Shown one piece after another: positions 1-64,000 of a stretch of DNA of 64,000 bases. A model generated the notes under the pieces. The model did not search any database. It was not told the origin of the DNA and was given only the letters and a program-made list of their open reading frames with translations. Positions within the stretch are counted from its first letter, which is position 1. Every line of letters begins with the position of its first letter. A program made the position numbers and the translations under genes. The stretch comes from Kastovskya adunca ATA6-11-RM4 (lineage in GTDB: Bacteria; Cyanobacteriota; Cyanobacteriia; Cyanobacteriales; Coleofasciculaceae), in NCBI GenBank assembly GCA_019359445.1, contig JAHHHJ010000005.1:124001-188000 (forward strand), read 5' to 3'.

Positions 1-1724
1 TACCAGATATTAGTGCTGGTGAGGGGAAGTTAGAAGGTGCCACAGACTTCAAACTCGATCCCACTCGTCGCCCTAATGGTATTCGACTAATTAACGGTCG
101 CATTTTAGCCCGTGGCGCTAACAATGCATACAACGCTGATGAAAAGGGCTTGATTCTCGCCTCAGACTTGCCAGTCTATATCAAGGGAGAATTCAACCTC
201 CACCAAGAGTTCGGAACTACTACTAGGTTAGAAGAGTTCAAGGCTTCAGATGCATTAGCAGCTAATTACAACAACTTCTATACCCGTGGTAGTACGGGAG
301 CGAATAACAACCGTAATGACAAGTTTGCTTGCCGTCAAAACCAGCAAGGTTGCAGTGGTAACGGTGACCAGTGGCGTGCTGTAAGGATTCTCTCGGATGC
401 TGTCACCCTGCTATCAGGAGACTTCAAGGATGGTGTTCGCAGTAATGGTAGCTACGACGTAAACAACAATGCTGGGAACTTAGCTGTAGAAAAGCGTCTG
501 AAGAATGGCTTCTGGTGGAATGGGTTTGCTACCAGTAGACCTTACTGGAACACCACCCCCAACAGTGTTCCAGAACCAACAACACAGCTAACTTCCTATC
601 TAGCAAATGGTGTAACACCAATTCAACGTCGGGTAAACTTCCCTGAGTACCGAATGGAAATTTGCCGGAAGCTCCCAGTCTCCGAATGTACTCCCACTGA
701 CTGGGATTTGGCAGGAGCAGGTACAACTGCAACACCACCAGCAGCTCTAGCCGATCAAATCTATCCCCGTCGAGTTGCTTTTGATAGAGATCCGGTTTCT
801 AAAAATCTTCTTCCGGTTGGTGGCCCTTACCGACCTTTAGGGGTAGGTTGCCCAACTACTGGATGTATATACGGTGGTACAACAGTAGGTACTAACTATG
901 GCACCCCTAATGACAATGCCCTTTGGTTCTGGACAACAAATTCCACTACCAATCCAGGAGCAATCGGCGATCGCGTTTACACCGCAAACCGACCGCTGTT
1001 CTATCTACCTCCTGCGGATTTAAATAACGATGGTACCCCTGACCCTGACGGTCAACCCCTGTTAGTACCAGTACTACAGCTACACTCTCCAAACGGAGCA
1101 CCTGGTAATAACGGTACGGCTTTTAACGGTTACATCAACGACTCATGGATGCAGCGGGCTACAGAGACAAGATACAATGGCGTCTTCGTCATGGGCGACT
1201 CTCCCGCCAGACCAGCTAATGCTTCTTATGAAGCTGAGACTGGAGGCGGACTGGTTAACTTCCCACGTTTCTTAGAAGCCTGGGAGGCAGTAAATGAAGG
1301 CGCTCCAGCTGCAGCCAGAATCAATGGTAGCTTTATCCAATTCAAGAAGAGCCTCTTTGCTACTGCACCGTTTGAGGCAGTAGATAGCTTTACTGTAGAC
1401 AACTCCCTCTTTTTCGACGGTGCAAATCCTGACCATACCAGTGCGAACTTTGGCGGATTAAACGACTACAGATACAGAGGTGGTGGTGCTTCCCGACGAG
1501 CACCCTACTACCGCGCACCTGACCGGGCATGGGGTTATGATGTTGGCTTGCTGTCTCAGACTCCTGATTTATTCTCCAAACGATTTGCCTCACCGGATGT
1601 CGGTACTCCTAACGAGTACTACCGAGAAGTGGGTCGAGATGACCCCTGGGTTGAAAGCTTGCTGTGTGGAGTGCACGTCAATGACCCGGACGAGCCTGCT
1701 GTTGAGGGGCTGTCCTGTTCCTAA
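1..1724 (+). CDS. hpsA: HpsA-like hormogonium polysaccharide protein, 5' end outside the window
   Basis: The frame is open from the first bases of the window, so this is the C-terminal part (about 574 residues visible) of a larger protein. An internal TTG at 150 is not a credible start. The visible part is rich in Asn, Gly, Thr and Pro. It has scattered cysteines (for example in PTTGCIYGG and LLCGVH) and no membrane segment, as expected for a secreted or surface protein. HpsA is a large protein encoded ahead of pseudopilin genes in the hormogonium polysaccharide locus of filamentous cyanobacteria. The call rests mainly on the four prepilin-like genes that follow, the first only 58 bp downstream, and on the general composition. 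Another large surface protein linked to a type IV pilus or type II secretion-like apparatus is the alternative. Confidence 0.7.
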   Translation, partial: PDISAGEGKLEGATDFKLDPTRRPNGIRLINGRILARGANNAYNADEKGLILASDLPVYIKGEFNLHQEFGTTTRLEEFKASDALAANYNNFYTRGSTGANNNRNDKFACRQNQQGCSGNGDQWRAVRILSDAVTLLSGDFKDGVRSNGSYDVNNNAGNLAVEKRLKNGFWWNGFATSRPYWNTTPNSVPEPTTQLTSYLANGVTPIQRRVNFPEYRMEICRKLPVSECTPTDWDLAGAGTTATPPAALADQIYPRRVAFDRDPVSKNLLPVGGPYRPLGVGCPTTGCIYGGTTVGTNYGTPNDNALWFWTTNSTTNPGAIGDRVYTANRPLFYLPPADLNNDGTPDPDGQPLLVPVLQLHSPNGAPGNNGTAFNGYINDSWMQRATETRYNGVFVMGDSPARPANASYEAETGGGLVNFPRFLEAWEAVNEGAPAAARINGSFIQFKKSLFATAPFEAVDSFTVDNSLFFDGANPDHTSANFGGLNDYRYRGGGASRRAPYYRAPDRAWGYDVGLLSQTPDLFSKRFASPDVGTPNEYYREVGRDDPWVESLLCGVHVNDPDEPAVEGLSCS

Positions 1725-1782
1725 CCTCGATGATTACAGATAGTGAGGTAGCGTTTTTAAAGTCGTAGCTGGTGACCAAACG

Positions 1783-2514
1783 ATGATGAAGCTCAAACTA
1801 AAGCAACTTCCACCCCAACCCAGTCAGTCAGGTTTCACGATTATTGAGTGTTTACTGGCAATTATCATAGTGGGGATTTTGATGACAGGAATTGCGCCTG
1901 CTATTGCTCTTTCTGTAGCAACTAGAGTGCAGGCGCGACGGGTAGAAATAGGAACCCAAGCGGCTAAAGCTTATATCAACAGCGTCCGTGGTAACCCAGA
2001 CGCTGCTGTTAACCCGGACGCTGCGGCGATTACGGAAACAGTTTTCTTAGCGCCTGATGCTCAGAGAATTTTAACTGTAGACCCTCCTGCTGCCAGCACA
2101 AACATAGCTGCGCCCGCAGCTACTTTAGCCGCAGCAAGCTTAACCTGTGTCAATCTTGATAACACTGCTGGCTGTAGCACCAACAGTGCTAGAGACTTAG
2201 TAATTCAAGCATTTCGCAGTACCACTATCAACCCTCCTAGTTCCGACCCGGCAGTAAATGGAGCTGACAGAGCTAAAGGCTACCTTCTTGGGGTCAGAGT
2301 CTATCGAGCAGATGCCTTTGATGGTGGAAGCGCTCTTAACACTAGAGCTACTGTAGGTAGAGCAGGTAGACCATCAGCAACCTTTGCAGGGGGAGGTGGC
2401 GATCGTAAATCCCCATTGGTAGAAATGGTGACAGAGATTCCTCCCACTTCCAGTGATACCGCCTATAAGGATTTTTGCGATCGTCTCGGTGGCTGTAAAG
2501 CTCCTTCTCCATAA
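1783..2514 (+). CDS. hpsB: Pseudopilin, HpsB-like
   Basis: A 243-residue class-III-signal protein. A basic leader of 17 residues ends in Gly17. It is followed by FTIIE (Phe18, Glu22 at +5) and a hydrophobic helix, the classic substrate of prepilin peptidase PilD. The rest is a small globular domain with cysteines near the middle and at the end (CDRLGGC). HpsB-type pseudopilins are thought to form part of a type II secretion/type IV pilus-like machine that exports the gliding polysaccharide of hormogonia. The gene lies 58 bp after the hpsA-like gene and 65 bp before the next pseudopilin, so co-transcription is likely. The start is the first of two adjacent ATGs. Confidence 0.75.
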   Translation: MMKLKLKQLPPQPSQSGFTIIECLLAIIIVGILMTGIAPAIALSVATRVQARRVEIGTQAAKAYINSVRGNPDAAVNPDAAAITETVFLAPDAQRILTVDPPAASTNIAAPAATLAAASLTCVNLDNTAGCSTNSARDLVIQAFRSTTINPPSSDPAVNGADRAKGYLLGVRVYRADAFDGGSALNTRATVGRAGRPSATFAGGGGDRKSPLVEMVTEIPPTSSDTAYKDFCDRLGGCKAPSP

Positions 2515-2579
2515 ATCAGAAAACTGATAGTCAAACTTCAACAGCTCATTACTTGTAGGCACAGGGAGTAAACCGCAAA

Positions 2580-3542
2580 ATGACCGCTTTAATTAGATTT
2601 GTTCTTAACAGTCAGCCAAAGCGAAAACGATCTCAATTAGACGGAAACATTAGCGGCTTTACTCTAATTGAGCTGCTAGTTGGGCTACTTCTAGCATTCC
2701 TCGTCATTGGTCCTTTGCTAGGGTTCATGGTTAATATCCTGGATACAGACCGCAAAGAACAAGCCAAGACAACTTCAGAACAGGAAATTCAATCGGCATT
2801 AGATTACATTGCTAGAGACTTAGAGCAGGCTGTTTACATTTATGATGCGCCTGGAGTAGCGGCGATAGGAGCTCAACTGCCTCCTACGGTTGCACCTACC
2901 ACTGTCGATGGAGTCCCAGTTCTCGTATTTTGGAAGCGACAGTTCATACCAAATGCTTTTGACATGGGGGGCAGTACATTTGACGATGCATTTGTTTACT
3001 CCCTTGTTGCTTACTACCTGATTAAAGATAGTAGCTGTGTTGCTACCTCAACTTGGTCTTGTGCTGCTCGCATTGGTAGGTTTCAAATTAAAGATAGTGT
3101 GAATGCCTCAAATGGTGCGGAAGTGAGAGCTGCCGATCCAGGTTTTAAGCGTTTTGACCTCACCCTAAATAAGCCGACCCTGGCAGAGAAGATGAATCTT
3201 TGGACAAAAGGGACTAGTAATTACACTAGCAACGTTGATACTCTGATTGATTTTGTTGACCAAAGCACGACAGGGGGATTTCCTACACCATCTTGCCCAA
3301 CAGTTACACAGCAAGTACCTAGTTACACAGGCACTGGGGCAGTTGCCGCTCGATTTCAAACAAGTAGCTTCTACGCTTGTGTAGACTCAAGTAAAACAAC
3401 AGCGCAAGTTTTTCTAAGAGGTAACTCCTTAGCTCGCATCAGACCAAAAACTGCCGTTCCTACTTACAGTGCCAGTAACTCTGCCTATTTCCCTAGTGCC
3501 AATGTCACAGTGAAAGGACGTGGTTTACTCGGTGATAACTAA
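2580..3542 (+). CDS. hpsC: Pseudopilin, HpsC-like
   Basis: A 320-residue prepilin-like protein. The 26-residue leader is rich in Lys and Arg and ends in Gly26, followed by FTLIE (Glu31 at +5) and a hydrophobic helix. The long C-terminal domain resembles the GspJ/PilW class of minor pseudopilins and contains several cysteines (DSSCVA, STWSCAA, FYACVD) that could form disulfides outside the cytoplasm. Size and place, directly after the HpsB-like gene, fit HpsC of the hormogonium polysaccharide system. It probably acts in the tip complex of the pseudopilus in the cell envelope. Confidence 0.72.
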   Translation: MTALIRFVLNSQPKRKRSQLDGNISGFTLIELLVGLLLAFLVIGPLLGFMVNILDTDRKEQAKTTSEQEIQSALDYIARDLEQAVYIYDAPGVAAIGAQLPPTVAPTTVDGVPVLVFWKRQFIPNAFDMGGSTFDDAFVYSLVAYYLIKDSSCVATSTWSCAARIGRFQIKDSVNASNGAEVRAADPGFKRFDLTLNKPTLAEKMNLWTKGTSNYTSNVDTLIDFVDQSTTGGFPTPSCPTVTQQVPSYTGTGAVAARFQTSSFYACVDSSKTTAQVFLRGNSLARIRPKTAVPTYSASNSAYFPSANVTVKGRGLLGDN

Positions 3543-3597
3543 TTTCTAGAATTGTTAATCGAACAGCCACTTCCACATCAAAAGTTGGGTAGGTATT

Positions 3598-4314
3598 ATG
3601 AAAAACATAGCTTTATTACTAAATTTTATACAAAAGTCTCAAAACAGAAAAATTAAACACACAGAGTCGTTGCCTCAAAGCAATGCCGGGTTTACTCTTA
3701 TTGAACTCATAGTCGTCGTGGTAATGGTCGGCGTTTTAGCGACAATTGCTGCTCCGAGTTGGTTGACTTTTCTCAACCAACGACGAGCAAGTGCAACTAA
3801 TGACTTTATTTTTAGACAGTTACAGGAAGCTCAAAATCAAGCCAAAAAAACTAAACTAAGCTACAGCTTCAGTTTTAAGGTAGAAGGTGACACTCCCTTT
3901 GTGGCTGTTCATCGTCGGGATAACGCTTCACCTCAGTGGCAGTCCTTGGGTAAGGAGTTAGGAATCAAGCCTGGGCAAGTGATACTTGGTAGCAATATTA
4001 CTACCAGTACTGATGGTAGTGTTAGCAAAGAAAATAATGCTAGTTCTTCACTGATATATTCCACCTCAGGTAATGCTCCTGTCAGAACAATTACCTTTGA
4101 TTATTTAGGCAGTTTACCGCCTGAGTCAGATCTCGACGGCAATAATAATGGGACTTCTGAAGGTTTAATTATAGTGACAGCGGTACCTAGAGGAAGTAGT
4201 TCTAAAGAAGCAATCCCCTCAACACGGAGATGCGTCAAGGTAAGTACTCTTTTAGGCTCAATTCAAACAGGAAGAAAAATATCAGAATCAGGAGAAGTTC
4301 AATGCTTACCATGA
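3598..4314 (+). CDS. GspH/FimT-like pseudopilin (HpsD position)
   Basis: A 238-residue protein with a 31-residue leader ending in Gly31, then FTLIE (Glu36 at +5) and a hydrophobic helix. The segment APSWLTFLNQRRA right after the helix, and the short beta-rich domain ending in RRCVKVSTLLGSIQTG, are typical of GspH/FimT minor pseudopilins. It starts 55 bp after hpsC, with AGG a few bases before the ATG, and is followed by a hairpin with a T-run, so it is probably the last gene of the hps operon here. It is a paralogue of the next gene, with which it shares the APSWLTFLN motif and the C-terminal VSTLxGxxxT motif. Confidence 0.75.
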   Translation: MKNIALLLNFIQKSQNRKIKHTESLPQSNAGFTLIELIVVVVMVGVLATIAAPSWLTFLNQRRASATNDFIFRQLQEAQNQAKKTKLSYSFSFKVEGDTPFVAVHRRDNASPQWQSLGKELGIKPGQVILGSNITTSTDGSVSKENNASSSLIYSTSGNAPVRTITFDYLGSLPPESDLDGNNNGTSEGLIIVTAVPRGSSSKEAIPSTRRCVKVSTLLGSIQTGRKISESGEVQCLP

Positions 4315-4362
4315 ATATAAAAAAATAGTTTATAACAGCATTATTTTATAAAAAGACAACCT

Positions 4363-4396
4363 AAAAGGCTCTGATGTTTTCAACTCAGAGCTTTTT
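4363..4396 (+). terminator. Rho-independent terminator of the pseudopilin operon
   Basis: A 7-bp perfect stem (GCTCTGA with TCAGAGC), extended by A/T pairs, around a 10-base loop and followed by a T-run. It lies about 50 bp after the stop of the GspH-like gene and separates it from the next pseudopilin gene. Confidence 0.75.
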
Positions 4397-4525
4397 GCTT
4401 TTCAGGGTTTTTACTGTTTTTTCTCCAGTTAATGAAAGTAAAACTTGTATAGACTCTCAATGAATTTCAAACTTTTGAATAAATTGAGTTAGCCGAGAAA
4501 GTTTTAAATATCAGGGTGGTTCTAA

Positions 4526-5131
4526 GTGAGACGTTGCTCTTTTATCGGCAAAGGACTGCATTCATCAACAGCTGGATATACGCTCCTGGAACTTATCATT
4601 GTAGGAGTGCTGATTGGGATTTTGGGCGCGATCGCTGCTCCGAGTTGGCTGACGTTTTTGAACCTTCAAACCCTCAACACTGGTCAAAATCAAGTCTATC
4701 GAGCCATGCAAGCCGCTCAAAGCAACGCCAAGCGAGACAAACTAACTTGGCAAACAAGCTTTCAAGAAGTAACAGTTAATGACAGGGTTGTTGTGCAGTG
4801 GGCAGTACATCCGGCTAAACCAGGAACATTTATTCCGTCAGGGGTTAGGTGGAATAATCTTGGAACAAATCTTCGCATCGATAAAAAGAAGAACGATAAA
4901 GGTGAATATGAGACAACCCTTGACAGCCCAGGAAACAAAACAATAGAAGGGCCTTGGAGAGTTCAGTTTAACTACCACGGCAATACTAACGGGCAGCTAG
5001 GGAGGATTGCGCTACGCACTCCGTACACTGGCAAAATAAAGCGTTGCGTTATTGTCTCTACTCTGATTGGGACAGTACGCACGGCAAAAGAGCGTCCTAA
5101 ACCAAATAAAGAGGGTAAATATTGCTATTAA
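4526..5131 (+). CDS. Second GspH/FimT-like pseudopilin
   Basis: A 201-residue protein starting at GTG. An in-frame TAA lies immediately upstream, so no longer form is possible. The leader ends in Gly17, followed by YTLLE (Glu22 at +5), a hydrophobic helix and the same APSWLTFLN segment as the preceding pseudopilin. The C-terminal motif VIVSTLIGTVRTAKE also matches, so the two genes are a divergent tandem duplication. It has its own upstream region of about 200 bp after the terminator and may be transcribed separately. The likely role is as a minor pseudopilin of the same secretion or pilus apparatus. Confidence 0.72.
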   Translation: MRRCSFIGKGLHSSTAGYTLLELIIVGVLIGILGAIAAPSWLTFLNLQTLNTGQNQVYRAMQAAQSNAKRDKLTWQTSFQEVTVNDRVVVQWAVHPAKPGTFIPSGVRWNNLGTNLRIDKKKNDKGEYETTLDSPGNKTIEGPWRVQFNYHGNTNGQLGRIALRTPYTGKIKRCVIVSTLIGTVRTAKERPKPNKEGKYCY

Positions 5132-5258
5132 ATTGAGCAGCGAGGTCAGTCATTAGTTCTGACAATACCCGCAGCGCTGAAGCCAGAGGCTATAGGTAAA
5201 CAAACCTGCCGACTCAAGCCCTCTGCTTTAGACTACATAGACAGGTTTTGAATACAAT

Positions 5259-5349
5259 AGCCCCAGGATATGCGCCATGGGGCTTAAGTTGAATATCACT
5301 GAAACAAACTGGGGCTAGATCCCCGACCTCATTAAGAAGTCAGGGATCT
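5259..5349. repeat. Two neighbouring intergenic palindromes
   Basis: The first hairpin pairs AGCCCCA (5259-5265) with TGGGGCT (5278-5284). The second (5317-5349) pairs AGATCCC near its left end with GGGATCT at its right end. The second resembles the AGATCCCCGACTTC/GAAGTCGGGGATCT palindrome often scattered through filamentous cyanobacterial genomes, here with two changed bases. The region lies between two converging genes, so it may also stop transcription. Confidence 0.55.
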
Positions 5350-5427
5350 GAGCAACAAGCTTTGCTTAAGTCAGTGCCTTTGGGCTTGAGTTGATCCTCT
5401 TTTCACCCGTCCTACAAAGATCATTCC

Positions 5428-7728
5428 CTATTGCCCAGCTTGCCGCATCGCTGCGGCTGTTTTCTCCCGGTCTAACTTCAACACCAGCACGCCCAAAGGA
5501 GGCAAGCACAAATCCAGGGAGTAGGGACGAGTGTGGAACGACCATTCATCCGTCCACTTCCCGCCCAGATTCCCCATATTGCTGCCACCGTACTCGCGGG
5601 CGTCGCTGTTGAAGAGTTCGGTGTAGAACCCTGGCTGCGGTACGCCGACGCGGTAATGGCTGTGAGGTTGCGGTGTGAAGTTGCAGACGGTGACGATAAA
5701 CTCCTCGGAATCTTTAGCGTAACGAATAAACGAGACAACACTATGGCGATTGTCGCTACAGTCAATCCACTCAAAGCCATCTTGACTAAAATCTTGAGTG
5801 TGGAGTGCGATTTCTTGTTTATATAGCTGATTCAACTCAGTCATAAACTGCTTGAGTTGTTGATGGGAGGAGTACTGCAACAAGTGCCACTCCAAGTCTC
5901 CCCAGACATTCCACTCACTCCACTGACCAAACTCCATGCTCATGAAGAGAGTCTTCTTGCCAGGGTGAGTAAACATGTAGGCAAATAAACAGCGCACATT
6001 GGCAAACTTTTGCCACTCATCACCCGGTATCTTTCCTAGAAGATTGCTCTTGCCATGAACTACCTCATCGTGAGACAGCGCCAGCATAAAATTTTCTGTA
6101 AACGCATACCAGATGCTAAAGGTGACGTTGTTTTGATGGAACTGGCGGAACCAGGGGTCCATGCTGAAGTAGTCCAGCATGTCGTGCATCCAGCCCATGT
6201 TCCACTTCAAGTTGAAGCCTAAGCCGCCGACGTAGGTTGGCCAAGATACCATTGGCCATTCTGTGGACTCTTCCGCAATTGAGAGCACGCCGGGAAAGTA
6301 GCTAAAAATGATGTGGTTAGTCTGGCGCAGGAAGTCAGCCGCCTCAATATTTTCTCGACCACCGTATTGATTTGGGAGCCATTCCCCTTCAGGACGGAGG
6401 TAATCGAGGTAAAGCATGGAAGCCACTGCGTCTACCCGAATGCCGTCAATGTGATATTTATCAAACCAGAACAGGGCATTGGCTGCAAGGAAGTTCCGGA
6501 CTTCGTTGCGGTTATAGTTGAAGACTAAGGTGCCCCACTCTTTATGCTCGCCCTTGCGGGGGTCAGCGTGTTCGTAAAGGTGGGTGCCATCAAAAAAGGC
6601 TAACCCGTGACCATCTTTAGGGAAGTGACCAGGTACCCAATCCACAATGACACCAATGCCGTTTTCGTGGCACTGGTCTACAAAATACATAAAGTCTTCT
6701 GGCGTTCCATAGCGAGACGTGCAGGCATAGTACCCTGTTACCTGATACCCCCAAGACCCATCAAAGGGATGCTCGGCAATTGGTAGCAGCTCAATATGGG
6801 TAAATCCTGAGTCTTTAACATAGGGAATTAGCTGTTCTGCCAGTTCCCGGTAAGTGAGGAAACGCGCTCCCGGTTTTAGTTCTGAGACAGTAACGACTGG
6901 GGCATCCTCACCGTTAGGCAGTTTGGCGGGTTCAGTAGAAGAGCCATGGAGCCAGGAACCCAGGTGAACTTCATAAACAGAAATTGGCTGCGTCAGGGGT
7001 TCGGTATGACGCCGCTGTTCCATCCACTCAGTATCGTTCCACTTGTAAGTATTGAGGTCAGTAACAATCGATGCGGTCTTTGGTCGCACCTCTTGATAAA
7101 AACCGTAGGGATCTGACTTTTCGTAGATGTGACCGTCGTAGTTTTTGATCTCATACTTGTAGCGATCGCCAGCGCTCAATCCAGGAATAAATAAATCCCA
7201 AATGCCGGTATGACCTTTCCGCATCTGGTGTTTTCGCCCATCCCAGAAATTAAAGTCTCCCATGACGGAGACATTACGGGCATTAGGTGCCCAGAGAGCA
7301 AAGTAAACACCTTTGACACCGTTGATTTCTGCCAAGTGAGCGCCGAGTTTTTCGTAAATTCGATGATGGTTCCCTTCACTGAATAAATGCAGGTCAAAGT
7401 CAGTCAGTAGGGGAGAGGGAAAAGCGTAGGGGTCGTAGATGACTCGTTCGTGTTCTCCTTCCTGGATGCGTAGCTGATAATTTACAAGTTCAGGTGCTTC
7501 AATCATGCACTCAAAAAAATGAGGATGATGCACCGATTGCATAGGATACTCTTTTCGCTCTTCTGGACGAACGACCCAGACCGCATCGGCATTGGGTAGA
7601 TAGGCTCTTACCACCCAGCTAGTTTTGCCATTCTGCTCAATCAGATGGGAACCCAGGACTTCAAAAGGGTCATGATGTTGGTTCCAAACAATTTTGTCAA
7701 TTTGGTCAGGGGCAATCGTTGGGGACAT
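5428..7728 (-). CDS. glgB: 1,4-alpha-glucan branching enzyme
   Basis: A 766-residue GH13 enzyme that cuts alpha-1,4 glucan chains and reattaches them through alpha-1,6 bonds in glycogen synthesis. An N-terminal extra domain (about 1-120) is followed by a CBM48-type domain (about 125-220, [22 protein letters not shown]). The catalytic barrel follows, with Asp433 in RVDAVASML as nucleophile and Glu486 in IAEEST as acid/base, and then a C-terminal beta domain. Length and motif order match cyanobacterial GlgB. The gene is transcribed alone and converges with the pseudopilin gene. The start [13 protein letters not shown] agrees with the family. Confidence 0.97.
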
Positions 7729-8076
7729 TCAGCTATCTACCTCAATGAACATTGGTCAAGAGCGCTTCAATTGTAATATTTATATACATTTTTGCTTTTT
7801 TCTACAGAGCTTTATCCAGCCTAGTAGAGCAGCAGGATTCCATAAATATTGCTAATAGTGTATTTCTATCTTGCCAATCCCTCTAACGTTGAAGTGGGTT
7901 ATCAGCGACGGGGCAAGAAATTTTTAGAATTACTTTAAATGCGATCGCCTGTTGTAAAATCCACTACCGAGCATCACATCACTAGTGGTCTATCGCCACA
8001 GTTCTGATCGGTTATACCAGAAAGGGTAGTCGCGTCTAGTAAAGGTTCTCCCTCTTCAAACATCAAGCCTATGTGC
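7729..8076. other. 348-bp intergenic region upstream of glgB
   Basis: A/T-rich next to the glgB start, with one HIP1 site. No convincing small gene was seen. It must hold the glgB promoter and the 3' region of the small gene at 8077. Confidence 0.5.
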
Positions 8077-8376
8077 TTAAAACGGAGTCACAGTTCTCAG
8101 AAAATTACGTAGACGCAACAAAAAGATATTTCGCCGAATGTCAGGACTCAACTGCGGTGGGGTTGAACGCTGTGCCAACTCTGCTTGCAGTTGGGCATAT
8201 TCAGCCGCTGTCAGAGGCTTGCCATCAATTGGCGATCGCGCCTCCGTAATAATCTCTGTTCGCAGCACCTCTTCTGGCGTCTCTTCTGGTGGCGGTAGTG
8301 CTCCTACGGGTGCAGTCACAGCGATCGCTAATCCCCACCCAAAAAGTAATTGTAGGGGAAATTGAGAGTTTTTCAT
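8077..8376 (-). CDS. Small secreted protein of unknown function
   Basis: A 99-residue protein from the chosen ATG at 8376, which has CGGAG about 9 bases upstream. An ATG 27 bases further out is possible. A short basic N-terminus (MKNSQF) and a hydrophobic stretch ending around TAPVGALPPP look like a signal peptide. The mature part contains EEVLRTEIITEARSPIDG and LTAAEYAQLQAEL, a pattern seen in a small conserved cyanobacterial family without assigned function. The C-terminus is basic and helical. Its ATG overlaps the stop of a short open frame upstream by four bases. Confidence 0.65.
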   Translation of the reverse strand: MKNSQFPLQLLFGWGLAIAVTAPVGALPPPEETPEEVLRTEIITEARSPIDGKPLTAAEYAQLQAELAQRSTPPQLSPDIRRNIFLLRLRNFLRTVTPF

Positions 8377-8576
8377 GCACCTAATCGCTCCGTGAATAGC
8401 CAAGGATAGGCAGGCTTAACGATATGGAGGAATCCAAGGGCTAGAGGACTCAAAAGCACCATTGCTCTATCCGCCTGCGCTAAAGTAGTCTCCAACTCAA
8501 TCACCCTAATTTTGAAGAGTGATCGCCCAACCCGTTCATTGCACCCTTTAGCCGTTCTGCCGTCTAAGAACCTGAA
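8373..8576 (-). other. Possible small or decayed ORF overlapping the next gene
   Basis: An open frame of 67 codons, too short for a confident call. It ends in TGA, which overlaps the ATG of the 8077-8376 gene as ATGA, the arrangement of translationally coupled genes. The first usable start is GTG at 8504 (43 residues). The frame upstream of that still reads plausibly (LDGRTAKGCNERVGRSLFKI), so this may be the 3' remnant of a longer gene. A hydrophobic stretch (AMVLLSPLALGFLHIV) is present. The family was not recognised. Confidence 0.3.
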
Positions 8577-8777
8577 TCACTAATCAACTGAACATAAGAT
8601 AAGTTGATCTGCTTTTTCTGTCCCCACCCATAATTAACAGCGTTTAGATCGTCAAAATATTGGAATAACAGAGGTAGGGGCAGCAAATTTTCAAGCTAAC
8701 CCTCCTCTATCTTGTAGGACATGTAGACTGCTTCTACTTCTAACAGCAGTTTTTCATTTTGTCCTTAGGCATAATGT

Positions 8778-8806
8778 ACGACCCCAGACAGTTGCCTGGG
8801 AGTCGT
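8778..8806. repeat. Hairpin with one bulge, intergenic
   Basis: ACGAC-CCCAG pairs with CTGGG-A-GTCGT around an 8-base loop. It lies downstream of the small lipoprotein gene in that gene's direction but has no T-run, so it may be an RNA 3' end or only a repeat. The remaining sequence between 8577 and 8885 shows nothing else. Confidence 0.4.
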
Positions 8807-8885
8807 AAGTCTGTAAGGTAGCAATCTACTGTGTTTTATTTGGTGCTATGAAAGCAACGATATAGCCCTACACGATTGTTACGAG

Positions 8886-9020
8886 CTAGGGGGCACCAGC
8901 AGGAGACACAGTCTCTATAGGAGATGGCTCAATCGTTTCATCTTCTGCCGCCTGGTCACAGGCTCCTAAGGTAGTAGCCACGGCAAGTACAAGAGCCAAG
9001 CTGAGTAATTTTTTATTCAT
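8886..9020 (-). CDS. Very small lipoprotein
   Basis: A 44-residue protein from the ATG at 9020, which has a strong GAGGAG ribosome site close upstream. An in-frame longer start adds 16 residues and is unlikely. MNKKLLSLALVLAVATTLGAC is a lipoprotein signal peptide with an LGAC lipobox. The mature peptide of about 24 residues is acidic and Pro-rich. This resembles small entericidin-like lipoproteins in size only, and no function can be assigned. Confidence 0.6.
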   Translation of the reverse strand: MNKKLLSLALVLAVATTLGACDQAAEDETIEPSPIETVSPAGAP

Positions 9021-9608
9021 ACACTCCTCTTCAAAGGACGGCTGTAAAGGGAAATTTCGCCAGTCCATTACAATTCTATAGTTTTATCATGGTTGCTTGC
9101 TTTTTCCGCTATCCCGCTGGAAAGATTCAACTTCAGTCAGTCCATTCTTCAACTTTTTGGGGAACAAGGATTGAGCGACTAGCTTATGTATGCCTTGCTA
9201 TCAAAAGCTTGCCCGATCATGGCAGAACCATGAACAACAGATTAATCAATAACTAAATCGCGCCAATTTTTTGTTGTTTCAAATACAATCTTCAATAAAA
9301 GCATCCAGTAGATTAATAAAACTTGCTGATTAGGGTGTAGACCTCATGAGCAATCGCAGGCTAGTACAGGCTTCTAGGGTTTGCATGGTGTCATTGCACT
9401 TTTCCTAACTTAGACATAGGTGACCTTTCGGAAACGTTAACTTGGTAGCACAGCAACAGTTACTAGTTTTTTAAGAAACCTATTGGCAAGCCTTGAAGCG
9501 GTCTCAGGCAATGCGCTGCTACCGGAAACTGAGAAATGTCCCCGAAGAACCTCTCAGGTAACATTACAACCCTCCCGATCCGTCTAGGCATTTAGAGTCG
9601 TCAATGTC
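9021..9608. other. Intergenic region between divergent genes
   Basis: About 590 bp separate the lipoprotein gene (minus) from the histidine kinase gene (plus). No ORF with codon structure, tRNA or repeat was found. It presumably contains both promoters. Confidence 0.45.
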
Positions 9609-9617
9609 TTGACTATT

Positions 9618-11780
9618 ATGCCAAAGCCAAACAAAGGGGGAGAAGAAGTATTTTTAACGCTAGAGGCATTGTGTTCCGTGATTATTGACAATGTGCGGCA
9701 ATTGTTTCCAGCTTGGCGAAAGTATCCCCGGCAGCAAATGCAAATGATCCAGAAGATTGTTGAGCGCATCCGTAATTCATTGGAACTCAACGTTGTTTTA
9801 CAAACAGTGGTAGATGAAATTGCCCAGTTGTGGCGTTTAGAGTGCTGTAGCTTCCTGTGGTACTTTGAGGACACCCAACAAGTACAAGTTGTCTGCGATC
9901 GCCGCTACGGCACCTTAGAGACATCGCTTTTGGGTTATTACTCTTTAGAAAGTTTTGGGAAAGAGGCAAAAGCGATCGCTACTGGGGAAGTAATCCTCAA
10001 TTCTGGTTCGCTAGCTTCCCAACTACAAATTCCTGAAGTTTTGAGACGACTGTTACCGCAACGCCCATTTCTCGTCACCCAACCCAGGGATCAGCTCCTA
10101 GGATTTGATGCTTATCTCCTGATTCCGGTCGCCGGAACTGCGGGTCAGTGGGGGTTTATTGCCTATCTTTCTCAACAGCCCCGTTCCTGGTCAACGGCTG
10201 AAGTGAAATTCTTGCAGTCAATTGTGCCGCCTTTGGAAATTGCGATTCATCAAGCCCAACTTTACGAACAAACCCAAAAGCAGGCGCAGCAAGAACGGTT
10301 AGTCAATTCCATTACGAGCAAACTGATTGCCAGCTTCGATCTCGAAGAAATTTTAACCGCTGCGATCGCAGAACTCCTAGAAGCATTGCAAATCGATCGC
10401 TGTTTAGTCCATCTCGTTGAAGATCGAGACGAACCCCAACCTCCCCAATCAGCCTCTGCTAGCTTTCGACGTAAACATCTCTACGAAGTCTGTCGCGAAC
10501 CTTTCCCCTCCTGCTTGGAGGATTTTGACACTCATGGCCCTCTAACGCAATGGGTCATTCAGCATCGGCAGTCAGTACAAATTGCTGATATTACGAAAGA
10601 TGAACGCATCGGTATTGCTAATGCTGAGTACCAACAAGCGCAAATCAAATCCTCTTTCGTGATCCCCGTTCAGGCAAACGGCACTCTCCATGCTCTGCTG
10701 TACCTTAACCAATGTTCTCACATTCGCTATTGGTCACCAAACGATCAGCAATTAACCCAAGCTGTCGCTGACCAACTAGCAATTTCTCTGCAACAAGCCC
10801 ATCTGTATGCCCAAACCCAGCGTCAAGCTGCCCATAGTGCTGCTCAAGCAGAAACCGTGTCCGTCATGCTAGAAGAACTGCGTCATACCCAAGCGCAGTT
10901 AATTCAAAGTGAAAAGATGTCGAGTCTGGGTCAGATGGTGGCAGGAGTTGCCCATGAAATCAACAATCCGATTAATTTCATCTACGGCAATATTCCTTAC
11001 GTTGACAGTTATGTAAGTGACCTAATTTCCTTGGTCAGAGCTTATCAGACAGAGTATTCTAATCCCCCAGCGCAAATCCAACAACTGACAGAAGCCGCAG
11101 AGCTAGATTTTTTACTGAGAGACTTACCTCAAATTTTAAAGTCAATGCGATCGGGCGCAGAACGCATTCATGAGGTCGTGCAGTTATTACAAAAGTTTTC
11201 GCGGCAGAATGAAGCGGCACTGAAAGTCGTTGACCTCAGCGCCGCCTTGGAGAGTACGCTACTGATGCTGCACCATCAACTCGATGGGGAGATTAACATT
11301 GAGCGGCACTACAATCGCCTACCGAAGGTGGAGTGCTATTCCCAACAACTCAACATGGTCTTTTTGAGCCTTCTGACGAATGCAATTGAAGCGTTGCATC
11401 GAGGAGGGGGGGATAATAAAACTATTGTGCTGCGTACAGAATGTCTACCCGCTGCTGTGCCAACAGAGTTTAACTGGGTGCAAATTGCGATCGCTGATAA
11501 TGGATTCGGTATTCAGCCAGAACTGCTGTCTCGCATTTTTGATCCGTTTTTTACCACAAAAGAAACAGGTCAAGGTAGAGGACTAGGGCTAGCGGTAAGT
11601 TATCAAAGCATTGTCAGTCAACACGGTGGGCAATTACTTGTGCAGTCAAAACCAGGTCAGGGTACTGAATTTGTGATCAAAATCCCCGTGCAACAAACTG
11701 CTCCCGCCCCAAAAGCTGAGGCATTAGTATACGCGCCAACTCCGCCCTGCTCCCTCCCAACTCCCTGCTCATCTAGATAA
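9618..11780 (+). CDS. Hybrid-free sensor histidine kinase with two GAF domains
   Basis: About 720 residues. Two GAF domains (about 60-200 and 230-395) are followed by a short coiled-coil and a HisKA dimerisation domain. The phospho-acceptor is His446 in GVAHEINNPINF (counted from ATG 9618). The HATPase_c domain shows the N box (LLTNAIEAL), G1 (IADNGFGI), F (DPFFTTKETG) and G2 (GRGLGLAVS) motifs. No membrane segment is visible, so it is a soluble cytoplasmic sensor. The GAF domains lack an obvious bilin-binding Cys-His motif. No response regulator lies next to it. A TTG nine bases before the chosen ATG is an alternative start. The last residues (CSLPTPCSSR) are encoded by a low-complexity repeat. 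Confidence 0.88.
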   Translation: MPKPNKGGEEVFLTLEALCSVIIDNVRQLFPAWRKYPRQQMQMIQKIVERIRNSLELNVVLQTVVDEIAQLWRLECCSFLWYFEDTQQVQVVCDRRYGTLETSLLGYYSLESFGKEAKAIATGEVILNSGSLASQLQIPEVLRRLLPQRPFLVTQPRDQLLGFDAYLLIPVAGTAGQWGFIAYLSQQPRSWSTAEVKFLQSIVPPLEIAIHQAQLYEQTQKQAQQERLVNSITSKLIASFDLEEILTAAIAELLEALQIDRCLVHLVEDRDEPQPPQSASASFRRKHLYEVCREPFPSCLEDFDTHGPLTQWVIQHRQSVQIADITKDERIGIANAEYQQAQIKSSFVIPVQANGTLHALLYLNQCSHIRYWSPNDQQLTQAVADQLAISLQQAHLYAQTQRQAAHSAAQAETVSVMLEELRHTQAQLIQSEKMSSLGQMVAGVAHEINNPINFIYGNIPYVDSYVSDLISLVRAYQTEYSNPPAQIQQLTEAAELDFLLRDLPQILKSMRSGAERIHEVVQLLQKFSRQNEAALKVVDLSAALESTLLMLHHQLDGEINIERHYNRLPKVECYSQQLNMVFLSLLTNAIEALHRGGGDNKTIVLRTECLPAAVPTEFNWVQIAIADNGFGIQPELLSRIFDPFFTTKETGQGRGLGLAVSYQSIVSQHGGQLLVQSKPGQGTEFVIKIPVQQTAPAPKAEALVYAPTPPCSLPTPCSSR
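11737..11772. repeat. CTCCCTGC-type low-complexity repeat at a gene end
   Basis: Runs of CTCCCT/CCTGCTC units form the last codons of the histidine kinase. The same kind of sequence in opposite orientation (GGGGAGCAGG units) occurs at 36328-36403. Confidence 0.55.
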
Positions 11781-12007
11781 TCTACAGACTAATGCTAGGA
11801 TGAGTTCGATTTATCACCTTCATTGAAGGGATTTGCTTTAAATTTAACGAGAGCGGATGCTGGCTGAATGTGCGTGTCAAGTCTCAGTCAGTCAGGAGAA
11901 AAAACTCCCTCGTTTAGCCGCGAGATTCCAAACCTCGCTGGGGATGATTCGCTCTTTTAGCTGATGAGAGCTTAACATAACCACTAGCAACCAACTCCTA
12001 ACTGCTT

Positions 12008-12529
12008 ATGTCTGTTGCCCCTCGCTATGCTGTTCCTCCTCAGCAACATCGACCTAGAAATGCTGCTGTTCCCTCCCGCAGGACTCAAAAACGGGAGCAT
12101 TCGGCGTCCCGCATGAGGAATACGTCTTCTAGAAGTCGTAAGGTGGAGAAGCTGAAGATTGGGCAGCAACAGTTTCCCTGGTGGTGGCGATCGCTTCTAT
12201 TTTTGCAGCGCGGTTCCTCACTAGCAACTTTTTTTCTCGTCGCCATGACCCTGACCATTTATTCCTGGACAGTGTACAACCAACAACAGTGGATGCGGGA
12301 GTTCAAAAAATTGGAGACGTTGCAACGTCAAGAACGTAACTTGACAACCACTAATGAAGTAATGAAAGACCAGTTGGCACAACAAGCGGAAAAACCCGGA
12401 ACAGGTTTAGTGACCCCCTCCCCAGCTAATACCATCTTTTTGCCCCCCGCCCCCCCGCGCCAAGTCTTTATTGCTCCTCCCCAAAACTCCGAACCAAATC
12501 TCATTCCTGAGGCTCCTATGGGGTACTAA
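12008..12529 (+). CDS. FtsL-like single-pass membrane protein
   Basis: A 173-residue protein. A basic, Pro/Arg/Ser-rich cytoplasmic N-terminus (about 75 residues) leads to one membrane helix (LATFFLVAMTLTIYSWTVY). A short coiled-coil (about 97-130, EFKKLETLQRQERNL) and a Pro-rich tail follow. This topology, and the position directly before ftsI, match FtsL, the bitopic division protein that with FtsB/FtsQ activates FtsWI at the septum. Sequence identity to known FtsL is too weak to name the gene. A plain membrane-anchored coiled-coil protein is the alternative. Confidence 0.6.
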   Translation: MSVAPRYAVPPQQHRPRNAAVPSRRTQKREHSASRMRNTSSRSRKVEKLKIGQQQFPWWWRSLLFLQRGSSLATFFLVAMTLTIYSWTVYNQQQWMREFKKLETLQRQERNLTTTNEVMKDQLAQQAEKPGTGLVTPSPANTIFLPPAPPRQVFIAPPQNSEPNLIPEAPMGY

Positions 12530-12784
12530 ATGACCAAAATTAATAGGATTCAATCCCCGTTCTGACTTGGATAAGAGTCACCTTCCAGGACGGCTAAGCA
12601 TCCTGAATTTAGCCTTAGGTACTACAGGGCATGTAAGAACCTGAATATTAGATCCGAACGCTTTGGGAGATTTAGCCTCTACTATTTTAGGTGTAAACCT
12701 ATTTCAGTAAGCTAGGTCTAAGAACAAAGAATCCCTTCGCATTTGGGCTGGGGCGTGTCAATCGCGAGTAATCATTAAAGAGTT

Positions 12785-14581
12785 ATGGACTATGAGTTAA
12801 GGCAGAAAAAAGCTAACTCACAACTCAAAGCGGGTAAAAGGCAAGTGCCTCTAAAAAGAAAAAAGCTCTCTCAACTGCCCCGCGTGCGATTGCTATTGGT
12901 TTGGGGATTGATGATTGCAGGCATCTTTGGGTTAGCACTGAATTTGTACTCGCTACAAGTGTCACAAGCCTCTAGCCTTGAGCAAAAAGCTAGAAACCAG
13001 CAGATGGTATACTTACGCCCCTTTGTCCCTCGGCGTCCGATTGTAGACCGAGAGGGCAATATTTTGGCGGTTGACCGTGCTGTCTACACTCTGTATGCTC
13101 ACCCCAAGCTATTTAAAAAAACAAAGACAGAGATGGCGGCGGCGCTAAGTCCGATTCTCAGTTCCACGCCAGCAGATTTAGAAGCGCAATTCAATAAACG
13201 ATCTAGTGGAATTCGGATTGCCCATGCCCTAAGCGAAGAGATGGCTGACCAGGTAAGCCGTTTGCAAGCCGATGGTCTGGAGCTAATTCGGCAGTACTCT
13301 CGCTTTTACCCCCAGAAGGATTTGGCTGCCGACGTTGTCGGCTATGTTGATATCGATCATCGGGGTCAAGCCGGAGTGGAATACAGCCAGGAAAGTCTAC
13401 TAGAACGTACTGTACGCACACTCAGGCTTAGTAGAGCGGGGAACGGTCTACTAATGCCCGATCATGTACCTGAAGGATTTCTGCATTTTGATGAGTTACG
13501 GCTGCAACTGACAATTGACAGCCGCTTGCAACGAGCAGCCCGCTCGGCGCTCAAAGAAAAAATAGAGCAGTTTAATGCCAAACGTGGCGCTGTCATTGTC
13601 ATGGATGTGCGGGATGGTTCCTTGTTGGCGTTAGTGGCTGAACCAACCTATGATCCCAACGAGTATTCAAAGTTTGATGTCAGCTTATTCAAAAACTGGG
13701 CGCTGACAGACTTGTATGAGCCGGGTTCAACCTTCAAGCCAATTAATGTGGCGATCGCGTTAGAAGCCAATGCCATCGAGCCGAATAGTGTATTCAGTGA
13801 CCCCGGTCAAATTCAAGTCGCCGATCGACAAATCTTCAACTTTGACAAGCGAGGTCGAGGTTCCATCAGCATTACAGAGATTCTGCAACATTCCAGCAAC
13901 GTTGGGATGGTAAAAATTATGCAACGGGTGAAGTCTGCTACCTACTACGACTGGCTAGAACGTTTGGGGCTAGGGCACCCTATGGAATCAGACCTGCCTT
14001 TTGCCGCAACTTCTCAACTAAAAAGTCAAAAACAATTTTCCTCCTCTCCTGTTGAAGCTGCAACTACGTCTTTCGGTCAGGGTTTTTCCCTCACTCCCAT
14101 CCAACTTGTACAATTACAGGCAACCTTGGCAAACGGAGGCAAGCTTGTCACCCCTCATGTCGTCAAAGGACTCTTTGATACAAAAGGACAGCTCTACTGG
14201 CAGCCAAGCCTTCCTGCTCCCAAACAAGTCTTTTCCCCCACCACTGCTAAGACAGTAGTCGAAATGATGGAAAGTGTTGTCACTGACGGTTCAGGGCAGA
14301 ATGCCCAAATTGCAGACTATCGAATTGGCGGCAAAACCGGAACGGCCCAAAAAGCTAGTCCCAGAGGTGGTTACTACAGCAATGCTAAAATCACCAGCTT
14401 TGTTGGTATCTTACCCATCGAGGCTCCTCGATATGCTGTTGTTGCTGTAGTTGATGAACCCAAAGGGGATGATGCCTTCGGTTCGTCTGTGGCGGCACCG
14501 ATCGTTAAGTCAGTAATGGAAGCTTTGATTACGATTGAGCGTATTCCTCCCAGCCCACAAGAGGCAGAACCAACGCCGTAA
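12785..14581 (+). CDS. ftsI: Peptidoglycan DD-transpeptidase FtsI (PBP2/PBP3 class)
   Basis: A 598-residue class B penicillin-binding protein. A basic cytoplasmic tail and one membrane anchor (LLLVWGLMIAGIFGLALN) are followed by the PBP dimerisation domain and the transpeptidase domain. The catalytic motifs are SxxK at Ser315-Lys318 (GSTFKP), SSN at 370-372 and KTG at Lys517 (KTGTAQ). It cross-links septal peptidoglycan in the periplasm. The FtsL-like gene upstream supports FtsI over the elongation enzyme PBP2/MrdA, and the length also fits. The upstream intergenic region of 255 bp could carry its own promoter. Confidence 0.93.
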   Translation: MDYELRQKKANSQLKAGKRQVPLKRKKLSQLPRVRLLLVWGLMIAGIFGLALNLYSLQVSQASSLEQKARNQQMVYLRPFVPRRPIVDREGNILAVDRAVYTLYAHPKLFKKTKTEMAAALSPILSSTPADLEAQFNKRSSGIRIAHALSEEMADQVSRLQADGLELIRQYSRFYPQKDLAADVVGYVDIDHRGQAGVEYSQESLLERTVRTLRLSRAGNGLLMPDHVPEGFLHFDELRLQLTIDSRLQRAARSALKEKIEQFNAKRGAVIVMDVRDGSLLALVAEPTYDPNEYSKFDVSLFKNWALTDLYEPGSTFKPINVAIALEANAIEPNSVFSDPGQIQVADRQIFNFDKRGRGSISITEILQHSSNVGMVKIMQRVKSATYYDWLERLGLGHPMESDLPFAATSQLKSQKQFSSSPVEAATTSFGQGFSLTPIQLVQLQATLANGGKLVTPHVVKGLFDTKGQLYWQPSLPAPKQVFSPTTAKTVVEMMESVVTDGSGQNAQIADYRIGGKTGTAQKASPRGGYYSNAKITSFVGILPIEAPRYAVVAVVDEPKGDDAFGSSVAAPIVKSVMEALITIERIPPSPQEAEPTP

Positions 14582-14621
14582 AATTGGTAATCTACTCCTC
14601 AAAAAGCGGATTGAACTCAAA

Positions 14622-15080
14622 CTACTCCTTTTTTTCGACCACTAAGGTAAGGTGCGCCACCATTGCCCCAATGGCTCCTAAAGCGGCGACAACAGGAAAC
14701 ATTGCCGCACCAATGACTCCACCAACCACTCCAACAGTTAGCGGTATTTCCACTAGGATTCGTCCCTCTTCGTTTTTAACAATAATGCGGCGGATGTTTC
14801 CTTGATGAAGCAGTTGCTTAACTTTGCCCACTAGGGCGTCACCGCTAATCTTGAACTCTTCCACGCTTACTCGTTCGTGGCTTTGCACTTCTGGTATGAC
14901 AGCCTCAAGTGGCACTTGGTTCTGAGGCTCAGTTTTGCCTAGTTCTTCAAACTGCTCAAAGGCACTATTGGGAATGGGATGAAGTTGCACTTCATCCTGA
15001 GGCTCGGTTTCGCCTATCGTTGTCGCCTCAACATCCACAGTACTGATGTTCTTTTGTATGCGTTCTGATTCTGAATCCAT
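14622..15080 (-). CDS. DUF4342 domain protein
   Basis: A 152-residue protein. The N-terminal 70 residues are acidic and low in complexity. The C-terminal half, from VEEFKISGDALVGKVKQLLH through NIRRIIVKNEEGRILVEIPL to a hydrophobic stretch (VGVVGGVIGAAMFPVVAAL), matches DUF4342. The hydrophobic part is long enough to insert in or lie on a membrane. The function of the family is unknown. The gene converges with ftsI, their ends being 41 bp apart. Confidence 0.75.
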   Translation of the reverse strand: MDSESERIQKNISTVDVEATTIGETEPQDEVQLHPIPNSAFEQFEELGKTEPQNQVPLEAVIPEVQSHERVSVEEFKISGDALVGKVKQLLHQGNIRRIIVKNEEGRILVEIPLTVGVVGGVIGAAMFPVVAALGAIGAMVAHLTLVVEKKE

Positions 15081-15201
15081 TATTTTAATCCCTTCAGTTT
15101 GTCACCATAACTTACGTTAAGTTGAGTAGACCTGAAAGGACATCACCAGAGTGGTTGATATTTTTTGGTAATTTTCTCTTTTCAATCAAGTACAGGGTTG
15201 T

Positions 15202-15222
15202 AAGGTGGGCAATGCCCACCTT
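15202..15222. repeat. GGTGGGCA/TGCCCACC palindrome, copy 1
   Basis: AAGGTGGGCA and TGCCCACCTT are perfect 10-bp arms around a single central base. The core arms recur at 19831-19848, so this is a dispersed palindrome. It lies just beyond the ilvD stop and could act as a terminator-like hairpin. Confidence 0.6.
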
Positions 15223-15257
15223 GTAAAAGCGTAGAGCGATAAACCTTGGAGTTAGTG

Positions 15258-16949
15258 TTAACCCAAATCCAAATCCAAATCGGTTACGGCACCCACACTA
15301 CTAGAAGAAACCAACTTAGCGTATTTTGCCAATACTCCAGTTGTGTACCGGGGTGGCTTCGGTTGCCAGCTAGCGCGGCGATGAGCTAATTCTTCCTCGG
15401 AGATATTCACTTGCAGCAAGCGATTGGGAGCATCAATGGTGATGCTGTCGCCTTCAACTACCAGCGCGATCGCGCCCCCTACAGCGGCTTCTGGTGCGAC
15501 GTGACCGACTACCATACCATAGGTACCGCCAGAGAACCGTCCGTCGGTAATCAAGCCTACGGCATCGCCTAAGCCAGCACCAATAAGGGCACTGGTGGGG
15601 GCAAGCATCTCACGCATTCCTGGGCCACCTTTTGGTCCTTCGTAGCGCACCACAAGCACATCCCCCGCTTGGATTTTGCCTGCGAGGATAGCGTCTAAAC
15701 ACTCTTCTTCAGATTCAAAAACCCGCGCTGGGCCAGTAATCGCTGGCGTTTTGACCCCCGTAATTTTGGCAACTGCACCCTCTGATGCAAGGTTCCCTTT
15801 GAGAATGGCTAAATGCCCCTGGGGGTACATTGGCTGGCTCCAAGGGTGAATCACAAACTGATCGGCGCGCGGCACCTCAGGAACCTCTGCTAAGACTTCT
15901 GCAATTGTTTGTCCAGTGATGGTGAGGGCGTCGCCGTGGAGCAGGTCTTGCACCAAGAGCATTTTCATGACCTGAGGAATGCCCCCGGCTCGATGTAAGT
16001 CAGTGGCGACGAAGCGACCGCTAGGTTTGAGGTCGCACAGCACTGGGACTTTGGCGCGAATTATCTCAAAATCATCCAGGATTAACTCCACCCCAATGGC
16101 ATGAGCGATCGCTAATAAATGCAATACTGCATTGGTCGAACCGCCAATTGCCATAATCACCGCGATCGCGTTTTCAAAAGCTTTGCGGGTAAGAATCTGC
16201 TGGGGCAGAATTTGTTTTTGAATAGCATTGACCAGCACAAACGCCGACTTTTCCGCACTGTCAGCTTTTTCCGCATCTTCTGCTGCCATTGTTGAGGAGT
16301 AGGGCAAACTCATTCCCATTGCCTCAAAAGCAGAAGACATCGTATTGGCGGTATACATCCCACCACAAGATCCAGCACCCGGACAAGCGCGACGCTCGAC
16401 TTCCAAAAGTTCCTCTTCGGTCATCTTCCCAGCGCTGTACTCGCCTACTGCTTCAAACGCACTCACTACCGTGAGGTCAGTGCCGTTGTAGTGACCGGGT
16501 TTAATCGTGCCGCCGTAGACAAAAATTGCTGGGATATTCATCCGGGCGATCGCAATCATCGCTCCGGGCATATTCTTGTCGCAGCCTCCAATTGCCAGCA
16601 CGCCATCCATGCTTTGACCCTTGCAGACGGTTTCAATCGAGTCAGCAATTACTTCCCGCGACACGAGGGAATACTTCATCCCTTCCGTGCCCATTGAGAT
16701 GCCGTCGCTGATCGTAATCGTGCCGAACATCTGCGGCATCGATCCGGCATTTCTAGCGCCTGTTTCAGCCCGTTGAGCGAGCTGATTGAGTCCCATATTA
16801 CAAGGAGTAATCGTGCTGTAACCGTTGGCAATGCCTACAATCGGTTTAGTAAAATCCCCATCGCCAAAACCAACCGCCCGCAACATGGCGCGGTTCGGCG
16901 ATCGCTCTTTCCCTTGGGTAACGACTTTGCTTCTTAAGTTGTCCGGCAT
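15258..16949 (-). CDS. ilvD: Dihydroxy-acid dehydratase
   Basis: Counted from the chosen ATG at 16949 the protein has 563 residues. AGGAAG lies 8 bases before that ATG, and [13 protein letters not shown] is the usual cyanobacterial N-terminus. An ATG 21 bases upstream is the alternative. IlvD removes water from 2,3-dihydroxy acids in valine and isoleucine synthesis. The Fe-S cluster ligands are visible in [17 protein letters not shown] and [17 protein letters not shown]. The C-terminal [19 protein letters not shown] motif is also intact. Family length is about 560. The gene is monocistronic. Confidence 0.96.
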
Positions 16950-17287
16950 TATGTATTCTTCCTGTAGCATTTGGCGATCGGCTCTTCAGCACTCCGAAGA
17001 AGTCCGGTCGGGGTTATTGCTCTTAATCTAGAGATCAGTTCCCTTTCTCTTCAAGAGTCTCTCCAAAAGTCCCCCGATTGATTAGCTGACCAAATTGATA
17101 GTTGTAAAAGCTTTTTCAATTGTCTCAGAATGCAAGGCTATTTGAGCCTGCGTCTATAGGGAAGCTAAGTTTCACGCTTGCCCAATCGGAATGGCTGCTG
17201 AGAATTGATAGATGGGATAAGTTAAACCAGAAAACCAGGGAACACTAAGACCGTGTTTGATATTAGTTTAAGGAGAGCGGGAAGCGA
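16950..17287. other. Intergenic region between divergent ilvD and pentapeptide gene
   Basis: This 338-bp stretch has one A/T-rich segment and a purine-rich ribosome site (AAGGAGAGCGGG) just before 17288. No additional gene was recognised. Confidence 0.5.
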
Positions 17288-18130
17288 ATGAGTATGGATA
17301 CCGGAGAACTGCTGAAGCGATATGCGGCAGGAGAACGGGACTTTCGAGAGGCGAATTTGAAAAAGGCGTCTCTGATCGGAGTTAACTTGAGCGAAGCGAA
17401 CCTGCGGGGAGCCAATTTAAGCGAGGCAAATTTAACAGGAGCTTCTCTAGTCAGAGTCAATCTACGGGAAGCAAATTTGAACCAAGCCATTCTCCGAGCC
17501 GATTTGAGTCAGGCAAACTTAATTGGCAGCAATCTCAGTCAAGCTGATTTAAGTGAAGCAAACTTGAGCGATGCCAGCCTGCGAGCCGCGAATTTGACTC
17601 AAGCGAATTTAAGCCGAGCTAACTTGACAGAAGCCTTTTTAAGTGAAGCCGTATTACGAGAAGCGAATTTAAGTTTAGCAAAATTGATTAACGCTCCCTT
17701 AAGCCGCGCTAACTTAACCAATATCATCCTTACAGGAGCCAATTTAGAAGGGGCAAATTTATCAAACGCGATTTTAATTGGAGCCAATTTAGAAAAAGCT
17801 AATTTAGCCAATGCCATTTTAAATGGGGTCAATGCCAGCGGTGCTGACTTTACGCAAGCCGACTTAAGTCGAGCAAAATTGAGCGGTACGAACTTTACCA
17901 ATGTTATTTTAATTGATGCCAACTTGAGAGGTGCAAATATTAGCTGGACAACTCTACGAGGCGCAAATTTGACAAGAGCTAACTTGTACCGAGCTAAGCT
18001 CTACTGGTCTAATCTCACCGGAGCAATTCTCAAAGAAACCGTCCTCATCGACGCTAAATTAAATCAGGTCAACCTGCGAAATGCCGACTTAACGGGTACT
18101 ATTATGCCAAGTGGTTCCAGTCATGAGTAA
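17288..18130 (+). CDS. Pentapeptide-repeat protein (long)
   Basis: A 280-residue protein built from about 48 consecutive A(N/D)LXX pentapeptides, which fold as a right-handed quadrilateral beta helix. A short header, MSMDTGELLKRYAAGERDF, precedes the repeats. The same header starts the protein at 38052. There are no other domains, signal peptide or membrane segment, so it is probably cytoplasmic. Many cyanobacteria encode dozens of such proteins, mostly without known function. Some relatives mimic DNA and bind gyrase, but nothing here shows that role. Confidence 0.9.
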   Translation: MSMDTGELLKRYAAGERDFREANLKKASLIGVNLSEANLRGANLSEANLTGASLVRVNLREANLNQAILRADLSQANLIGSNLSQADLSEANLSDASLRAANLTQANLSRANLTEAFLSEAVLREANLSLAKLINAPLSRANLTNIILTGANLEGANLSNAILIGANLEKANLANAILNGVNASGADFTQADLSRAKLSGTNFTNVILIDANLRGANISWTTLRGANLTRANLYRAKLYWSNLTGAILKETVLIDAKLNQVNLRNADLTGTIMPSGSSHE

Positions 18131-18220
18131 TTTTGTCAGTTGTTGCTATTTACGCTTTTTAATGACTAGTCATTAGCCGTTTTTTGAACATTATTCGTCG
18201 ATACGATTGCTAATAACTAA

Positions 18221-18350
18221 TCAAGGCAGCCGCCAAACTTTAATCGCGTTGTCAAAACTAGCACTAACTAACACCCTGCTATCGGAATTAAACGCTATCA
18301 ATCGGACATGCTCGGAATGTCCTTTTAGAGTACGGCTTAATCTTCCGGTG
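18221..18350 (-). pseudogene. Frameshifted WD40 tail of the adjacent protein kinase
   Basis: In the -1 frame relative to the kinase ORF, this stretch encodes TGRLSRTLKGHSEHV, then a WD40 blade (RVLVSASFDNAIKVWRLP) and a stop. The kinase ORF ends too early, just inside it, after SPDGQTLTSGSGN. Adding one base near 18349 (GCACCGG to GCAACCGG on the gene strand) would join the two frames into a normal WD40 repeat. Either the gene carries a one-base deletion or the sequence has an error there. Confidence 0.75.
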
Positions 18351-19707
18351 CCAATATTTTAGAGTTAATGCTGTCTCGATTGCCACTGCCACTAGTAAGG
18401 GTTTGTCCATCGGGACTCAAAAGCAACGGTATGTTAATGCCGTCTAAGGCTCCAGAGTAAAATAGCGCGATCGCCGTGTTTGAGGAGGGATTTTGAGGCG
18501 TTGTGGTGACAAAATTGGGATTACTAGCGGGAGTGGGCAGCGACGACTGTTGATTGGTGAATATCTCTAGGTGTTTCTTGAGCCGTGCGACAAAATCTTC
18601 ATCAAGTTGAGTGGTAGCTAATCCAACAGAACAAAGGAGGCTAGCGATCGCGATCGGGTAGCGAAACTTAATAACGTTGCTGCACAAGCGTTTGAGGCGA
18701 CTACTGGAAGAACGGTGTTGACTCATCAAGGCTTGCAGTCGCAGCCCAGCTAGGGAGTTGTCAAAGACAGAACTCTGGGGCAAAAACGGCGGGACTTGAC
18801 AGTTACGCTCGATTGTAGAGATGCGCGGCAGAATCATCTCAGCATCGTGGGGGCGATCGCCGGAAAAGGGTGCCATCAACTGATCGATCAAATCCGTCAA
18901 GGCTTTGGAGACTTGTGGTGCTCGGTGCTGCCAGAGTAACTGCCCTGTGCGGGGATCTTCGGGAAAATCGTTAGGAGATTTGCCTGTCAGGAGATAAACC
19001 AAGGTTCTTCCCAAGGCAAAAAAGTCGGATTGCAGGACGGCTTTGCCATTGGCTTGTTCAATCGGCGTATAGCCGGGAGAAATAATTCTCGTGACGTTGC
19101 GCTCCCCACTGACTTTTACTAGATAAGTATGGGTAACTTCCTTAGCACTACCAAAGTCAATCAACACCAACCGCCCTTGGGGTGTGAGCATGATGTTGGA
19201 GGGTTTGATGTTCCTGTGAAAATACAGTTGTTTGTGGACTTGGTGCAAAATTTCCACTAAGCACTTCAGCCAGGCGATCGCTTGCTCTTGAGAGAGGGGT
19301 TCATCCTCTGGCTGCTGCTGTCGCCATGCTTCTAAGGTAATTCCCTCGATTTTTTCCATCACCAGACAGTGCAAGGGCTGGTGTCTGCCTTTCGGAAAAA
19401 AGGTAAAGTAGCCATCCGGCTCAATTTTGGGAATTGTTGGGGAATTTAAGCTGCTCAATACCTGCGCTTCTTGCTGAAATAAGGCAACAGCTTTAGTTTC
19501 ATTGAGCAGCAGTACCTTTAAGACTTTCGGCGTTCCTTGCTCGTCTTCTACTTCGTAGGTTTTGCCAAATCCCCCTTCTCCCAGAAGCTGCTTGACTTGG
19601 TAGCGCCCTTGCAACACTAACGAAGAGCCGCAGTGACAGCAAACGAGGAGCTTGGCATTTAGAGGGTCAGATGGCTGAGAACATTTAGGATTGATGCAGT
19701 AGCTCAT
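18337..19707 (-). CDS. Serine/threonine protein kinase-like protein, C-terminus frameshifted
   Basis: A 456-residue ORF. An N-terminal zinc ribbon (Cys4, Cys9, Cys23/24, Cys26) precedes a Hanks-type kinase domain (about 35-300), with glycine loop GEGGFGKTY, Lys64 and DFG at 184-186. The catalytic loop reads HRNIKPSN, so the usual catalytic Asp is Asn166. This suggests a weak or dead kinase. A membrane helix near 345-360 (IAIASLLCSVGL) anchors it, followed by a linker and the start of WD40 repeats. The ORF then stops early because of an apparent frameshift, and the rest of the blade is encoded in the next frame at 18221-18350. Kinase-WD40 fusions are common in filamentous cyanobacteria but usually carry more repeats. 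Confidence 0.85.
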   Translation of the reverse strand: MSYCINPKCSQPSDPLNAKLLVCCHCGSSLVLQGRYQVKQLLGEGGFGKTYEVEDEQGTPKVLKVLLLNETKAVALFQQEAQVLSSLNSPTIPKIEPDGYFTFFPKGRHQPLHCLVMEKIEGITLEAWRQQQPEDEPLSQEQAIAWLKCLVEILHQVHKQLYFHRNIKPSNIMLTPQGRLVLIDFGSAKEVTHTYLVKVSGERNVTRIISPGYTPIEQANGKAVLQSDFFALGRTLVYLLTGKSPNDFPEDPRTGQLLWQHRAPQVSKALTDLIDQLMAPFSGDRPHDAEMILPRISTIERNCQVPPFLPQSSVFDNSLAGLRLQALMSQHRSSSSRLKRLCSNVIKFRYPIAIASLLCSVGLATTQLDEDFVARLKKHLEIFTNQQSSLPTPASNPNFVTTTPQNPSSNTAIALFYSGALDGINIPLLLSPDGQTLTSGSGNRDSINSKILAPED

Positions 19708-19830
19708 GGGACGCCTGCGGTTTATGTTTATCTCTAATACTAGGATGGCGGATTTTTCTGGAGCTGCACAAGGGTAGATTCATGGAATCTATTCTCCTTG
19801 TTGGTTCAATATCCAGGATATTTTAGTTTG

Positions 19831-19848
19831 GGTGGGCAAATGCCCACC
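19831..19848. repeat. GGTGGGCA/TGCCCACC palindrome, copy 2
   Basis: Perfect 8-bp arms around two bases, matching the core of the palindrome at 15202-15222. It lies in the roughly 295-bp region between two minus-strand genes, where nothing else was seen. Confidence 0.6.
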
Positions 19849-20002
19849 TACCGAAGGACTAAACAAACGCGATCGCGCTCGTTTAGCAGGCAACGCCAAA
19901 AACCATTTGTACAATCCTTGAGGACAAGGAAGCTCAGGAGGCAATTTTTTCCTTAATCTTCCTTAAACGGCTTCTTGCACAAAATTTCTGCTATGGACGG
20001 CA

Positions 20003-21121
20003 CTAAACCCAGCCTTCAATCACCGGGTGAAAGAAGAACGCCAGTGCCAGCACGACGTAGGTAGCCAAGAGCAAAGTCCCTTCTAGCCAGTTGGACTTGC
20101 CATCAGAACTAATAGAATTGGCAATCAGCACCGCTACTGCTACCGCTACCAACTCAAAAGGATTGAAGTCCAAATCCATCGGTTGACCAATCAACCATCC
20201 AACCAGCACCAACACAGGAGCAACAAATAGGGCAATTTGCAGACTCGATCCCACCGCAACGGAAACCGATAGATCCATCTTATTTTTCATTGCCACAGTC
20301 ACTGCTGTGGCGTGTTCGGCTGCATTACCAATCACAGGAAGCACAATCACACCTGTAAAGAAAGCCGTTAACCCAAGTTTCGTCGTCGCCACTTCTAAGG
20401 AATCAACCAGTAGTTCTGACTCCAAGGCAACTAACAACGTCACTCCTAGCAATACCCCTATCCACAGCCACAGATTTGGTTTATGCTCAATCGGTTTTTC
20501 TATAAGCTCTCCTGTTTCAGTTTCTTCTATCGTTAGTTCTGCAACTCCCACATCAAATAAGTAACTGTGGGTTTTCATGGCAAACAGCAAGGTCAACCCG
20601 TAAACCAAGATTAAGACCACTGCTACTGCCACAGAAAGGCGTTGCAAGATCGATTCATCGATCCCGGTTGAGGTGACATCAACGGCAGTCGGAACCAAAA
20701 TGGCAATCACTGCCAAATTCATCGACGAAGCATTCACCCGTGCCACAACCGGCTGAAACTCCTGTTCTTTGTAGCGCAAGCCGCCCAGCAGCATCGAAAA
20801 GCCCATCACCAGTAGTAAGTTACTAATGATTGAACCTGTAATCGTTGCTTTGACAACATCGACTAGTCCGGCATTGAGAGCAATCAAGGCAATAATTAGT
20901 TCTGTAGCATTACCAAAGGTGGCGTTGAGTAGTCCTCCCAAGGACGGGCCTACAAACACGGCGATTTCTTCAGTGGCAGTCCCCATCCACGCCGCTAAAG
21001 GGATGATTGCTATACCGGAGGTGATGAAAACAGCCGTCGCTCCCCATTCCAAAAAATGTGCGGCAATCGAGATGGGGAGAAAGATCAGCAAGATGGACAA
21101 AATCGTGTTTTTGTTCAGCAT
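20003..21121 (-). CDS. Ca2+/H+ antiporter (CaCA superfamily, CAX family)
   Basis: A 372-residue protein from the chosen ATG at 21121. A TTG 27 bases upstream is the alternative. About 11 membrane helices are arranged as two inverted halves. Each half carries an alpha motif, GNATELIIALIAL in the first and GNAAEHATAVTVAMKNK in the second, with the acidic residues that bind the cation. An acidic loop (TIEETETGELIEKPIEHK) separates the halves. CAX proteins export or sequester Ca2+ in exchange for protons. In cyanobacteria they sit in the plasma membrane and contribute to salt or alkali tolerance. The gene stands alone, divergent from the next gene. Confidence 0.92.
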   Translation of the reverse strand: MLNKNTILSILLIFLPISIAAHFLEWGATAVFITSGIAIIPLAAWMGTATEEIAVFVGPSLGGLLNATFGNATELIIALIALNAGLVDVVKATITGSIISNLLLVMGFSMLLGGLRYKEQEFQPVVARVNASSMNLAVIAILVPTAVDVTSTGIDESILQRLSVAVAVVLILVYGLTLLFAMKTHSYLFDVGVAELTIEETETGELIEKPIEHKPNLWLWIGVLLGVTLLVALESELLVDSLEVATTKLGLTAFFTGVIVLPVIGNAAEHATAVTVAMKNKMDLSVSVAVGSSLQIALFVAPVLVLVGWLIGQPMDLDFNPFELVAVAVAVLIANSISSDGKSNWLEGTLLLATYVVLALAFFFHPVIEGWV

Positions 21122-21506
21122 CCAGTTTTTTGTACCTAAAGAGCACAACGTAATTCGACTCTAGAATACTCGCTTCTGATCTCTTAGAGGGTATGTTCTT
21201 GGGTAGGTGTGACGATCATGAGTAGTTACTACCTTGGCAGTTAAGTTCCATGAACTAATCGGCTGTGTAAGATAGGTAATGGGTTTCAATGGGAAAAGCG
21301 TAAAAACCTTGAACCATTATCTCCCTGAGACAAGCATCATCTGTCCGCTTACCAAGTCATTGCGACAGCCTGTTTGAATCAGTAATTGTCAAGATTGCGA
21401 ACCTTCTTTAGTTTTCTATCAACAGGCGATCGCTGCCTCCTAACCTAGGCTTTAAATTTTCAGGTTGAGGGAGCTGTACCTACATTTTTTACAATTTGGT
21501 GACTTT
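21122..21506. other. Divergent intergenic region
   Basis: This 385-bp stretch lies between the antiporter (minus) and GH57 (plus) genes. It has one HIP1 site near 21430. No small gene, repeat or clear operator was seen. Promoters for both genes must be here. Confidence 0.45.
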
Positions 21507-24161
21507 ATGACTTCTGCTGCCGAGCGTCCAGCTTCACAGGAAGCTGTTGCAATGAATACTATTGCAGATTTTAAAGATGATCCCCAGGTCGAAATGGAGC
21601 CTCTAAAAACGGCTACTGGCGTATATATAACAGTCCACGGTCACTTCTACCAACCGCCACGGGAAAATCCTTATCTCAACACGATTGAGCGTCAACCGAG
21701 TGCCTCTCCCTTTCACGACTGGAATGAACGGATTCACCACGAATGCTATCGCCCCAATGCGTTTGCCAGAATTTTGAATGAGTTGGGAGATGTGCTGGGG
21801 ATCGTCAATAATTTTGAGTATTTGAGCTTCAACATCGGCCCCACGCTGATGTCCTGGTTAGAACGCTACGATATTGAGGTTTATCAACGGATTTTAGAAG
21901 CTGACCGCAAAAGTAGCGATCGCCTCAATGGTCATGGCAATGCGATCGCTCAAGTTTACAACCATATAATCTTGCCCTTAGCCAACGAGCGAGATAAATA
22001 TACCCAAATTCGTTGGGGTAAAGAAGACTTCCGTTCCCGCTTCGGACGCGATCCCGAAGGCATGTGGCTAGCGGAAACAGGCGTAGACTATCCCACCTTA
22101 GAAGTGTTAGTTGCCGAAGGCATTAAGTTCATCATTCTTGCGCCTTCACAAGCCGAGCGCTGTCGAGCGTTTCCCACTGCCAACCAAAGCGATCCCCAGT
22201 GGTTAGAAGTCGGTGGTGGTCAAATCGATCCCACCCGTCCCTACCGCTGCTTCCTGGAGAGTGGCGAATACATCGATATCTTTTTCTACGATGGCCCAAT
22301 TTCCCGCGACATGGGATTCAATGAAGTCCTCGGTAGTTCCGATTGCTTCGCCGGACGTTTGGGTCAAGCTGTGCGGGGAGACCATCGACCCTCCCAACTG
22401 ATTTCCGTGGCGACTGATGGAGAAACCTTTGGGCATCACAAATACGGCACCGAGAAGTGTATCGCTTATGCCTTTACCCAAGAGTTCCCTAACCGGGGCT
22501 GGACGGTGACGAACTACGCCCATTACCTCAGTATCAATCCGCCTACGTGGGAAGTGGAGTTAAAACCCGTGACGGCTTGGAGTTGCTCCCACGGAGTGAG
22601 CCGCTGGCAGGATGACTGCGGTTGTGGAGGTGGTGGACTCTGGAACCAGAAGTGGCGGCGTCCGCTGCGGAACGCCCTAGATTGGTTGCGCGATCGCCTA
22701 GTCCGAGTTTACGAAGATACAGGTCGCCAGTTCTTCCGTGATCCCTGGTTAGCGCGGGATGAGTATATTCAGGTCATTCGCGACCGCTCCGCTGCCAATA
22801 TAGAGGATTTCCTGGCTCGTCATCGCACCCACAAATTCAATCCCACCGAACAAATTGACGCTCTGTGTTTGTTGGAAATGCAGCGTCATGCCTTGCTGAT
22901 GTACACCAGTTGCGGTTGGTTCTTTGAAGAAATCTCCCGTCCTGAAGGCGTGCAGATTCTCCGCTACGCTGCCCGTGCGTTGGAATTGGCGGGTGATGTT
23001 GCCGGAGTGCAGCTAGAAAGAGGCTTCCTCAAGCGCCTAGCTTTAGCACCGAGCAATGTTGAACAATTTAGACATGGGGCGGAAGTCTATCGGCAATTAG
23101 TAGTATCGGCACAAGTGAGCTTTAAGCAAGTGGCAGCCCATTATGCGATTAGCTCACTATTTACTAACTACACCTCCCAACAACGCGTCTACTGTTATGA
23201 AGCTCAACAGCTCGATTACCAATTGCAACGCATGGGGCTGCTGACACTAGCCGTAGGGCAACTGCGACTAACATCAGAAATTACCTGGGAAAGCTCTCAT
23301 TTGGTGTTTGCCGTGCTGCACCTGGGAGGCTGGGACTTCCACTGCTGCATTCAACCTTTTGCCGGACGACGTAGCTACAGCAAACTGAAAGAGAAGCTAT
23401 TTGATGTTCTCAAGCAAGCCAGCGCCGCACAATTGATTTTGGCAATGTCCAAACTTTTCGGGGATCAAACCTTCAACTTACAAAATTTGTTTGCTGAAGA
23501 ACGGCAGCGGATTATGCGGCTGTTGAGTCAAGACACATTGACGCGCCTCGATCAGCTCTACAGCCAGGTTTACCGCAACAACTACGGAGTCTTGCGGGCG
23601 TTCCAGCGAGATGAGTTGCCAGTCCCGCAGGAATTGCAAGTGGCGGCAGAGATTGCCCTATCCAATCGCTGCTTGACTTCCATCCGGGCACTAGATCGAG
23701 AAACCAGCGAAAGGCAACCCAGTTTGAATCACCTGGCAGAGTTGCAAGCCCTGGCAACAGAGGCTGATCATCTACGGACGAGGTTGAACACTCCCGAAGC
23801 AAAGGAAACCTTAGAAGGGTTAATTTTGCGATCGCTTTGGCAACTACTACATGATGCCAATCCAGAAATAGAGTCAGATATCGCTTACGTCGTGTCTCTC
23901 ATTAAAGTCGGGCAGCAATTGCGCCTAGATTTGTCATTACATCGCTGCCAAGAACTTTACTTTAATGCACTGCAATCGCGTATTGGGCCTCAGTGCCAGC
24001 TAGCGAAGCAAGCAAAGTTAGTCTCTGATAAAAATGATCTGGGAGATGAATCAGAGTTGAAATCTATCACTAATTGGGACACAATCCAACTGCGCCAACT
24101 CCTGCAACTTGGTGAAATGCTGGCAGTTGATGTCCGCGTCTGGATGAATCAGTTTCCGTAG
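21507..24161 (+). CDS. Glycoside hydrolase family 57 protein with DUF3536
   Basis: An 884-residue protein from the chosen ATG at 21507. A TTG start 42 bases upstream is less likely. The N-terminal domain begins VYITVHGHFYQPPRENPYL, the typical opening of GH57 enzymes, and contains WLAETGVDYPTLEVL, which holds the probable catalytic Glu. ISVATDGETFGHHKYGTEK may hold the catalytic Asp. From about 350 on, the sequence matches DUF3536 (WSCSHGVSRWQDDCGCGGGG). GH57 members act on alpha-glucans as amylases or branching enzymes. The activity of this long cyanobacterial type is not established. No signal peptide is present, so it is cytoplasmic, probably in glycogen turnover. Confidence 0.9.
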   Translation: MTSAAERPASQEAVAMNTIADFKDDPQVEMEPLKTATGVYITVHGHFYQPPRENPYLNTIERQPSASPFHDWNERIHHECYRPNAFARILNELGDVLGIVNNFEYLSFNIGPTLMSWLERYDIEVYQRILEADRKSSDRLNGHGNAIAQVYNHIILPLANERDKYTQIRWGKEDFRSRFGRDPEGMWLAETGVDYPTLEVLVAEGIKFIILAPSQAERCRAFPTANQSDPQWLEVGGGQIDPTRPYRCFLESGEYIDIFFYDGPISRDMGFNEVLGSSDCFAGRLGQAVRGDHRPSQLISVATDGETFGHHKYGTEKCIAYAFTQEFPNRGWTVTNYAHYLSINPPTWEVELKPVTAWSCSHGVSRWQDDCGCGGGGLWNQKWRRPLRNALDWLRDRLVRVYEDTGRQFFRDPWLARDEYIQVIRDRSAANIEDFLARHRTHKFNPTEQIDALCLLEMQRHALLMYTSCGWFFEEISRPEGVQILRYAARALELAGDVAGVQLERGFLKRLALAPSNVEQFRHGAEVYRQLVVSAQVSFKQVAAHYAISSLFTNYTSQQRVYCYEAQQLDYQLQRMGLLTLAVGQLRLTSEITWESSHLVFAVLHLGGWDFHCCIQPFAGRRSYSKLKEKLFDVLKQASAAQLILAMSKLFGDQTFNLQNLFAEERQRIMRLLSQDTLTRLDQLYSQVYRNNYGVLRAFQRDELPVPQELQVAAEIALSNRCLTSIRALDRETSERQPSLNHLAELQALATEADHLRTRLNTPEAKETLEGLILRSLWQLLHDANPEIESDIAYVVSLIKVGQQLRLDLSLHRCQELYFNALQSRIGPQCQLAKQAKLVSDKNDLGDESELKSITNWDTIQLRQLLQLGEMLAVDVRVWMNQFP

Positions 24162-24343
24162 CTAATCCTTGTCAACCCAGCTCAGAAAATGTCTTCTTAT
24201 CTGGGTTTCTGAGCCTAAGCTAATATTCTGTTTTCAAACGGGGTGCGCTGCTGCATTGCGGCAGCGCTTCGCGATCGCCAATACTGAAACCTTAGGGTAA
24301 GAATTGATCCCAAATTGCTCCCAATGCTGATCCCGAACTTACG

Positions 24344-27022
24344 TTAATTAGACCCTCGCAACTGCACCCGCTCTCCATAGCTCAATAACTGCTCAATCGT
24401 CGCTAGACGGTTGTTCCAAACCTGGACTTGATAGGGTTGCTCTGCCGTTTGTAGTTGCATCCATCTAGAAAATTGTCTGCGGAATGCCGCCACCTTAGTT
24501 TTGGCTACCGATAAGTTCTGGCTAGAAGGTTCAGTTGCTAGTTGATTTAATGCCGCATTCACAGCATCGGCTTGTCTACTCCAAGCTGTAAGAGAGTCTT
24601 GCTCAACCCGTAATTGATTGGTAGACAACAGGTAGCTCCATTCCCGTTGCAACGCTCCGTAACGAACACTGGCAGCGGCAAACGGCTGACGGTGAGGTAA
24701 AGGCTGATTTGGGGTTTTATCGTTTCTGCCTTGAGTGCGGCTAAATATGCTGTGGAGATTGGTGTTGAGATTTTCTGCGGCAAATAAGGAGTAACCCACT
24801 GCTGCCGAATCCCTGAGAAGCTGAATTTGATCGACAGCGACAATATCCGGTAAGTTCAACAGCCGAATTCCTGGTAAAACCAGTGCTGAACTTAAGCTGG
24901 ATTGCATTAACCACGGCTGCGCCAAGTTTTGGAGCTGATTAGTTTCTAGGGCGTAAGTCATCGGGATAACCAAATCCACATCGCCGCGATTGACCCAATC
25001 TTCCCAGTTTTGTTGTAGTCGTTGCAGACGTTCCCTTCGGGGGATGGGAAAGACGGCGGCGGAGATAATTAGAGAAGGTCGTTTGGCTCGCAGGCGCTGG
25101 GATGCAGTCGCCACAAAGGAATCAATTTGCTGGAGGCGGAAATCTGTCCACTTTTTCCACAACTGGCGATCGCGCGGTGAAATCTTTGCAGGGTCAACTC
25201 CGGTTAATGCCTGAAACTGCTGCCGTGCTGCCATCCCGTAGCCATAGGTTTGATTGGCGCTCTCATCTTGAAAGGGATAGCGGATGTAGTCTAGTTGGAT
25301 GCCATCAACTTCGTAGTTGGTAGCAATTTCCTCTAGTAGTGCAATTAAGTAACGACGCACTTCCGGGTTGGCAGGGTCAAAAAATGGCTTCGTCTGGGTT
25401 AGGGGGATCGTTTGTCCCCGGTTATCATACCCCGCCCAATCGGGATGCTTAGACAGGACTGGGCCAGGATAACTGGCGGGTTGATTGAGCAACAGATTGT
25501 GGCGCTGGTTTCCGGCAGCAAAAATCCACACCCAGGCGTGCAGTTCCATCCCGCGCTCGTGAGCTAGCTTAATCGCCGATTTTAGGGGGTCCCAGCCCTG
25601 AATTTGAGGATTTTGCTCCGGTGCTACTTGACTGGGATAAATCGGATACCCTGCATTCACCGTTTCCAAAAAGACGGTATTAATTCCCGCCGCCGCCAGG
25701 GAGTCCAGAACCTTCGCTAAATTTTTTTCTGAGCCAGCGCGAACAATCGTACCTCGGTCTAGCCACATCGCCCGCACTTCTGAAGAGGCTTGTGGGCGGT
25801 CGGTGGGGTAGCCTTCCCAAAGGATGCGTCGTACCTGCAACCACTCCTGTCTAGCTTGATTGTAATTTTTTTGCTCAACTAGTTGGAGGAAGTTTTGCAG
25901 ACCTGCTCTCGCGGCAACAAGCGATCGCTGGGCGGAACTGAGGGGTGGGGTGCGGTTGCTTACGGTTTGAGCGATCGCTCCTTTAGGACTAGCATCGCCG
26001 GATTGAGCAGCAGATGCTGCGGCTTGCAAAGTTATGTTGCTACTGGTCGCCTCAGAAGCGAGTAAGGCACTCTCAAAGCGACCGATGAGATTTTCTAGTT
26101 CCTGACGCATCGCCGTTACTTGGGCCGCAGAGAGACGCTCTCCTGCACGAGGTAGCACGGTGGCTGGGGGAGACACGACATCATCCGTGCCGACTTGCGC
26201 TGTGGTGGTTCCCGATTTCGGACTGCGGTTAGCGGTTGTACCGCCTGAGGAGCAGGATTGTTGAGAGTCTGTCGAGACGGAACCGCCCGCCGTTGGGGTT
26301 TCCCCATAACGCCCTAGGGCGGCTGTTAACCAGGCACTATCTAAGGCAGTAGTCGAAACTGCATCCACCCCCCAGCGCCAGCCGAGGAAGACGGATTTAT
26401 CGGTGGTGACAACCGCAGGTGGAGTGTCGCTAGACTTCCAAACCGCAACTGTTGACGAGTTCAACCCGGCAGGAATTACAACCCCACCGGAGACATTGCC
26501 TGCTAGCCCATCCTGGCGCACCCAGGGTTGGGTATTGACCCGTAAGGGTTCCAACGAAGAAGGAGCAGTGAGGGCAAAGCCCCAGTAGGCACCGAGAAGC
26601 GATCGCAACCGAGTTCGCACATCGGGTTGGGATAAACTACCTGTTGGCCCGCTAGCAATGACTCGCCCACCTTTTTCCATCCATTCTTGTAAGGCGACGA
26701 TTTGTTGAGAATTGAGAATTTCGACATTAGGCAAAAATAGCAACTTTGTTCCGCCTAAATCAGCAGCCCGCGACCACTGAGGCAAATCAACCACACAATA
26801 ATTAACACCTGTCGCCTGTAATCGAGCCGAAATTCCTTCCCATTGCCCAGCATTTTCTGGCGCTTTCACAACGCCGAGCCTAGGTGTTTGGGCATTGGCA
26901 GAGACTGTAAAGAGTAAGGCAAATGGTAAAAGTAAGACAGAATTTTTCCAACCTGTCCATAGGCTTTTGCCGATACGCTTGTGGATTGGCGCTCGGTTAG
27001 CACTAAAACCTATTCTCAACAC
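24344..27022 (-). CDS. Secreted GHL10 (DUF187) family glycosyl-hydrolase-like protein
   Basis: An 892-residue protein with a signal peptide (basic start, then SVLLLPFALLFTVSANA). Residues about 50-140 look like a GATase1/ThuA-like fold (RLGVVKAPENAGQWEGI, GGRVIASGPTG). The middle is low-complexity Ser/Thr/Gly. Residues about 410-730 form a GHL10 TIM barrel (AMWLDRGTIVRA, HAWVWIFAAGNQRHN, VDGIQLDYIRYPF). Related proteins act on envelope polysaccharides or lack proven activity. The C-terminus has heptad-like helices. It probably acts in the periplasm or outer envelope. It converges with the GH57 gene without an obvious functional link. Confidence 0.85.
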   Translation of the reverse strand: MLRIGFSANRAPIHKRIGKSLWTGWKNSVLLLPFALLFTVSANAQTPRLGVVKAPENAGQWEGISARLQATGVNYCVVDLPQWSRAADLGGTKLLFLPNVEILNSQQIVALQEWMEKGGRVIASGPTGSLSQPDVRTRLRSLLGAYWGFALTAPSSLEPLRVNTQPWVRQDGLAGNVSGGVVIPAGLNSSTVAVWKSSDTPPAVVTTDKSVFLGWRWGVDAVSTTALDSAWLTAALGRYGETPTAGGSVSTDSQQSCSSGGTTANRSPKSGTTTAQVGTDDVVSPPATVLPRAGERLSAAQVTAMRQELENLIGRFESALLASEATSSNITLQAAASAAQSGDASPKGAIAQTVSNRTPPLSSAQRSLVAARAGLQNFLQLVEQKNYNQARQEWLQVRRILWEGYPTDRPQASSEVRAMWLDRGTIVRAGSEKNLAKVLDSLAAAGINTVFLETVNAGYPIYPSQVAPEQNPQIQGWDPLKSAIKLAHERGMELHAWVWIFAAGNQRHNLLLNQPASYPGPVLSKHPDWAGYDNRGQTIPLTQTKPFFDPANPEVRRYLIALLEEIATNYEVDGIQLDYIRYPFQDESANQTYGYGMAARQQFQALTGVDPAKISPRDRQLWKKWTDFRLQQIDSFVATASQRLRAKRPSLIISAAVFPIPRRERLQRLQQNWEDWVNRGDVDLVIPMTYALETNQLQNLAQPWLMQSSLSSALVLPGIRLLNLPDIVAVDQIQLLRDSAAVGYSLFAAENLNTNLHSIFSRTQGRNDKTPNQPLPHRQPFAAASVRYGALQREWSYLLSTNQLRVEQDSLTAWSRQADAVNAALNQLATEPSSQNLSVAKTKVAAFRRQFSRWMQLQTAEQPYQVQVWNNRLATIEQLLSYGERVQLRGSN

Positions 27023-27477
27023 GCACTACTCCTCACGAATTGCTCAGTTGTCACTAGTCCGTCGTCTTTATAGTGGTTCAAGGTTTCTAGTTTTTGTCAA
27101 AAACCCTTGAACGTTCAATCTCGAACATCTTCCTTAATCCATAATCTCTAACTCCCTCCCAAACGTTAGCAGCTCATTACTTAAAAGGTTAACAAAAGAT
27201 GAAATCTTTAAATTGACTTTAAACTACTACTAGAGGTTATCGACTAGCCGTTAAGGGGGAAACTTGCTGAGAACGATACTATTTTCTTATTTATGTATTT
27301 GAGTTTATCTAATATATAGTATTGTCATAAACTCTTTTTTGCTCTTCTAATTTGGTAAGCTTTTATCCTGTACCAAGCTTTTTTATAAATAGATAGCGCA
27401 AACAGTTAAAAAAAACTAAACTATTATATTTAGCGAGTATTTAAATTTTAATAAATTCATGTCGATCTTGACTAAGC
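27023..27477. other. A/T-rich intergenic region
   Basis: This 455-bp stretch between two minus-strand genes is strongly A/T-rich from about 27180 to 27470. No ORF, RNA gene or clear repeat was recognised. It holds the promoter of the GHL10 gene. Confidence 0.45.
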
Positions 27478-29046
27478 CTAATCTTTAAATTGCCAAACCC
27501 ATAGTAACAAAAGACTTATTAGAAAGCCTAAAACTAATCCCGAAGCGTGACCGACAAAGCTAACTTGCGGCGTTGTTAAATCAAAGACGACTTGTAAGCC
27601 AACAATAAAGAGTATCGTCCGCAGTCTTCTTGCTGCAACGCGAGATTTTTCCTGACGCCAACCCCACAGCAAAATGGCTGCCATTGTGCCAATCATTCCC
27701 ATGATCGCGCCCGAGGCTCCCACGGTAATTTGTGGTGCAGCATCCATTCTGACAGCCAGAAGGACAATAACGAACATCGAGCCGACTCCACTAATAAAGT
27801 AAGCAAGCAGATATCGCCAAATACCTATAATCCGTTCTACAAAAGTACCGAGAAAATATAATCCCAGCATGTTCATTGCCAGGTGCAAAGCCCCAAAGTG
27901 CAGAAACACCGCACTAACTAACCGCCACCACTCTCCCGCTAAAACTAATTGAGGAACCAAACCACCGAGACGATAGAGGGTTTCGATGTTTTCGCTACCG
28001 CCTAATCGGATTTCTAGGGCAAATACCAACAGATTTAACCCGATTAGTGCGTAGGTTCCATAGGCTTTCGTGCCTGGGAAAGCTCTACCGCTGTAGCGTG
28101 CTTCTTGCTTAATTTCCGTGCCAATGCGGGAGAGAATTTGCTGGGATGACTCTGTCAGTACCTTTTGAGCGCTCCCAGGATGAGACAATCGCCAAGCGAT
28201 CGCATTCCTAGTTACCACATCGCTGCTATTCTCCAGACTCCGCAGTTGTTCGCCAGCATTTGCAGCATTTCCCGCCGCCATCTCCGCTGTCGCTTGCCAG
28301 AAGGTGCGGCTGTTGGGGGAATATATCCTCAAGGAATGCTCGAACATTTGCTTAACTTGTTCTGTTTGTCCGCAAAAGGCTAGGGCATACATTCGCACTA
28401 GATTTATAGTTGTGGGATCGCCTGACTTCTCTAAGCTCCTCTCAAAACGCTTTAACTCCTGAAGCAAACTATTTAAATCCCCGGTTTCTCCTAAAGCTCG
28501 TAGGTAGTAAACCACTAAAGTAGGTTCTTGCAGCAACACCTTTTCCGGTAAGCTATCCCGAACCCATACCAGTAGTTCTTCCCATTGCGCCCCCATGTGG
28601 TAGAGCGAGGCGATAGTTTTGCGACCGAAGGGAGTTTTATGGTTCTGGTCACGATGGAAAATTTTTAGGGCGTCGTCCATCCGGTTTTGTTGCCCTAATT
28701 CCAGCGCTCGCAGGAATTGCGGTTGTTCGAGCCATCCGTCGGCGGGATGCAGCCAGCGCAGAAGTGCTGCGAGTTTATACGCCTGGCTGTAACGCTGTTG
28801 ATAGAACAGTCGGTTTACCTTGGCTCTACCGAGGAGGGGAATCATCACCAAAATTGCCCACAGGCTACCACTCACCCAAGCTGCCCAGGCTGGGGAAAAA
28901 TAGAACGTGGCGGCGGTGATCGTTAAGATGAAACTAGAGACGAGAATCCAGCCAAGGCTATCTCTTAAAGGCAAACGAGTTGCCTGTAGTAAGAGCGCAA
29001 GGCAGGAAAGGCAGACCATCCAAATCAAAATGCGATCAAGATCCAT
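27478..29046 (-). CDS. Rhomboid-family intramembrane serine protease with N-terminal helical repeats
   Basis: A 522-residue protein. Two or more membrane helices at the N-terminus are followed by a soluble region (about 75-300) of TPR-like helices (FLRALELGQQNRMDDALKIF). The six-helix rhomboid domain occupies about 325-520. The catalytic pair is Ser445 in VGASGAIMG and His500 in VGHASGLVLGF, and the HFGALHLAMNMLGLYFLG segment is intact, so the protease should be active. Rhomboids cut substrates within the membrane. The TPR part may recruit partners. It is the last gene in a run of minus-strand genes and lies 81 bp from the ParB-like gene. Confidence 0.9.
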   Translation of the reverse strand: MDLDRILIWMVCLSCLALLLQATRLPLRDSLGWILVSSFILTITAATFYFSPAWAAWVSGSLWAILVMIPLLGRAKVNRLFYQQRYSQAYKLAALLRWLHPADGWLEQPQFLRALELGQQNRMDDALKIFHRDQNHKTPFGRKTIASLYHMGAQWEELLVWVRDSLPEKVLLQEPTLVVYYLRALGETGDLNSLLQELKRFERSLEKSGDPTTINLVRMYALAFCGQTEQVKQMFEHSLRIYSPNSRTFWQATAEMAAGNAANAGEQLRSLENSSDVVTRNAIAWRLSHPGSAQKVLTESSQQILSRIGTEIKQEARYSGRAFPGTKAYGTYALIGLNLLVFALEIRLGGSENIETLYRLGGLVPQLVLAGEWWRLVSAVFLHFGALHLAMNMLGLYFLGTFVERIIGIWRYLLAYFISGVGSMFVIVLLAVRMDAAPQITVGASGAIMGMIGTMAAILLWGWRQEKSRVAARRLRTILFIVGLQVVFDLTTPQVSFVGHASGLVLGFLISLLLLWVWQFKD

Positions 29047-29127
29047 AAGTAATTTAACGGGATGACAGTTATGTCTTTGTCTGTAGTGTCTCCGTTGATA
29101 TTAGATTACCTGGCTTTTTCCTTCTGC

Positions 29128-29925
29128 TTAGAGAGTCAATACAGTTTTTAGAGACTTAATTTTTGCGGTATCAATGCCGCATTCCAGTTTGGTTATAGGA
29201 TTTAAGCTTCTCCATTTTCCTTTGCTAGCCGTAAATATAGCATCAGCTACCTTATCGGGATTGATAGCTTCAAAATCACCTATCTTATAGGTTGATAAGT
29301 AGTTGAGACGCTCAAAAATTTCTTCTCTCGATGCGCGTTTTACACTAATAGTTGCTGGTGGTGGTGGCGTTTTCAACTTGGGTGTAGGTGAGAAGAAAAA
29401 TACTTGTTTTAGAGCATCTAATTTCTTACCTTTAATTATTCCACACTTGAGGCTAGGAATAGCATTAAAGTTTTTCCAGGTTTCTCTATCTGTTTCCGCG
29501 ATGCGATTGGTAGCTTTAAGAACATCCAATCCCTTTAATGGGCTAGTTGGTTCTGAAACTAAATATCTGAGTGCAGACAGGATGGTATCTCTCGACGCTG
29601 TATTGAGATTTACCTTGGGAGAAACTTCTTGCGCCAGAATTTTCGCTTGCTCAATGTTTTGCGGCTCTGGATCGATAACAATACACCAAACCCTTTCTAA
29701 CTCAGCTTGTTGGGCAACTGCATAGACAAAATGATTGCTAACAACTTGGTACTGGTAGTCACCAGTTTCCTTAACGATAACAGGAATCCAATTTCGACCA
29801 CCCGATTGCAAAACAGCCTTAGCGGCTGCGTCAACAATAAACTCTGAACCAGAATAATCTTCTCCCGGTTCTATATCTTCTAAAGGTAAGTGCATCAAAT
29901 TACCAAGATTGTCAAAATCACCCAT
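29128..29925 (-). CDS. ParB/Srx-like protein with duplicated C-terminal domain, partner of a ParA-nuclease fusion
   Basis: A 265-residue protein from the chosen ATG at 29925, which has GAGGAG 10 bases upstream inside the preceding gene. Residues about 10-95 resemble the ParB/sulfiredoxin-like N-domain (MHLPLEDIEPGEDY, NWIPVIVKETGDYQYQVVS). Two copies of a roughly 70-residue unit follow (about 100-175 and 190-262). They share AS-R-(D/E)-x-I, then W-(K/R)-x-(F/L)-N-x-I, L-x-C-G-I and LK-x-V. The first begins VNLNTAS, reminiscent of helix-hairpin-helix starts. No known domain fits the duplicated unit with certainty, and DNA binding is an inference. The start overlaps the end of the ParA-like gene, so the two are translationally coupled. 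Confidence 0.65.
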   Translation of the reverse strand: MGDFDNLGNLMHLPLEDIEPGEDYSGSEFIVDAAAKAVLQSGGRNWIPVIVKETGDYQYQVVSNHFVYAVAQQAELERVWCIVIDPEPQNIEQAKILAQEVSPKVNLNTASRDTILSALRYLVSEPTSPLKGLDVLKATNRIAETDRETWKNFNAIPSLKCGIIKGKKLDALKQVFFFSPTPKLKTPPPPATISVKRASREEIFERLNYLSTYKIGDFEAINPDKVADAIFTASKGKWRSLNPITKLECGIDTAKIKSLKTVLTL

Positions 29926-31276
29926 GGCAAAAATACTCCTCAATTAATTTGTGATAGTATTTGTAAGCAGTAATATCTTTTAAAGCTGCTGGAACTCGGT
30001 AAAATACCGAATTTGAAACAATTGCGTATCCAGGAATACTAAATATTGTTTGGTTTTTATCTCCTGTACAATATTTCGGCCAGTAATAGGGCAATAAATC
30101 AAAATTCTTTGTTCTTTTAATGGTAATAATAAGCTTATATATAGCCGTATTTACTGCCTCTATTTGAGGGTCAGTTATTTTTTCGCCATTAAAAAATATT
30201 GGAAGTGCAACTGGGCCCCCGTCTCCCCTTTGATTTTTTACTTGTGGAATGAAATGTTTAATAACTTTAGCTGCATTCTCTAACGATGTTAAACTGTTGT
30301 GTTTTGTGGGAATGAGAATGACATCAGCTGAGTAGACGCTACTTTGACTAAAAAACATCCAGTTAGCAGGACAATCAATCAGTATGTAGTCATAATCATT
30401 CACCAATGGTTTAAGCAAGTCTCGCAGTCTAGCAGCGCGTTTCTGTATACTTGTAGTTATATGGCTAAGAGCATCTAAGTTTGAATCTGAAGGAATAACA
30501 TCAAACTTGACCTTGTTTCCGCATTTGTATTGAACCTGAAAAGGCTGAATTGCTTTACGAACACTCAGGGTAGGATTTATTAAACAATTCGATAGAGTTA
30601 CGATTCCTTCTTGTAGCCCCAGAGAGTTAGTTAAATCTTTTTGCTGCGGATCAAAATCGACTACAAGAACTTTTTTGCCTAATTTAGCGAAAGTAGCCGC
30701 TAAATTTATAGTTGTTGTAGTTTTACCTACTCCTCCCTTATTGTTGTAAATGCAAACTGTTAAAGCTTTGGGAGGTTTTTCTAATAAAGTTTTGATTCCA
30801 GAAATGATATTGTTAATATTACTTTCCTTAATTAAAAGATTAGGGGTAGCAGGAACGACAACTTTCTCGTGTCGCCGAAATAGTTGAATATGATTTGCAT
30901 TAGTAATAATGCCCCATTGAGCTGTTTTACATTTAGGGGCAAGAAGATATTGCTGAATTTGATGTTTTGTCTTTTTGTAGTGAGGAGTATCTTCTGCTAA
31001 GTTAATCGTAGCTCCACTGGCTATTGCTCTACCCTTGACTTCAACAAGTAAATAGGGGTTATTAGGAGAAGATAAAAAAATATCACCATCAGAATTTTCC
31101 CGAGCGGCAAAATCTACTGATTTAGCACCGTCCCCAGTTTTAAATTGTGGATGTCGCTCTAGATCGTTGAATCCTAGTGCGTCTAAAAGTGGCTCTACAA
31201 ACTGGCTGCTGACGATAGATTCTGTTGCATTTGGTGGAAGATAAGCCAAAATTCGGCTCCAGTCTGTGTTTGTCAT
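29918..31276 (-). CDS. Fusion of a PD-(D/E)XK nuclease-like domain with a ParA/MinD-type ATPase
   Basis: A 452-residue protein. Residues about 15-145 look like the N-terminal domain of type I restriction HsdR proteins. They contain Glu28, Asp55 (SVDFAAR), Glu79-x-Lys81 (LLVEVKGR) and Q106-x3-Y110 (QIQQY), followed by WGIITNANHIQLF. This is a complete PD-(D/E)XK plus QxxxY set. Residues about 170-440 form a ParA-family ATPase with deviant Walker A KGGVGKTT (180-187), VVDFDPQQ (205-212) and Walker B YILIDCPAN (Asp301). It is followed, with an 8-base overlap, by a ParB-like gene. The DNA is visibly richer in A/T than its neighbours, suggesting transfer. The role could be defence, plasmid-type segregation or DNA targeting. 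None is proven. Confidence 0.75.
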   Translation of the reverse strand: MTNTDWSRILAYLPPNATESIVSSQFVEPLLDALGFNDLERHPQFKTGDGAKSVDFAARENSDGDIFLSSPNNPYLLVEVKGRAIASGATINLAEDTPHYKKTKHQIQQYLLAPKCKTAQWGIITNANHIQLFRRHEKVVVPATPNLLIKESNINNIISGIKTLLEKPPKALTVCIYNNKGGVGKTTTTINLAATFAKLGKKVLVVDFDPQQKDLTNSLGLQEGIVTLSNCLINPTLSVRKAIQPFQVQYKCGNKVKFDVIPSDSNLDALSHITTSIQKRAARLRDLLKPLVNDYDYILIDCPANWMFFSQSSVYSADVILIPTKHNSLTSLENAAKVIKHFIPQVKNQRGDGGPVALPIFFNGEKITDPQIEAVNTAIYKLIITIKRTKNFDLLPYYWPKYCTGDKNQTIFSIPGYAIVSNSVFYRVPAALKDITAYKYYHKLIEEYFCHG

Positions 31277-31437
31277 TAGTTTTACTTAGAAGGCTGAAGA
31301 TTATTTAGGTCAGCTTCTATATAATCAAACTTTTAGTTAAAACCACCTCGGTATTTCTCCCGATATAAATTCACCGAAAAGCAACACAAACTATAAATTT
31401 GGCAAAAACGCTTCCATCAAAAACAATGCCCTGCGAT

Positions 31438-31917
31438 TTACAGCGTTTTTAAGTCTAGATGCATCTCATTCCCTGCTATAAAGCCGAGGCGGGAGTAGAC
31501 AGGTTTGCCGGGTGGCGAGGCGTGTAAAACAACTCGCGTGCAGCCGAGGGATTTCAGGTAGTCGCTGGCTAGACAAGTGAGTTTTTTAGCAATTCCCTGA
31601 TTTCGGTAAGGCGACTCCACATAAACACCCCAAATATAGCCATATTTCCGGTATTCTTCTTGGAGAATATGAGGGTAGAGACCAGCAAAAAGCTGACAAC
31701 TCACAGAAGCGATCGCTACCCCGTCAACTTCCGCCACAAAAGCCTTATAGCCTAGCTCTCGGCGTGCGTTCTCTATAAACTGGAGCGTAATCTCATGCCA
31801 GTCAGAGCAGATAGAATCGGCGGGAACATCATTATCCCGCCACATTTGATAGAAGTGTTCGGCAATGAGGGAGTCTTCCTGTATTGCCTCCCTAAAATTG
31901 ATATTTCGCTCCGTCAT
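31438..31917 (-). CDS. GNAT family N-acetyltransferase
   Basis: A 159-residue protein from the chosen ATG at 31917 (MTERNINFREA). A TTG 63 bases upstream would give 180 residues. The GNAT fold is visible: an acceptor region (HFYQMWRDNDVP), beta strands around FVAEVDGVAIASVSC, the acetyl-CoA pyrophosphate loop in VESPYRNQGIAKKLT (R/Q-x-x-G-x-A type) and a final TRVVLHASPPGKPVYSRLGF. The substrate is unknown. The neighbouring ParA-like gene starts 160 bp downstream on the same strand, but nothing links their roles. Confidence 0.85.
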   Translation of the reverse strand: MTERNINFREAIQEDSLIAEHFYQMWRDNDVPADSICSDWHEITLQFIENARRELGYKAFVAEVDGVAIASVSCQLFAGLYPHILQEEYRKYGYIWGVYVESPYRNQGIAKKLTCLASDYLKSLGCTRVVLHASPPGKPVYSRLGFIAGNEMHLDLKTL

Positions 31918-32001
31918 ACCAACTAACCTGGCGCTGCCAACAAGGGATAAAAGTCTGTCTATTCTTATCGCAGTTTTCAACTCGCTGCAATACAGAATGT
32001 C

Positions 32002-32030
32002 GTAGGGGCACTCTTGCCTTGCGCCCCTAC
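32002..32030. repeat. GTAGGGGC/GCCCCTAC palindrome
   Basis: Eight-bp perfect arms around a 13-base spacer. This GTAGGGGC palindrome type recurs widely in cyanobacterial intergenic DNA. It lies between the GNAT start and the peptidase stop. Confidence 0.6.
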
Positions 32031-32053
32031 CCTTGTGGTACAGAAAGTGTGAA

Positions 32054-32073
32054 ATCAGGACTCAGGACTCAGC
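32054..32073. repeat. Heptad repeat (GGACTCA)n overlapping a stop codon
   Basis: Two and a half tandem GGACTCA units. The TGA of the prolyl oligopeptidase gene (32062-32064) lies inside this repeat. Related heptads occur at 36468, 37751, 52698 and 60272. They resemble the short tandemly repeated repetitive (STRR) sequences of filamentous cyanobacteria. Confidence 0.6.
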
Positions 32074-34146
32074 ACTATCAATTTCTACATCCAGCACCCT
32101 GACTAAAAATGCCCACTCATCCGCAATTTCCTCAATAATCTTAGTGGTAGGCTTCCCAGCTCCGTGTCCTGCTTTAGTTTCCACTCGAATGAACACAGGT
32201 TTTTCCCCCGCATGAGCCTCTTGCAACGCAGCGGCAAACTTGAAACTATGGGCAGGTACCACTCGGTCATCATGGTCTGCCGTGGTAATCATCGTTGCGG
32301 GGTAAGCGGTTCCAGGCTTTAGATTATGCAATGGGGAATAGGCGTAAAGTGCCTCAAACTCATCTGAATTATCTGGGGAACCGTATTCAGAACACCACGC
32401 CCAACCAATCGTGAACTTGTGGAAGCGCAACATATCCATTACCCCCACCGCAGGTAATGCTGCCCCAAATAACTCCGGGCGCTGCGTCATACAGGCACCC
32501 ACCAACAATCCCCCATTACTCCCGCCGCCAATGGCTAGCTTGGCTGGAGAAGTGTACTGGTTATCAATCAGCCACTCTGCTGCCGCAATGAAGTCATCAA
32601 AAACATTTTGCTTCTTTAGCTTCATCCCCGCTTGATGCCAGTCTTCGCCGTACTCGCCACCGCCGCGCAGATTCGCCATTACATAGACGCCACCCATCTC
32701 CATCCACACCAAGCGACTGACTGAAAAACTGGGAGTTAGCGAAACATTAAAGCCACCATAGGCATAAAGGAACGTCGGGTTATTGCCATTGAGTTGCAAT
32801 CCCTTTTTGTGGGTGACAAACATCGGCAACTGCGTCCCATCTTTACTGTGGTAAAAGACTTGCTTTGTTTCGTAGCTATCCGGGTTGAAGTCCACCTCCG
32901 GCTGACGGAAAACCTCGCTTTTCCCACTGACCATGTTGTAGCGATAGATGGTTGCCGGAGTGGTGAAGCTGGTAAAACTATAAAACGTCTCTGTATCATG
33001 ACGCTTGCCGTTAAAGCCCCCGGCTGAACCAATCCCTGGTAATTCAACCTCCCGCACAAAAGACCCATCCAGCTCAAAAATCTTAATCGCGGAACGGGCA
33101 TCTTGCAGGTAGTCGGCAACAAACTGATTATTCAGTAAACCGACGCTTTCTAGAGTTTCTGTTACTTGGGGAATCACTTCCCGCCAATTCTTCCGCGCGG
33201 GGTTGTTGATATCAATCGCCATGACGCGACCGCGAGGCGCATCTAAATCTGTGCGGAACCAGAAGACACTTTCGTCATTATCGATAAAGCCATAGCTCGC
33301 TTCAAATTCGCTGATGAGTTCCACAACTTCAGCATTGGGGTTGCTCAAGTCCTTGTAGAAAACCAAGTTTCTCGAATCCGTTCCCAACCAAACAGAAACA
33401 ATTAGATAACGTCCATCCTCAGAAACACCACCACTAAAGCCCCATTCTTTTTGATCTGGGCGTTCGTAAATCAGCAGGTCTTCTGACTGAGGCGTACCGA
33501 GTTTGTGATAGTAAAGCTTTTGATAATAGTTAACGTCTTCGTACTGCGTTGCCTGATTCGGCTCATCGTAGCGACTGTAGAAAAAGCCTTGATTGTCGTG
33601 CGTCCAGGATGCGCCGGAGAACTTCACCCATTGAAGATGATCTGGCAGATTTTCTCCGGTTTCGACATCCAATACCTGCCATTCTTTCCAGTCTGAACCG
33701 GAAGTGGATAGCCCATAAGCCATCAGGTTGCCATCTTCACTGATAGCTAAACCGGATAAAGCGATCGTGCCATCTTCAGAAAGCGTGTTGGGGTCGAGCA
33801 ATACTCTCGGCTCTGCGTCGAGGGAGGTTTGGGTGTAGAGAACGCTTTGGTTTTGTAAGCCATCGTTTTTGAAATAGAAGTAACGATTTCCTTCTTTGAA
33901 CGGAATTCCAAACTTCTCGTAGTTCCACAATTGTGTCAGCCGCTGCTTAATCTTCTCCCGCGCCGGGATCTCATTGAGATAGCCAAAGGTGATTTGGTTC
34001 TGCGCCTCCACCCAAGCTTTTGTTTCTTCTGAATCTGGGTCTTCTAACCAACGGTAAGGATCGGCAACCTTTGTACCGTGATAATTATCAACTTGATCGC
34101 TTTTGCGGGTGGAAGGATAAGTGAGGGGTTGATCCGGATATGTCAT
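32062..34146 (-). CDS. Prolyl oligopeptidase family serine peptidase (S9A)
   Basis: A 694-residue protein of normal length for prolyl oligopeptidase, which cleaves after proline in short peptides. The N-terminal part starts YPSTRKSDQVDNYHGTKVAD and wraps the seven-bladed propeller. The C-terminal alpha/beta hydrolase domain has Ser543 in GGGSNGGLL, Asp in DHDDRVVP and His in KAGHGAGKPT, so the triad is complete. No signal peptide is visible, so it is cytoplasmic. The last codons and the stop fall in a heptad repeat, so the final residues may differ between strains. It is divergent from the next gene. Confidence 0.95.
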   Translation of the reverse strand: MTYPDQPLTYPSTRKSDQVDNYHGTKVADPYRWLEDPDSEETKAWVEAQNQITFGYLNEIPAREKIKQRLTQLWNYEKFGIPFKEGNRYFYFKNDGLQNQSVLYTQTSLDAEPRVLLDPNTLSEDGTIALSGLAISEDGNLMAYGLSTSGSDWKEWQVLDVETGENLPDHLQWVKFSGASWTHDNQGFFYSRYDEPNQATQYEDVNYYQKLYYHKLGTPQSEDLLIYERPDQKEWGFSGGVSEDGRYLIVSVWLGTDSRNLVFYKDLSNPNAEVVELISEFEASYGFIDNDESVFWFRTDLDAPRGRVMAIDINNPARKNWREVIPQVTETLESVGLLNNQFVADYLQDARSAIKIFELDGSFVREVELPGIGSAGGFNGKRHDTETFYSFTSFTTPATIYRYNMVSGKSEVFRQPEVDFNPDSYETKQVFYHSKDGTQLPMFVTHKKGLQLNGNNPTFLYAYGGFNVSLTPSFSVSRLVWMEMGGVYVMANLRGGGEYGEDWHQAGMKLKKQNVFDDFIAAAEWLIDNQYTSPAKLAIGGGSNGGLLVGACMTQRPELFGAALPAVGVMDMLRFHKFTIGWAWCSEYGSPDNSDEFEALYAYSPLHNLKPGTAYPATMITTADHDDRVVPAHSFKFAAALQEAHAGEKPVFIRVETKAGHGAGKPTTKIIEEIADEWAFLVRVLDVEIDSAES

Positions 34147-34442
34147 GAAACGGGATTGTAGGCAGCATTGTATAGTCTAGCGCTCTTACCCTTGGGACTT
34201 TATCCCTCTGTAGCGTTGTTAAGAAGCGATGATATGTTGCTCGCGATCGCATCTGAAAAATAAGTAAAACTGGTTTAAATAACTGAGATATTGCACAACA
34301 GCAGTCACTAAGGAATGGCTTGCTCAAGTTAGGGACTGAATTATGCTTATTTTCCAGCCTTTGTCAGTTTTTTCATGAGATGGATGCTTGAGGGAAAGAC
34401 CTAGTGTATTAAAGTTGTGGCAGTTCAATCAGAGAAATAATC

Positions 34443-34799
34443 ATGGCAGACCTAACTGAACAAAAATGCACGGCTTGTAATAAAGATGCGCCGTCTGTTA
34501 CCCAAGAAGAAATTGCTGAACTCAAGCCGATAATTCCCGACTGGAACCTGATTGATGTAGATGGAGAGCCTCGTCTAGAGCGTGGCTATAAGTTTCCTGA
34601 TTTTCAAACAGCACTTGCCTTTACTAATAAAGTTGGTGAAGCCGCAGAGGAAGAAGGGCATCACCCCGCACTGCTCACTGAGTATGGCAAAGTAAGCGTC
34701 AGTTGGTGGACTCACGCTATTTCTGGGTTGCACAAAAACGACTTTATCATGGCAGCTAAAACGGATGCGATCGCTAAAGAATTTGTTACTAAAAAGTAA
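34443..34799 (+). CDS. phhB: Pterin-4-alpha-carbinolamine dehydratase
   Basis: A 118-residue protein. PCD enzymes dehydrate 4a-hydroxytetrahydropterin and recycle the cofactor of aromatic amino acid hydroxylases. In bacteria without such hydroxylases they may serve other pterin or Moco pathways. The core motif E-GHHPALLTEYGKVSVSWWTH carries the catalytic histidines, and FKFPDFQTALAF-like residues precede it (YKFPDFQTALAFTNKV). The N-terminal CTACNKDAPSVTQEEI segment is common in cyanobacterial members. It is monocistronic, 191 bp before the phosphoribulokinase-like gene. Confidence 0.9.
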   Translation: MADLTEQKCTACNKDAPSVTQEEIAELKPIIPDWNLIDVDGEPRLERGYKFPDFQTALAFTNKVGEAAEEEGHHPALLTEYGKVSVSWWTHAISGLHKNDFIMAAKTDAIAKEFVTKK

Positions 34800-34990
34800 G
34801 CAAGGCTGGGGTTAATTGGGAGAAAGGGTGAAGTATAAATAAAGTTATTGGTTCTCCTCATCTCCCCATTAGCTATGAACTAGCAGCCACAAGCCAATCC
34901 CAAAATACAGATTGCTTCAATTCCCCTTCCCACATAGAATTAAACCAATTCGCAGCCCCACACAAGACCGTCCCTTGACTCGGAGGAATT

Positions 34991-35950
34991 ATGACTAATC
35001 GCCCAATTATCCTTGGTATTGTTGGTGACAGTGCCGCTGGTAAAACCACATTGACACGAGGACTAGCTCAAGTATTGGGCGAAGATGATGTCACAGTAAT
35101 CTGTACAGATGACTATCATCGCTATGACCGGACGCAGCGGGCAGAATTAGGGATTTCTGCACTACATCCCGACTGCAACTATATGGATATCATTGAGCAG
35201 CATCTGATTTTGCTCCGTAGTGGACAACCGATTCTCAAGCCAATTTATAACCACAGCACGGGGATGTTTGATCCGCCAGAGTACATCAAGCCGAATAAGT
35301 TTGTGATTGTGGAAGGCTTACTCGGTTACTCAACTCGTGGAGCCCGTGATGAGTACGACGTGAAAGTGTTTTTGGCACCTCCGGAGTCAGTCCGTACTCA
35401 GTGGAAAGTCAAGCGCGACACGATGAAACGGGGCTACAGCAAAGAACAGGTTCTCGAACAACTACAAAAACGAGAGGCGGATTCTGAAGCGTTTATCCGC
35501 CCCCAACGCAAGTGGGCAGATATTGTCGTTAGTTTCTATCCGTCTGAGAGTGAATCCGAGCAAAACGATTTACTCCTAAATGTGCGCTTGGTACTCAGAC
35601 CGACTATTCCTCACCCAGAACTCGATAAGATTTTGGCACCTGGCGAGGAGCATTCCCCCTCTGCGGTTCGGCTCGATCTTGACCGCGATATGGGTAAACC
35701 CGTCGATGTTTTAGAAATTGATGGTCATGCTACTGGCGAACAAGTGCGGGACATGGAGCGGATGTTGTGCAACGAAGTCCCTTATTTAGGAAAATTCTGT
35801 AGCTTGGGAGGCAATACCAACCTCGGTCAGGTAGTTGGGACAACCGGAGAAATTCTTCAAAGCTACCCTCTAGCTATGACACAACTCCTTGTTGCCTATC
35901 ACATGCTCAAAGCGGCAAACATGTATCAAGTGGTGCCAACTGCCGAGTAG
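34991..35950 (+). CDS. Phosphoribulokinase-like P-loop kinase, non-canonical paralogue
   Basis: A 319-residue protein of the PRK/uridine kinase family. The P-loop is GDSAAGKTT, followed by VICTDDYHRYDR, KPIYNHSTGMFDPPE and VIVEGLLGY, all typical of PRK. The regulatory cysteine of the P-loop in Calvin-cycle PRK (GCGKS) is Ala here, and the C-terminal cysteine pair of PRK was not found, so thioredoxin/CP12 control is unlikely. The C-terminal half (from about 200) diverges from PRK. It may phosphorylate ribulose 5-phosphate or another sugar or nucleoside. A second, canonical prk gene is expected elsewhere in the genome. GGAGG lies 5 bases before the ATG. Confidence 0.8.
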   Translation: MTNRPIILGIVGDSAAGKTTLTRGLAQVLGEDDVTVICTDDYHRYDRTQRAELGISALHPDCNYMDIIEQHLILLRSGQPILKPIYNHSTGMFDPPEYIKPNKFVIVEGLLGYSTRGARDEYDVKVFLAPPESVRTQWKVKRDTMKRGYSKEQVLEQLQKREADSEAFIRPQRKWADIVVSFYPSESESEQNDLLLNVRLVLRPTIPHPELDKILAPGEEHSPSAVRLDLDRDMGKPVDVLEIDGHATGEQVRDMERMLCNEVPYLGKFCSLGGNTNLGQVVGTTGEILQSYPLAMTQLLVAYHMLKAANMYQVVPTAE

Positions 35951-35961
35951 GCAATGGAACC

Positions 35962-35989
35962 GTAGAGACGTATACCGTAACGTCTCTAC
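35962..35989. repeat. GTAGAGACG/CGTCTCTAC palindrome
   Basis: Nine-bp perfect arms around a 10-base spacer, lying between two converging genes. GTAGAGACGTT-type palindromes are dispersed in many cyanobacteria. A half copy (CGTCTCTAC) is present near 46840. Confidence 0.6.
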
Positions 35990-36001
35990 CTACAACAACA
36001 C

Positions 36002-36292
36002 CTAATCTTCTTCCGTTGTTGCTTCTGAGGGCCAAAGGAGACGTACTGCTATTAGAGCAAATCCTACGGCAGCGATCGCTTTTAATATTCGTACAGGCAG
36101 TAACTGGGCAATTCCTTCTCCTGCCAAAGTACCGATCAGGGTAGTGAGAAGCAGTGCCGTTACAGAACCCAAAAAGACGGCGCGGGGAGAAGGAGAACTT
36201 CCCCCTAATGCGATCGCCGCCAGTTGGCTTTTGTCTCCAATCTCCGCCAAAAATACGGTAATAAAGCTCAGTCCCAGAAGTTGCCAGTCCAT
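36002..36292 (-). CDS. GDT1/TMEM165 (UPF0016) half-size membrane transporter subunit A
   Basis: A 96-residue protein from the chosen ATG at 36292. The upstream 150 bp in frame are low-complexity repeat, so the longer form is rejected. Three membrane helices carry the family motif E-x-G-D-K-(T/S) as AEIGDKSQLAAIAL. GDT1 proteins export Mn2+ or Ca2+ in exchange for protons. Full-length members have two such motifs in opposite orientation. Here each half is a separate gene, this one and 36497-36937, 205 bp apart, and they would pair in the plasma or thylakoid membrane. Confidence 0.85.
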   Translation of the reverse strand: MDWQLLGLSFITVFLAEIGDKSQLAAIALGGSSPSPRAVFLGSVTALLLTTLIGTLAGEGIAQLLPVRILKAIAAVGFALIAVRLLWPSEATTEED

Positions 36293-36327
36293 GTTGTTTG
36301 ATATGTGTTTAGTGCTAATCCTTAACA

Positions 36328-36403
36328 GGGAGATGAGGAGCAGGGGTGATGGGGAGCCGGGGAGCAGAGGAGCAGGGGTGCAGGGGAGCAGGGGAGAGAA
36401 AAA
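36328..36403. repeat. G-rich low-complexity repeat (GGGGAGCAGG units)
   Basis: About 75 bp of irregular GGGGAGCAGG/GGGAGCAG units between two genes on the same strand. It stays open in the frame of the downstream gene, which creates a false N-terminal extension rich in Pro, Leu and Ser. The complementary type appears at 11737-11772. Confidence 0.7.
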
Positions 36404-36433
36404 TTGACGACGATTAGCCATTACTCCAATCGC

Positions 36434-36480
36434 ATACTTCACCCTTCATACTTCATACTTTCTCCCCGACTCAGGACTCA
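36434..36480. repeat. GAAGTATGAAGTATGAA repeat with adjoining heptad repeat
   Basis: On the minus strand this reads as tandem GAAGTAT-type units next to GGGTGAAG, and it is followed by a TCAGGACTCA heptad. The same pair of repeats, in the opposite orientation, surrounds the purB-mutL intergenic region at 60123-60151 and 60272-60286. Confidence 0.6.
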
Positions 36481-36496
36481 CCCTCGTTCCTAGTTC

Positions 36497-36937
36497 CTAA
36501 ATCTGCACCACGTCCCACAGCAGCAGCACAGAAATGAAAAGTAAAAGGGTTCCGGCGGCGACTTCTAGTGTTCTGGGAGAAAGACGACTAGCTAGCCAGC
36601 GACCGAGCAACACTCCTAGTAAGCTAGTTGCAACTAGTGCCGTTGCTGCACCTGTAAAAACGAGCCAAGGAGATTGGGATTCGGCACTCATTAACAACGT
36701 GGCTAACTGAGTTTTGTCTCCCATTTCTGCAAAAAAGATGGTCAAAAATGTGGAGCTGAATATCGCCCATTTCTCCCGTTTTTGCGCCTGTACGGGTTTT
36801 TCTTGTTTCTGGGGATTGGAGAGAGTCGGCTGTTGCGATCGCTTTTGTTTCATCACTGACCAGTTGAGGTCGGATTGGTTTTTCAGTAGAGGTTCAATCG
36901 CGGCTAGGGAGAGAGTCGGTCGAGAAGAAAGTTTCAC
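36497..36937 (-). CDS. GDT1/TMEM165 (UPF0016) half-size membrane transporter subunit B
   Basis: A 146-residue protein. A basic, Gln- and Lys-rich cytoplasmic N-terminus (about 55 residues) is followed by three membrane helices. The GDT1 motif is present as AEMGDKTQLATLLM. It is the first of two half-size genes, the second at 36002-36292. Together they supply the two EGD motifs of a full transporter. The family includes Mn2+ exporters that protect photosystem II in cyanobacteria. The start ATG is the only clear one, but a shorter form starting at Met29 is possible. Confidence 0.82.
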   Translation of the reverse strand: MKLSSRPTLSLAAIEPLLKNQSDLNWSVMKQKRSQQPTLSNPQKQEKPVQAQKREKWAIFSSTFLTIFFAEMGDKTQLATLLMSAESQSPWLVFTGAATALVATSLLGVLLGRWLASRLSPRTLEVAAGTLLLFISVLLLWDVVQI

Positions 36938-36997
36938 AACAGCTCGAAAATTATTTTCATAATTATCTCATCTTTTCCAAACTTTACCACAACCTTT

Positions 36998-37348
36998 TCA
37001 AATGCCGACTTCCTGATTAAAGCGAATTTGTTCTAAACTGCGATCGCCATAGACGGCATCAATCTGCTCTTGGCAACAGTCGATAGCAAAATCATTGACT
37101 TCCTCCGGTTCAATACCGTACATATCCTGAAAAATGTCCGGTTCTACCCGACAAAAACGCGGTCTGTCATCATAGATGCGGCATTCTCGCGTTTCCTGCT
37201 CAAAGTTTATGCACCAGCCGCCCTCCCCTACCATACTCAGGTACTGTTCTAATTCTGCGGGTGACAAATACTCCTCTAGCCCCGGTCGTTCTGAGGGGTC
37301 AAGATGACAGCACGCACCACATTGCTTTACACAACGCCAATTCGCCAT
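36998..37348 (-). CDS. YkgJ-type cysteine cluster protein (CxxCxxCC family)
   Basis: A 116-residue protein with cysteines arranged as WRCVKQCGACCHLDP at the start, then WCINFEQETRECRIYDDRPRFC and a late CC pair (AIDCCQEQ). This is the pattern of the YkgJ/UPF0153 family, thought to bind zinc or an Fe-S cluster. Function is unknown. It is cytoplasmic by sequence. It is monocistronic and reads away from psb30, which starts about 200 bp further on. Confidence 0.85.
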   Translation of the reverse strand: MANWRCVKQCGACCHLDPSERPGLEEYLSPAELEQYLSMVGEGGWCINFEQETRECRIYDDRPRFCRVEPDIFQDMYGIEPEEVNDFAIDCCQEQIDAVYGDRSLEQIRFNQEVGI

Positions 37349-37551
37349 TACTTACAATTTTGTTCAAAATTCCCAGCCCATTCAGCTTATCGAGTTTTCA
37401 CCGCTTCTGCCCGATACACAATCTTTCATTGAGTTTTATATATTTTTATAAAATTAATTAAAAAATCCTACCAATTGCCGGGTAAAATCTTAATAACCTT
37501 AAAGTTTTTCAGTTTTCTATCAAATTCTTTGGAACAAGATTGGGAGGATAT

Positions 37552-37677
37552 ATGGATTTAAGTTTTCTAGGAAATATTAACTGGGAAGTCATCGCTCAAC
37601 TCACCATGCTAGCGGCGATCGTTCTTTCTGGCCCCATAGTGATTTTCGCATTAGCTGCTCTCGGCGGCGACCTATAG
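37552..37677 (+). CDS. psb30: Photosystem II reaction centre protein Psb30 (Ycf12)
   Basis: A 41-residue protein with GGGAGGA 5 bases before the ATG. It starts MDLSFLGNINWEVIAQLTML and continues into a single membrane helix (LAAIVLSGPIVIFALAAL) ending in GGDL. Position and spacing of NINWEVIAQLTM and GPIVIF match Psb30, the small subunit at the edge of photosystem II near PsbE and PsbJ. A strong terminator follows within 45 bp, so it is monocistronic. It sits between the YkgJ and pentapeptide genes. Confidence 0.88.
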   Translation: MDLSFLGNINWEVIAQLTMLAAIVLSGPIVIFALAALGGDL

Positions 37678-37717
37678 ATCACTGTTAACCCAGTCTATTA
37701 AAAATTAATAAATCTTT

Positions 37718-37750
37718 AAGAGCGACACTCACTGGTGTCGCTCTTTTTTT
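37718..37750 (+). terminator. Rho-independent terminator of psb30
   Basis: A perfect 10-bp stem (AGAGCGACAC with GTGTCGCTCT) around a 6-base loop and followed by eight or more T. It lies 41 bp after the psb30 stop. Confidence 0.92.
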
Positions 37751-38051
37751 AGTCCTGAGTCCTGAGTGCATCGATTTGGTCAGACCACCCTGCTCGGAGT
37801 GTATCGTTGGCTCGTGAGAAGCGCTGATTGCTTTTACCCTGGCTCACTACGCTTACCTATCTACCGACCCATTTGAACTTCCCGACTGGGGAGCTTGTTC
37901 CCAGCTAGCGCATTGCAAACCTTGTTGCCTGAAGTTGTGCTGTCCCTCCTTTTGCTTGAGGTTAAACGAACACGTCCTTTATTGAATGCCTTTGGACTAG
38001 ATCTTCAATTAACTGAGGCAATCATATAGTACATTTGTTCTGACACAAGAG
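37751..38051. other. Heptad repeat and leader of the pentapeptide gene
   Basis: The first 18 bp are AGTCCTGAGTCCTGAGT, a heptad repeat related to that at 32054. No gene was seen in the rest. AAGAGG just before 38052 is the ribosome site of the next gene. Confidence 0.55.
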
Positions 38052-38582
38052 GTGAGTATGGATATAACTGGTGAAGAGTTGCTCAGGCGCTACGCTGCTG
38101 GGGAGAGAGATTTCACGGGAGTCAAGCTGAAGTACGTTGACTTGAGCGGGGCTAACTTGAGTGGGGTTAATTTGACCAATGCCAGCTTGGGGGGGGCTAA
38201 CCTCGAGAGGGTCAATTTCAGTCAATCAATTTTAAGACGAGCAAATATGGCTGGTGTTTGGATGAGTAACGCCAATTTGGAAGGAGCTGACTTGAGTGGT
38301 GCCACCTTCCAAGAGAGCAATTTGACTGGAGCTAACTTCAGGGAGGTCAACTTCGAAGGAGCGAGTTTGGTTGAGACTGCTCTGCATGATGCCAATCTGG
38401 AAAGAGCCAATCTCAGAGGCACTATCTGGGGAGAAACTACCAACCTGACCAACGCTAATCTTAAGGGAGCTATCTGGGAAGACGTTGTGGGAGAACCCAT
38501 CAGACAAAATACCATCATGCCAAACGGGGAAGTTATTACTGATGAGATTGAGTTACCCGACGGCTCCAAAATAGTTCCCTAG
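38052..38582 (+). CDS. Pentapeptide-repeat protein (short)
   Basis: A 176-residue protein with about 20 A(N/D)LXX repeats (residues 25-150) and a non-repeat tail (PNGEVITDEIELPDGSKIV). The header SMDITGEELLRRYAAGERDF is nearly the same as in the 17288 gene, so the two belong to one subfamily. The start is GTG 38052 by analogy with the paralogue. ATG 38058 has better spacing from the AAGAGG site and would shorten the protein by two residues. It is presumably cytoplasmic. Function is unknown. Confidence 0.88.
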   Translation: MSMDITGEELLRRYAAGERDFTGVKLKYVDLSGANLSGVNLTNASLGGANLERVNFSQSILRRANMAGVWMSNANLEGADLSGATFQESNLTGANFREVNFEGASLVETALHDANLERANLRGTIWGETTNLTNANLKGAIWEDVVGEPIRQNTIMPNGEVITDEIELPDGSKIVP

Positions 38583-38673
38583 CCCCATTTCTGCTAGTAG
38601 GGGAGCAGCAAAAGGATTGCTCGTGCTGTCTTCCCTAAGAACTTCCCGAATTTCTTGAGGGATATTAGTATAC

Positions 38674-40725
38674 CTACTCCGACAGTTCCAAGGCGTGAAT
38701 AGCGGCTTTAATAAGTTGGAAGTAGTGCGGCTGGGTGACATCCACCTCCTTTGCCTCTTGCCGATGCTTGCCTAAAAGCCCTAGGCGTTGTCCTTTTTGG
38801 ATTGCCAGAACTTTTCCTTCTGGGTTTTGAATTTTCAGTTCATTGTCTAACTCATAAAGACTGCAAGTGTAGTGGCGTTCGTTGTGGTGAAACTCAGCTG
38901 TCTTGGGAGGAGGCGGGGGAGAAACAGGTAAGCGCACGCCAACTAACTCCAACTCAATCGAGATGTTGCCGTTCCAAACATTGCGTTTGAGTTTATAGGC
39001 AATATCGACGAGGGAGGGGAGGGGATAGTAGTCACCCCAACGCCACGCGATCGCTTTTATAGTCATCGATTGATTAAATGGACTCAGCGTTAACTTGAGG
39101 TGTCCTTTACCAATGGTTTTTTGCTCAAGCACCTTTACATTGGGCGTCCAGAAAACAGGATCGGGGTTGCCAATGCCGCAGGGATGAAGAGTGTCAATTT
39201 GCTGATAGAGGTCAAGGGTGATTTGGCTCAAATCTGCCTGAACATCAATGGCGACTAGCGGCTTGAGGTGTTCTGGTTCTAAGCATTGATGAGCAAAGGT
39301 ACTGAGGGAGGCTTGAAAAGCTGCCAAATTTTCAGCGGGTAAGGAAAAACCGCCAGCGGCTTTGTGTCCGCCAAACTTTCCGAGTAAATCCTGACAAAAC
39401 TGTAGCGCCTCAAATACATGAAACTCTGGAATTCCCCGTGCTGAACCCCGGATATGTTCGGCGGTTTCCCCTTCGTAGGTGCCGATAAATACAGGAACGC
39501 CATAGCGTTCTAACAAGCGGGAGGCAACAATACCGATGACGCCGTGATTCCAACCAGATTTTACAATGACTAATACTCGTTGTTGGTGTAAATCAAGTTG
39601 CTGTTCTTCAACTAATGCGATCGCTTCTTGTTCAATTTGTTCGCATAGCTGCTGACGATGTTGGTTAACTTGTTCGCACTGCATCGCCCGTTCCAGCGCT
39701 ATCCCAGGCTCATCGGTTGTCAGTAAATCAATGACAATTTGAGGATCTCCAATCCGCCCAATGGCATTAATTCTTGGCCCCAGTTTAAAGCCAATATCCT
39801 CTGGCTTCAAGGATGATTGAGGTTTTACCGCCGACTCTGGACTTGGGGCGACCGACTCCGGACTAACACCTGCAAGCTGAATGAGTGCTTGTACCCCAGC
39901 AAGTTGAGATTGGGGTAAGAGTTGCAAACCTCGCTTGAGCCAGCGGCGATTGATACCCGTTAGGGGGGCTAAATCAGCGATCGTTCCCAGAGTAAACAGT
40001 TCCAGTAACAGTGCGGTCAATCCTTTGAGTTGTCCTAGTTCCTGCGCCAACGTCACAGCCAAAATATAGGCAACTCCTACGCCCGCTACTCCTCGGTAAG
40101 GAGAAGATTCGGGAATCAGCTTGGGGTTAAGAATTGCATCGGCGGGGGGAAGTTTTTCGGGGAGGTCGTGGTGGTCTGTGATAATAACGGTCAAGCCTAA
40201 ATCTACAGCTAGGGCGATCGCGTCATAGGCAGAGATGCCGTTATCAACGGTGAGAATCAGCCCCACCCCTTCATTAGCACACTCTTCTACAATGCGTTGA
40301 TTGATGCCATAGCCGTCTTTCATCCTGCTAGGAATGGCGTAATCAACGTCTGCTCCCAACTGCCGCAATGCCCGCAATAATAACGCTGTGCTAGTCATAC
40401 CGTCAGCGTCGTAGTCCCCTACTATGGCGATTTTTTCTTGTTGAGCGATCGCATCTTTGAGAAACTGTACGCTAATTGCCAAATCTGGAAACTCCTCCAG
40501 TGGCGCGGGCATCGTTTGCGATTCTGGATTTAAAAAAACTTGCGCTTGCGCGACTGTCTCGATCCCCCGGTTAATTAATATCTGGCTCAACACCAGGGAA
40601 AGCCCTGTTGCTTGTGCAAGTTGGGTCGCTTTTCGCGTCTGCAATGGAGCGATTTGCCACCGCTGATTAGGTAAATTGGGCGTAGGGCGGTAGGACTCAG
40701 AGGGAAGTAAGTTTTGCACAGGCAT
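38674..40725 (-). CDS. recJ: Single-stranded-DNA-specific exonuclease RecJ
   Basis: A 683-residue DHH-family exonuclease that degrades single-stranded DNA 5' to 3' in recombination and mismatch repair. Motifs are VGDYDADGMTSTALLLRAL (motif I), ILTVDNGISAYDA, ITDHHDLPE (the DHH motif) and ILNPKL. The DHHA1 domain shows GRINAIGRIGD-like residues (LGPRINAIGRIGDP) and GGHKAAGGFSL. The length exceeds that of the E. coli enzyme because of an extended C-terminus, as is usual in cyanobacteria. The gene stands alone and converges with the pentapeptide gene. Confidence 0.95.
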   Translation of the reverse strand: MPVQNLLPSESYRPTPNLPNQRWQIAPLQTRKATQLAQATGLSLVLSQILINRGIETVAQAQVFLNPESQTMPAPLEEFPDLAISVQFLKDAIAQQEKIAIVGDYDADGMTSTALLLRALRQLGADVDYAIPSRMKDGYGINQRIVEECANEGVGLILTVDNGISAYDAIALAVDLGLTVIITDHHDLPEKLPPADAILNPKLIPESSPYRGVAGVGVAYILAVTLAQELGQLKGLTALLLELFTLGTIADLAPLTGINRRWLKRGLQLLPQSQLAGVQALIQLAGVSPESVAPSPESAVKPQSSLKPEDIGFKLGPRINAIGRIGDPQIVIDLLTTDEPGIALERAMQCEQVNQHRQQLCEQIEQEAIALVEEQQLDLHQQRVLVIVKSGWNHGVIGIVASRLLERYGVPVFIGTYEGETAEHIRGSARGIPEFHVFEALQFCQDLLGKFGGHKAAGGFSLPAENLAAFQASLSTFAHQCLEPEHLKPLVAIDVQADLSQITLDLYQQIDTLHPCGIGNPDPVFWTPNVKVLEQKTIGKGHLKLTLSPFNQSMTIKAIAWRWGDYYPLPSLVDIAYKLKRNVWNGNISIELELVGVRLPVSPPPPPKTAEFHHNERHYTCSLYELDNELKIQNPEGKVLAIQKGQRLGLLGKHRQEAKEVDVTQPHYFQLIKAAIHALELSE

Positions 40726-40830
40726 TGTCGCTCAAAATCACAGCACCGATCGATTATGAATCATTAGCCTGCTGAAGGGATCGGTGTTATTTCCTAAAAT
40801 CCTGAGAGAAGCATCTGCTGAACGAGCTTG

Positions 40831-40870
40831 GCTTGCCCTTTTTAGTGTTATTAAAACAAGAAGGGTAAGC
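40831..40870. terminator. Possible terminator hairpin
   Basis: GCTTGCCCTT and AAGGGTAAGC pair with one mismatch around a 20-base A/T-rich loop. It lies downstream of the 40981 gene in that gene's direction. No strong T-run follows on that strand, so the assignment is weak. Confidence 0.35.
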
Positions 40871-40980
40871 TAGCAAATATTTACTTTCCACCCATCAAGA
40901 ACAGGAAACGGTCTAAATCGATACAGTGATTTTTGGAATCCCCTACTATATTCGGTACTGCAAATAGGGGCGGCAAGATG

Positions 40981-41412
40981 TCAAAGAATATTAATCCGAC
41001 CATCATCGCGGAGATAAACTGAGCGATCGCCCGTTAGACTCCCCCCCGGACGCACCTCAATCCTTAGTAGTCGTGCTTCTGGTTTGCGGATATTAACTTG
41101 CAATGGCGCTCCCTGAGCATCCCAAAACACTACAGAAAAATTGGGGTCAACGGTGCCACCGCGCAGGAAAGAAAGCACTTGTCCCGGACTCACAGGTAGC
41201 GCATCAGTGCCGTAGACTTGCTGAACTCGCAGCACACCAGAGGTAAGGTTGGCAACCTCCACTGTGATCCGTTGCCCTGGAATGAACTGCACAGGCTGCG
41301 GGCCACAACTTGTCGCCGCCACACAGGTTCCGGCTTGGGCTAACTTCGGCTGTTCAGCACCACTCAGCATTAAGGCAGTTGCCATTAAGACACCTGGTAG
41401 CAGTTTATACAT
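40981..41412 (-). CDS. Secreted protein of unknown function
   Basis: A 143-residue protein with a signal peptide (LLPGVLMATALMLSGAEQ, likely cut near KLAQAG). The mature domain starts with a small Cys-bounded loop (CVAATSCGP), followed by mostly beta-type sequence with ITVEVANLTSGVLRVQQVYG and SVVFWDAQGAPLQVNIRKP. This resembles a small immunoglobulin-like or jelly-roll fold, but the family was not recognised. It is probably periplasmic. It lies 89 bp from the start-distal end of the next gene on the same strand. Confidence 0.6.
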   Translation of the reverse strand: MYKLLPGVLMATALMLSGAEQPKLAQAGTCVAATSCGPQPVQFIPGQRITVEVANLTSGVLRVQQVYGTDALPVSPGQVLSFLRGGTVDPNFSVVFWDAQGAPLQVNIRKPEARLLRIEVRPGGSLTGDRSVYLRDDGRINIL

Positions 41413-41501
41413 CGTTTCCTCTTGGGCATCACTTCTGTGTATTTTGATTTTGGCAGAGAAATGCGATCGCCTTTCTGACTAATTTAGGCGAACTTAGTAC
41501 A

Positions 41502-42578
41502 TCAAGGCATCCACTCCAAAACAATCCCTACCCGGCTATCTTTTGCTTCCCTAGAATTTTGCTTCTGGATGTCTGTAGCAAGGCGCAAGTTGCGAGTCAC
41601 CGCATAGCCCACAGAAAGCGTGGTAATGCCCACTTCATTACTGCTACCGGGAGAGACAAAACTCTGAGTTAAAGAAACATCAGCCGCACCTGTTCGAGAC
41701 AACGCCAGCATCAACCGCGCCCCCACATTTACACCATCTGTCGAGTAATTGCCCGTTTCTATATAGCGGTAGCCTACCTGCGGGGCAAAATTGACATAAC
41801 TACCGAGGGGACGCACGTAGTAACGTAAATCTGCGCCGACTGATTCTCGGTTGCCTTTAAATGTTGCCTGGTAATCTGCACTTACCGTCAAACCACTACG
41901 ACCGAGAAACACATCCTCTACCCCAACATTAAATCCCCCTTCCTGGTTAGTTGAGGGAAATTGAGAATAGCCCAACCGCAGCCGAGTGCGAAAACTAGGA
42001 TCGTTGCGGATGGCGTCTAAAACATCTGGTACCTCCTCCAACCACCGCTGTAATACCGGACTGTTTTCAATAATCTCTGGACTCAAATCCAACTGTTCCG
42101 CTGCTGAGTTGGGCGTCGCTGCGGGTTGAGGTGTGAGTAAATCTGCTGGAGTAGGCTCTGTTTGGCTTACCTGTATTGCGTCCTCTTCCTCCCCCATTTT
42201 TAAGGAGGGCTGGGGGGCATCTACCGCCATAGAATTGCCCTCAAGTGGCAGGATATTGATGGCACTGTTAGGAGTTAGACCCCTACCCGTTAGCGAGGAG
42301 AAGGTTTCTGCCTTTCCTGAAATAGAAGGGGGCTGGGGTGTGAGGTTTTCTAGATTGAAGTCATCCTGGTTTTCTACCCCAACCGTCTCTGCATCCAGAA
42401 CAAGACTAGGAGACTCTGCTGGCAATGCTTCACCCCAAACTGGAGTAGCCACGGCTAGTAAAATCATACTTACCCACCAGCCATGGACTGGCAGTTGTGG
42501 GATAGACCCCCAACCCTCTTTGAGGAGGGCTATAAGTAAAGCTTGTCTTAACTGCCAAGCATTTTCTCCCAATCTCAT
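41502..42578 (-). CDS. Outer-membrane beta-barrel-like protein
   Basis: A 358-residue protein. The N-terminus contains a hydrophobic signal-like stretch (GWWVSMILLAVATPVWG). A disordered Pro/Glu/Thr-rich linker (about 50-170) follows. The last 170 residues alternate polar and hydrophobic residues in beta strands with aromatic ends (ADYQATFKGN, DLRYYVRPLGSYVNFAPQVG) and end in LEWMP. This is the pattern of a porin-like barrel of about eight strands. The linker and the very N-terminus are encoded by three or four copies of a dispersed repeat, which casts doubt on the exact start. The call is from strand pattern, not from a recognised family. Confidence 0.6.
   Translation of the reverse strand: MRLGENAWQLRQALLIALLKEGWGSIPQLPVHGWWVSMILLAVATPVWGEALPAESPSLVLDAETVGVENQDDFNLENLTPQPPSISGKAETFSSLTGRGLTPNSAINILPLEGNSMAVDAPQPSLKMGEEEDAIQVSQTEPTPADLLTPQPAATPNSAAEQLDLSPEIIENSPVLQRWLEEVPDVLDAIRNDPSFRTRLRLGYSQFPSTNQEGGFNVGVEDVFLGRSGLTVSADYQATFKGNRESVGADLRYYVRPLGSYVNFAPQVGYRYIETGNYSTDGVNVGARLMLALSRTGAADVSLTQSFVSPGSSNEVGITTLSVGYAVTRNLRLATDIQKQNSREAKDSRVGIVLEWMP
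42190..42534. repeat. Three copies of a CCCCAnCCCTCCTT-type repeat inside a coding sequence
   Basis: Copies lie at about 42190-42219, 42311-42345 and 42501-42534. Each has a C-rich arm and a G-rich arm (CCCCC...GGAGGGCTGGGG or its complement), like the interspersed repeats that are usually intergenic in cyanobacteria. They encode parts such as APQPSLKMGEEE, TPQPPSISGKAE and LLKEGWGSIPQLP of the barrel protein. Confidence 0.6.
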
Positions 42579-42612
42579 TCTTTACATCCTTTCCTATCAG
42601 TTTCCGTGGCAC

Positions 42613-42646
42613 AAAAAAGCGGTTCTACAGATTGCAGAACCGCTAA
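42613..42646 (-). terminator. Rho-independent terminator of acsF
   Basis: Nine-bp perfect stem AGCGGTTCT with AGAACCGCT around a 9-base loop. On the minus strand, just after the acsF stop, it is followed by a run of six T. Confidence 0.9.
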
Positions 42647-42671
42647 TTTTCAAAGTCAGCAGAAAAGTTAT

Positions 42672-43748
42672 TTAGCGAGCAACACCATGGGTTGCTACCG
42701 CATCAATCGGCTTCATTAGGTACAGGCGCAACAATTGCCAGCCTATAGAAGCGATTGGAGGTACTTTCTGGAAGAACTTCAGGAATTTTGGTGTGTTCGA
42801 TTCGGCGATCGCACTTAGTTTCTCATTATTTTGCACGCACTTTTCTAGGCGATCGTAAAATTCCGGATTCTCTACATCCAGAACCAGTGGGAACACCCGT
42901 CCAGCGGTTTCATTGGTCTTCAAGATCACATGCTTGTCATACTCCCGCGCCTCCAATCCCAAAGCGGCATAGAAGTCAGCACGTTGGATGTCATTGAGAT
43001 ACATTGTCGCAAACACCGACAACAAGAAAAATCGACACCACAGCTTGGCTTTCCAGTCATTCAAAAACTGGGGTTGTGCGCGCATCAGAGCATCGAAGAA
43101 GTCACCGTGGCGGTTCTCATCCTGACACCAGTTTTCAAAAAAGCGGAAAATCGGATAGATTCTATCTTCCGGATGCGCTTCTAAGTGCCGATAAATGGTG
43201 ATATACCGCCAGTAGCCAATCTTTTCAGATAGGTAGGTGGCGTAGAAGATGAACTTGGGCTTAAAGAAAGTATATTTGCGGCTCTTTGTCAGGAAGCCTA
43301 AATCCAGCGACAGGTTAAAGTCCGACATCGCTTTATTGAGGAATCCCGCGTGACGCGCTTCATCCCGCGACATCAAATTAAAGCATTCTGCCAAGACAGG
43401 ATTTTTATCTTTTAAGCGGCGTCCAAGTTCCTTGTAGAGTAAGAAGCCTGAAAATTCCGCTGTGCAAGAACGCTCTAGAAACTCAACAAACAGCTGCCGC
43501 TTTTCACCGTCGATGTGATCCCAAGATTGCTCAAATTCCTCATCCCGGACGAAGTGATGGCGATTGTAATCAACACGGAACTCTTCCAGGATCGCTTGCA
43601 GCTCCTCTTCATTGGGCGAAAGATCCATCCGCGCCATTTCATCAAAATCGGTGGTGTAGAACCGGGGCGTCAACAGGGTTTCCTTTGACGGGACTTTCAC
43701 CCCGGGTCGTATCTCTTCAGAACTGGGTTTTTTAAGGGAATCTACCAT
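42672..43748 (-). CDS. acsF: Magnesium-protoporphyrin IX monomethyl ester oxidative cyclase, aerobic
   Basis: A 358-residue di-iron enzyme that forms the fifth ring of chlorophyll using oxygen, at the thylakoid membrane. Ligands lie in the ferritin-like motifs: Glu of [27 protein letters not shown] and [13 protein letters not shown], which give the E-x-x-H pairs. The N-terminal segment [16 protein letters not shown] is conserved. No second cyclase subunit (Ycf54) or chl gene is next to it. A 281-bp upstream region with no ORF holds the promoter. Confidence 0.97.
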
Positions 43749-44029
43749 AACTTAATTGCTCACTTGTCTTTTGACTCTGGGCGGGAGTAGTGTGGCGATA
43801 CTACGAGCAACTCACAAAATTACCCAGACTGGGCTGCGTTCCAGTCTACCAAGGAACTCAGTGAGCAGAAGCCTCTTTTGGCATTAAGAGTTGCAACATC
43901 ATGTCAAGTTATATGACATTGTGACTTGTTTTGTGGCTGCAATGTTATAGAGAAAAGCTAATCCTACGGTGGCGATCGCTCTCTACTAGAGAGGCTGTTT
44001 GCTCTTACCGCAACCTACTCCCTAAATTC

Positions 44030-44845
44030 CTAATTCCACGTCAGCCACTTCTGGGCATTCAGGCGCTGGATAGTGTACATCACCAGCAGGTCTAGCGTTA
44101 CTCGGCGCTCATCAATCATGAACGACTCCAGAGTACTAGCCTTGCCACCACTAGCCGCGCAGGAAAAGGCTTTTTGTTTACTGATATCTTCCTCAGGGAA
44201 ATAGACATGAAACTTCCGCTGACCATTTTTCCAGGAACCCGCCACTTGCCAGCAGTCTTCTCCTCCCTCCAAACCAGCCGTCTGAAATTTGTCTTTAACA
44301 AACGTTAAATCCACTTCCTTAGCGCCTTCCTCAGCTAAGGCAGTTTGTAAGGCTGGGATGTACTCTTGTTCAATAAACTCTGGAAAAGGCTTATCTTCAG
44401 GAGCAGGAGGCTTTTCTTTTTTAGCTTTGGCAGCAGGTTTTTTAGCTTTATCGTCTGCGCCCTCTTCCGCTTTAGCTCGAGGCTTTTTCTCTGCGGCAGG
44501 TTTGGTTGCTGACTTTGACTCCTTATCGGCATCTTTGGGATTAGGCGACGTTTCTCCGCTTTCGTCTTCTTTTAGCGCCTGCGCCCCTTTTTGTTGCTTC
44601 CCTGCTACTTCTGTGGGTTTGTCTTCAGTAGCATTAGGGTTTACTTCTGGATTTGTGGCTTTGGGATCGGGTGCATTCGCCGAAGGAATGTCAGTTGCCT
44701 CCGGTTCATCGGTACTAGCAACATTTTCTTTAGAAACACTGGGAGTCCGTGCCTCCCCAGCCGCAGGATTGTCAGGCGCTTCTTCCGAAATTCTGGCATC
44801 TTGTGCGGTTTCGTCGTTTTGATTGGAATTTTTTTCGTCTGCCAT
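44030..44845 (-). CDS. DUF2996 protein with long disordered N-terminus
   Basis: A 271-residue protein. The first 150 residues are Lys/Glu/Ala/Pro-rich with no hydrophobic core and look disordered. The C-terminal domain (about 155-271, FPEFIEQEYIPALQTAL, CWQVAGSWKNGQRKFHVYFP, RRVTLDLLVMYTIQRLNA) matches DUF2996, found in cyanobacteria and plastids. Function is unknown. It is cytoplasmic. The open frames on the opposite strand here are only antisense to the low-complexity part. Confidence 0.8.
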   Translation of the reverse strand: MADEKNSNQNDETAQDARISEEAPDNPAAGEARTPSVSKENVASTDEPEATDIPSANAPDPKATNPEVNPNATEDKPTEVAGKQQKGAQALKEDESGETSPNPKDADKESKSATKPAAEKKPRAKAEEGADDKAKKPAAKAKKEKPPAPEDKPFPEFIEQEYIPALQTALAEEGAKEVDLTFVKDKFQTAGLEGGEDCWQVAGSWKNGQRKFHVYFPEEDISKQKAFSCAASGGKASTLESFMIDERRVTLDLLVMYTIQRLNAQKWLTWN

Positions 44846-45028
44846 TGTTCAAATAAATAATCTATTAGTGGAGCATTCGCCCAGATAATACCTGGAACTA
44901 TAAACCTTCGTAACCATCTTAAACTGATTGCCGCAATGCGGTTAAAGCCATTCTTAAGTGGCAGCATTGCGGCAATATTATCTTGCTTTTGGCAAGGAAA
45001 CGATCGGGAGTAGATAAATTGAGCTTGC

Positions 45029-45304
45029 TCAGCCTCCAGCTACGGCAGGTACGATGCTGACTTCATCACCATCGCTCAGGGAGGTTTGAGGCCCCTCTAA
45101 AAAGCGAATGTCTTCACTATTGACGTAGAAGTTCAAAAAGCGACGAGGCTTACCCTCTTCATCACACAAACGTGCCTTAATGCCAGGACAGCTAGTTTCT
45201 AGAGAGTTCAGCAATTCAGTAATGTTGCTGCCATTACATTCAATCGTTGCTTGATCGTTGGTGAATTTTTGCAGTGCAGTAGGAATTAGAACTGTAACAG
45301 CCAT
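45029..45304 (-). CDS. ThiS/MoaD-like sulfur carrier protein 1
   Basis: A 91-residue ubiquitin-like beta-grasp protein ending in the diglycine AVAGG, which is needed for activation by an MoeB/ThiF-type adenylase and thiocarboxylation. Conserved segments are [23 protein letters not shown] and [12 protein letters not shown]. It follows threonine synthase by 100 bp on the same strand, a recurrent arrangement. It could feed sulfur to a cysteine or homocysteine-type reaction, as CysO does for CysM in actinobacteria, or act in tRNA thiolation. Confidence 0.85.
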
Positions 45305-45403
45305 GGGTGAGTAGTTAAACCTTAGTTGTTGGTTGCTAGAAGCTTTGGATTAGTGGTTTTTAGTTGTTCTTTGCAAAACTAACATCTAAAAGCCACTAAC
45401 TGA

Positions 45404-46705
45404 TTAAACCAATACTTGTTGCCAGTCAAGGCGCTCTAGAGTGCGAGAACGTTCTAGTGCCCGCTCAAAACTATCCAGCTTTGGCTCAATGGTTAGAGGT
45501 TCGCCAATGTAGCCTTGAACGGCTTCTTGAGTTTTCAGACCATTGCCCGTGATGTAGACAACGGTAGTTTCGTCGGGGTCAATCTTTCCTGCTTCTACCA
45601 ATTTCTGTAGCACGGCAACTGTGGTGCCACCTGCGGTTTCGGTGAAGATGCCTTCGGTTTCTGCCAGTAGCTTAATGCCTTGGATAACTTCAGCATCGCT
45701 GACTGATTCGATGTTGCCGTTGGTTTTTCTAGCAACTTCTAGGGCATAGATGCCGTCAGCCGGGTTGCCGATGGCAATGGACTTGGCGATGGTGTTGGGC
45801 TTGACGGGGTTAACGAAGTCACGTCCTTCGCGGAAGGCTTGGGCAATGGGAGAACAACCATCGGCTTGTGCGCCACTGAAGCGAACGGCTTTATCTTCAA
45901 CTAAGCCAACTTTGATGAATTCTTGAAAGCCTTTGTAGATTTTGGTGAACAAGGAACCGGAGGCAAGGGGAGCAACGATGTGATCCGGTAGCTGCCAGCC
46001 GAGTTGTTCGGCAACTTCAAAGCCGAGGGTTTTGGAACCTTCGGAGTAGTAGGGTCGCAGGTTGATGTTGACAAATCCCCAACCATGTGTATTTGCAACT
46101 TCACAACAGAGGCGGTTGACTTGGTCGTAGTTGCCCTCAACTGCCATGACCGTTGGGTTGTAGATGAGGGTGCCTAACACTTTTCCAGATTCTAAGTCGG
46201 AGGGGATGAAGACACAACAATCTAATCCAGCATGAGCTGCGATCGCGGCGGTAGAATTAGCTAAATTTCCCGTGCTAGCACAAGATACGGTCGAGAAACC
46301 TAATTCCTGCGCTCTGGTTAGGGCAACAGACACCACCCGATCCTTAAAACTGAGGGTGGGCATGTTGACGGCATCATTTTTTATATAGAGATTTTTAATA
46401 CCTAGGCGGCGTGCCAAGCGGTTTGCTTTTACTAACGGGGTCATTCCCGTACCGACATCAATAGGAGTCTGAGTACTAACGGGCAAGAAATCGCGGTAGC
46501 GCCAGATGGAGTTAGGGCCGGCTTGAATGCTTTCGCGAGTAACGCGGCGGCGCAGGAGGTCGTAGTCGTAGCTCACTTCTAATGGCCCAAAGCACAACTC
46601 ACAAACGTGCATCGCTTGCAGTTCGTACTCAGTACCACACTCTTTACACTTGAGGGCTTTCGTAGCAGCAGTCTGCGATGTTTGGGGTTGAGTTGCTTGG
46701 GTCAT
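45404..46705 (-). CDS. thrC: Threonine synthase
   Basis: A 433-residue PLP enzyme converting O-phosphohomoserine to threonine. The N-terminus carries a zinc-ribbon-like CxxC pair (LKCKECGTEYELQAMHVCELCFGPLE). The PLP lysine is in LSFKDRVVS, with substrate-binding SCASTGNLANSTAA and GNPADGIYALEVARKTNG. It belongs to the long class with an N-terminal zinc domain. Two ThiS/MoaD-like genes flank it, which may mean it works with sulfur-carrier chemistry. The upstream 253 bp include a hairpin. Confidence 0.95.
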   Translation of the reverse strand: MTQATQPQTSQTAATKALKCKECGTEYELQAMHVCELCFGPLEVSYDYDLLRRRVTRESIQAGPNSIWRYRDFLPVSTQTPIDVGTGMTPLVKANRLARRLGIKNLYIKNDAVNMPTLSFKDRVVSVALTRAQELGFSTVSCASTGNLANSTAAIAAHAGLDCCVFIPSDLESGKVLGTLIYNPTVMAVEGNYDQVNRLCCEVANTHGWGFVNINLRPYYSEGSKTLGFEVAEQLGWQLPDHIVAPLASGSLFTKIYKGFQEFIKVGLVEDKAVRFSGAQADGCSPIAQAFREGRDFVNPVKPNTIAKSIAIGNPADGIYALEVARKTNGNIESVSDAEVIQGIKLLAETEGIFTETAGGTTVAVLQKLVEAGKIDPDETTVVYITGNGLKTQEAVQGYIGEPLTIEPKLDSFERALERSRTLERLDWQQVLV

Positions 46706-46776
46706 GGGTAAATTTTCTTAATATATCTGTCAACAGTCGATTAACAGTAACACAAGCAAAAATACCCGTCAAATAT

Positions 46777-46797
46777 ACCCGACTCTTTTTGTCGGGT
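46777..46797. terminator. Hairpin between MoaD-like gene and thrC
   Basis: ACCCGAC pairs with GTCGGGT around CTTTTT-type loop bases. It lies between the moaD stop and the thrC start on the minus strand. It could end moaD transcription or act as a leader structure of thrC. Confidence 0.4.
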
Positions 46798-46958
46798 TTG
46801 AACTAGACAGGAAATCTGAAGGTAAAGATGTTTTCTACAACGTCTCTACTGGATTTTTGCCCCTCGTGTCACTTATAAACCTTGAATTTTCGTTCTCAAA
46901 CCCACTTTTTGAGGCGGCTGATAGGCTCTCTCTACCTCTTCTTAACTCTGCACTCCTG

Positions 46959-47219
46959 TTAGCCGCCGCTAACGGGGGGAATCAAGACTACCTCGTCACC
47001 ATCGTGGAGAATTGTGTCGGGTTCTACAAATTGGAGATTAACGCCGAAGCGGGTGACATCTCGCCACTGTTTGAGTTCTGAATGTTCGGTAAGTAAGTTC
47101 TCTAGTACAGTGACTACTTGCGTTTCTGGGGGGTATTGCCGCACCAACTCAGGTACACCGTAAGCTTCCTGGTAGGCGGCGAAGAGTTTGATGGTGATGG
47201 TGATTGGAGATTCCGGCAT
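46959..47219 (-). CDS. ThiS/MoaD-like sulfur carrier protein 2
   Basis: An 86-residue protein from the chosen ATG at 47219, leaving out 12 upstream residues. Beta-grasp fold (TITIKLFAAYQEAYGVPELV, VNLQFVEPDTILHDGDEVVLIPPVSGG) ending in diglycine. It looks closer to MoaD (small subunit of molybdopterin synthase) than the paralogue at 45029, especially the LIPPVSGG ending. No moaE is adjacent. The start lies 12 bp from a dispersed repeat (47232-47258). Confidence 0.82.
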   Translation of the reverse strand: MPESPITITIKLFAAYQEAYGVPELVRQYPPETQVVTVLENLLTEHSELKQWRDVTRFGVNLQFVEPDTILHDGDEVVLIPPVSGG

Positions 47220-47231
47220 GGCATTTATATG

Positions 47232-47258
47232 AACCACAGAGGACACAGAGGGCACGGA
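47232..47258. repeat. AACCACAGAGGACACAG-type dispersed repeat, copy 1
   Basis: Reads AACCACAGAGGACACAGAGG, then GCACGG. A reverse-oriented copy occurs at 60209-60234 (CCGTGTCCTCTGTGCCTCTG, then TGGTT). It sits between the MoaD-like and GH15 genes. Confidence 0.65.
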
Positions 47259-47273
47259 GAGTAAGGAGGTTGA

Positions 47274-49004
47274 TCAACTTTTTTGTTCTAGGGCAGTTTT
47301 GAGGTCAATAACTGTGCTGATCAAGGCGGCATGAACGAAGGTTTGAGGGAAGTTTCCTAGCATCTGCCCAGTTTTTGGATCGGCTTCTTCGGCAAATAAT
47401 CCGAGGTCGTTGGCATATTCTAGGGCGGCGTCGAGGATTGCATAAACTCGTTGGAAATCCCGACGCATTACCCAGTACTGTGCTACCCAAAGGCTTCCTG
47501 CTAGAAAGGCTCCTTCGTGGAGTGAGTCGAATTTCTCTAGGTGGCGGCGGTACAGATATCCAGTAGCGCGATCGCGCTCTAACGCTTTCATGGTAGCTAG
47601 CATCTCCGGGGTATCAGGCGGCGTATACGCCCATACGGGAAAGAGTGCGGCTGAAACATCCACGGCTTCGCCGCCTGCGATCGCTGCGTAAGCCCCCTCT
47701 GAGGTCAGACATTTCTCAGCAACGAAGTGTCGAATGTCCTGCACGGCTCCCCGCCAGCGTTGCGCTTGCGCTTCACACTCGGCAAACTGGGCAATGTAGT
47801 CTAAACCGCAGGCGACGATAACCTTGCTGGAGGTGTACTGGAGTTTCTCCCGTTCCTCCCAAATCCCGTAGTCAGGCTCACTCCAATGCTCGGCTAAAAA
47901 TTCAGCGATACGTTCAATGAGCGACCAATGCTTTTTTGTTCCACAGTGGCTGTAGATGAGCTTGGCAGCTAGCAGCACATTCCCATAGGCATCAAGTTGT
48001 AGCTGTTCGTTGGCGCTATTGCCGATTTGTACAGGTTGGCTGCCACGGTAGCCGACAAAGTTGAGGGTTTCCTCCTCTGGAGCTATTTCACCGCTGAGGG
48101 TGGAAAAGGGAAGTAGCGGCATGTTACCGGAATCGCGACTGAAGCCGCAGATATAGTCGAGAAAGCGTTGCTCCTCAGTTCCGTTGCTGCCTGCACGGAT
48201 CAAGGCGCTGGCGATCATGCCTGCATCCCGAAGCCAGACGTAGCGGTAGTCATAGTTCCGCTTTCCTCCCAAAACCTCTGGCAGGGAGGTGGTAGCTGCA
48301 GCGATAATACCGCCATTTTCCTCGAAGGTAAGCAGACGCAGTACCCGCAGCGAAGCTGCAACTTCCCGCTCGTAGGGGCCATGATACGTGGCGTGGGAAG
48401 CGATCTGCCGCCAGCATTCGAGGGTTGTTTCGAGCCAAGCGTCCACCTCTTTGCTGGTGGGGGAGGTGAGGGATTCGTTCACCAGCACTGCCCAACCGGG
48501 TTCGCCTTGAGGAATCGTGAAGCGGACGCATTCCCCTATGATCGCAAGTGGATGGGAGGCGTAGAGATAATGGCGATCGTCGATTTGTACTGCCTGAGCG
48601 ATGTTTTGGAGTTTCAGCGGACGCCGCCCGTAGTCCGGCGCAGCCTGTAAGGTCACTGTAACTTCGTTTGGTGCAGGCGAAAACTGACGACAAATCCCAC
48701 GCGGCGTATTTTCTCCCAAAGGCATCCAATCTGTAACCCGCAGTTCGCCATTAGGGGTCGCGAAGGTTGTTTCTAATACCCCACTATCTTCTAGGTAGCG
48801 GCGACGGGCAAAAGTGGTATCGGGCGATCGCATTATCCAGATTCCACCCCGTTTTGGGTCGAGCAATGCCGCTAACAGGGAAGGGTAATCGAAACGTTCC
48901 GGACAATACCAGACGACAGCCCCCTTTGTAGTGATGAGGGCAGCAGTGCGGCGATCGCCAATAATCCCCAAATCGCGAATATCGGGGAAGTCGTTCTCTC
49001 CCAT
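47274..49004 (-). CDS. Glycoside hydrolase family 15 protein (glucoamylase or trehalase type)
   Basis: A 576-residue protein from the chosen ATG at 49004 (MGENDFPDIRDLGIIGDRR). A longer form of 612 residues is possible but lacks a conserved N-terminus. The domain order is a beta-sandwich (about 1-210) followed by an (alpha/alpha)6 barrel. Motifs are KRNYDYRYVWLRDAGMIASAL (general acid region) and HLEKFDSLHEGAFLAGSLW. Intracellular GH15 enzymes in cyanobacteria hydrolyse glucan ends or trehalose. No signal peptide is present. Confidence 0.9.
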   Translation of the reverse strand: MGENDFPDIRDLGIIGDRRTAALITTKGAVVWYCPERFDYPSLLAALLDPKRGGIWIMRSPDTTFARRRYLEDSGVLETTFATPNGELRVTDWMPLGENTPRGICRQFSPAPNEVTVTLQAAPDYGRRPLKLQNIAQAVQIDDRHYLYASHPLAIIGECVRFTIPQGEPGWAVLVNESLTSPTSKEVDAWLETTLECWRQIASHATYHGPYEREVAASLRVLRLLTFEENGGIIAAATTSLPEVLGGKRNYDYRYVWLRDAGMIASALIRAGSNGTEEQRFLDYICGFSRDSGNMPLLPFSTLSGEIAPEEETLNFVGYRGSQPVQIGNSANEQLQLDAYGNVLLAAKLIYSHCGTKKHWSLIERIAEFLAEHWSEPDYGIWEEREKLQYTSSKVIVACGLDYIAQFAECEAQAQRWRGAVQDIRHFVAEKCLTSEGAYAAIAGGEAVDVSAALFPVWAYTPPDTPEMLATMKALERDRATGYLYRRHLEKFDSLHEGAFLAGSLWVAQYWVMRRDFQRVYAILDAALEYANDLGLFAEEADPKTGQMLGNFPQTFVHAALISTVIDLKTALEQKS

Positions 49005-49158
49005 TAAAAAGCTATCCGAAAGTAGATGTGAGAAATTCCTAACCACAGAAGAACATAGGATTAATGTCTGGTAGTCACAGCTTAAAGATGATTTTTTAAG
49101 ATAGCTTTTCAATACCAGCTAAACGCTTTGTATAGCCTGTTTTGCTTTCAGAGTACTT

Positions 49159-49749
49159 TCAGAGTTTCTGCTCTATGCGGCGAAACTCGTGTTCCACTTC
49201 TGCCCAGAGTGACTTGTTGTGGGGGTCAGTGCGGAGGGCTTTTTTCAGATAACTCCTAGCTTTATTGAACTGCTTTTCATTTACCCAATAACGTCCCCAG
49301 CGAGAATAGGCGATCGCCTGCCACTGTCGCACTTCCAGATCTTGAGGAATGCGCTGTGCTAACCCTTCTACCAGCGCGATCGCCCGAGGAAATCTCTGCT
49401 CTTTTAATAATTGCTGTAAATGCAGATAAGACTGCCGCTTGAGTAGCTGTTCCGTTTCTGTCAATGGCGGCTGCGGAGGAGTCGGTTTTGGTTTTCGAGT
49501 AACCTCAGTCGTGGGGGCTGTTGGGAAGGGAGGAGTAGACAGGGTTTGCGCCACAGTAACTCGATCCAGCTCTTTGAGGAGGAACTGGTAAGCTTCGGTG
49601 GCGGCGATAAACTTGTCTTGCGCTTGCCGATCCGACGGGTTGACATCCGGGTGATATTGTCGTGCCAAGCGTCGATAAGAGGATTTGATTTCAGCGACAG
49701 ACGCTTCAGAAGTAATTCCTAATAGTCGATAGCAATCTGCCAGATCCAT
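49159..49749 (-). CDS. J-domain protein with TPR-like C-terminus
   Basis: A 196-residue protein. Residues 1-65 form a DnaJ domain (DCYRLLGITSEASVAEIKSSY, HPDV motif RQYHPDVNPSDR). A short Pro-rich linker follows. Residues about 105-190 contain TPR-like helices (ALVEGLAQRIPQDLEVRQWQ, RSYLKKALRTDPHNKSLWA). It should stimulate an Hsp70 (DnaK) ATPase. The TPR part may bind clients. Similar proteins without the Gly/Phe and zinc regions are common in cyanobacteria. It is downstream of clpP3 but not obviously in its operon. Confidence 0.9.
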   Translation of the reverse strand: MDLADCYRLLGITSEASVAEIKSSYRRLARQYHPDVNPSDRQAQDKFIAATEAYQFLLKELDRVTVAQTLSTPPFPTAPTTEVTRKPKPTPPQPPLTETEQLLKRQSYLHLQQLLKEQRFPRAIALVEGLAQRIPQDLEVRQWQAIAYSRWGRYWVNEKQFNKARSYLKKALRTDPHNKSLWAEVEHEFRRIEQKL

Positions 49750-49858
49750 TGATACGCCATTCGTTAGATGTCAACCATCGTTGATCATGTGTCATTTAAT
49801 ACCTTACTCAAGACAAAAGACAATGGGCAACTGATAGCCAAATAAATTCCCATAAAAC

Positions 49859-49885
49859 AAGGGCAGCTCAACAAGGGCTGCCCTT
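49859..49885 (-). terminator. Terminator of the clpR-clpP3 operon
   Basis: AAGGGCAGC pairs perfectly with GCTGCCCTT around a 9-base loop, 18 bp after the clpP3 stop. On the minus strand it is followed by a T-rich tract (GTTTTAT). Confidence 0.8.
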
Positions 49886-49903
49886 ATTTCCTACCCTGCG
49901 GTT

Positions 49904-50500
49904 CTACAGGGTTTGCTCTTCAATGACACGGTCAATTAAACCGTACTCCTTCGACTCTTGAGCAGACATGAAAAAGTCACGATCCATGTCTTTTTCAATC
50001 TTCTCAATGGAGTTACCCGTATTGTCGGCGTAAATTTGGTTGAGTTGATGCCGGATTCTGATAATTTCTCTAGCTTCAATCTCAATATCTGTGGCTTGTC
50101 CCCGTGCGCCCCCAGATGGTTGGTGGATCATGATCCGCGAGTGGGGTAAAGCAAGGCGCTTTCCCTTCTTACCAGCAGCCAGCAGGAAGGAACCCATTGA
50201 TGCCGCCAAGCCCACACAAATGGTCACGACATCAGACTTAATGTGCTGCATGGTGTCATAAATTGCCATGCCTGCGGTAACAGAGCCACCAGGCGAGTTG
50301 ATGTAGAGGTAGATATCTTTGCCAGAATCCTCTGAATCCAGATAAAGCATGACAGCGATAATCTGGTTAGCAATTTCGTCATCAACTTCTTTACCTAAGA
50401 AAATAATCCGTTCCCGATAAAGACGATTGTAGATATCAATCCACTGAGTATATTGTTCCCCAGGCATTTGATAAGGAACTTTTGGTACGCCGATTGGCAT
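49904..50500 (-). CDS. clpP3: ATP-dependent Clp protease proteolytic subunit ClpP3
   Basis: A 198-residue serine protease subunit. The catalytic Ser101 lies in [11 protein letters not shown], His126 in [12 protein letters not shown] and the Asp near 175 in the [12 protein letters not shown] segment, so it should be active. It assembles with ClpR into a mixed ring that degrades proteins delivered by ClpC. The gene is 87 bp after clpR on the same strand, which matches the ClpR-ClpP3 gene pair of cyanobacteria, and is followed by a terminator. Confidence 0.92.
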
Positions 50501-50587
50501 TGCATTTGCTCCGAATTAAAAAAAGAATAATCAGTTGAATGCCTTCATAAGTGAGGCAGAAAGATCATAAAAAGCTGCAAACTAGTC

Positions 50588-51247
50588 TTAAGAAACCCCA
50601 GCAGGTAGCGGTGGATTAGCAAGATCGCTAGTCTCTAGTACGCGGTCAATCAAGCCGTACTCTTGTGCCTTTTGAGGTGACATGTACAGCATTCGATCCA
50701 TATCCTTGGCAATTTTCTCTGCGGATTGACCAGTGTTGCGCGACAAAATATCAAGCATCGTTGATTTATTAGCCAACACTTCTTTCGCCCGAATTTGAAT
50801 ATCCGTGGCTTGACCGCGAGCATATGCCTTCGGCTGATGCAAGACAATGGAGGCATTCGGTAAGCTTGCCCGACATCCTTTTGTCCCCGCAGAAAGGAGC
50901 ATCGCCGCCATACCCATTGCTGAACCAATACAGATGGTGTGGATGGGTGGCTTGATGTAGCTCATCGTGTCACAGATGGCAAAGGCTTCGGTTTCAAAGC
51001 CAACAGGTTCGCCGTTGTAACTGGAGGTGCCTGTGGAGTTAATGTAGATTTTAATCGGCTTGTCGGGGTCTTCGTACTGCAAGTACAAAAGTTCCGCTAC
51101 GATCAATTCGGTTACCGCTGGCACCAAAGGCATACCCAGATAAACAATCCGCTCATTCAGCAGTAGCGAGGGTAAGTCTGGCGGCGGTGTCCGGTATGTG
51201 CTACGACCGTAGTAGCTGGACTGAACAGCCTGAATGGGTATCTTCAT
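50588..51247 (-). CDS. clpR: ClpR, catalytically inactive Clp protease subunit
   Basis: A 219-residue ClpP homologue from the chosen ATG at 51247 (MKIPIQAVQSSYYG), which gives the family N-terminus. Longer in-frame starts at 51286 and 51346 exist. In the catalytic segment GSAMGMAAMLL a Gly replaces the serine, while IVLHQPKAYARGQ keeps His. This is the hallmark of ClpR. It forms the ClpP3/R core with the adjacent clpP3 product, and the usual YRTPPPDLPSLLL segment is intact. Confidence 0.92.
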   Translation of the reverse strand: MKIPIQAVQSSYYGRSTYRTPPPDLPSLLLNERIVYLGMPLVPAVTELIVAELLYLQYEDPDKPIKIYINSTGTSSYNGEPVGFETEAFAICDTMSYIKPPIHTICIGSAMGMAAMLLSAGTKGCRASLPNASIVLHQPKAYARGQATDIQIRAKEVLANKSTMLDILSRNTGQSAEKIAKDMDRMLYMSPQKAQEYGLIDRVLETSDLANPPLPAGVS

Positions 51248-51450
51248 GGTGTTGGGGGCTGCAATAATGGCGCTATCTTTAAACATAGTAGCGTGCCTGT
51301 GAGCGTGCCTGTGGCAGTTCTGGGAGATAGTGACTTTCCCGCCCAACAGCCGCTGATTTGTCAGGCTATTTGTGATTATTCCGTAGCGTCAAAGTTGCGT
51401 CTTGAAGTTACTCACTCCCTAGATTTTGCGCTTAACAGGAGCTTTTTCTA

Positions 51451-52692
51451 ATGAAAGTTGGCTTGCACCCAGCCCTCAATGATATTCATTTAGACGCAAT
51501 GCAACCTAGCAATCAGCGTCAACTGTCGATCGCCCTACGTGCGATTTCCACCGGGCAAGACCGCAATCTCCCGCTCAATTTGTGTCTAGTTCTCGACCAC
51601 AGTGGCTCAATGAACGGACGCCCATTAGAAACTGTTAAGAAAGCGGCAATTAGCTTGATTGAGCGTCTCAACCCTGAGGATCGGCTCTCGGTGATTGCCT
51701 TTGACCACCGGGCGAAGGTTTTGGTTAAAAATCAGATTGTCACTGATCCGCAGAGCGTGACAAAGCAAATCAATCGGCTGTCAGCTGATGGGGGAACGGC
51801 GATTGATGAAGGACTAAAGCTGGGAATGGAAGAAGTCGCTAAGGGCAAGCAGGAGACGGTATCCCAGATTTTTCTGCTGACAGATGGTGAAAATGAGCAT
51901 GGAGATAATGCTCGCTGCTTGAAACTTTCAGAAGTGGCAACGGAGTACAAAATTACCTTAAATACTTTGGGATTTGGTGCCCACTGGAACCAGAATATTT
52001 TAGAAAAAATTGCCGATATTGGCGGTGGCACCTTATCTTACATTGAGCAACCAGAACAAGCGCTTAATGAGTTTGGACGCTTGTTTAATCGTATTCAAGC
52101 TGTGGGCTTGACGAATGCCTATTTGTTATTTGATTTAATGCCCAAGGTTCGTTTCGCCGAACTTAAACCCGTCGCGCAAGTAGCACCCGATACGATTGAG
52201 CTGCCTGTACAACCGGAAAATAATCGCTTCAAAGTTCGCTTGGGAGATTTGATGACGGATACCGAGCGCGTGGTGTTGGCAAATCTTTATATTGGTCAAC
52301 TCCCCCAAGGGCGGCAGGCGATCACTAATTTGCAAGTCCGTTATGATGACCCCGCAGCAGATCAAGAAGCCATTTTGTCTGAGCCGATGTCTGTGGAAGT
52401 GGAAGTCCAGAGTGTATACAAACCCGCACCCAATGCTCAGGTGCAACAGTCTATCTTGGCGTTAGCCAAATATCGGCAGACGCAAATTGCCGAAGCAAAA
52501 TTACAACAAGGCGATCGCGCTGGGGCTGCCACAATGCTACAAACGGCAGCAAAAACCGCTATTCAAATGGGCGACAAAGGCGCAGCTACCGTTCTCCAAA
52601 CCAATGCCACTCGCTTACAGTCTGGCGAAGACCTCTCAGAAGCCGACCGGAAGAAGACGCGAATCGTCTCGAAAACGATATTACAGGAATGA
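51451..52692 (+). CDS. VWA domain protein
   Basis: A 413-residue protein. The von Willebrand factor A domain (about 40-215) has a metal-ion site as DHSGSMNG (DxSxS), TDGE and a conserved Thr (GGTAID). The following domain is beta-rich (PKVRFAELKPVAQV). The C-terminus is helical with heptad-type Gln, Ala and Lys residues. No signal peptide or membrane segment is present. Cyanobacterial VWA proteins of this length have no proven role. MIDAS domains bind a partner protein via a divalent cation. It is divergent from clpR. Confidence 0.85.
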   Translation: MKVGLHPALNDIHLDAMQPSNQRQLSIALRAISTGQDRNLPLNLCLVLDHSGSMNGRPLETVKKAAISLIERLNPEDRLSVIAFDHRAKVLVKNQIVTDPQSVTKQINRLSADGGTAIDEGLKLGMEEVAKGKQETVSQIFLLTDGENEHGDNARCLKLSEVATEYKITLNTLGFGAHWNQNILEKIADIGGGTLSYIEQPEQALNEFGRLFNRIQAVGLTNAYLLFDLMPKVRFAELKPVAQVAPDTIELPVQPENNRFKVRLGDLMTDTERVVLANLYIGQLPQGRQAITNLQVRYDDPAADQEAILSEPMSVEVEVQSVYKPAPNAQVQQSILALAKYRQTQIAEAKLQQGDRAGAATMLQTAAKTAIQMGDKGAATVLQTNATRLQSGEDLSEADRKKTRIVSKTILQE

Positions 52693-52697
52693 AGAGA

Positions 52698-52724
52698 GTG
52701 CTGAGTGCTGAGTCCGGAGTCAGT
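52698..52724. repeat. Heptad repeat (GTGCTGA/AGTCCGGAGTC type)
   Basis: Tandem GTGCTGAGTGCTGAGTC followed by CGGAGTCAGTGAG. It matches the dispersed heptad family and lies just after the VWA stop. Confidence 0.55.
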
Positions 52725-52822
52725 GAGTAGGGTAGAAAGTGTGTTCAGCGAAGCCGTTGCCGGAGGCTAGGGCGAACGATGTTCTCCTCATCTCACCATC
52801 CCTATAACAGGAAACGATTCTG

Positions 52823-53278
52823 GTGAAGCACGCTCCGCTTAAGTCAAAACTGATACTAGAAGCCCAAGCTTGTCTACAACTAGCAATTCCTTTAGCCGCC
52901 GCGCAACTCTCACAAGCGGCGACTAATTTTTTCGACACTATCATGATGGGCTTACTCGGCACCCAAGTATTAGCGGCTGGGGCATTGGGAGCGATCACCT
53001 TTTCCACCCTAATTTTGATTGGGACAGGTATTGTCTCTGCTTTCGATGGCATTCAGATCATTGCGGCGGGGGCGTTACGCGGGCTAAAAGATACACGGGT
53101 GCCAATGTTTATTGGTATTTTTGCTTACTGGTGTATTGGCTTATTTGCAGGATATTCAATGGGGTTGCAGCTCAATTGGGGTGGTGTCGGTTTAGGGTTC
53201 GGTTTGGCACTAGGATTGGCTGCCGCTGCCGGAACTTTCACTTGGCGTTTTCACCATTTGCTTTCGTCGCGGATCTAA
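52823..53278 (+). pseudogene. MATE efflux transporter with large internal deletion
   Basis: A 151-residue open frame (GTG start after AGGAAA). Residues about 8-72 match the first helices of MATE transporters (AQLSQAATNFFDTIMMGLLG, LILIGTGIVSA). Residues 74-151 match the last helices (FDGIQIIAAGALRGLKDT, RVPMFIGIFAYWCIGLFAGY). A functional MATE protein has about 450 residues and 12 helices. The middle, about 300 residues, is absent with the frame kept. The joint is near residue 73 (about 53036-53044). It is probably non-functional, unless a small half-transporter was selected. Confidence 0.8.
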
Positions 53279-53350
53279 GCGGTTAGATGGGTGAGGAGTT
53301 TTTAGTTATTGGTTATTAGAGAGAAAGACCAGTTTGATTGTGGTACTTAA

Positions 53351-53497
53351 TTACAATATTCATTAGGAGTACACATTGCTGTACCTCTACCTGAATTAGA
53401 ACGTCAATCTCTTAGTACCTTTGGCAGTGTTATTAACTGCGTCAGCGATCAAGAAGGCAAGCTATACTTTCTCGCCACTAAAAATCAACATGTTTGA
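53351..53497 (+). other. Possible gene remnant
   Basis: A 48-codon open frame with no start codon. It begins after an in-frame TAA and reads VHIAVPLPELERQSLSTF, then GSVINCVSDQEGKLYFL. The composition looks protein-like and may be the 3' part of a decayed gene. The family was not recognised. It lies right next to the deleted MATE gene, so the region seems to be decaying. Confidence 0.25.
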
Positions 53498-53509
53498 TCA
53501 AGCAACCGT

Positions 53510-54034
53510 TTAGCTTGTCTCACCTTGTCCAGGCTGATCAAGCCCAGAAACCTCACTGGAACTGCCTCCGGGTTTGTCTACGTAAGTGCCTCTTTCCTTC
53601 GCCAGTTGATCGATGGTGTCACCGATAACAGCCGTCAAGCTTTTACGAGTTTGGGAATGATTGGATTGTTCTGCTTTTAAAGCGGATAGGAGGCGATCGC
53701 GTTCTACTAATGCCTCAGTCAGTTGAGCCCGCAACTCCTCTACTGTCTCCACCTGTGATACGGTTTGAGCGATCGCGGCAGCGGCTTCAGGGTCATCGGG
53801 TGCTTTCGTGGGTGGCGCTACTTCCGCCTGTAACTGACGGATTTGGGCTTTGAGAGATTGCACTTCCTCCTGGGCAAGCCGCGTTTCAGTACGGCGTTGT
53901 TGTGCTTCGGTATTGTAAAGTTCTCGCCAATTGGCGGCACTTTCATGGGCAGCATCGCGATCGCGTATGCTATCTGCTAACTGCTGCCTCACTGCCCGGA
54001 TTTGCGCTAACCACTGCGTAACGTCGTTGCTCAC
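53510..54034 (-). CDS. Coiled-coil protein of unknown function
   Basis: A 174-residue protein with a GTG start. Two long coiled-coil segments, about 8-70 (IRAVRQQLADSIRDRD, EEVQSLKAQIRQLQAEV) and about 90-150 (ETVEELRAQLTEALVERDRL), are separated by a Pro-rich linker. The tail is Gly/Ser-rich. No membrane segment or enzyme motif is present. It looks like a conserved cyanobacterial protein, but the family was not recognised. Confidence 0.65.
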   Translation of the reverse strand: MSNDVTQWLAQIRAVRQQLADSIRDRDAAHESAANWRELYNTEAQQRRTETRLAQEEVQSLKAQIRQLQAEVAPPTKAPDDPEAAAAIAQTVSQVETVEELRAQLTEALVERDRLLSALKAEQSNHSQTRKSLTAVIGDTIDQLAKERGTYVDKPGGSSSEVSGLDQPGQGETS

Positions 54035-54182
54035 CCTTCAATTACTCCTCATTCGCCTTGCAAAATTCAGTTAAATCTACCTATGTGTAACTATTGGCAC
54101 TGACCACTTGGTATAGATATTTTTTGATCAACTTGCCACTCTTATAATTTGCACAAAACTATTGCTATCAATAAAAAAATCT

Positions 54183-55082
54183 ATGATTCCTGCTCGATTT
54201 TTCCGCTTCTTTCGATATTTAAATGTAGTCGCACTTAGGAGAACCTTTACGCGTGCCTTCCAGCGGCGCTTAATGGGTTTGTCCTCAGAAATAGCTTACA
54301 ACGCTATGTTAGCCCTGTTTCCGGCTGTTCTGGCGATACTCACAGCGGTTGGTCTGTTTGAAGAATCCTTACAATCTACCTTTCATAACATAGCGAGTCA
54401 ACTCAGTGAAATTGCCCCGGTAGATGCGTTGGATTTAATCCGTGATTTCGTTAATGAAATTAGCCAGACGAAAAGCCCGAGATTATTTTCCTTTAGCTTT
54501 TTACTGGCACTTTGGGCCGCTTCAGGAGCACTCAGTGCCGCCATGAATGCCCTCGATCAAATCCACCAAATTCCGCCCCAACAAACGCGACCCTTCTGGA
54601 AAGCAAAACTGGTTTCTCTTAGTTTAACCATTGGCACAATTTTACTCTTTGTCACTGCCTCCTTTCTCGTTTTTATCAGTGACTGGATTATAAAACTGGT
54701 TGCCGATCAAAGTGGCGTTTCGCTGTTTTTAACGCTTTGGCGACTTCTAAGCTGGCCTCTTGCTTTAGGAATTGTGGCAATTGCCTTTGCCTTTATATAC
54801 CGTTATGGCCCCAGTCGCTGGAACAAGGGCATGCCAATTTTGCCAGGAGCAGTGCTAGCCGCCGTAGCCTGGGCAATTCTATCTGCCCTATTCCGACTTT
54901 ATGTTGCTAATTTCGGCAATTACAACAAAGTTTATGGCACTGTTGGTGCAGTAATTGTGCTGCTACTTTGGCTATACATGAGTTCGCTTGTCCTGTTGCT
55001 GGGCGACCAACTTAACGTCACAGTTGGTGAAGCGATGCAAAAAAGCGTAGATAGAACAGCATTGAAAATAACGAAGGTATAA
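54183..55082 (+). CDS. YihY/BrkB family inner-membrane protein
   Basis: A 299-residue protein from the chosen ATG at 54183. A TTG 21 bases upstream is the alternative. Six membrane helices carry the family features: SSEIAYNAMLALFPAVLAIL at the start, LWAASGALSAAMNALDQIHQ in the middle and NYNKVYGTVGAVIVLLLWLY near the end. YihY proteins are transport-like but their substrate is unknown. The gene is followed by DUF4112 after 36 bp, probably in one operon. Confidence 0.88.
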   Translation: MIPARFFRFFRYLNVVALRRTFTRAFQRRLMGLSSEIAYNAMLALFPAVLAILTAVGLFEESLQSTFHNIASQLSEIAPVDALDLIRDFVNEISQTKSPRLFSFSFLLALWAASGALSAAMNALDQIHQIPPQQTRPFWKAKLVSLSLTIGTILLFVTASFLVFISDWIIKLVADQSGVSLFLTLWRLLSWPLALGIVAIAFAFIYRYGPSRWNKGMPILPGAVLAAVAWAILSALFRLYVANFGNYNKVYGTVGAVIVLLLWLYMSSLVLLLGDQLNVTVGEAMQKSVDRTALKITKV

Positions 55083-55118
55083 AAATCAAACCTTAGTTAA
55101 CTAAGGACACTTCCTAAA

Positions 55119-55610
55119 ATGACTAAACCTTCTTTTGTGCCCAGTGACCCTAGAGCGGCTAGCCTCAGGCGTCTACGTCAACTCAGTTACCTGCTCGACA
55201 ATGCCATTCCTATTCCTGGAACATCGTATCGAATTGGTATTGATCCGATTTTAGGGCTGCTACCAGGAGCGGGGGATTTGGCTGGGACAGCCGCCTCTGC
55301 CTTTATTGTCGTGCAAGCTGCTCGCTGGGGGCTTCCTCGCGCTACCTTGACCCGAATGGCTCTCAATATCCTTTTTGAGACAGTAGTGGGTTCTATTCCT
55401 GTGCTGGGAGATGTGGTGGATGCAGGCTGGAAAGCCAACATGAAAAACATGGCACTGCTAGAAGCCCACCTAAATCATCCTCAAGAGAGCCGCCGGGTGG
55501 ATTGGTTATTTCTGAGTTTCCTGCTGGCTGGATTGTTTTTAGTGGTAATGACGATCACCATTGTAAGTTTTATAGTTCTGAAGTTTTTAGTGCAAGCAAT
55601 CAGTGGCTAG
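55119..55610 (+). CDS. DUF4112 protein
   Basis: A 163-residue membrane protein. The core LLDNAIPIPGTSYRIGIDPI, then LGLLPGAGDLAG, with VGSIPVLGDVVDAGWKANMKN matches DUF4112. Hydrophobic helices occur at about 60-75 and 125-155. Function is unknown. It follows the YihY-like gene with 36 bp between stop and start and is likely to be co-transcribed, so a shared envelope role is plausible. Confidence 0.85.
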   Translation: MTKPSFVPSDPRAASLRRLRQLSYLLDNAIPIPGTSYRIGIDPILGLLPGAGDLAGTAASAFIVVQAARWGLPRATLTRMALNILFETVVGSIPVLGDVVDAGWKANMKNMALLEAHLNHPQESRRVDWLFLSFLLAGLFLVVMTITIVSFIVLKFLVQAISG

Positions 55611-55676
55611 TAAGGAAGTCACAGACAATCTTAGGTCTGCTAGCAAAAGAGGCAAAATTTTTAACTTCTAGCTAAA

Positions 55677-56579
55677 CTAACTAACTGAATTTTTCATAGG
55701 AAATGCCTGTAATAACACTACAGAAATAACAACCAACAAAGCTCCAATAACTTGTTTGGCAACCAATTGTTCACCCAAGAAAACAATCCCTAATAAAACA
55801 GTTACTACTGGCTCAATGGTAGATAAAATCGCTGTCTGGGAGGTGCCGAGGCGTTGGATTCCAGAAAATAAGGCGACAATCGGCAGCACTGTTGCTAGTA
55901 GTACTAATCCGGCTACAGTCCATAAGGCAGTGGAGCTTTCTGGCACTACTAAACCTTGTCCTAGGAAAGCCGCTCCTAGAAAGGACAGGGCAGCACCGAA
56001 GGAAAGATAAGCACTGGTTGTTACAGGCGAGACGGATCGCACTAAGCTTGCCCCGAAAGTCAGGTAGAGCGCATACCAAACCCCGCAGGCAATCCCTAGC
56101 ACCACGCCAAGCGGCTTAAGGGTGGCATTGCTGAGGTCGATTGTCAGAAGACAGCCGACGAGGGCTAAACTAAGGGCAATTGTTCGCCGAAAACCTGGAG
56201 GATTGCCAGATTGTAGCCAGTCAAGAAGGGTGACAAAAGCAGGATAGGTGTAGAGTAACAGGGCTGAAACTCCGGCACTGGAATGGGCAAGGGCACTAAA
56301 GAACAGCGCGGCTTGAATAGCATACCCGACTGCGCCTAATAGAGTTGCCGCGATCGCGTCTCGTTTAGACAGTCGCCAATCTCCTCGCCACAACAACCAC
56401 GCCCAAAGAACAACTGTCGCCCCTGCAAATCGCCAAGAGAGGGTGCTAGCTAAATCTAATCCTTCGCTGTAGGCAAGCTTGGCAAAGATTGCCAATGTTG
56501 CAAAACCTGTGGCAGACAGCGTAACTAGCAACACTCCCACACCGTCCGGACTTGCCTCTAACGTGCCTTCTTTCTTCAA
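55677..56579 (-). CDS. EamA/DMT family transporter
   Basis: A 300-residue protein. Ten membrane helices form two EamA halves, each starting with a GV(G/V)LxxxxATGFAT or similar segment (GVLLVTLSATGFATLAIFAK, KPLGVVLGIACGVWYALYLT). The start is TTG, because an in-frame TAG lies a few codons upstream. These proteins export or import small metabolites such as amino acids, but the substrate cannot be predicted. It converges with the DUF4112 gene. Confidence 0.85.
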   Translation of the reverse strand: MKKEGTLEASPDGVGVLLVTLSATGFATLAIFAKLAYSEGLDLASTLSWRFAGATVVLWAWLLWRGDWRLSKRDAIAATLLGAVGYAIQAALFFSALAHSSAGVSALLLYTYPAFVTLLDWLQSGNPPGFRRTIALSLALVGCLLTIDLSNATLKPLGVVLGIACGVWYALYLTFGASLVRSVSPVTTSAYLSFGAALSFLGAAFLGQGLVVPESSTALWTVAGLVLLATVLPIVALFSGIQRLGTSQTAILSTIEPVVTVLLGIVFLGEQLVAKQVIGALLVVISVVLLQAFPMKNSVS

Positions 56580-56705
56580 CTTCTTTGTTTTCTACTTCTC
56601 TCTCAGGATATGGAGGAAAATGAATCTGTTTATCCCTAGTTGTAAGCGGCTTCCTTGATCCCTCAATGCTCTACCAATGAAAAATGGCAATTTGTAGGAG
56701 TCAAC

Positions 56706-57563
56706 ATGAATGTGACAATTCGCTCTGCTACTGCCTCTGATATTGAAGTCTGCGGACAGATTATTTACAAAGCCTTTGCAGGAATCGCTGAACGTTATCA
56801 GTTTCCCTCTGATTTCTCGACCTTAGAATTTGCGACTCAGACAGCGGCATTTTTGATTCAGCATCCTTTAGTCTTTAGTGTAGTTGCCCTTTTAGATCAT
56901 CAGGTAGTTGGAGTCAATTTCCTCGACGAACGTAATCTAATTTACGCTATTGGGCCAATCGCTGTCGCTCCAGATGCTCAAGGGCAGGGAATTGGACGGC
57001 AATTGATGAAAGCTTTACTAGAACGGGGTCAGGATTCCTTTGGCATTCGCCTCAGCCAGGATACAGTTAATCTGTCATCACTTTCTCTGTATACTTCCTT
57101 CGGCTTTGAGGCGAAAGAGCTAGCGGTGGTGCTGAGTGGAAAGCCGGAAAGCCCACCTGATCCCGCCGTTGAAGTTCGGCTTCTCAATCATTCAGATTTA
57201 GAGGCGTGTGCTGCTCTTTGCCAAAAAGTCTACGGATTTCTGCGGACTGGTGAACTAATCGAGGCTCTCGATTATTTTTCTCCCCTTGCCGTTTTCCGTT
57301 CAGGTCGCCTCACAGCCTATGCCTCGGCGGTTGCTTTTTTTGGCCACGGTGTGGCTGAAACAGAAGCAGACTTGCAGGCGTTAATCTTGGGTGCTGGAGC
57401 TAAAAGCGAGCAACCTATCTCCTTCATCGCACCTCTGCGACAGGGAAACTTCTTACGTTGGTGTTTGAAGGAGGGATTCCGTATGGTTAAGCCAATAACG
57501 TTAATGGCAATGGGTGACTATCAAGAACCACAGGAATTTTTCTTTCCCTCGGTGGCTTACTGA
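56706..57563 (+). CDS. GNAT acetyltransferase with two GNAT-like halves
   Basis: A 285-residue protein from the chosen ATG at 56706 (AGGAG 5 bases upstream). A longer in-frame ATG at 56655 is less well placed. The first half has the acetyl-CoA loop IAVAPDAQGQGIGRQLMKAL. The second half (about 150-285) has a related fold but lacks a clear (R/Q)xxGxG/A loop. Tandem GNAT proteins often use one active half. The acceptor is unknown. It is divergent from the EamA transporter. Confidence 0.82.
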   Translation: MNVTIRSATASDIEVCGQIIYKAFAGIAERYQFPSDFSTLEFATQTAAFLIQHPLVFSVVALLDHQVVGVNFLDERNLIYAIGPIAVAPDAQGQGIGRQLMKALLERGQDSFGIRLSQDTVNLSSLSLYTSFGFEAKELAVVLSGKPESPPDPAVEVRLLNHSDLEACAALCQKVYGFLRTGELIEALDYFSPLAVFRSGRLTAYASAVAFFGHGVAETEADLQALILGAGAKSEQPISFIAPLRQGNFLRWCLKEGFRMVKPITLMAMGDYQEPQEFFFPSVAY

Positions 57564-57642
57564 TGCTGTGCTTAGTTTTTTCTGATGTCGTACGTACTAA
57601 GGGATTAATGCGATCGCTTGCTACCCTACAAAAAGCACGATA

Positions 57643-58443
57643 TTAGATGAAAAGGCTTTCTTGTTCGGTAGTAAAGATATATTCGTAGTCAAAATGCAAG
57701 CATTGCGGATGTCGAATTATAGAAAATCCTAGATTCGTCACGACGTCTGTTGTGAAAGTAGCAATAACTAATTCAGTGAGCTTCTTAACTGAAACTTGCG
57801 GTTCTTGCACAAAATAATCTCGTTTAGAAAAGAATTCTTTTTCTCGGACAGGTACAACAATCCCGTTGATGCGGTGGGTGTGTTGAATAGGTTTGATATA
57901 AAGATTGGTAAATTCTTCTTGATTTCTTTGCAGCCTGTATAGCCGCTCATGCTGCAACCAACTCATTTTGAACATCATTTTGATGAGTTCAAAACCTAAG
58001 ATGTAGTTAAAAACATGATTGCGTTCTTCTGTGCTGGCAATTAGTCGCAGAGCTGACTCTAAATAAACGTCAGGTTTGCGGCGAACATCTTGAGCAGAGT
58101 GAATATAAAACTGCTTGATGTAAGATCTTAAAATTGTTTCACCAAGTGCAGTTTGAATTTGAAACCGTCGGAGATGTTTTTCTACTTTTTGTTGAGTGTC
58201 ACGGTCATAAATAATCCTTGAAAGTATGCCGTCTGCCGTGTACTCATCTAAAAACTCCGCCTGCACCTCTGGTGGAGCCGCGCAGATCAGATGACACAAC
58301 GACAGCACGTAGCGCCGCTGCTCCCAGGGCAAGCTTTCTGCCCATTCTCTGGCTTCTGGAGGAATTTGATCGAGAATATGGTTAGCTTCTTGAAGTGCTC
58401 TAGAAACAAGGAGGTTTCTATATTCTGTGTCCATTGTGAACAT
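57643..58443 (-). CDS. Conserved cyanobacterial protein of unknown function
   Basis: A 266-residue mainly helical protein without a P-loop, metal motif, membrane segment or signal. Strong segments are NHILDQIPPEAREWAESLPW, YIKQFYIHSAQDVRRKPDVY and NYILGFELIKMMFKMSWLQH. Relatives are sometimes named as cobyrinic acid a,c-diamide synthase. That name cannot be supported, because no nucleotide-binding or amidotransferase motif is visible. The basic, aromatic-rich surface might bind RNA, DNA or a partner protein. A start 9 bases inward (MDTEYRN) is an alternative. Confidence 0.6.
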   Translation of the reverse strand: MFTMDTEYRNLLVSRALQEANHILDQIPPEAREWAESLPWEQRRYVLSLCHLICAAPPEVQAEFLDEYTADGILSRIIYDRDTQQKVEKHLRRFQIQTALGETILRSYIKQFYIHSAQDVRRKPDVYLESALRLIASTEERNHVFNYILGFELIKMMFKMSWLQHERLYRLQRNQEEFTNLYIKPIQHTHRINGIVVPVREKEFFSKRDYFVQEPQVSVKKLTELVIATFTTDVVTNLGFSIIRHPQCLHFDYEYIFTTEQESLFI

Positions 58444-58825
58444 AAGCCGTTGTTAGTAGGAATAAATCAGTAAATCAAGGTAGCTTGTAGAAGATTAATG
58501 GATGGTATGAATTTAAGCTGATATTTAAATGCTATGGTCTATTTTGGCACAAATCTCTAGGAATTTAAATACCGTACTTTTACGTAATTACTACAGAGTT
58601 ACAAAGGTTTTTTCAGTAGTTACCCAAGTTAATTTACTGAGTTAGAGAAAGTTTGAAAGGTTTTTGAGATGTTTCTTCTAACCTCCAAACTATTAAGATA
58701 GTTTAAGAGAGACTAGCTGAACCCTTAGGTTTAGCGATCGCCAAAAGCAGTTCTCTTTCTTCTTGCTACCGATTACCTCAACCATCAGCGCTACAATATG
58801 ACGGTTGTATTGGGCGATACAGGCA
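58444..58825. other. Divergent intergenic region before purB
   Basis: About 380 bp, A/T-rich between 58500 and 58720, with one HIP1 site near 58735. No small gene or repeat was seen. It should contain the promoters of both flanking genes. Confidence 0.45.
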
Positions 58826-60121
58826 TTGATCGAGCGTTATACTCTGCCCGAAATGGGCGAATTGTGGACTGAAACTTATAAATTAAAAACCTGGCTGCAA
58901 GTGGAAATTGCCGTTTGCGAGGCGCAAGCGGAGTTGGGTTACATCCCGTCTGAGGCGGTTGAGGAAATCAAGGCGAAGGCAAATTTCGATCCCCAGCGAG
59001 TGCTGGAAATTGAGAACGTAGTCCGCCATGACATGATTGCCTTTCTCACCAACGTCAATGAGTATGTCGGGGATGCAGGACGTTACATCCATTTAGGATT
59101 AACTAGTTCTGATGTGCTGGATACGGCGCTAGCGCTTCAGTTGGTGGCGAGTCTCGATATTTTACTGGAGCATACAGAAAAGCTGAGTCAGGCGATTCGT
59201 TACCAGGCGCAGCAGCATCGTCACACTGTGATGATTGGACGCTCCCATGGTATTCATGCTGAACCGATTACCTTTGGCTTTAAGCTGGCAGGGTGGTTGG
59301 CGGAAGTGTTGAGAAACCGCGATCGCCTCTGCCGTCTGCGCCGTGATATTGCTGTTGGCAAGATTTCCGGTGCGGTGGGAACCTACGCTAACACTGAGCC
59401 ACGAGTGGAAGCGATCGCCTGTCAGAAATTGGGACTCGAACCCGATACGGCATCGACGCAAGTAATTTCCCGCGATCGCCATGCGGACTTTGTCCAAACC
59501 TTAGCGTTACTCGCCGCCTCAATCGAACGCTTTGCTGTGGAAATTCGCAACTTGCAAAGAACCGATGTCTTGGAAGTGGAAGAGTTTTTCTCTAAAGGAC
59601 AAAAAGGCTCCTCCGCTATGCCACACAAGCGCAACCCGATCCGTTCTGAGCGCTTAACCGGAATGGCACGCATCATTCGCGCTCATTCAGTGGCGGCGCT
59701 AGAAAATGTTGCCCTCTGGCACGAACGGGATATTTCTCATAGTTCTGTGGAACGAGTGATTTTGCCTGATGTTTGCACCTTGACGCATTTCATGCTGGTG
59801 GAAACGATTGATTTGGTGAAGAATCTGCTGGTTTACCCAGAGAACATGAAGCGGAACATGAATCTTTACGGTGGCGTTGTCTTTAGCCAGCGAGTTTTGC
59901 TTACCTTAGTAGAAAAAGGTATCAACCGTGAAGATGCTTACGAGATCGTCCAGTCTTGCGCTCATGAAGCCTGGAATAAACCGGAAGGAGATTTCCACGG
60001 GCTGATTGCCAAAGATCAGCGGGTAGCGGCGAAACTAACGCCAGAAGAGATTGAGGAGTGCTTTAACCCACAGCACCATTTGCGACATTTAGATGAGGTG
60101 TATCAACGCTTAGGCATTTAA
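58826..60121 (+). CDS. purB: Adenylosuccinate lyase
   Basis: A 431-residue enzyme of purine synthesis. It cleaves SAICAR and adenylosuccinate with release of fumarate. The chosen start is TTG 58826, which gives the usual opening IERYTLPEMGELWTETYK. A TTG 21 bases upstream gives a longer form. Motifs are TSSDVLDTALALQL, GRSHGIHAEPITFG with catalytic His, and the signature SSAMPHKRNPIRSE with the flexible catalytic loop Ser. The length matches the family. Confidence 0.95.
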   Translation: MIERYTLPEMGELWTETYKLKTWLQVEIAVCEAQAELGYIPSEAVEEIKAKANFDPQRVLEIENVVRHDMIAFLTNVNEYVGDAGRYIHLGLTSSDVLDTALALQLVASLDILLEHTEKLSQAIRYQAQQHRHTVMIGRSHGIHAEPITFGFKLAGWLAEVLRNRDRLCRLRRDIAVGKISGAVGTYANTEPRVEAIACQKLGLEPDTASTQVISRDRHADFVQTLALLAASIERFAVEIRNLQRTDVLEVEEFFSKGQKGSSAMPHKRNPIRSERLTGMARIIRAHSVAALENVALWHERDISHSSVERVILPDVCTLTHFMLVETIDLVKNLLVYPENMKRNMNLYGGVVFSQRVLLTLVEKGINREDAYEIVQSCAHEAWNKPEGDFHGLIAKDQRVAAKLTPEEIEECFNPQHHLRHLDEVYQRLGI

Positions 60122-60122
60122 T

Positions 60123-60286
60123 GAAGGGTGAAGTATGAAGTATGAAATATGAGGGGTAAGAGGTTATCGTTTTACCTCATCACCTCATCCCCCTCTCTTC
60201 TTCCAAACTCCGTGTCCTCTGTGCCTCTGTGGTTTATTAAAACTTTATTCCCTCTCCCCCGCACCCTTACTTAGGACTCAGGACTC
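60123..60286. repeat. Repeat-filled purB-mutL spacer
   Basis: In order: GGGTGAAGTATGAAGTATGAA (60123-60151), a C/T-rich stretch, CCGTGTCCTCTGTGCCTCTGTGGTT (60209-60234) and a heptad repeat AGGACTCAGGACTC (60272-60286). Each of the three repeats has a partner elsewhere in the window (36434, 47232 and 32054/36468). Confidence 0.6.
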
Positions 60287-60294
60287 TTTCCCTC

Positions 60295-62037
60295 ATGACC
60301 TTTAGTATTCAAACCCTACCCTCAGAGGTCGTCAACCTCATTGCGGCAGGGGAGGTGATTGATTCCCTTGCTGCCGTGGTGCGGGAACTGGTAGAAAATG
60401 CCCTCGATGCGGGGGCGACACGCCTTGCTATTTCGATCTCACCGGAACAGTGGCGAGTGCGCGTAGCAGATAACGGTTGGGGCATGAGCTTAGGCGATTT
60501 GCGTTGCTGTGCTACGGCTCATAGTACGAGCAAAATCCGCAGCTATGAAGACTTGTGGCGGATTACGAGTCTGGGCTTTCGCGGGGAGGCATTGCACAGC
60601 TTAGCAACGCTAGCAGATTTGCAGGTATTGAGTCGTCCCCTAGTGGCAACAGAGGGGTGGCGCATCATCTACGACTCCCAAGGGGAACCTGTGGTGGAAG
60701 AAGCCGCCGCGATCGCTCCGGGTACAGTAGTCACGGTTTCTAATTTATTTGCCAACTGGGCGGCGCGGAAAGAAAAGTTACCCGCCATGGCACAACAGTT
60801 GCGGGCGGTGCAGACAACGATTTACCACATCGCTCTTTGCCATCCCAACGTTACCTGGCAAGTGCAACAACGCGATCGCCTCTGGTTCGCCATTAGTCCC
60901 GGAACAACCGCCCAGCAGATTTTGCCGCAAATTTTGCGACAGGTGCGACAGGGGGACTTGCATCACTTAGTAGTGGATGTGCCGACGCCGAGCAATAAAC
61001 CGCAGGGTGGCTCTACTATGGAGCTTGACAGTTCTGAACTTGAGCAAGAAACCCTCGCCGATGCCAAACTCTCCTTGGTGATGGGATTACCCGATCGCTG
61101 TCATCGCCGCCGCCCAGATTGGGTGAAGGTGGCAGCAAATAACCGTTTAGTGCGATCGCCAGAATTAGAACAAGCGATTTTGGGGGCATTCGCCCGGACT
61201 GTTCCGCGCGATCGCTACCCGATTTGTTTTCTGCACCTCCAGCTTTGCCCTAGCCAAATTGATTGGAATCGCCATCCCAGCAAGGCAGAGATTTACCTAC
61301 ACGCGATCGGTTATTGGCAAGAAAAAGTTGCCCAAGCGATTGAGAAAGCCTTGCAAATTAGTCCGGCAAATTTATCAGAAGCCGTGCAATCGGAACGAGT
61401 AGTAACATTACTCAAGGCATCTGAAGAAAAAGGGAATTACAGCGTCAGCCGCAGCATCAAAGCCGAAAATACCCAAAAATCTCAGGAAATGGGGCTGATT
61501 GAATTAAAAGCGATCGCCCAAGTTCGCAATACCTACATTCTCGCTGAACATCCTACGGGAATGTGGTTAGTAGAACAGCACATTGCCCATGAGCGAGTAT
61601 TGTACGAGCAATTATGCGATCGCTGGCAGATAGTTCCCCTAGAACCTCCGGCTATCCTCAGCAATCTCACACCCGCCCAAGTCGAACAACTCCAACGCCT
61701 CGGCTTAGATGTCGAACCCTTTGGTGAACAACGGTGGGCAGTCCGCAGCGCCCCGGCTCCCTTGCAAGCAGGAGATGAGTGTACCGAGGCACTTTTAGAA
61801 CTGAGTTGGGGAGGCGATCTACAAACCGCACAAGTAGCAACCGCCTGTCGTAGTGCCATCCGTAACGGCACATCACTAAGTCTTCCAGAAATGCAAGACT
61901 TACTCGATCAGTGGAAACTCACGCGCAATCCCCGCACCTGTCCCCACGGACGACCGATTTATTTATCCCTAGAAGAGTCAGCGCTGGCGCGTTTCTTCAA
62001 GCGGCATTGGGTAATTGGAAAGAGTCATGGAATTTAA
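60295..62037 (+). CDS. mutL: DNA mismatch repair protein MutL
   Basis: A 580-residue GHKL ATPase. The ATPase motifs are VRELVENALDAGAT (motif I), VADNGWGM (motif II) and TSLGFRGEALHSL (motif III). The C-terminal dimerisation domain carries endonuclease-type motifs: EQHIAHERVLYE near residue 424 (in place of DQHAxxERxxYE), ACRSAIRNG and the late CPHGRP. The Asp of DQHA is Glu here, so metal-dependent nicking may be altered or lower. MutL links MutS binding to strand excision. RecJ, encoded in the same window, could act as one of the exonucleases. Confidence 0.95.
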   Translation: MTFSIQTLPSEVVNLIAAGEVIDSLAAVVRELVENALDAGATRLAISISPEQWRVRVADNGWGMSLGDLRCCATAHSTSKIRSYEDLWRITSLGFRGEALHSLATLADLQVLSRPLVATEGWRIIYDSQGEPVVEEAAAIAPGTVVTVSNLFANWAARKEKLPAMAQQLRAVQTTIYHIALCHPNVTWQVQQRDRLWFAISPGTTAQQILPQILRQVRQGDLHHLVVDVPTPSNKPQGGSTMELDSSELEQETLADAKLSLVMGLPDRCHRRRPDWVKVAANNRLVRSPELEQAILGAFARTVPRDRYPICFLHLQLCPSQIDWNRHPSKAEIYLHAIGYWQEKVAQAIEKALQISPANLSEAVQSERVVTLLKASEEKGNYSVSRSIKAENTQKSQEMGLIELKAIAQVRNTYILAEHPTGMWLVEQHIAHERVLYEQLCDRWQIVPLEPPAILSNLTPAQVEQLQRLGLDVEPFGEQRWAVRSAPAPLQAGDECTEALLELSWGGDLQTAQVATACRSAIRNGTSLSLPEMQDLLDQWKLTRNPRTCPHGRPIYLSLEESALARFFKRHWVIGKSHGI

Positions 62038-62077
62038 TAGCAGTACTTAGATAGGGTGTTACACCTAACGAGAACCG

Positions 62078-62863
62078 CTATAACTTAACAGCTTTGCCGA
62101 TGTAGCAAATAGAAGTATCCTCATTAATTTGGATTTTGAATGGTTCTGATTTTTCACCTTTTCCAGAATTGGTTAACCCGCTCCATATGACATCTTGCAG
62201 TGTTTTTAAGCTAGCGCCATTAGTCACATCAAATCCTTTAATTGCAACATCTATGAAATCAGTTCTGTTTAAGATATCAGCTAACTCATCAGGTTTAATG
62301 AATTTATTCCAGTCATGAAGTCCGCGTGGAATTTGCTTAAGAATATCCTCCAGCAGCCAAATCATCACTGCTCGGGATTTAAAGTTTCTGTTAATTGTGT
62401 CAAATAAAAATATTCCATTGCTTTTCAAAACCCTAGATATCTCAGAAACTACTCGTTCCAAGTCAGCAACGTGTTCTAAGACATCAAAACATAAAACCAC
62501 ATCGAATGTATTGTCCTCATAAGGAAGGTTTTCAGCATTGGCAACTCGGTAATCAATAGGCAAATGATTTTCTGTAGCGTGGGCTTGAGCGACGTTAATT
62601 GAGTTTTGAGATAGATCGATACCTGATACATTAGCTCCTCGTTTGGCTAGAGGCTCGCAGGCTAATCCTCCCCCACAACCAACATCCAAAACTCTTAGCC
62701 CTTGCCAACTACGAACATAATCAGTTACAAACTCAAATCTTGACTTATTGAAATGATCGAGTAAATTTAAAACTTCCCCTTCGTCCCACCAGGCGTCAGC
62801 GTTTAAATCATAGTATTCTAGGTCGTTTTTTTGATTATTTGCTCTTTTATATAATGTCGTCAT
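62078..62863 (-). CDS. UbiG-like class I SAM methyltransferase
   Basis: A 261-residue protein from the chosen ATG at 62863, with AGGAAAAGGG just upstream. Twelve or so upstream residues are not needed. The SAM-binding motifs are VLDVGCGGGLACEPLAKRGA (motif I) and ENLPYEDNTFDVVLCFDVLE (motif II-III). Sequence around YYDLNADAWWDEGEVLNLLD is typical of UbiG. In cyanobacteria, which make plastoquinone and not ubiquinone, the substrate is probably another aromatic or isoprenoid compound. The gene stands alone, converging with mutL. Confidence 0.8.
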   Translation of the reverse strand: MTTLYKRANNQKNDLEYYDLNADAWWDEGEVLNLLDHFNKSRFEFVTDYVRSWQGLRVLDVGCGGGLACEPLAKRGANVSGIDLSQNSINVAQAHATENHLPIDYRVANAENLPYEDNTFDVVLCFDVLEHVADLERVVSEISRVLKSNGIFLFDTINRNFKSRAVMIWLLEDILKQIPRGLHDWNKFIKPDELADILNRTDFIDVAIKGFDVTNGASLKTLQDVIWSGLTNSGKGEKSEPFKIQINEDTSICYIGKAVKL

Positions 62864-63013
62864 TGCCCTTTTCCTGCTGTGATTGAATAAAAATACCGCC
62901 ATCTTTAATAGTGGTCAAAATCCTAATAAACTTTCATCAAACTTTCGGTTTATTTTAAAAGTGTGTTGTTCTATACAAGACTTGACGGCTGCTTTTATAA
63001 AAACCGAACTTAT

Positions 63014-63100
63014 GCAAATACACTACATATAGTAGGGACGTTGGCGAAACCGACGCGAAGTGCCTACGGTTCTTCGTCCCTACCCATTAGGTGTATTTGC
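63014..63100. repeat. Nested palindromic element (about 87 bp)
   Basis: Outer arms GCAAATACAC (63014-63023) and GTGTATTTGC (63091-63100) pair perfectly. Inner arms GTAGGGACG (63032-63040) and CGTCCCTAC (63075-63083) pair perfectly too. This is a small mobile-type or hairpin element in the intergenic region after the UbiG-like gene. Confidence 0.7.
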
Positions 63101-63402
63101 CGAGGGGTTAATCCGGCTGTTGCTTACCCCAATTGAGGGGAGATTCTAGAAGATTTTGGGAAAAATCTAACTAAAGTATTAGACGCAGGTCTGGTTCTCC
63201 TTTCTCAACGTTCCAAAGCCTTGCGATCCCAATTTGCTAACTTTGCCCTTACCTTATAGAGGTTTGAAGGTGCTGTTTAACCCTTCCCTAGGGCAGTTCC
63301 GTAACTTGGTTACTTAGGAGTTTTGACCAGCATAGGTTTTAGCAAGAGTATCTCATTTGTATTTCTTTACTAAGATTGCTATTTAATTGAACTCTAGGTT
63401 AT

Positions 63403-63608
63403 CCCTCTTCTGTCACTCTCCGAAAAGCCTTGCGTTTTCTGAATCCTAGAGTGTAGACGGAGCAAGCGATCGCGCAATTTTTTCTGAGTAGAAATTCTTG
63501 GAGATACGAAATTGGTCAAAATGTGATCGCCAACCCCTGCATGGCTCAGCATACCTTGTCTTTGGGAATTACTAATCCTACGAAAAACCGGAGAGTGACA
63601 GAAGAGGG
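63403..63608. mobile_element. Probable MITE with 20-bp terminal inverted repeats
   Basis: A 206-bp element. The 20-bp end CCCTCTTCTGTCACTCTCCG at 63403-63422 is repeated as its exact complement at 63589-63608. TTAT occurs immediately outside both ends (63399-63402 and 63609-63612), as a 4-bp target duplication would. No transposase fits inside. It lies about 50 bp upstream of the gene at 63658. Confidence 0.8.
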
Positions 63609-63657
63609 TTATGTTAGGTCAGGCGATTGAGTTTAGAACTTACACTATAAAAGAAAT

Positions 63658-64000
63658 ATGGAAATTCGGTTTAGTGAATCCTTTGCCAACAAGGGGAAAG
63701 TCTATCACGCTCAATGGGGACTAAATAAGATTTTTGGAGAAGATATAGATGAACGGAAGGTAATGAATGAGCAAGAACTCATTGCTCGTTTCGATGAGGT
63801 TTGGGAAAAAACGCTAAAAAAATTTATTGAGCGGTCAAAGCCATCTAACAAAGAACAGAAAGATGCCATAGTTGAAAAACTCAAGGAAATTTCTCGAAAA
63901 AGTAAATATCAACGACAAGACTACTTTAATCACAATGACGAACATTACGAGTTTCGTCTTTATGGAATAGATGGTGTAGCTCAGTTACAAAAATTATCAG
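63658..64000 (+). CDS. 5' end of an unrecognised gene, cut by the window end
   Basis: An open frame of 114 codons running off the right end. It starts MEIRFSESFANKGKVYHAQW and is rich in Lys, Glu and Asp with helical stretches. There is a weak purine-rich site (AAGAAAT) before the ATG. A reading frame this long without stop in A/T-rich sequence supports a real gene. No family was recognised. It lies 50 bp downstream of a MITE. Confidence 0.55.
   Translation, partial: MEIRFSESFANKGKVYHAQWGLNKIFGEDIDERKVMNEQELIARFDEVWEKTLKKFIERSKPSNKEQKDAIVEKLKEISRKSKYQRQDYFNHNDEHYEFRLYGIDGVAQLQKLS

Follow-up and report, generated by a model that had tools for sequence, protein, structure and literature searches.

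The window, by which we mean the whole stretch of 64,000 nucleotides analysed here, contains a two-gene unit in which a PD-(D/E)XK nuclease domain is fused to a ParA ATPase (gene A) and coupled to a partner with a ParB fold (gene B), a partner that has lost the parts with which ParB handles CTP and reads parS (Table 1). The explanation that we tentatively put first, giving it somewhat less than an even chance, is that gene A would be an ATP-gated, nucleoid-bound DNase and gene B a DNA-tethering adaptor, the pair removing foreign or aberrant DNA.

The start of gene B was taken to be the ATG at 29925, where the list of open reading frames had an upstream TTG (29943), because this ATG is consistent with where the genes of relatives begin. 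Bases 29918-29925 are common to the two genes, and the overlap of eight bases reported in the preliminary description is thus confirmed, its coordinates and strand being right.

Table 1. Features of the two-gene unit, in window coordinates
Feature	Positions	Strand	Description or basis
Gene B	29128-29925	minus	265 aa; ParB/Srx-fold domain and two HhH-like units; 8-bp overlap with gene A
Gene B ParB/sulfiredoxin-fold domain, residues 8-102	29620-29904	minus	structure matches 7bnk, 6ky4
Gene B SNHFVY at the place of ParB's GERR nucleotide box	29722-29739	minus	alignment
Gene B putative HhH-like unit 1, residues 104-182	29380-29616	minus	structure match, self-alignment, shuffles
Gene B putative HhH-like unit 2, residues 190-265	29131-29358	minus	self-alignment, shuffles
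Gene A	29918-31276	minus	452 aa; fusion of an HsdR_N-like PD-(D/E)XK domain with a ParA/Soj-type ATPase
Gene A nuclease domain, residues 1-168	30773-31276	minus	HSDR_N_2, model secondary structure, hhalign
Gene A E19, conserved acidic residue, first long helix	31220-31222	minus	alignment
Gene A D55, catalytic Asp	31112-31114	minus	alignment
Gene A E79-x-K81, catalytic (D/E)xK	31034-31042	minus	alignment
Gene A Q106-x3-Y110, on the helix after E79-x-K81	30947-30961	minus	alignment
Gene A ParA/Soj ATPase domain, residues 169-452	29921-30772	minus	AAA_31, 6iub
Gene A deviant Walker A KGGVGKTT, K180-T187	30716-30739	minus	alignment

Domains and conserved residues of the two proteins

The residues of gene A were evaluated in an alignment of 67 rows, consisting of the window protein and 66 relatives with 45-60% identity to it, drawn from the 79 loci that have a gene A match near gene B; the other 13 loci, in which gene A counted from its first ATG is shorter than 420 amino acids owing to contig ends, alternative starts or broken frames, are not part of the set. 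In the Pfam scan of the window protein the ParA domain matches AAA_31 at 1.2e-35, and it matches the Soj structure 6iub with a Z score of 30.2 over 254 residues at 2.6 Å. The deviant Walker A motif, the Walker A' aspartate and Walker B are all present in the alignment, with K180, K185, D209 and D301 each found in 67 of 67 rows, which bears out the earlier assignment of a ParA ATPase with intact Walker motifs. It is also through the ParA part that gene A matches the partition-protein family PHROG 164 at 1.9e-37; among the best 25 of its 37 NCBIfam matches no curated partition model is passed, and the best match, ParA_partition, scores 72.8 bits where 180 are required.

The HsdR-type PD-(D/E)XK domain that had been proposed for the N-terminus is recovered in the family: HSDR_N_2, which falls below the Pfam cut-off in the window protein taken alone (0.0032), matches 52 of the 67 members at 0.01 or better, the window protein among them (best value 8.1e-8), and exceeds the cut-off in a remote copy from the same genome (32.6 versus 25 bits). 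Comparison of the window nuclease domain with the remote subfamilies by hhalign gave 94.5% for subfamily III and 98% for subfamily II. Sequence searches yielded no convincing solved relative of this domain, and structure searches with the whole of gene A returned result lists filled by ParA chains. The nuclease fold was judged from sequence profiles and secondary structure only; the model of the N-terminal domain has the expected order of elements with the motif residues in place, which is the nuclease layout on which the earlier interpretation had depended.

The catalytic set named in the preliminary description is conserved, with D55 present in 66 of 67 rows, E79, K81 and Q106 in all 67 and Y110 in 63, and E19, likewise fixed in 67 of 67, can be added to it; the conservation of these nuclease residues, Y110 apart, equals that of the Walker motifs across the 67 sequences. 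In a wider set of 28 sequences the counts are 27 for E19, 27 for D55, 28 and 27 for E79 and K81, 19 for Q106 and 27 for Y110. A single row from subfamily II, another from subfamily III, one singleton and four rows of the lineage that has gene A alone likewise all keep E19, D55, E79 and K81. At one locus (L011) D55 and K81 are lost and the open frame is still intact. To judge from these alignments, the N-terminal domain has a complete active PD-(D/E)XK residue set, and cleavage is predicted.

The analysis of gene B was based on 76 members, a set that excludes loci L080, L082, L092 and L128. ParB_N falls below the Pfam cut-off in the window protein (0.0048) and is found in 75 of the 76 members at 0.1 or better. 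By sequence, the solved relatives of gene B are weak matches only; its model matches ParB (7bnk) with a Z score of 12.7 over 90 residues at 2.1 Å, and sulfiredoxin (6ky4) with a Z score of 9.8, so the ParB/Srx-like domain that had been assigned to the second gene stands. At the place where three canonical ParBs, aligned for comparison, have GERR, the family reads [GSA]NxF, with N64 in 76 of 76 members and F66 in 75. HTH_ParB, which is detected in the three canonical ParBs at 1.9e-10 to 5.6e-10, is not among the best 25 of 27 Pfam families in the 76 members and is absent from the window protein, whose sole Pfam match is ParB_N. The pattern G[KR]G[LFI], given in a published survey as the ParA-binding motif near the ParB N-terminus (PMC12704722), occurs within the first 40 residues in 0 of 76 members. 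With all three of these ParB elements gone, gene B probably does not act as a clamp on parS.

The remainder of gene B consists, as had been noted, of two copies of one unit, which share 28% identity (E 3e-9 for a single comparison) and give a repeat score of 83, where shuffled sequences average 24.4 and 0 of 2000 shuffles score as high. Weak matches suggest that the unit looks like a helix-hairpin-helix/SAM-like domain. Elsewhere in the family, where tail types were taken from Pfam, the tails match Rho_N in 43 and SAP in 27 of the 76 members, and the gene B partners in remote subfamilies have HHH matches below the cut-off; the tails are therefore predicted to be domains of DNA-binding types.

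Distribution and genomic setting

Gene B matches were found in 105 of 388 genomes of the cyanobacterial class, and subfamily I of gene A in 78 of 291, in a patchy distribution over 43 of 131 genera. The coupling of the two genes is close, since gene A lies directly before gene B in 75 of 80 loci at a spacing of -50 to +19 bp, with an overlap of 4 or 8 bp in 63 of these 75; gaps of 211-670 bp occur in 4 of the 79 loci with a gene A match near gene B, and one locus (L129) has gene B with no gene A match. A third gene is not general, because among 64 downstream neighbours of at least 90 amino acids only 1 is within 30 bp and has the same orientation.

At least three remote subfamilies of the unit exist, plasmid copies included, as do broken or dead copies, and the window genome itself has a second, remote copy of the nuclease-ParA architecture, which adjoins two further MinD/ParA-like genes. 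One lineage (g93), which we take to be linked to Thermosynechococcus, has gene A without gene B and has kept the nuclease residues; against this pattern, a contig of a Thermosynechococcus metagenome-assembled genome (L075) carries gene B and a partial gene A. A first scan of genome contigs with gene A alone gave no matches.

The neighbourhood was examined through the 121 nearest neighbours of the unit. PADLOC models at 1e-10 matched 24 families, each represented in at most 3 of these neighbours, where the figures are raw, uncontrolled counts of families and not of distinct proteins; by reading, about ten proteins are concerned. Restriction-modification matches number three, and the best 25 of 118 families include Uma2 (5), PIN (3), HNH (2), BsuBI/PstI restriction (2), RNA 3'-cyclase (6) and GHL10 (6). 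An RNA 3'-cyclase gene directly follows the unit in nine Nostocales loci and is close by in one further locus, rpsB-tsf is beside gene A in four of the five g93 loci fetched, and a GHL10 gene is close downstream in six loci. In the window the GHL10 gene is two genes downstream, and the other neighbours are rhomboid, GNAT and prolyl oligopeptidase genes. The units cluster with taxonomy, and the neighbours at other loci are mixed. No strong linkage to defence or mobile genes was seen in these raw family counts, and no segregation genes are prominent among the recurrent neighbours of the 80 chromosome or contig loci, so that an exclusive association with chromosome segregation, which would have told against the earlier defence reading, is not what the homologues display.

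Phage records gave no match to gene B at E 0.01 and none that covers 80% of gene A, the best 15 of 81 matches to gene A being confined to the ParA part; a viral contig (L134) has ParB-like pieces within a frame of 1633 amino acids.

Function of the unit and rival explanations

Under the explanation that we put first, genes A and B would form one ATP-gated DNA nuclease. Gene A would bind ATP, dimerise and sit on DNA by means of its ParA part, and dimerisation would bring together two PD-(D/E)XK domains that could cut DNA, probably in both strands, once a trigger is met. Gene B would be an adaptor whose ParB-fold domain contacts gene A as ParB contacts ParA and whose tails (HhH, and HhH or SAP/Rho_N) hold DNA, with the effect that cutting would be confined to branched, free-ended, unprotected or foreign DNA; gene A would work alone in one lineage. 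The most likely use would be surveillance of the DNA in the cell, in which incoming or aberrant DNA is cleared.

The preliminary description had proposed a DNA-targeting or defence module. A DNA-targeting role is supported because the nuclease and ATPase motifs are conserved and the gene B tails are of DNA-binding types, while the defence half of the proposal is not supported by the small number of PADLOC matches or by the single chromosomal place at which several lineages keep the unit. The patchy spread, remote subfamilies, plasmid copies and broken or dead copies are as for a dispensable protective function, and the chromosomal places kept in some lineages suit a routine function as well. 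Counting against DNA surveillance are the lack of a clear defence-island signal, the locus without D55 and K81, and the assignment of the ParA part to partition proteins in family libraries.

A further reading, possible and on balance rather doubtful, is that a ParA Walker ATPase, rather than moving cargo, would here provide a restriction-type nuclease with its ATP switch and its clamp on DNA. The nuclease would be licensed by a ParB-fold adaptor, the CTP clamp having been traded for HhH/SAP tethers and the parts of a segregation system rebuilt as a nucleoid-wide surveillance enzyme. The established role of ParA ATPases is to move DNA, organelles and protein clusters; if this reading is true, the ParA switch would also govern cutting, in about a quarter of the sampled genomes of the class. 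The lineage with gene A alone and the dead-nuclease variant provide natural controls. The form with gene A alone also appears to be present in a thermophilic cyanobacterium that is open to genetic work, which makes a direct test feasible.

The same domains could instead belong to a genome-maintenance nuclease, which the ParA part would place on the nucleoid and in which the pair would process recombination, replication or damage structures of many-copy cyanobacterial chromosomes rather than invaders. The kept chromosomal places and the clustering with taxonomy speak for this account, as do two genomes that have gene A without a partner: in G192 it closely follows a RecJ gene of the same orientation, while another RecJ-like gene is convergent, and in G161 it adjoins a gyrase/topoisomerase A gene. 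Many repair proteins, moreover, contain HhH-type domains. Since subfamily I of gene A is missing from 213 of the 291 class genomes, and since there are plasmid copies, broken copies and mixed neighbours at other loci, we regard it as rather unlikely.

An unusual partition or positioning system, in which ParA moves DNA bound by gene B and the role of the nuclease-like domain is limited to holding DNA or eliminating rival replicons, is unlikely. It is suggested by the adjacency of a ParA and a ParB-fold partner, by the MinD/ParA-like genes beside the second copy in the window genome, by an ordinary ParAB pair about 1 kb from the unit at one plasmid locus (L041), and by the 12.6-kb plasmid ABRG53g, in which a subfamily II pair holds the only annotated ParA and short repeats of GTAAC, 14 in number, fall within 411-873, beyond gene B across the record start. 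These repeats do not cluster in the other plasmids scanned, and partition is already served on the Nostoc plasmids that carry the unit, two of three having ordinary ParAB pairs and two of three a ParM gene. A centromere was sought in alignments of the upstream regions of three locus groups, in inverted- and direct-repeat counts compared with those of simple shuffles, and in a repeat search of plasmids. Inverted repeats of 8 bp number 0.32 per upstream stretch of 300 bp (65 loci) against 0.058 in shuffles and 0.10 per downstream stretch (67 loci); those upstream are clade-specific, the window upstream region has none with arms of at least 7, and no centromere or parS shared among the upstream regions and plasmids scanned was found. 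The replicon-stability system suggested in the preliminary description is weakened by the lack of the HTH, the GERR box, the ParA motif and, in the regions scanned, a shared parS, and by the conserved nuclease site, and retains the single small plasmid in its favour. The clade-specific, operator-like upstream repeats, together with the capacity of SAP/Rho_N tails to bind RNA, would also fit a retained nuclease fold that acts on RNA or serves as a binding module, with ATP switching in control of expression or of a toxin-like shut-off; this is improbable, given that the catalytic set is complete and that HsdR-type PD-(D/E)XK domains are DNA enzymes. Membership of the PADLOC candidate defence system PDC-M28 has hardly any probability: the PDC-M28B model matches gene A at 2.6e-9 and covers only residues 102-209 of 452, true members differ in ATPase motif, N-terminus and neighbours, and PDC-M28B has no match in the window genome at 1e-15.

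Comparison with known systems

The unit resembles ParABS (Soj-Spo0J) in its ParA ATPase with intact motifs and in the ParB-fold partner encoded just downstream, and differs from it in that its ParA bears a nuclease domain and its partner is without the ParB-specific parts discussed above. With the N-terminal domain of HsdR in Type I restriction (HSDR_N_2) it shares the domain family and the D-ExK and QxxxY set; the motor of gene A is a ParA, no SF2 helicase domain appears in the Pfam scan, and no HsdM or HsdS partners were noticed by eye among the open reading frames of 24-37 kb of the window. PDC-M28 likewise has a ParA-like ATPase, and its full-length (L042) and partial (L043, L044) representatives are KGGVGR ATPases with another N-terminus, other neighbours and other partners.

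The Type IV restriction enzymes GmrSD also have a ParB-fold domain that works with a nuclease, one of another superfamily, and to our knowledge they do not include a ParA part; their architecture is given as ParB and HNH in the part of the source consulted (PMC12839542). The ParB-DUF3850 fusion is a further divergent ParB-fold fusion found constantly beside parA, with another fused domain and in a prophage context. Because the excerpted text of the survey names it as the sole fusion consistently beside parA, in prophages (PMC12704722), the nuclease-ParA unit is not among the fusions reported in that text. In the journal literature searched, no fusion of a nuclease to ParA that is accompanied by a ParB-like protein was found described. 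Among viral structures the best match to gene A is a phage ParA of 456 amino acids (A0A8S5RVM6 in BFVD, Siphoviridae sp. ctHip2), which aligns over 405 columns at E 4.7e-8 with a TM score of 0.43 and could be a candidate relative of the fusion. The unit of genes A and B is outside the definitions of ParABS, PDC-M28 and HsdR, while sharing with each of them the parts described here.

Gene A as a fusion of nuclease and ATPase

Gene A, which encodes an HsdR-type PD-(D/E)XK nuclease domain fused to a ParA ATPase, and gene B, which encodes a ParB/Srx-fold partner, overlap by 8 bp, as the preliminary description reported and as the coordinates of the two open reading frames confirm. That description also assigned to gene A the catalytic set D55, E79-x-K81 and Q106-x3-Y110 and intact Walker motifs, and both assignments hold in an alignment of 67 A proteins, where E19, E79, K81 and Q106 occur in all 67 rows, D55 in 66 and Y110 in 63, and the ATPase residues K180, K185, D209 and D301 in 67 each. 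Mean column conservation is 0.64 and 0.65 in the two halves.

The ATPase part is matched by AAA_31 in Pfam (residues 173-343, 1.2e-35), carries the PHROG label partition protein (1.9e-37), and matches the Soj/ParA structure over residues 169-452 (Z 30.2, 2.6 A, 254 residues), a comparison outside which the first domain lies. The best viral structure match to A is a 456-aa phage ParA (BFVD A0A8S5RVM6, 405 columns aligned). The nuclease part of the window protein matches HSDR_N_2 in Pfam at only 0.0032; with that protein included, 52 of the 67 members match at 0.01 or better (best 8.1e-8), and no NCBIfam cut-off is passed by gene A among the matches listed. The AlphaFold model (pLDDT 93.0, pTM 0.92) places in the first domain, in order, helix 19-33, strands 41-46, 53-58 and 76-80, helix 98-111 and strands 121-125 and 129-136, which is the order of elements in PD-(D/E)XK domains; D55 falls on strand 53-58, E79 and K81 at the end of strand 76-80, and Q106 and Y110 on helix 98-111.

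Profile comparison of the nuclease domain of the window's own type of A (subfamily I) with those of two remote subfamilies of the same architecture (II: probability 98.0, E 2.4e-13; III: probability 94.5, E 7.9e-8) indicates that the three are related. A broader 28-row alignment that includes II and III has E79 in all 28 rows, D55, K81, E19 and Y110 in 27 each and Q106 in 19. The only row without D55 and K81 is L011, where an open frame carries G and T at these positions and which is, judged by these residues, a natural dead-nuclease variant.

Positions of the gene pair and of related features
Feature	Sequence	Position	Strand	Remark
Gene A	window	29918-31276	minus	open reading frame
Gene B	window	29128-29925	minus	open reading frame
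GHL10 gene	window	24344-27022	minus	two genes downstream of B
Second operon, HsdR_N-ParA + ParB_N	locus L135 (window's genome G000, contig C20, about 122.3-124.5 kb)	973-3098		profile matches
Two more MinD/ParA-like genes (L003, L007)	contig C20	about 124.7-127.7 kb		beside second operon
Split gene A	genome G006, contig C1	1960543-1963650		
14 short GTAAC repeats	plasmid ABRG53g (L038)	411-873		some 400-870 bp beyond gene B, over the record start
1633-aa open frame	L134, IMG/VR contig of 108.9 kb	6120-11021		adjoins phage structural genes

Gene B and its departures from canonical ParB

The ParB/Srx-like domain claimed for the second gene is borne out by a structure search with the model (pLDDT 91.9, pTM 0.61, so that relative domain placement is unsure), in which residues 8-102 match ParB (7bnk, Z 12.7) and Srx (6ky4, Z 9.8). 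Compared with three canonical ParBs from Nostoc plasmids, the position of the GERR box reads SNHF, the QPRRYF stretch is gone, and Pfam finds ParB_N alone, whereas the canonical proteins have HTH_ParB as well. Among 76 aligned B proteins N64 is invariant and F66 is kept in 75, and G[KR]G[LFI] occurs within the first 40 residues of none.

The repeat units of B match XcpX (Z 6.3), chain U from a photosystem II structure (Z 4.1), which we take to be PsbU, FANCM-FAAP24 (2.9) and UvrC (2.7), values below 8 at which a match may reflect a mere common arrangement. HHH_6 is matched below its cut-off in remote partners (7.1e-5 in L027, 0.0029 in L033, 0.0095 in the second copy of the window's genome), and on these weak grounds the units resemble HhH/SAM-like domains. 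Tails of B relatives match Rho_N in 43 of 76 and SAP-like domains in 27 of 76, with overlapping counts. B thus keeps the ParB fold, yet with GERR, HTH_ParB and G[KR]G[LFI] missing and HhH-like units and Rho_N or SAP-like tails present, its design suggests that DNA is held by other means.

The L134 frame holds pieces resembling the ParB-fold domain of B, apparently twice, amid low-complexity stretches.

Coupling, distribution and surroundings of the pair

A B profile search of genome contigs gave 140 loci, of which the best 80, all cyanobacterial by title, were analysed. An A match lies nearby on the same strand in 79 of these 80, with a spacing of -50 to +19 bp in 75; the two genes share 4 bp in 51 loci and 8 bp in another 12. 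A same-strand downstream neighbour (at least 90 aa) within 30 bp occurs in 1 of 64. At L129, gene B has 7.9 kb of upstream sequence and no A match therein. Of 388 genomes of the class, 105 carry B when partial matches are counted (62 of 159 genera); subfamily I A is found in 78 of 291 (43 of 131 genera), subfamily II in 17, and the subfamily III query matches in 72, in part through ParA domains only. A tree of A built by a quick method requires 18 changes of order label (shuffled mean 29.2, minimum possible 8) and groups by taxonomy, yet with mixed clades, which indicates vertical descent within genera and, from order to order, either transfers or old paralogues. Nostoc sp. UHCC 0870 has the unit on three plasmids, and plasmid-borne copies are also found in Leptolyngbya boryana and two Pseudanabaena. 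The L022 copy has an internal stop, and in G006 an insertion of about 1.75 kb, whose ends show a short overlap, interrupts A, which also has a frame change; the frame of B is open there.

The window's genome (5.09 Mb, 37 contigs) carries a second operon, remotely related to the window pair, whose A (464 aa) passes the HSDR_N_2 cut-off (32.6 against 25 bits) and whose B (244 aa), overlapping it by 4 bp, passes that of ParB_N (41.7 against 26.3 bits), and this is independent support for the domains assigned to the pair in the window. A proline/threonine-rich repeat protein lies next to it, between the two MinD/ParA-like genes.

The window pair is flanked upstream by a GNAT acetyltransferase and a prolyl oligopeptidase and downstream by a rhomboid and a GHL10 protein. 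Elsewhere a GHL10-like protein occurs near the unit in 8 loci, close downstream of B in six, and its position in the window may mark an old shared place of the unit. An RNA 3'-cyclase is near in 10 Nostocales loci, directly downstream in 9. The G+C of the 30-32 kb block (0.394) is lower only in the window's last block (0.389), a weak hint at a separate history. Inverted repeats that look operator-like and are clade-specific precede A: CAAACGG-N14-CCGTTTG lies about 10-40 bp upstream in L060, L062, L064 and L124 and spans the called start in L069, and L117 has GAACCGTCAA-N6-TTGACGGTTC; neither type was seen in the window. The GTAAC repeats of ABRG53g could be origin iterons or a centromere; no such clusters occur in the other plasmids scanned.

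Mechanism, use and relation to known systems

B is present in 65 of the 78 genomes with subfamily I A. Twelve of the other 13 belong to family f58 (11 g93, 1 g109) and the last, G300, has a partial A; a direct search at E 0.01, with the B survey of 388 genomes as positive control, found B in none of them. Since four aligned A proteins from such genomes keep E19, D55, E79 and K81, gene A can be retained without gene B, which suggests that A would be the effector and B, which would contact it, a modifier.

Active sites fixed in both halves of A, the gene coupling and the loss from B of the parts that read CTP and parS make the pair likely to be an ATP-switched nuclease and less likely to be a segregation machine. 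The same losses and fixed sites count against an unusual partition system, which we consider improbable. Among the A-only loci fetched (L164-L169, from G151, G201, G125, G192, G183 and G161), rpsB-tsf adjoins A in four of five g93 loci, A lies between two RecJ-like genes in the fifth, and a gyrase/topoisomerase A gene adjoins it in g109; the latter two flanks lend a little support to genome maintenance, a role that appears rather unlikely. For the ATP-switched nuclease, surveillance of foreign or aberrant DNA is proposed tentatively, at somewhat under an even chance. In the 121 nearest neighbours, 24 PADLOC families have matches at 1e-10, each in three neighbours at most; three of these matches are to restriction-modification models, and others are Cas12f/TnpB-like. 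Location does not discriminate between defence, uptake control and repair.

Literature searches found no paper on a nuclease-ParA fusion of this type. The available part of a ParB-fold survey names ParB-DUF3850 as the sole fusion consistently beside parA (PMC12704722). ParB_N falls below its cut-off in the window's B, so the unit may escape such surveys. In an arrangement that we have not found described, the unit combines parts that are themselves known.
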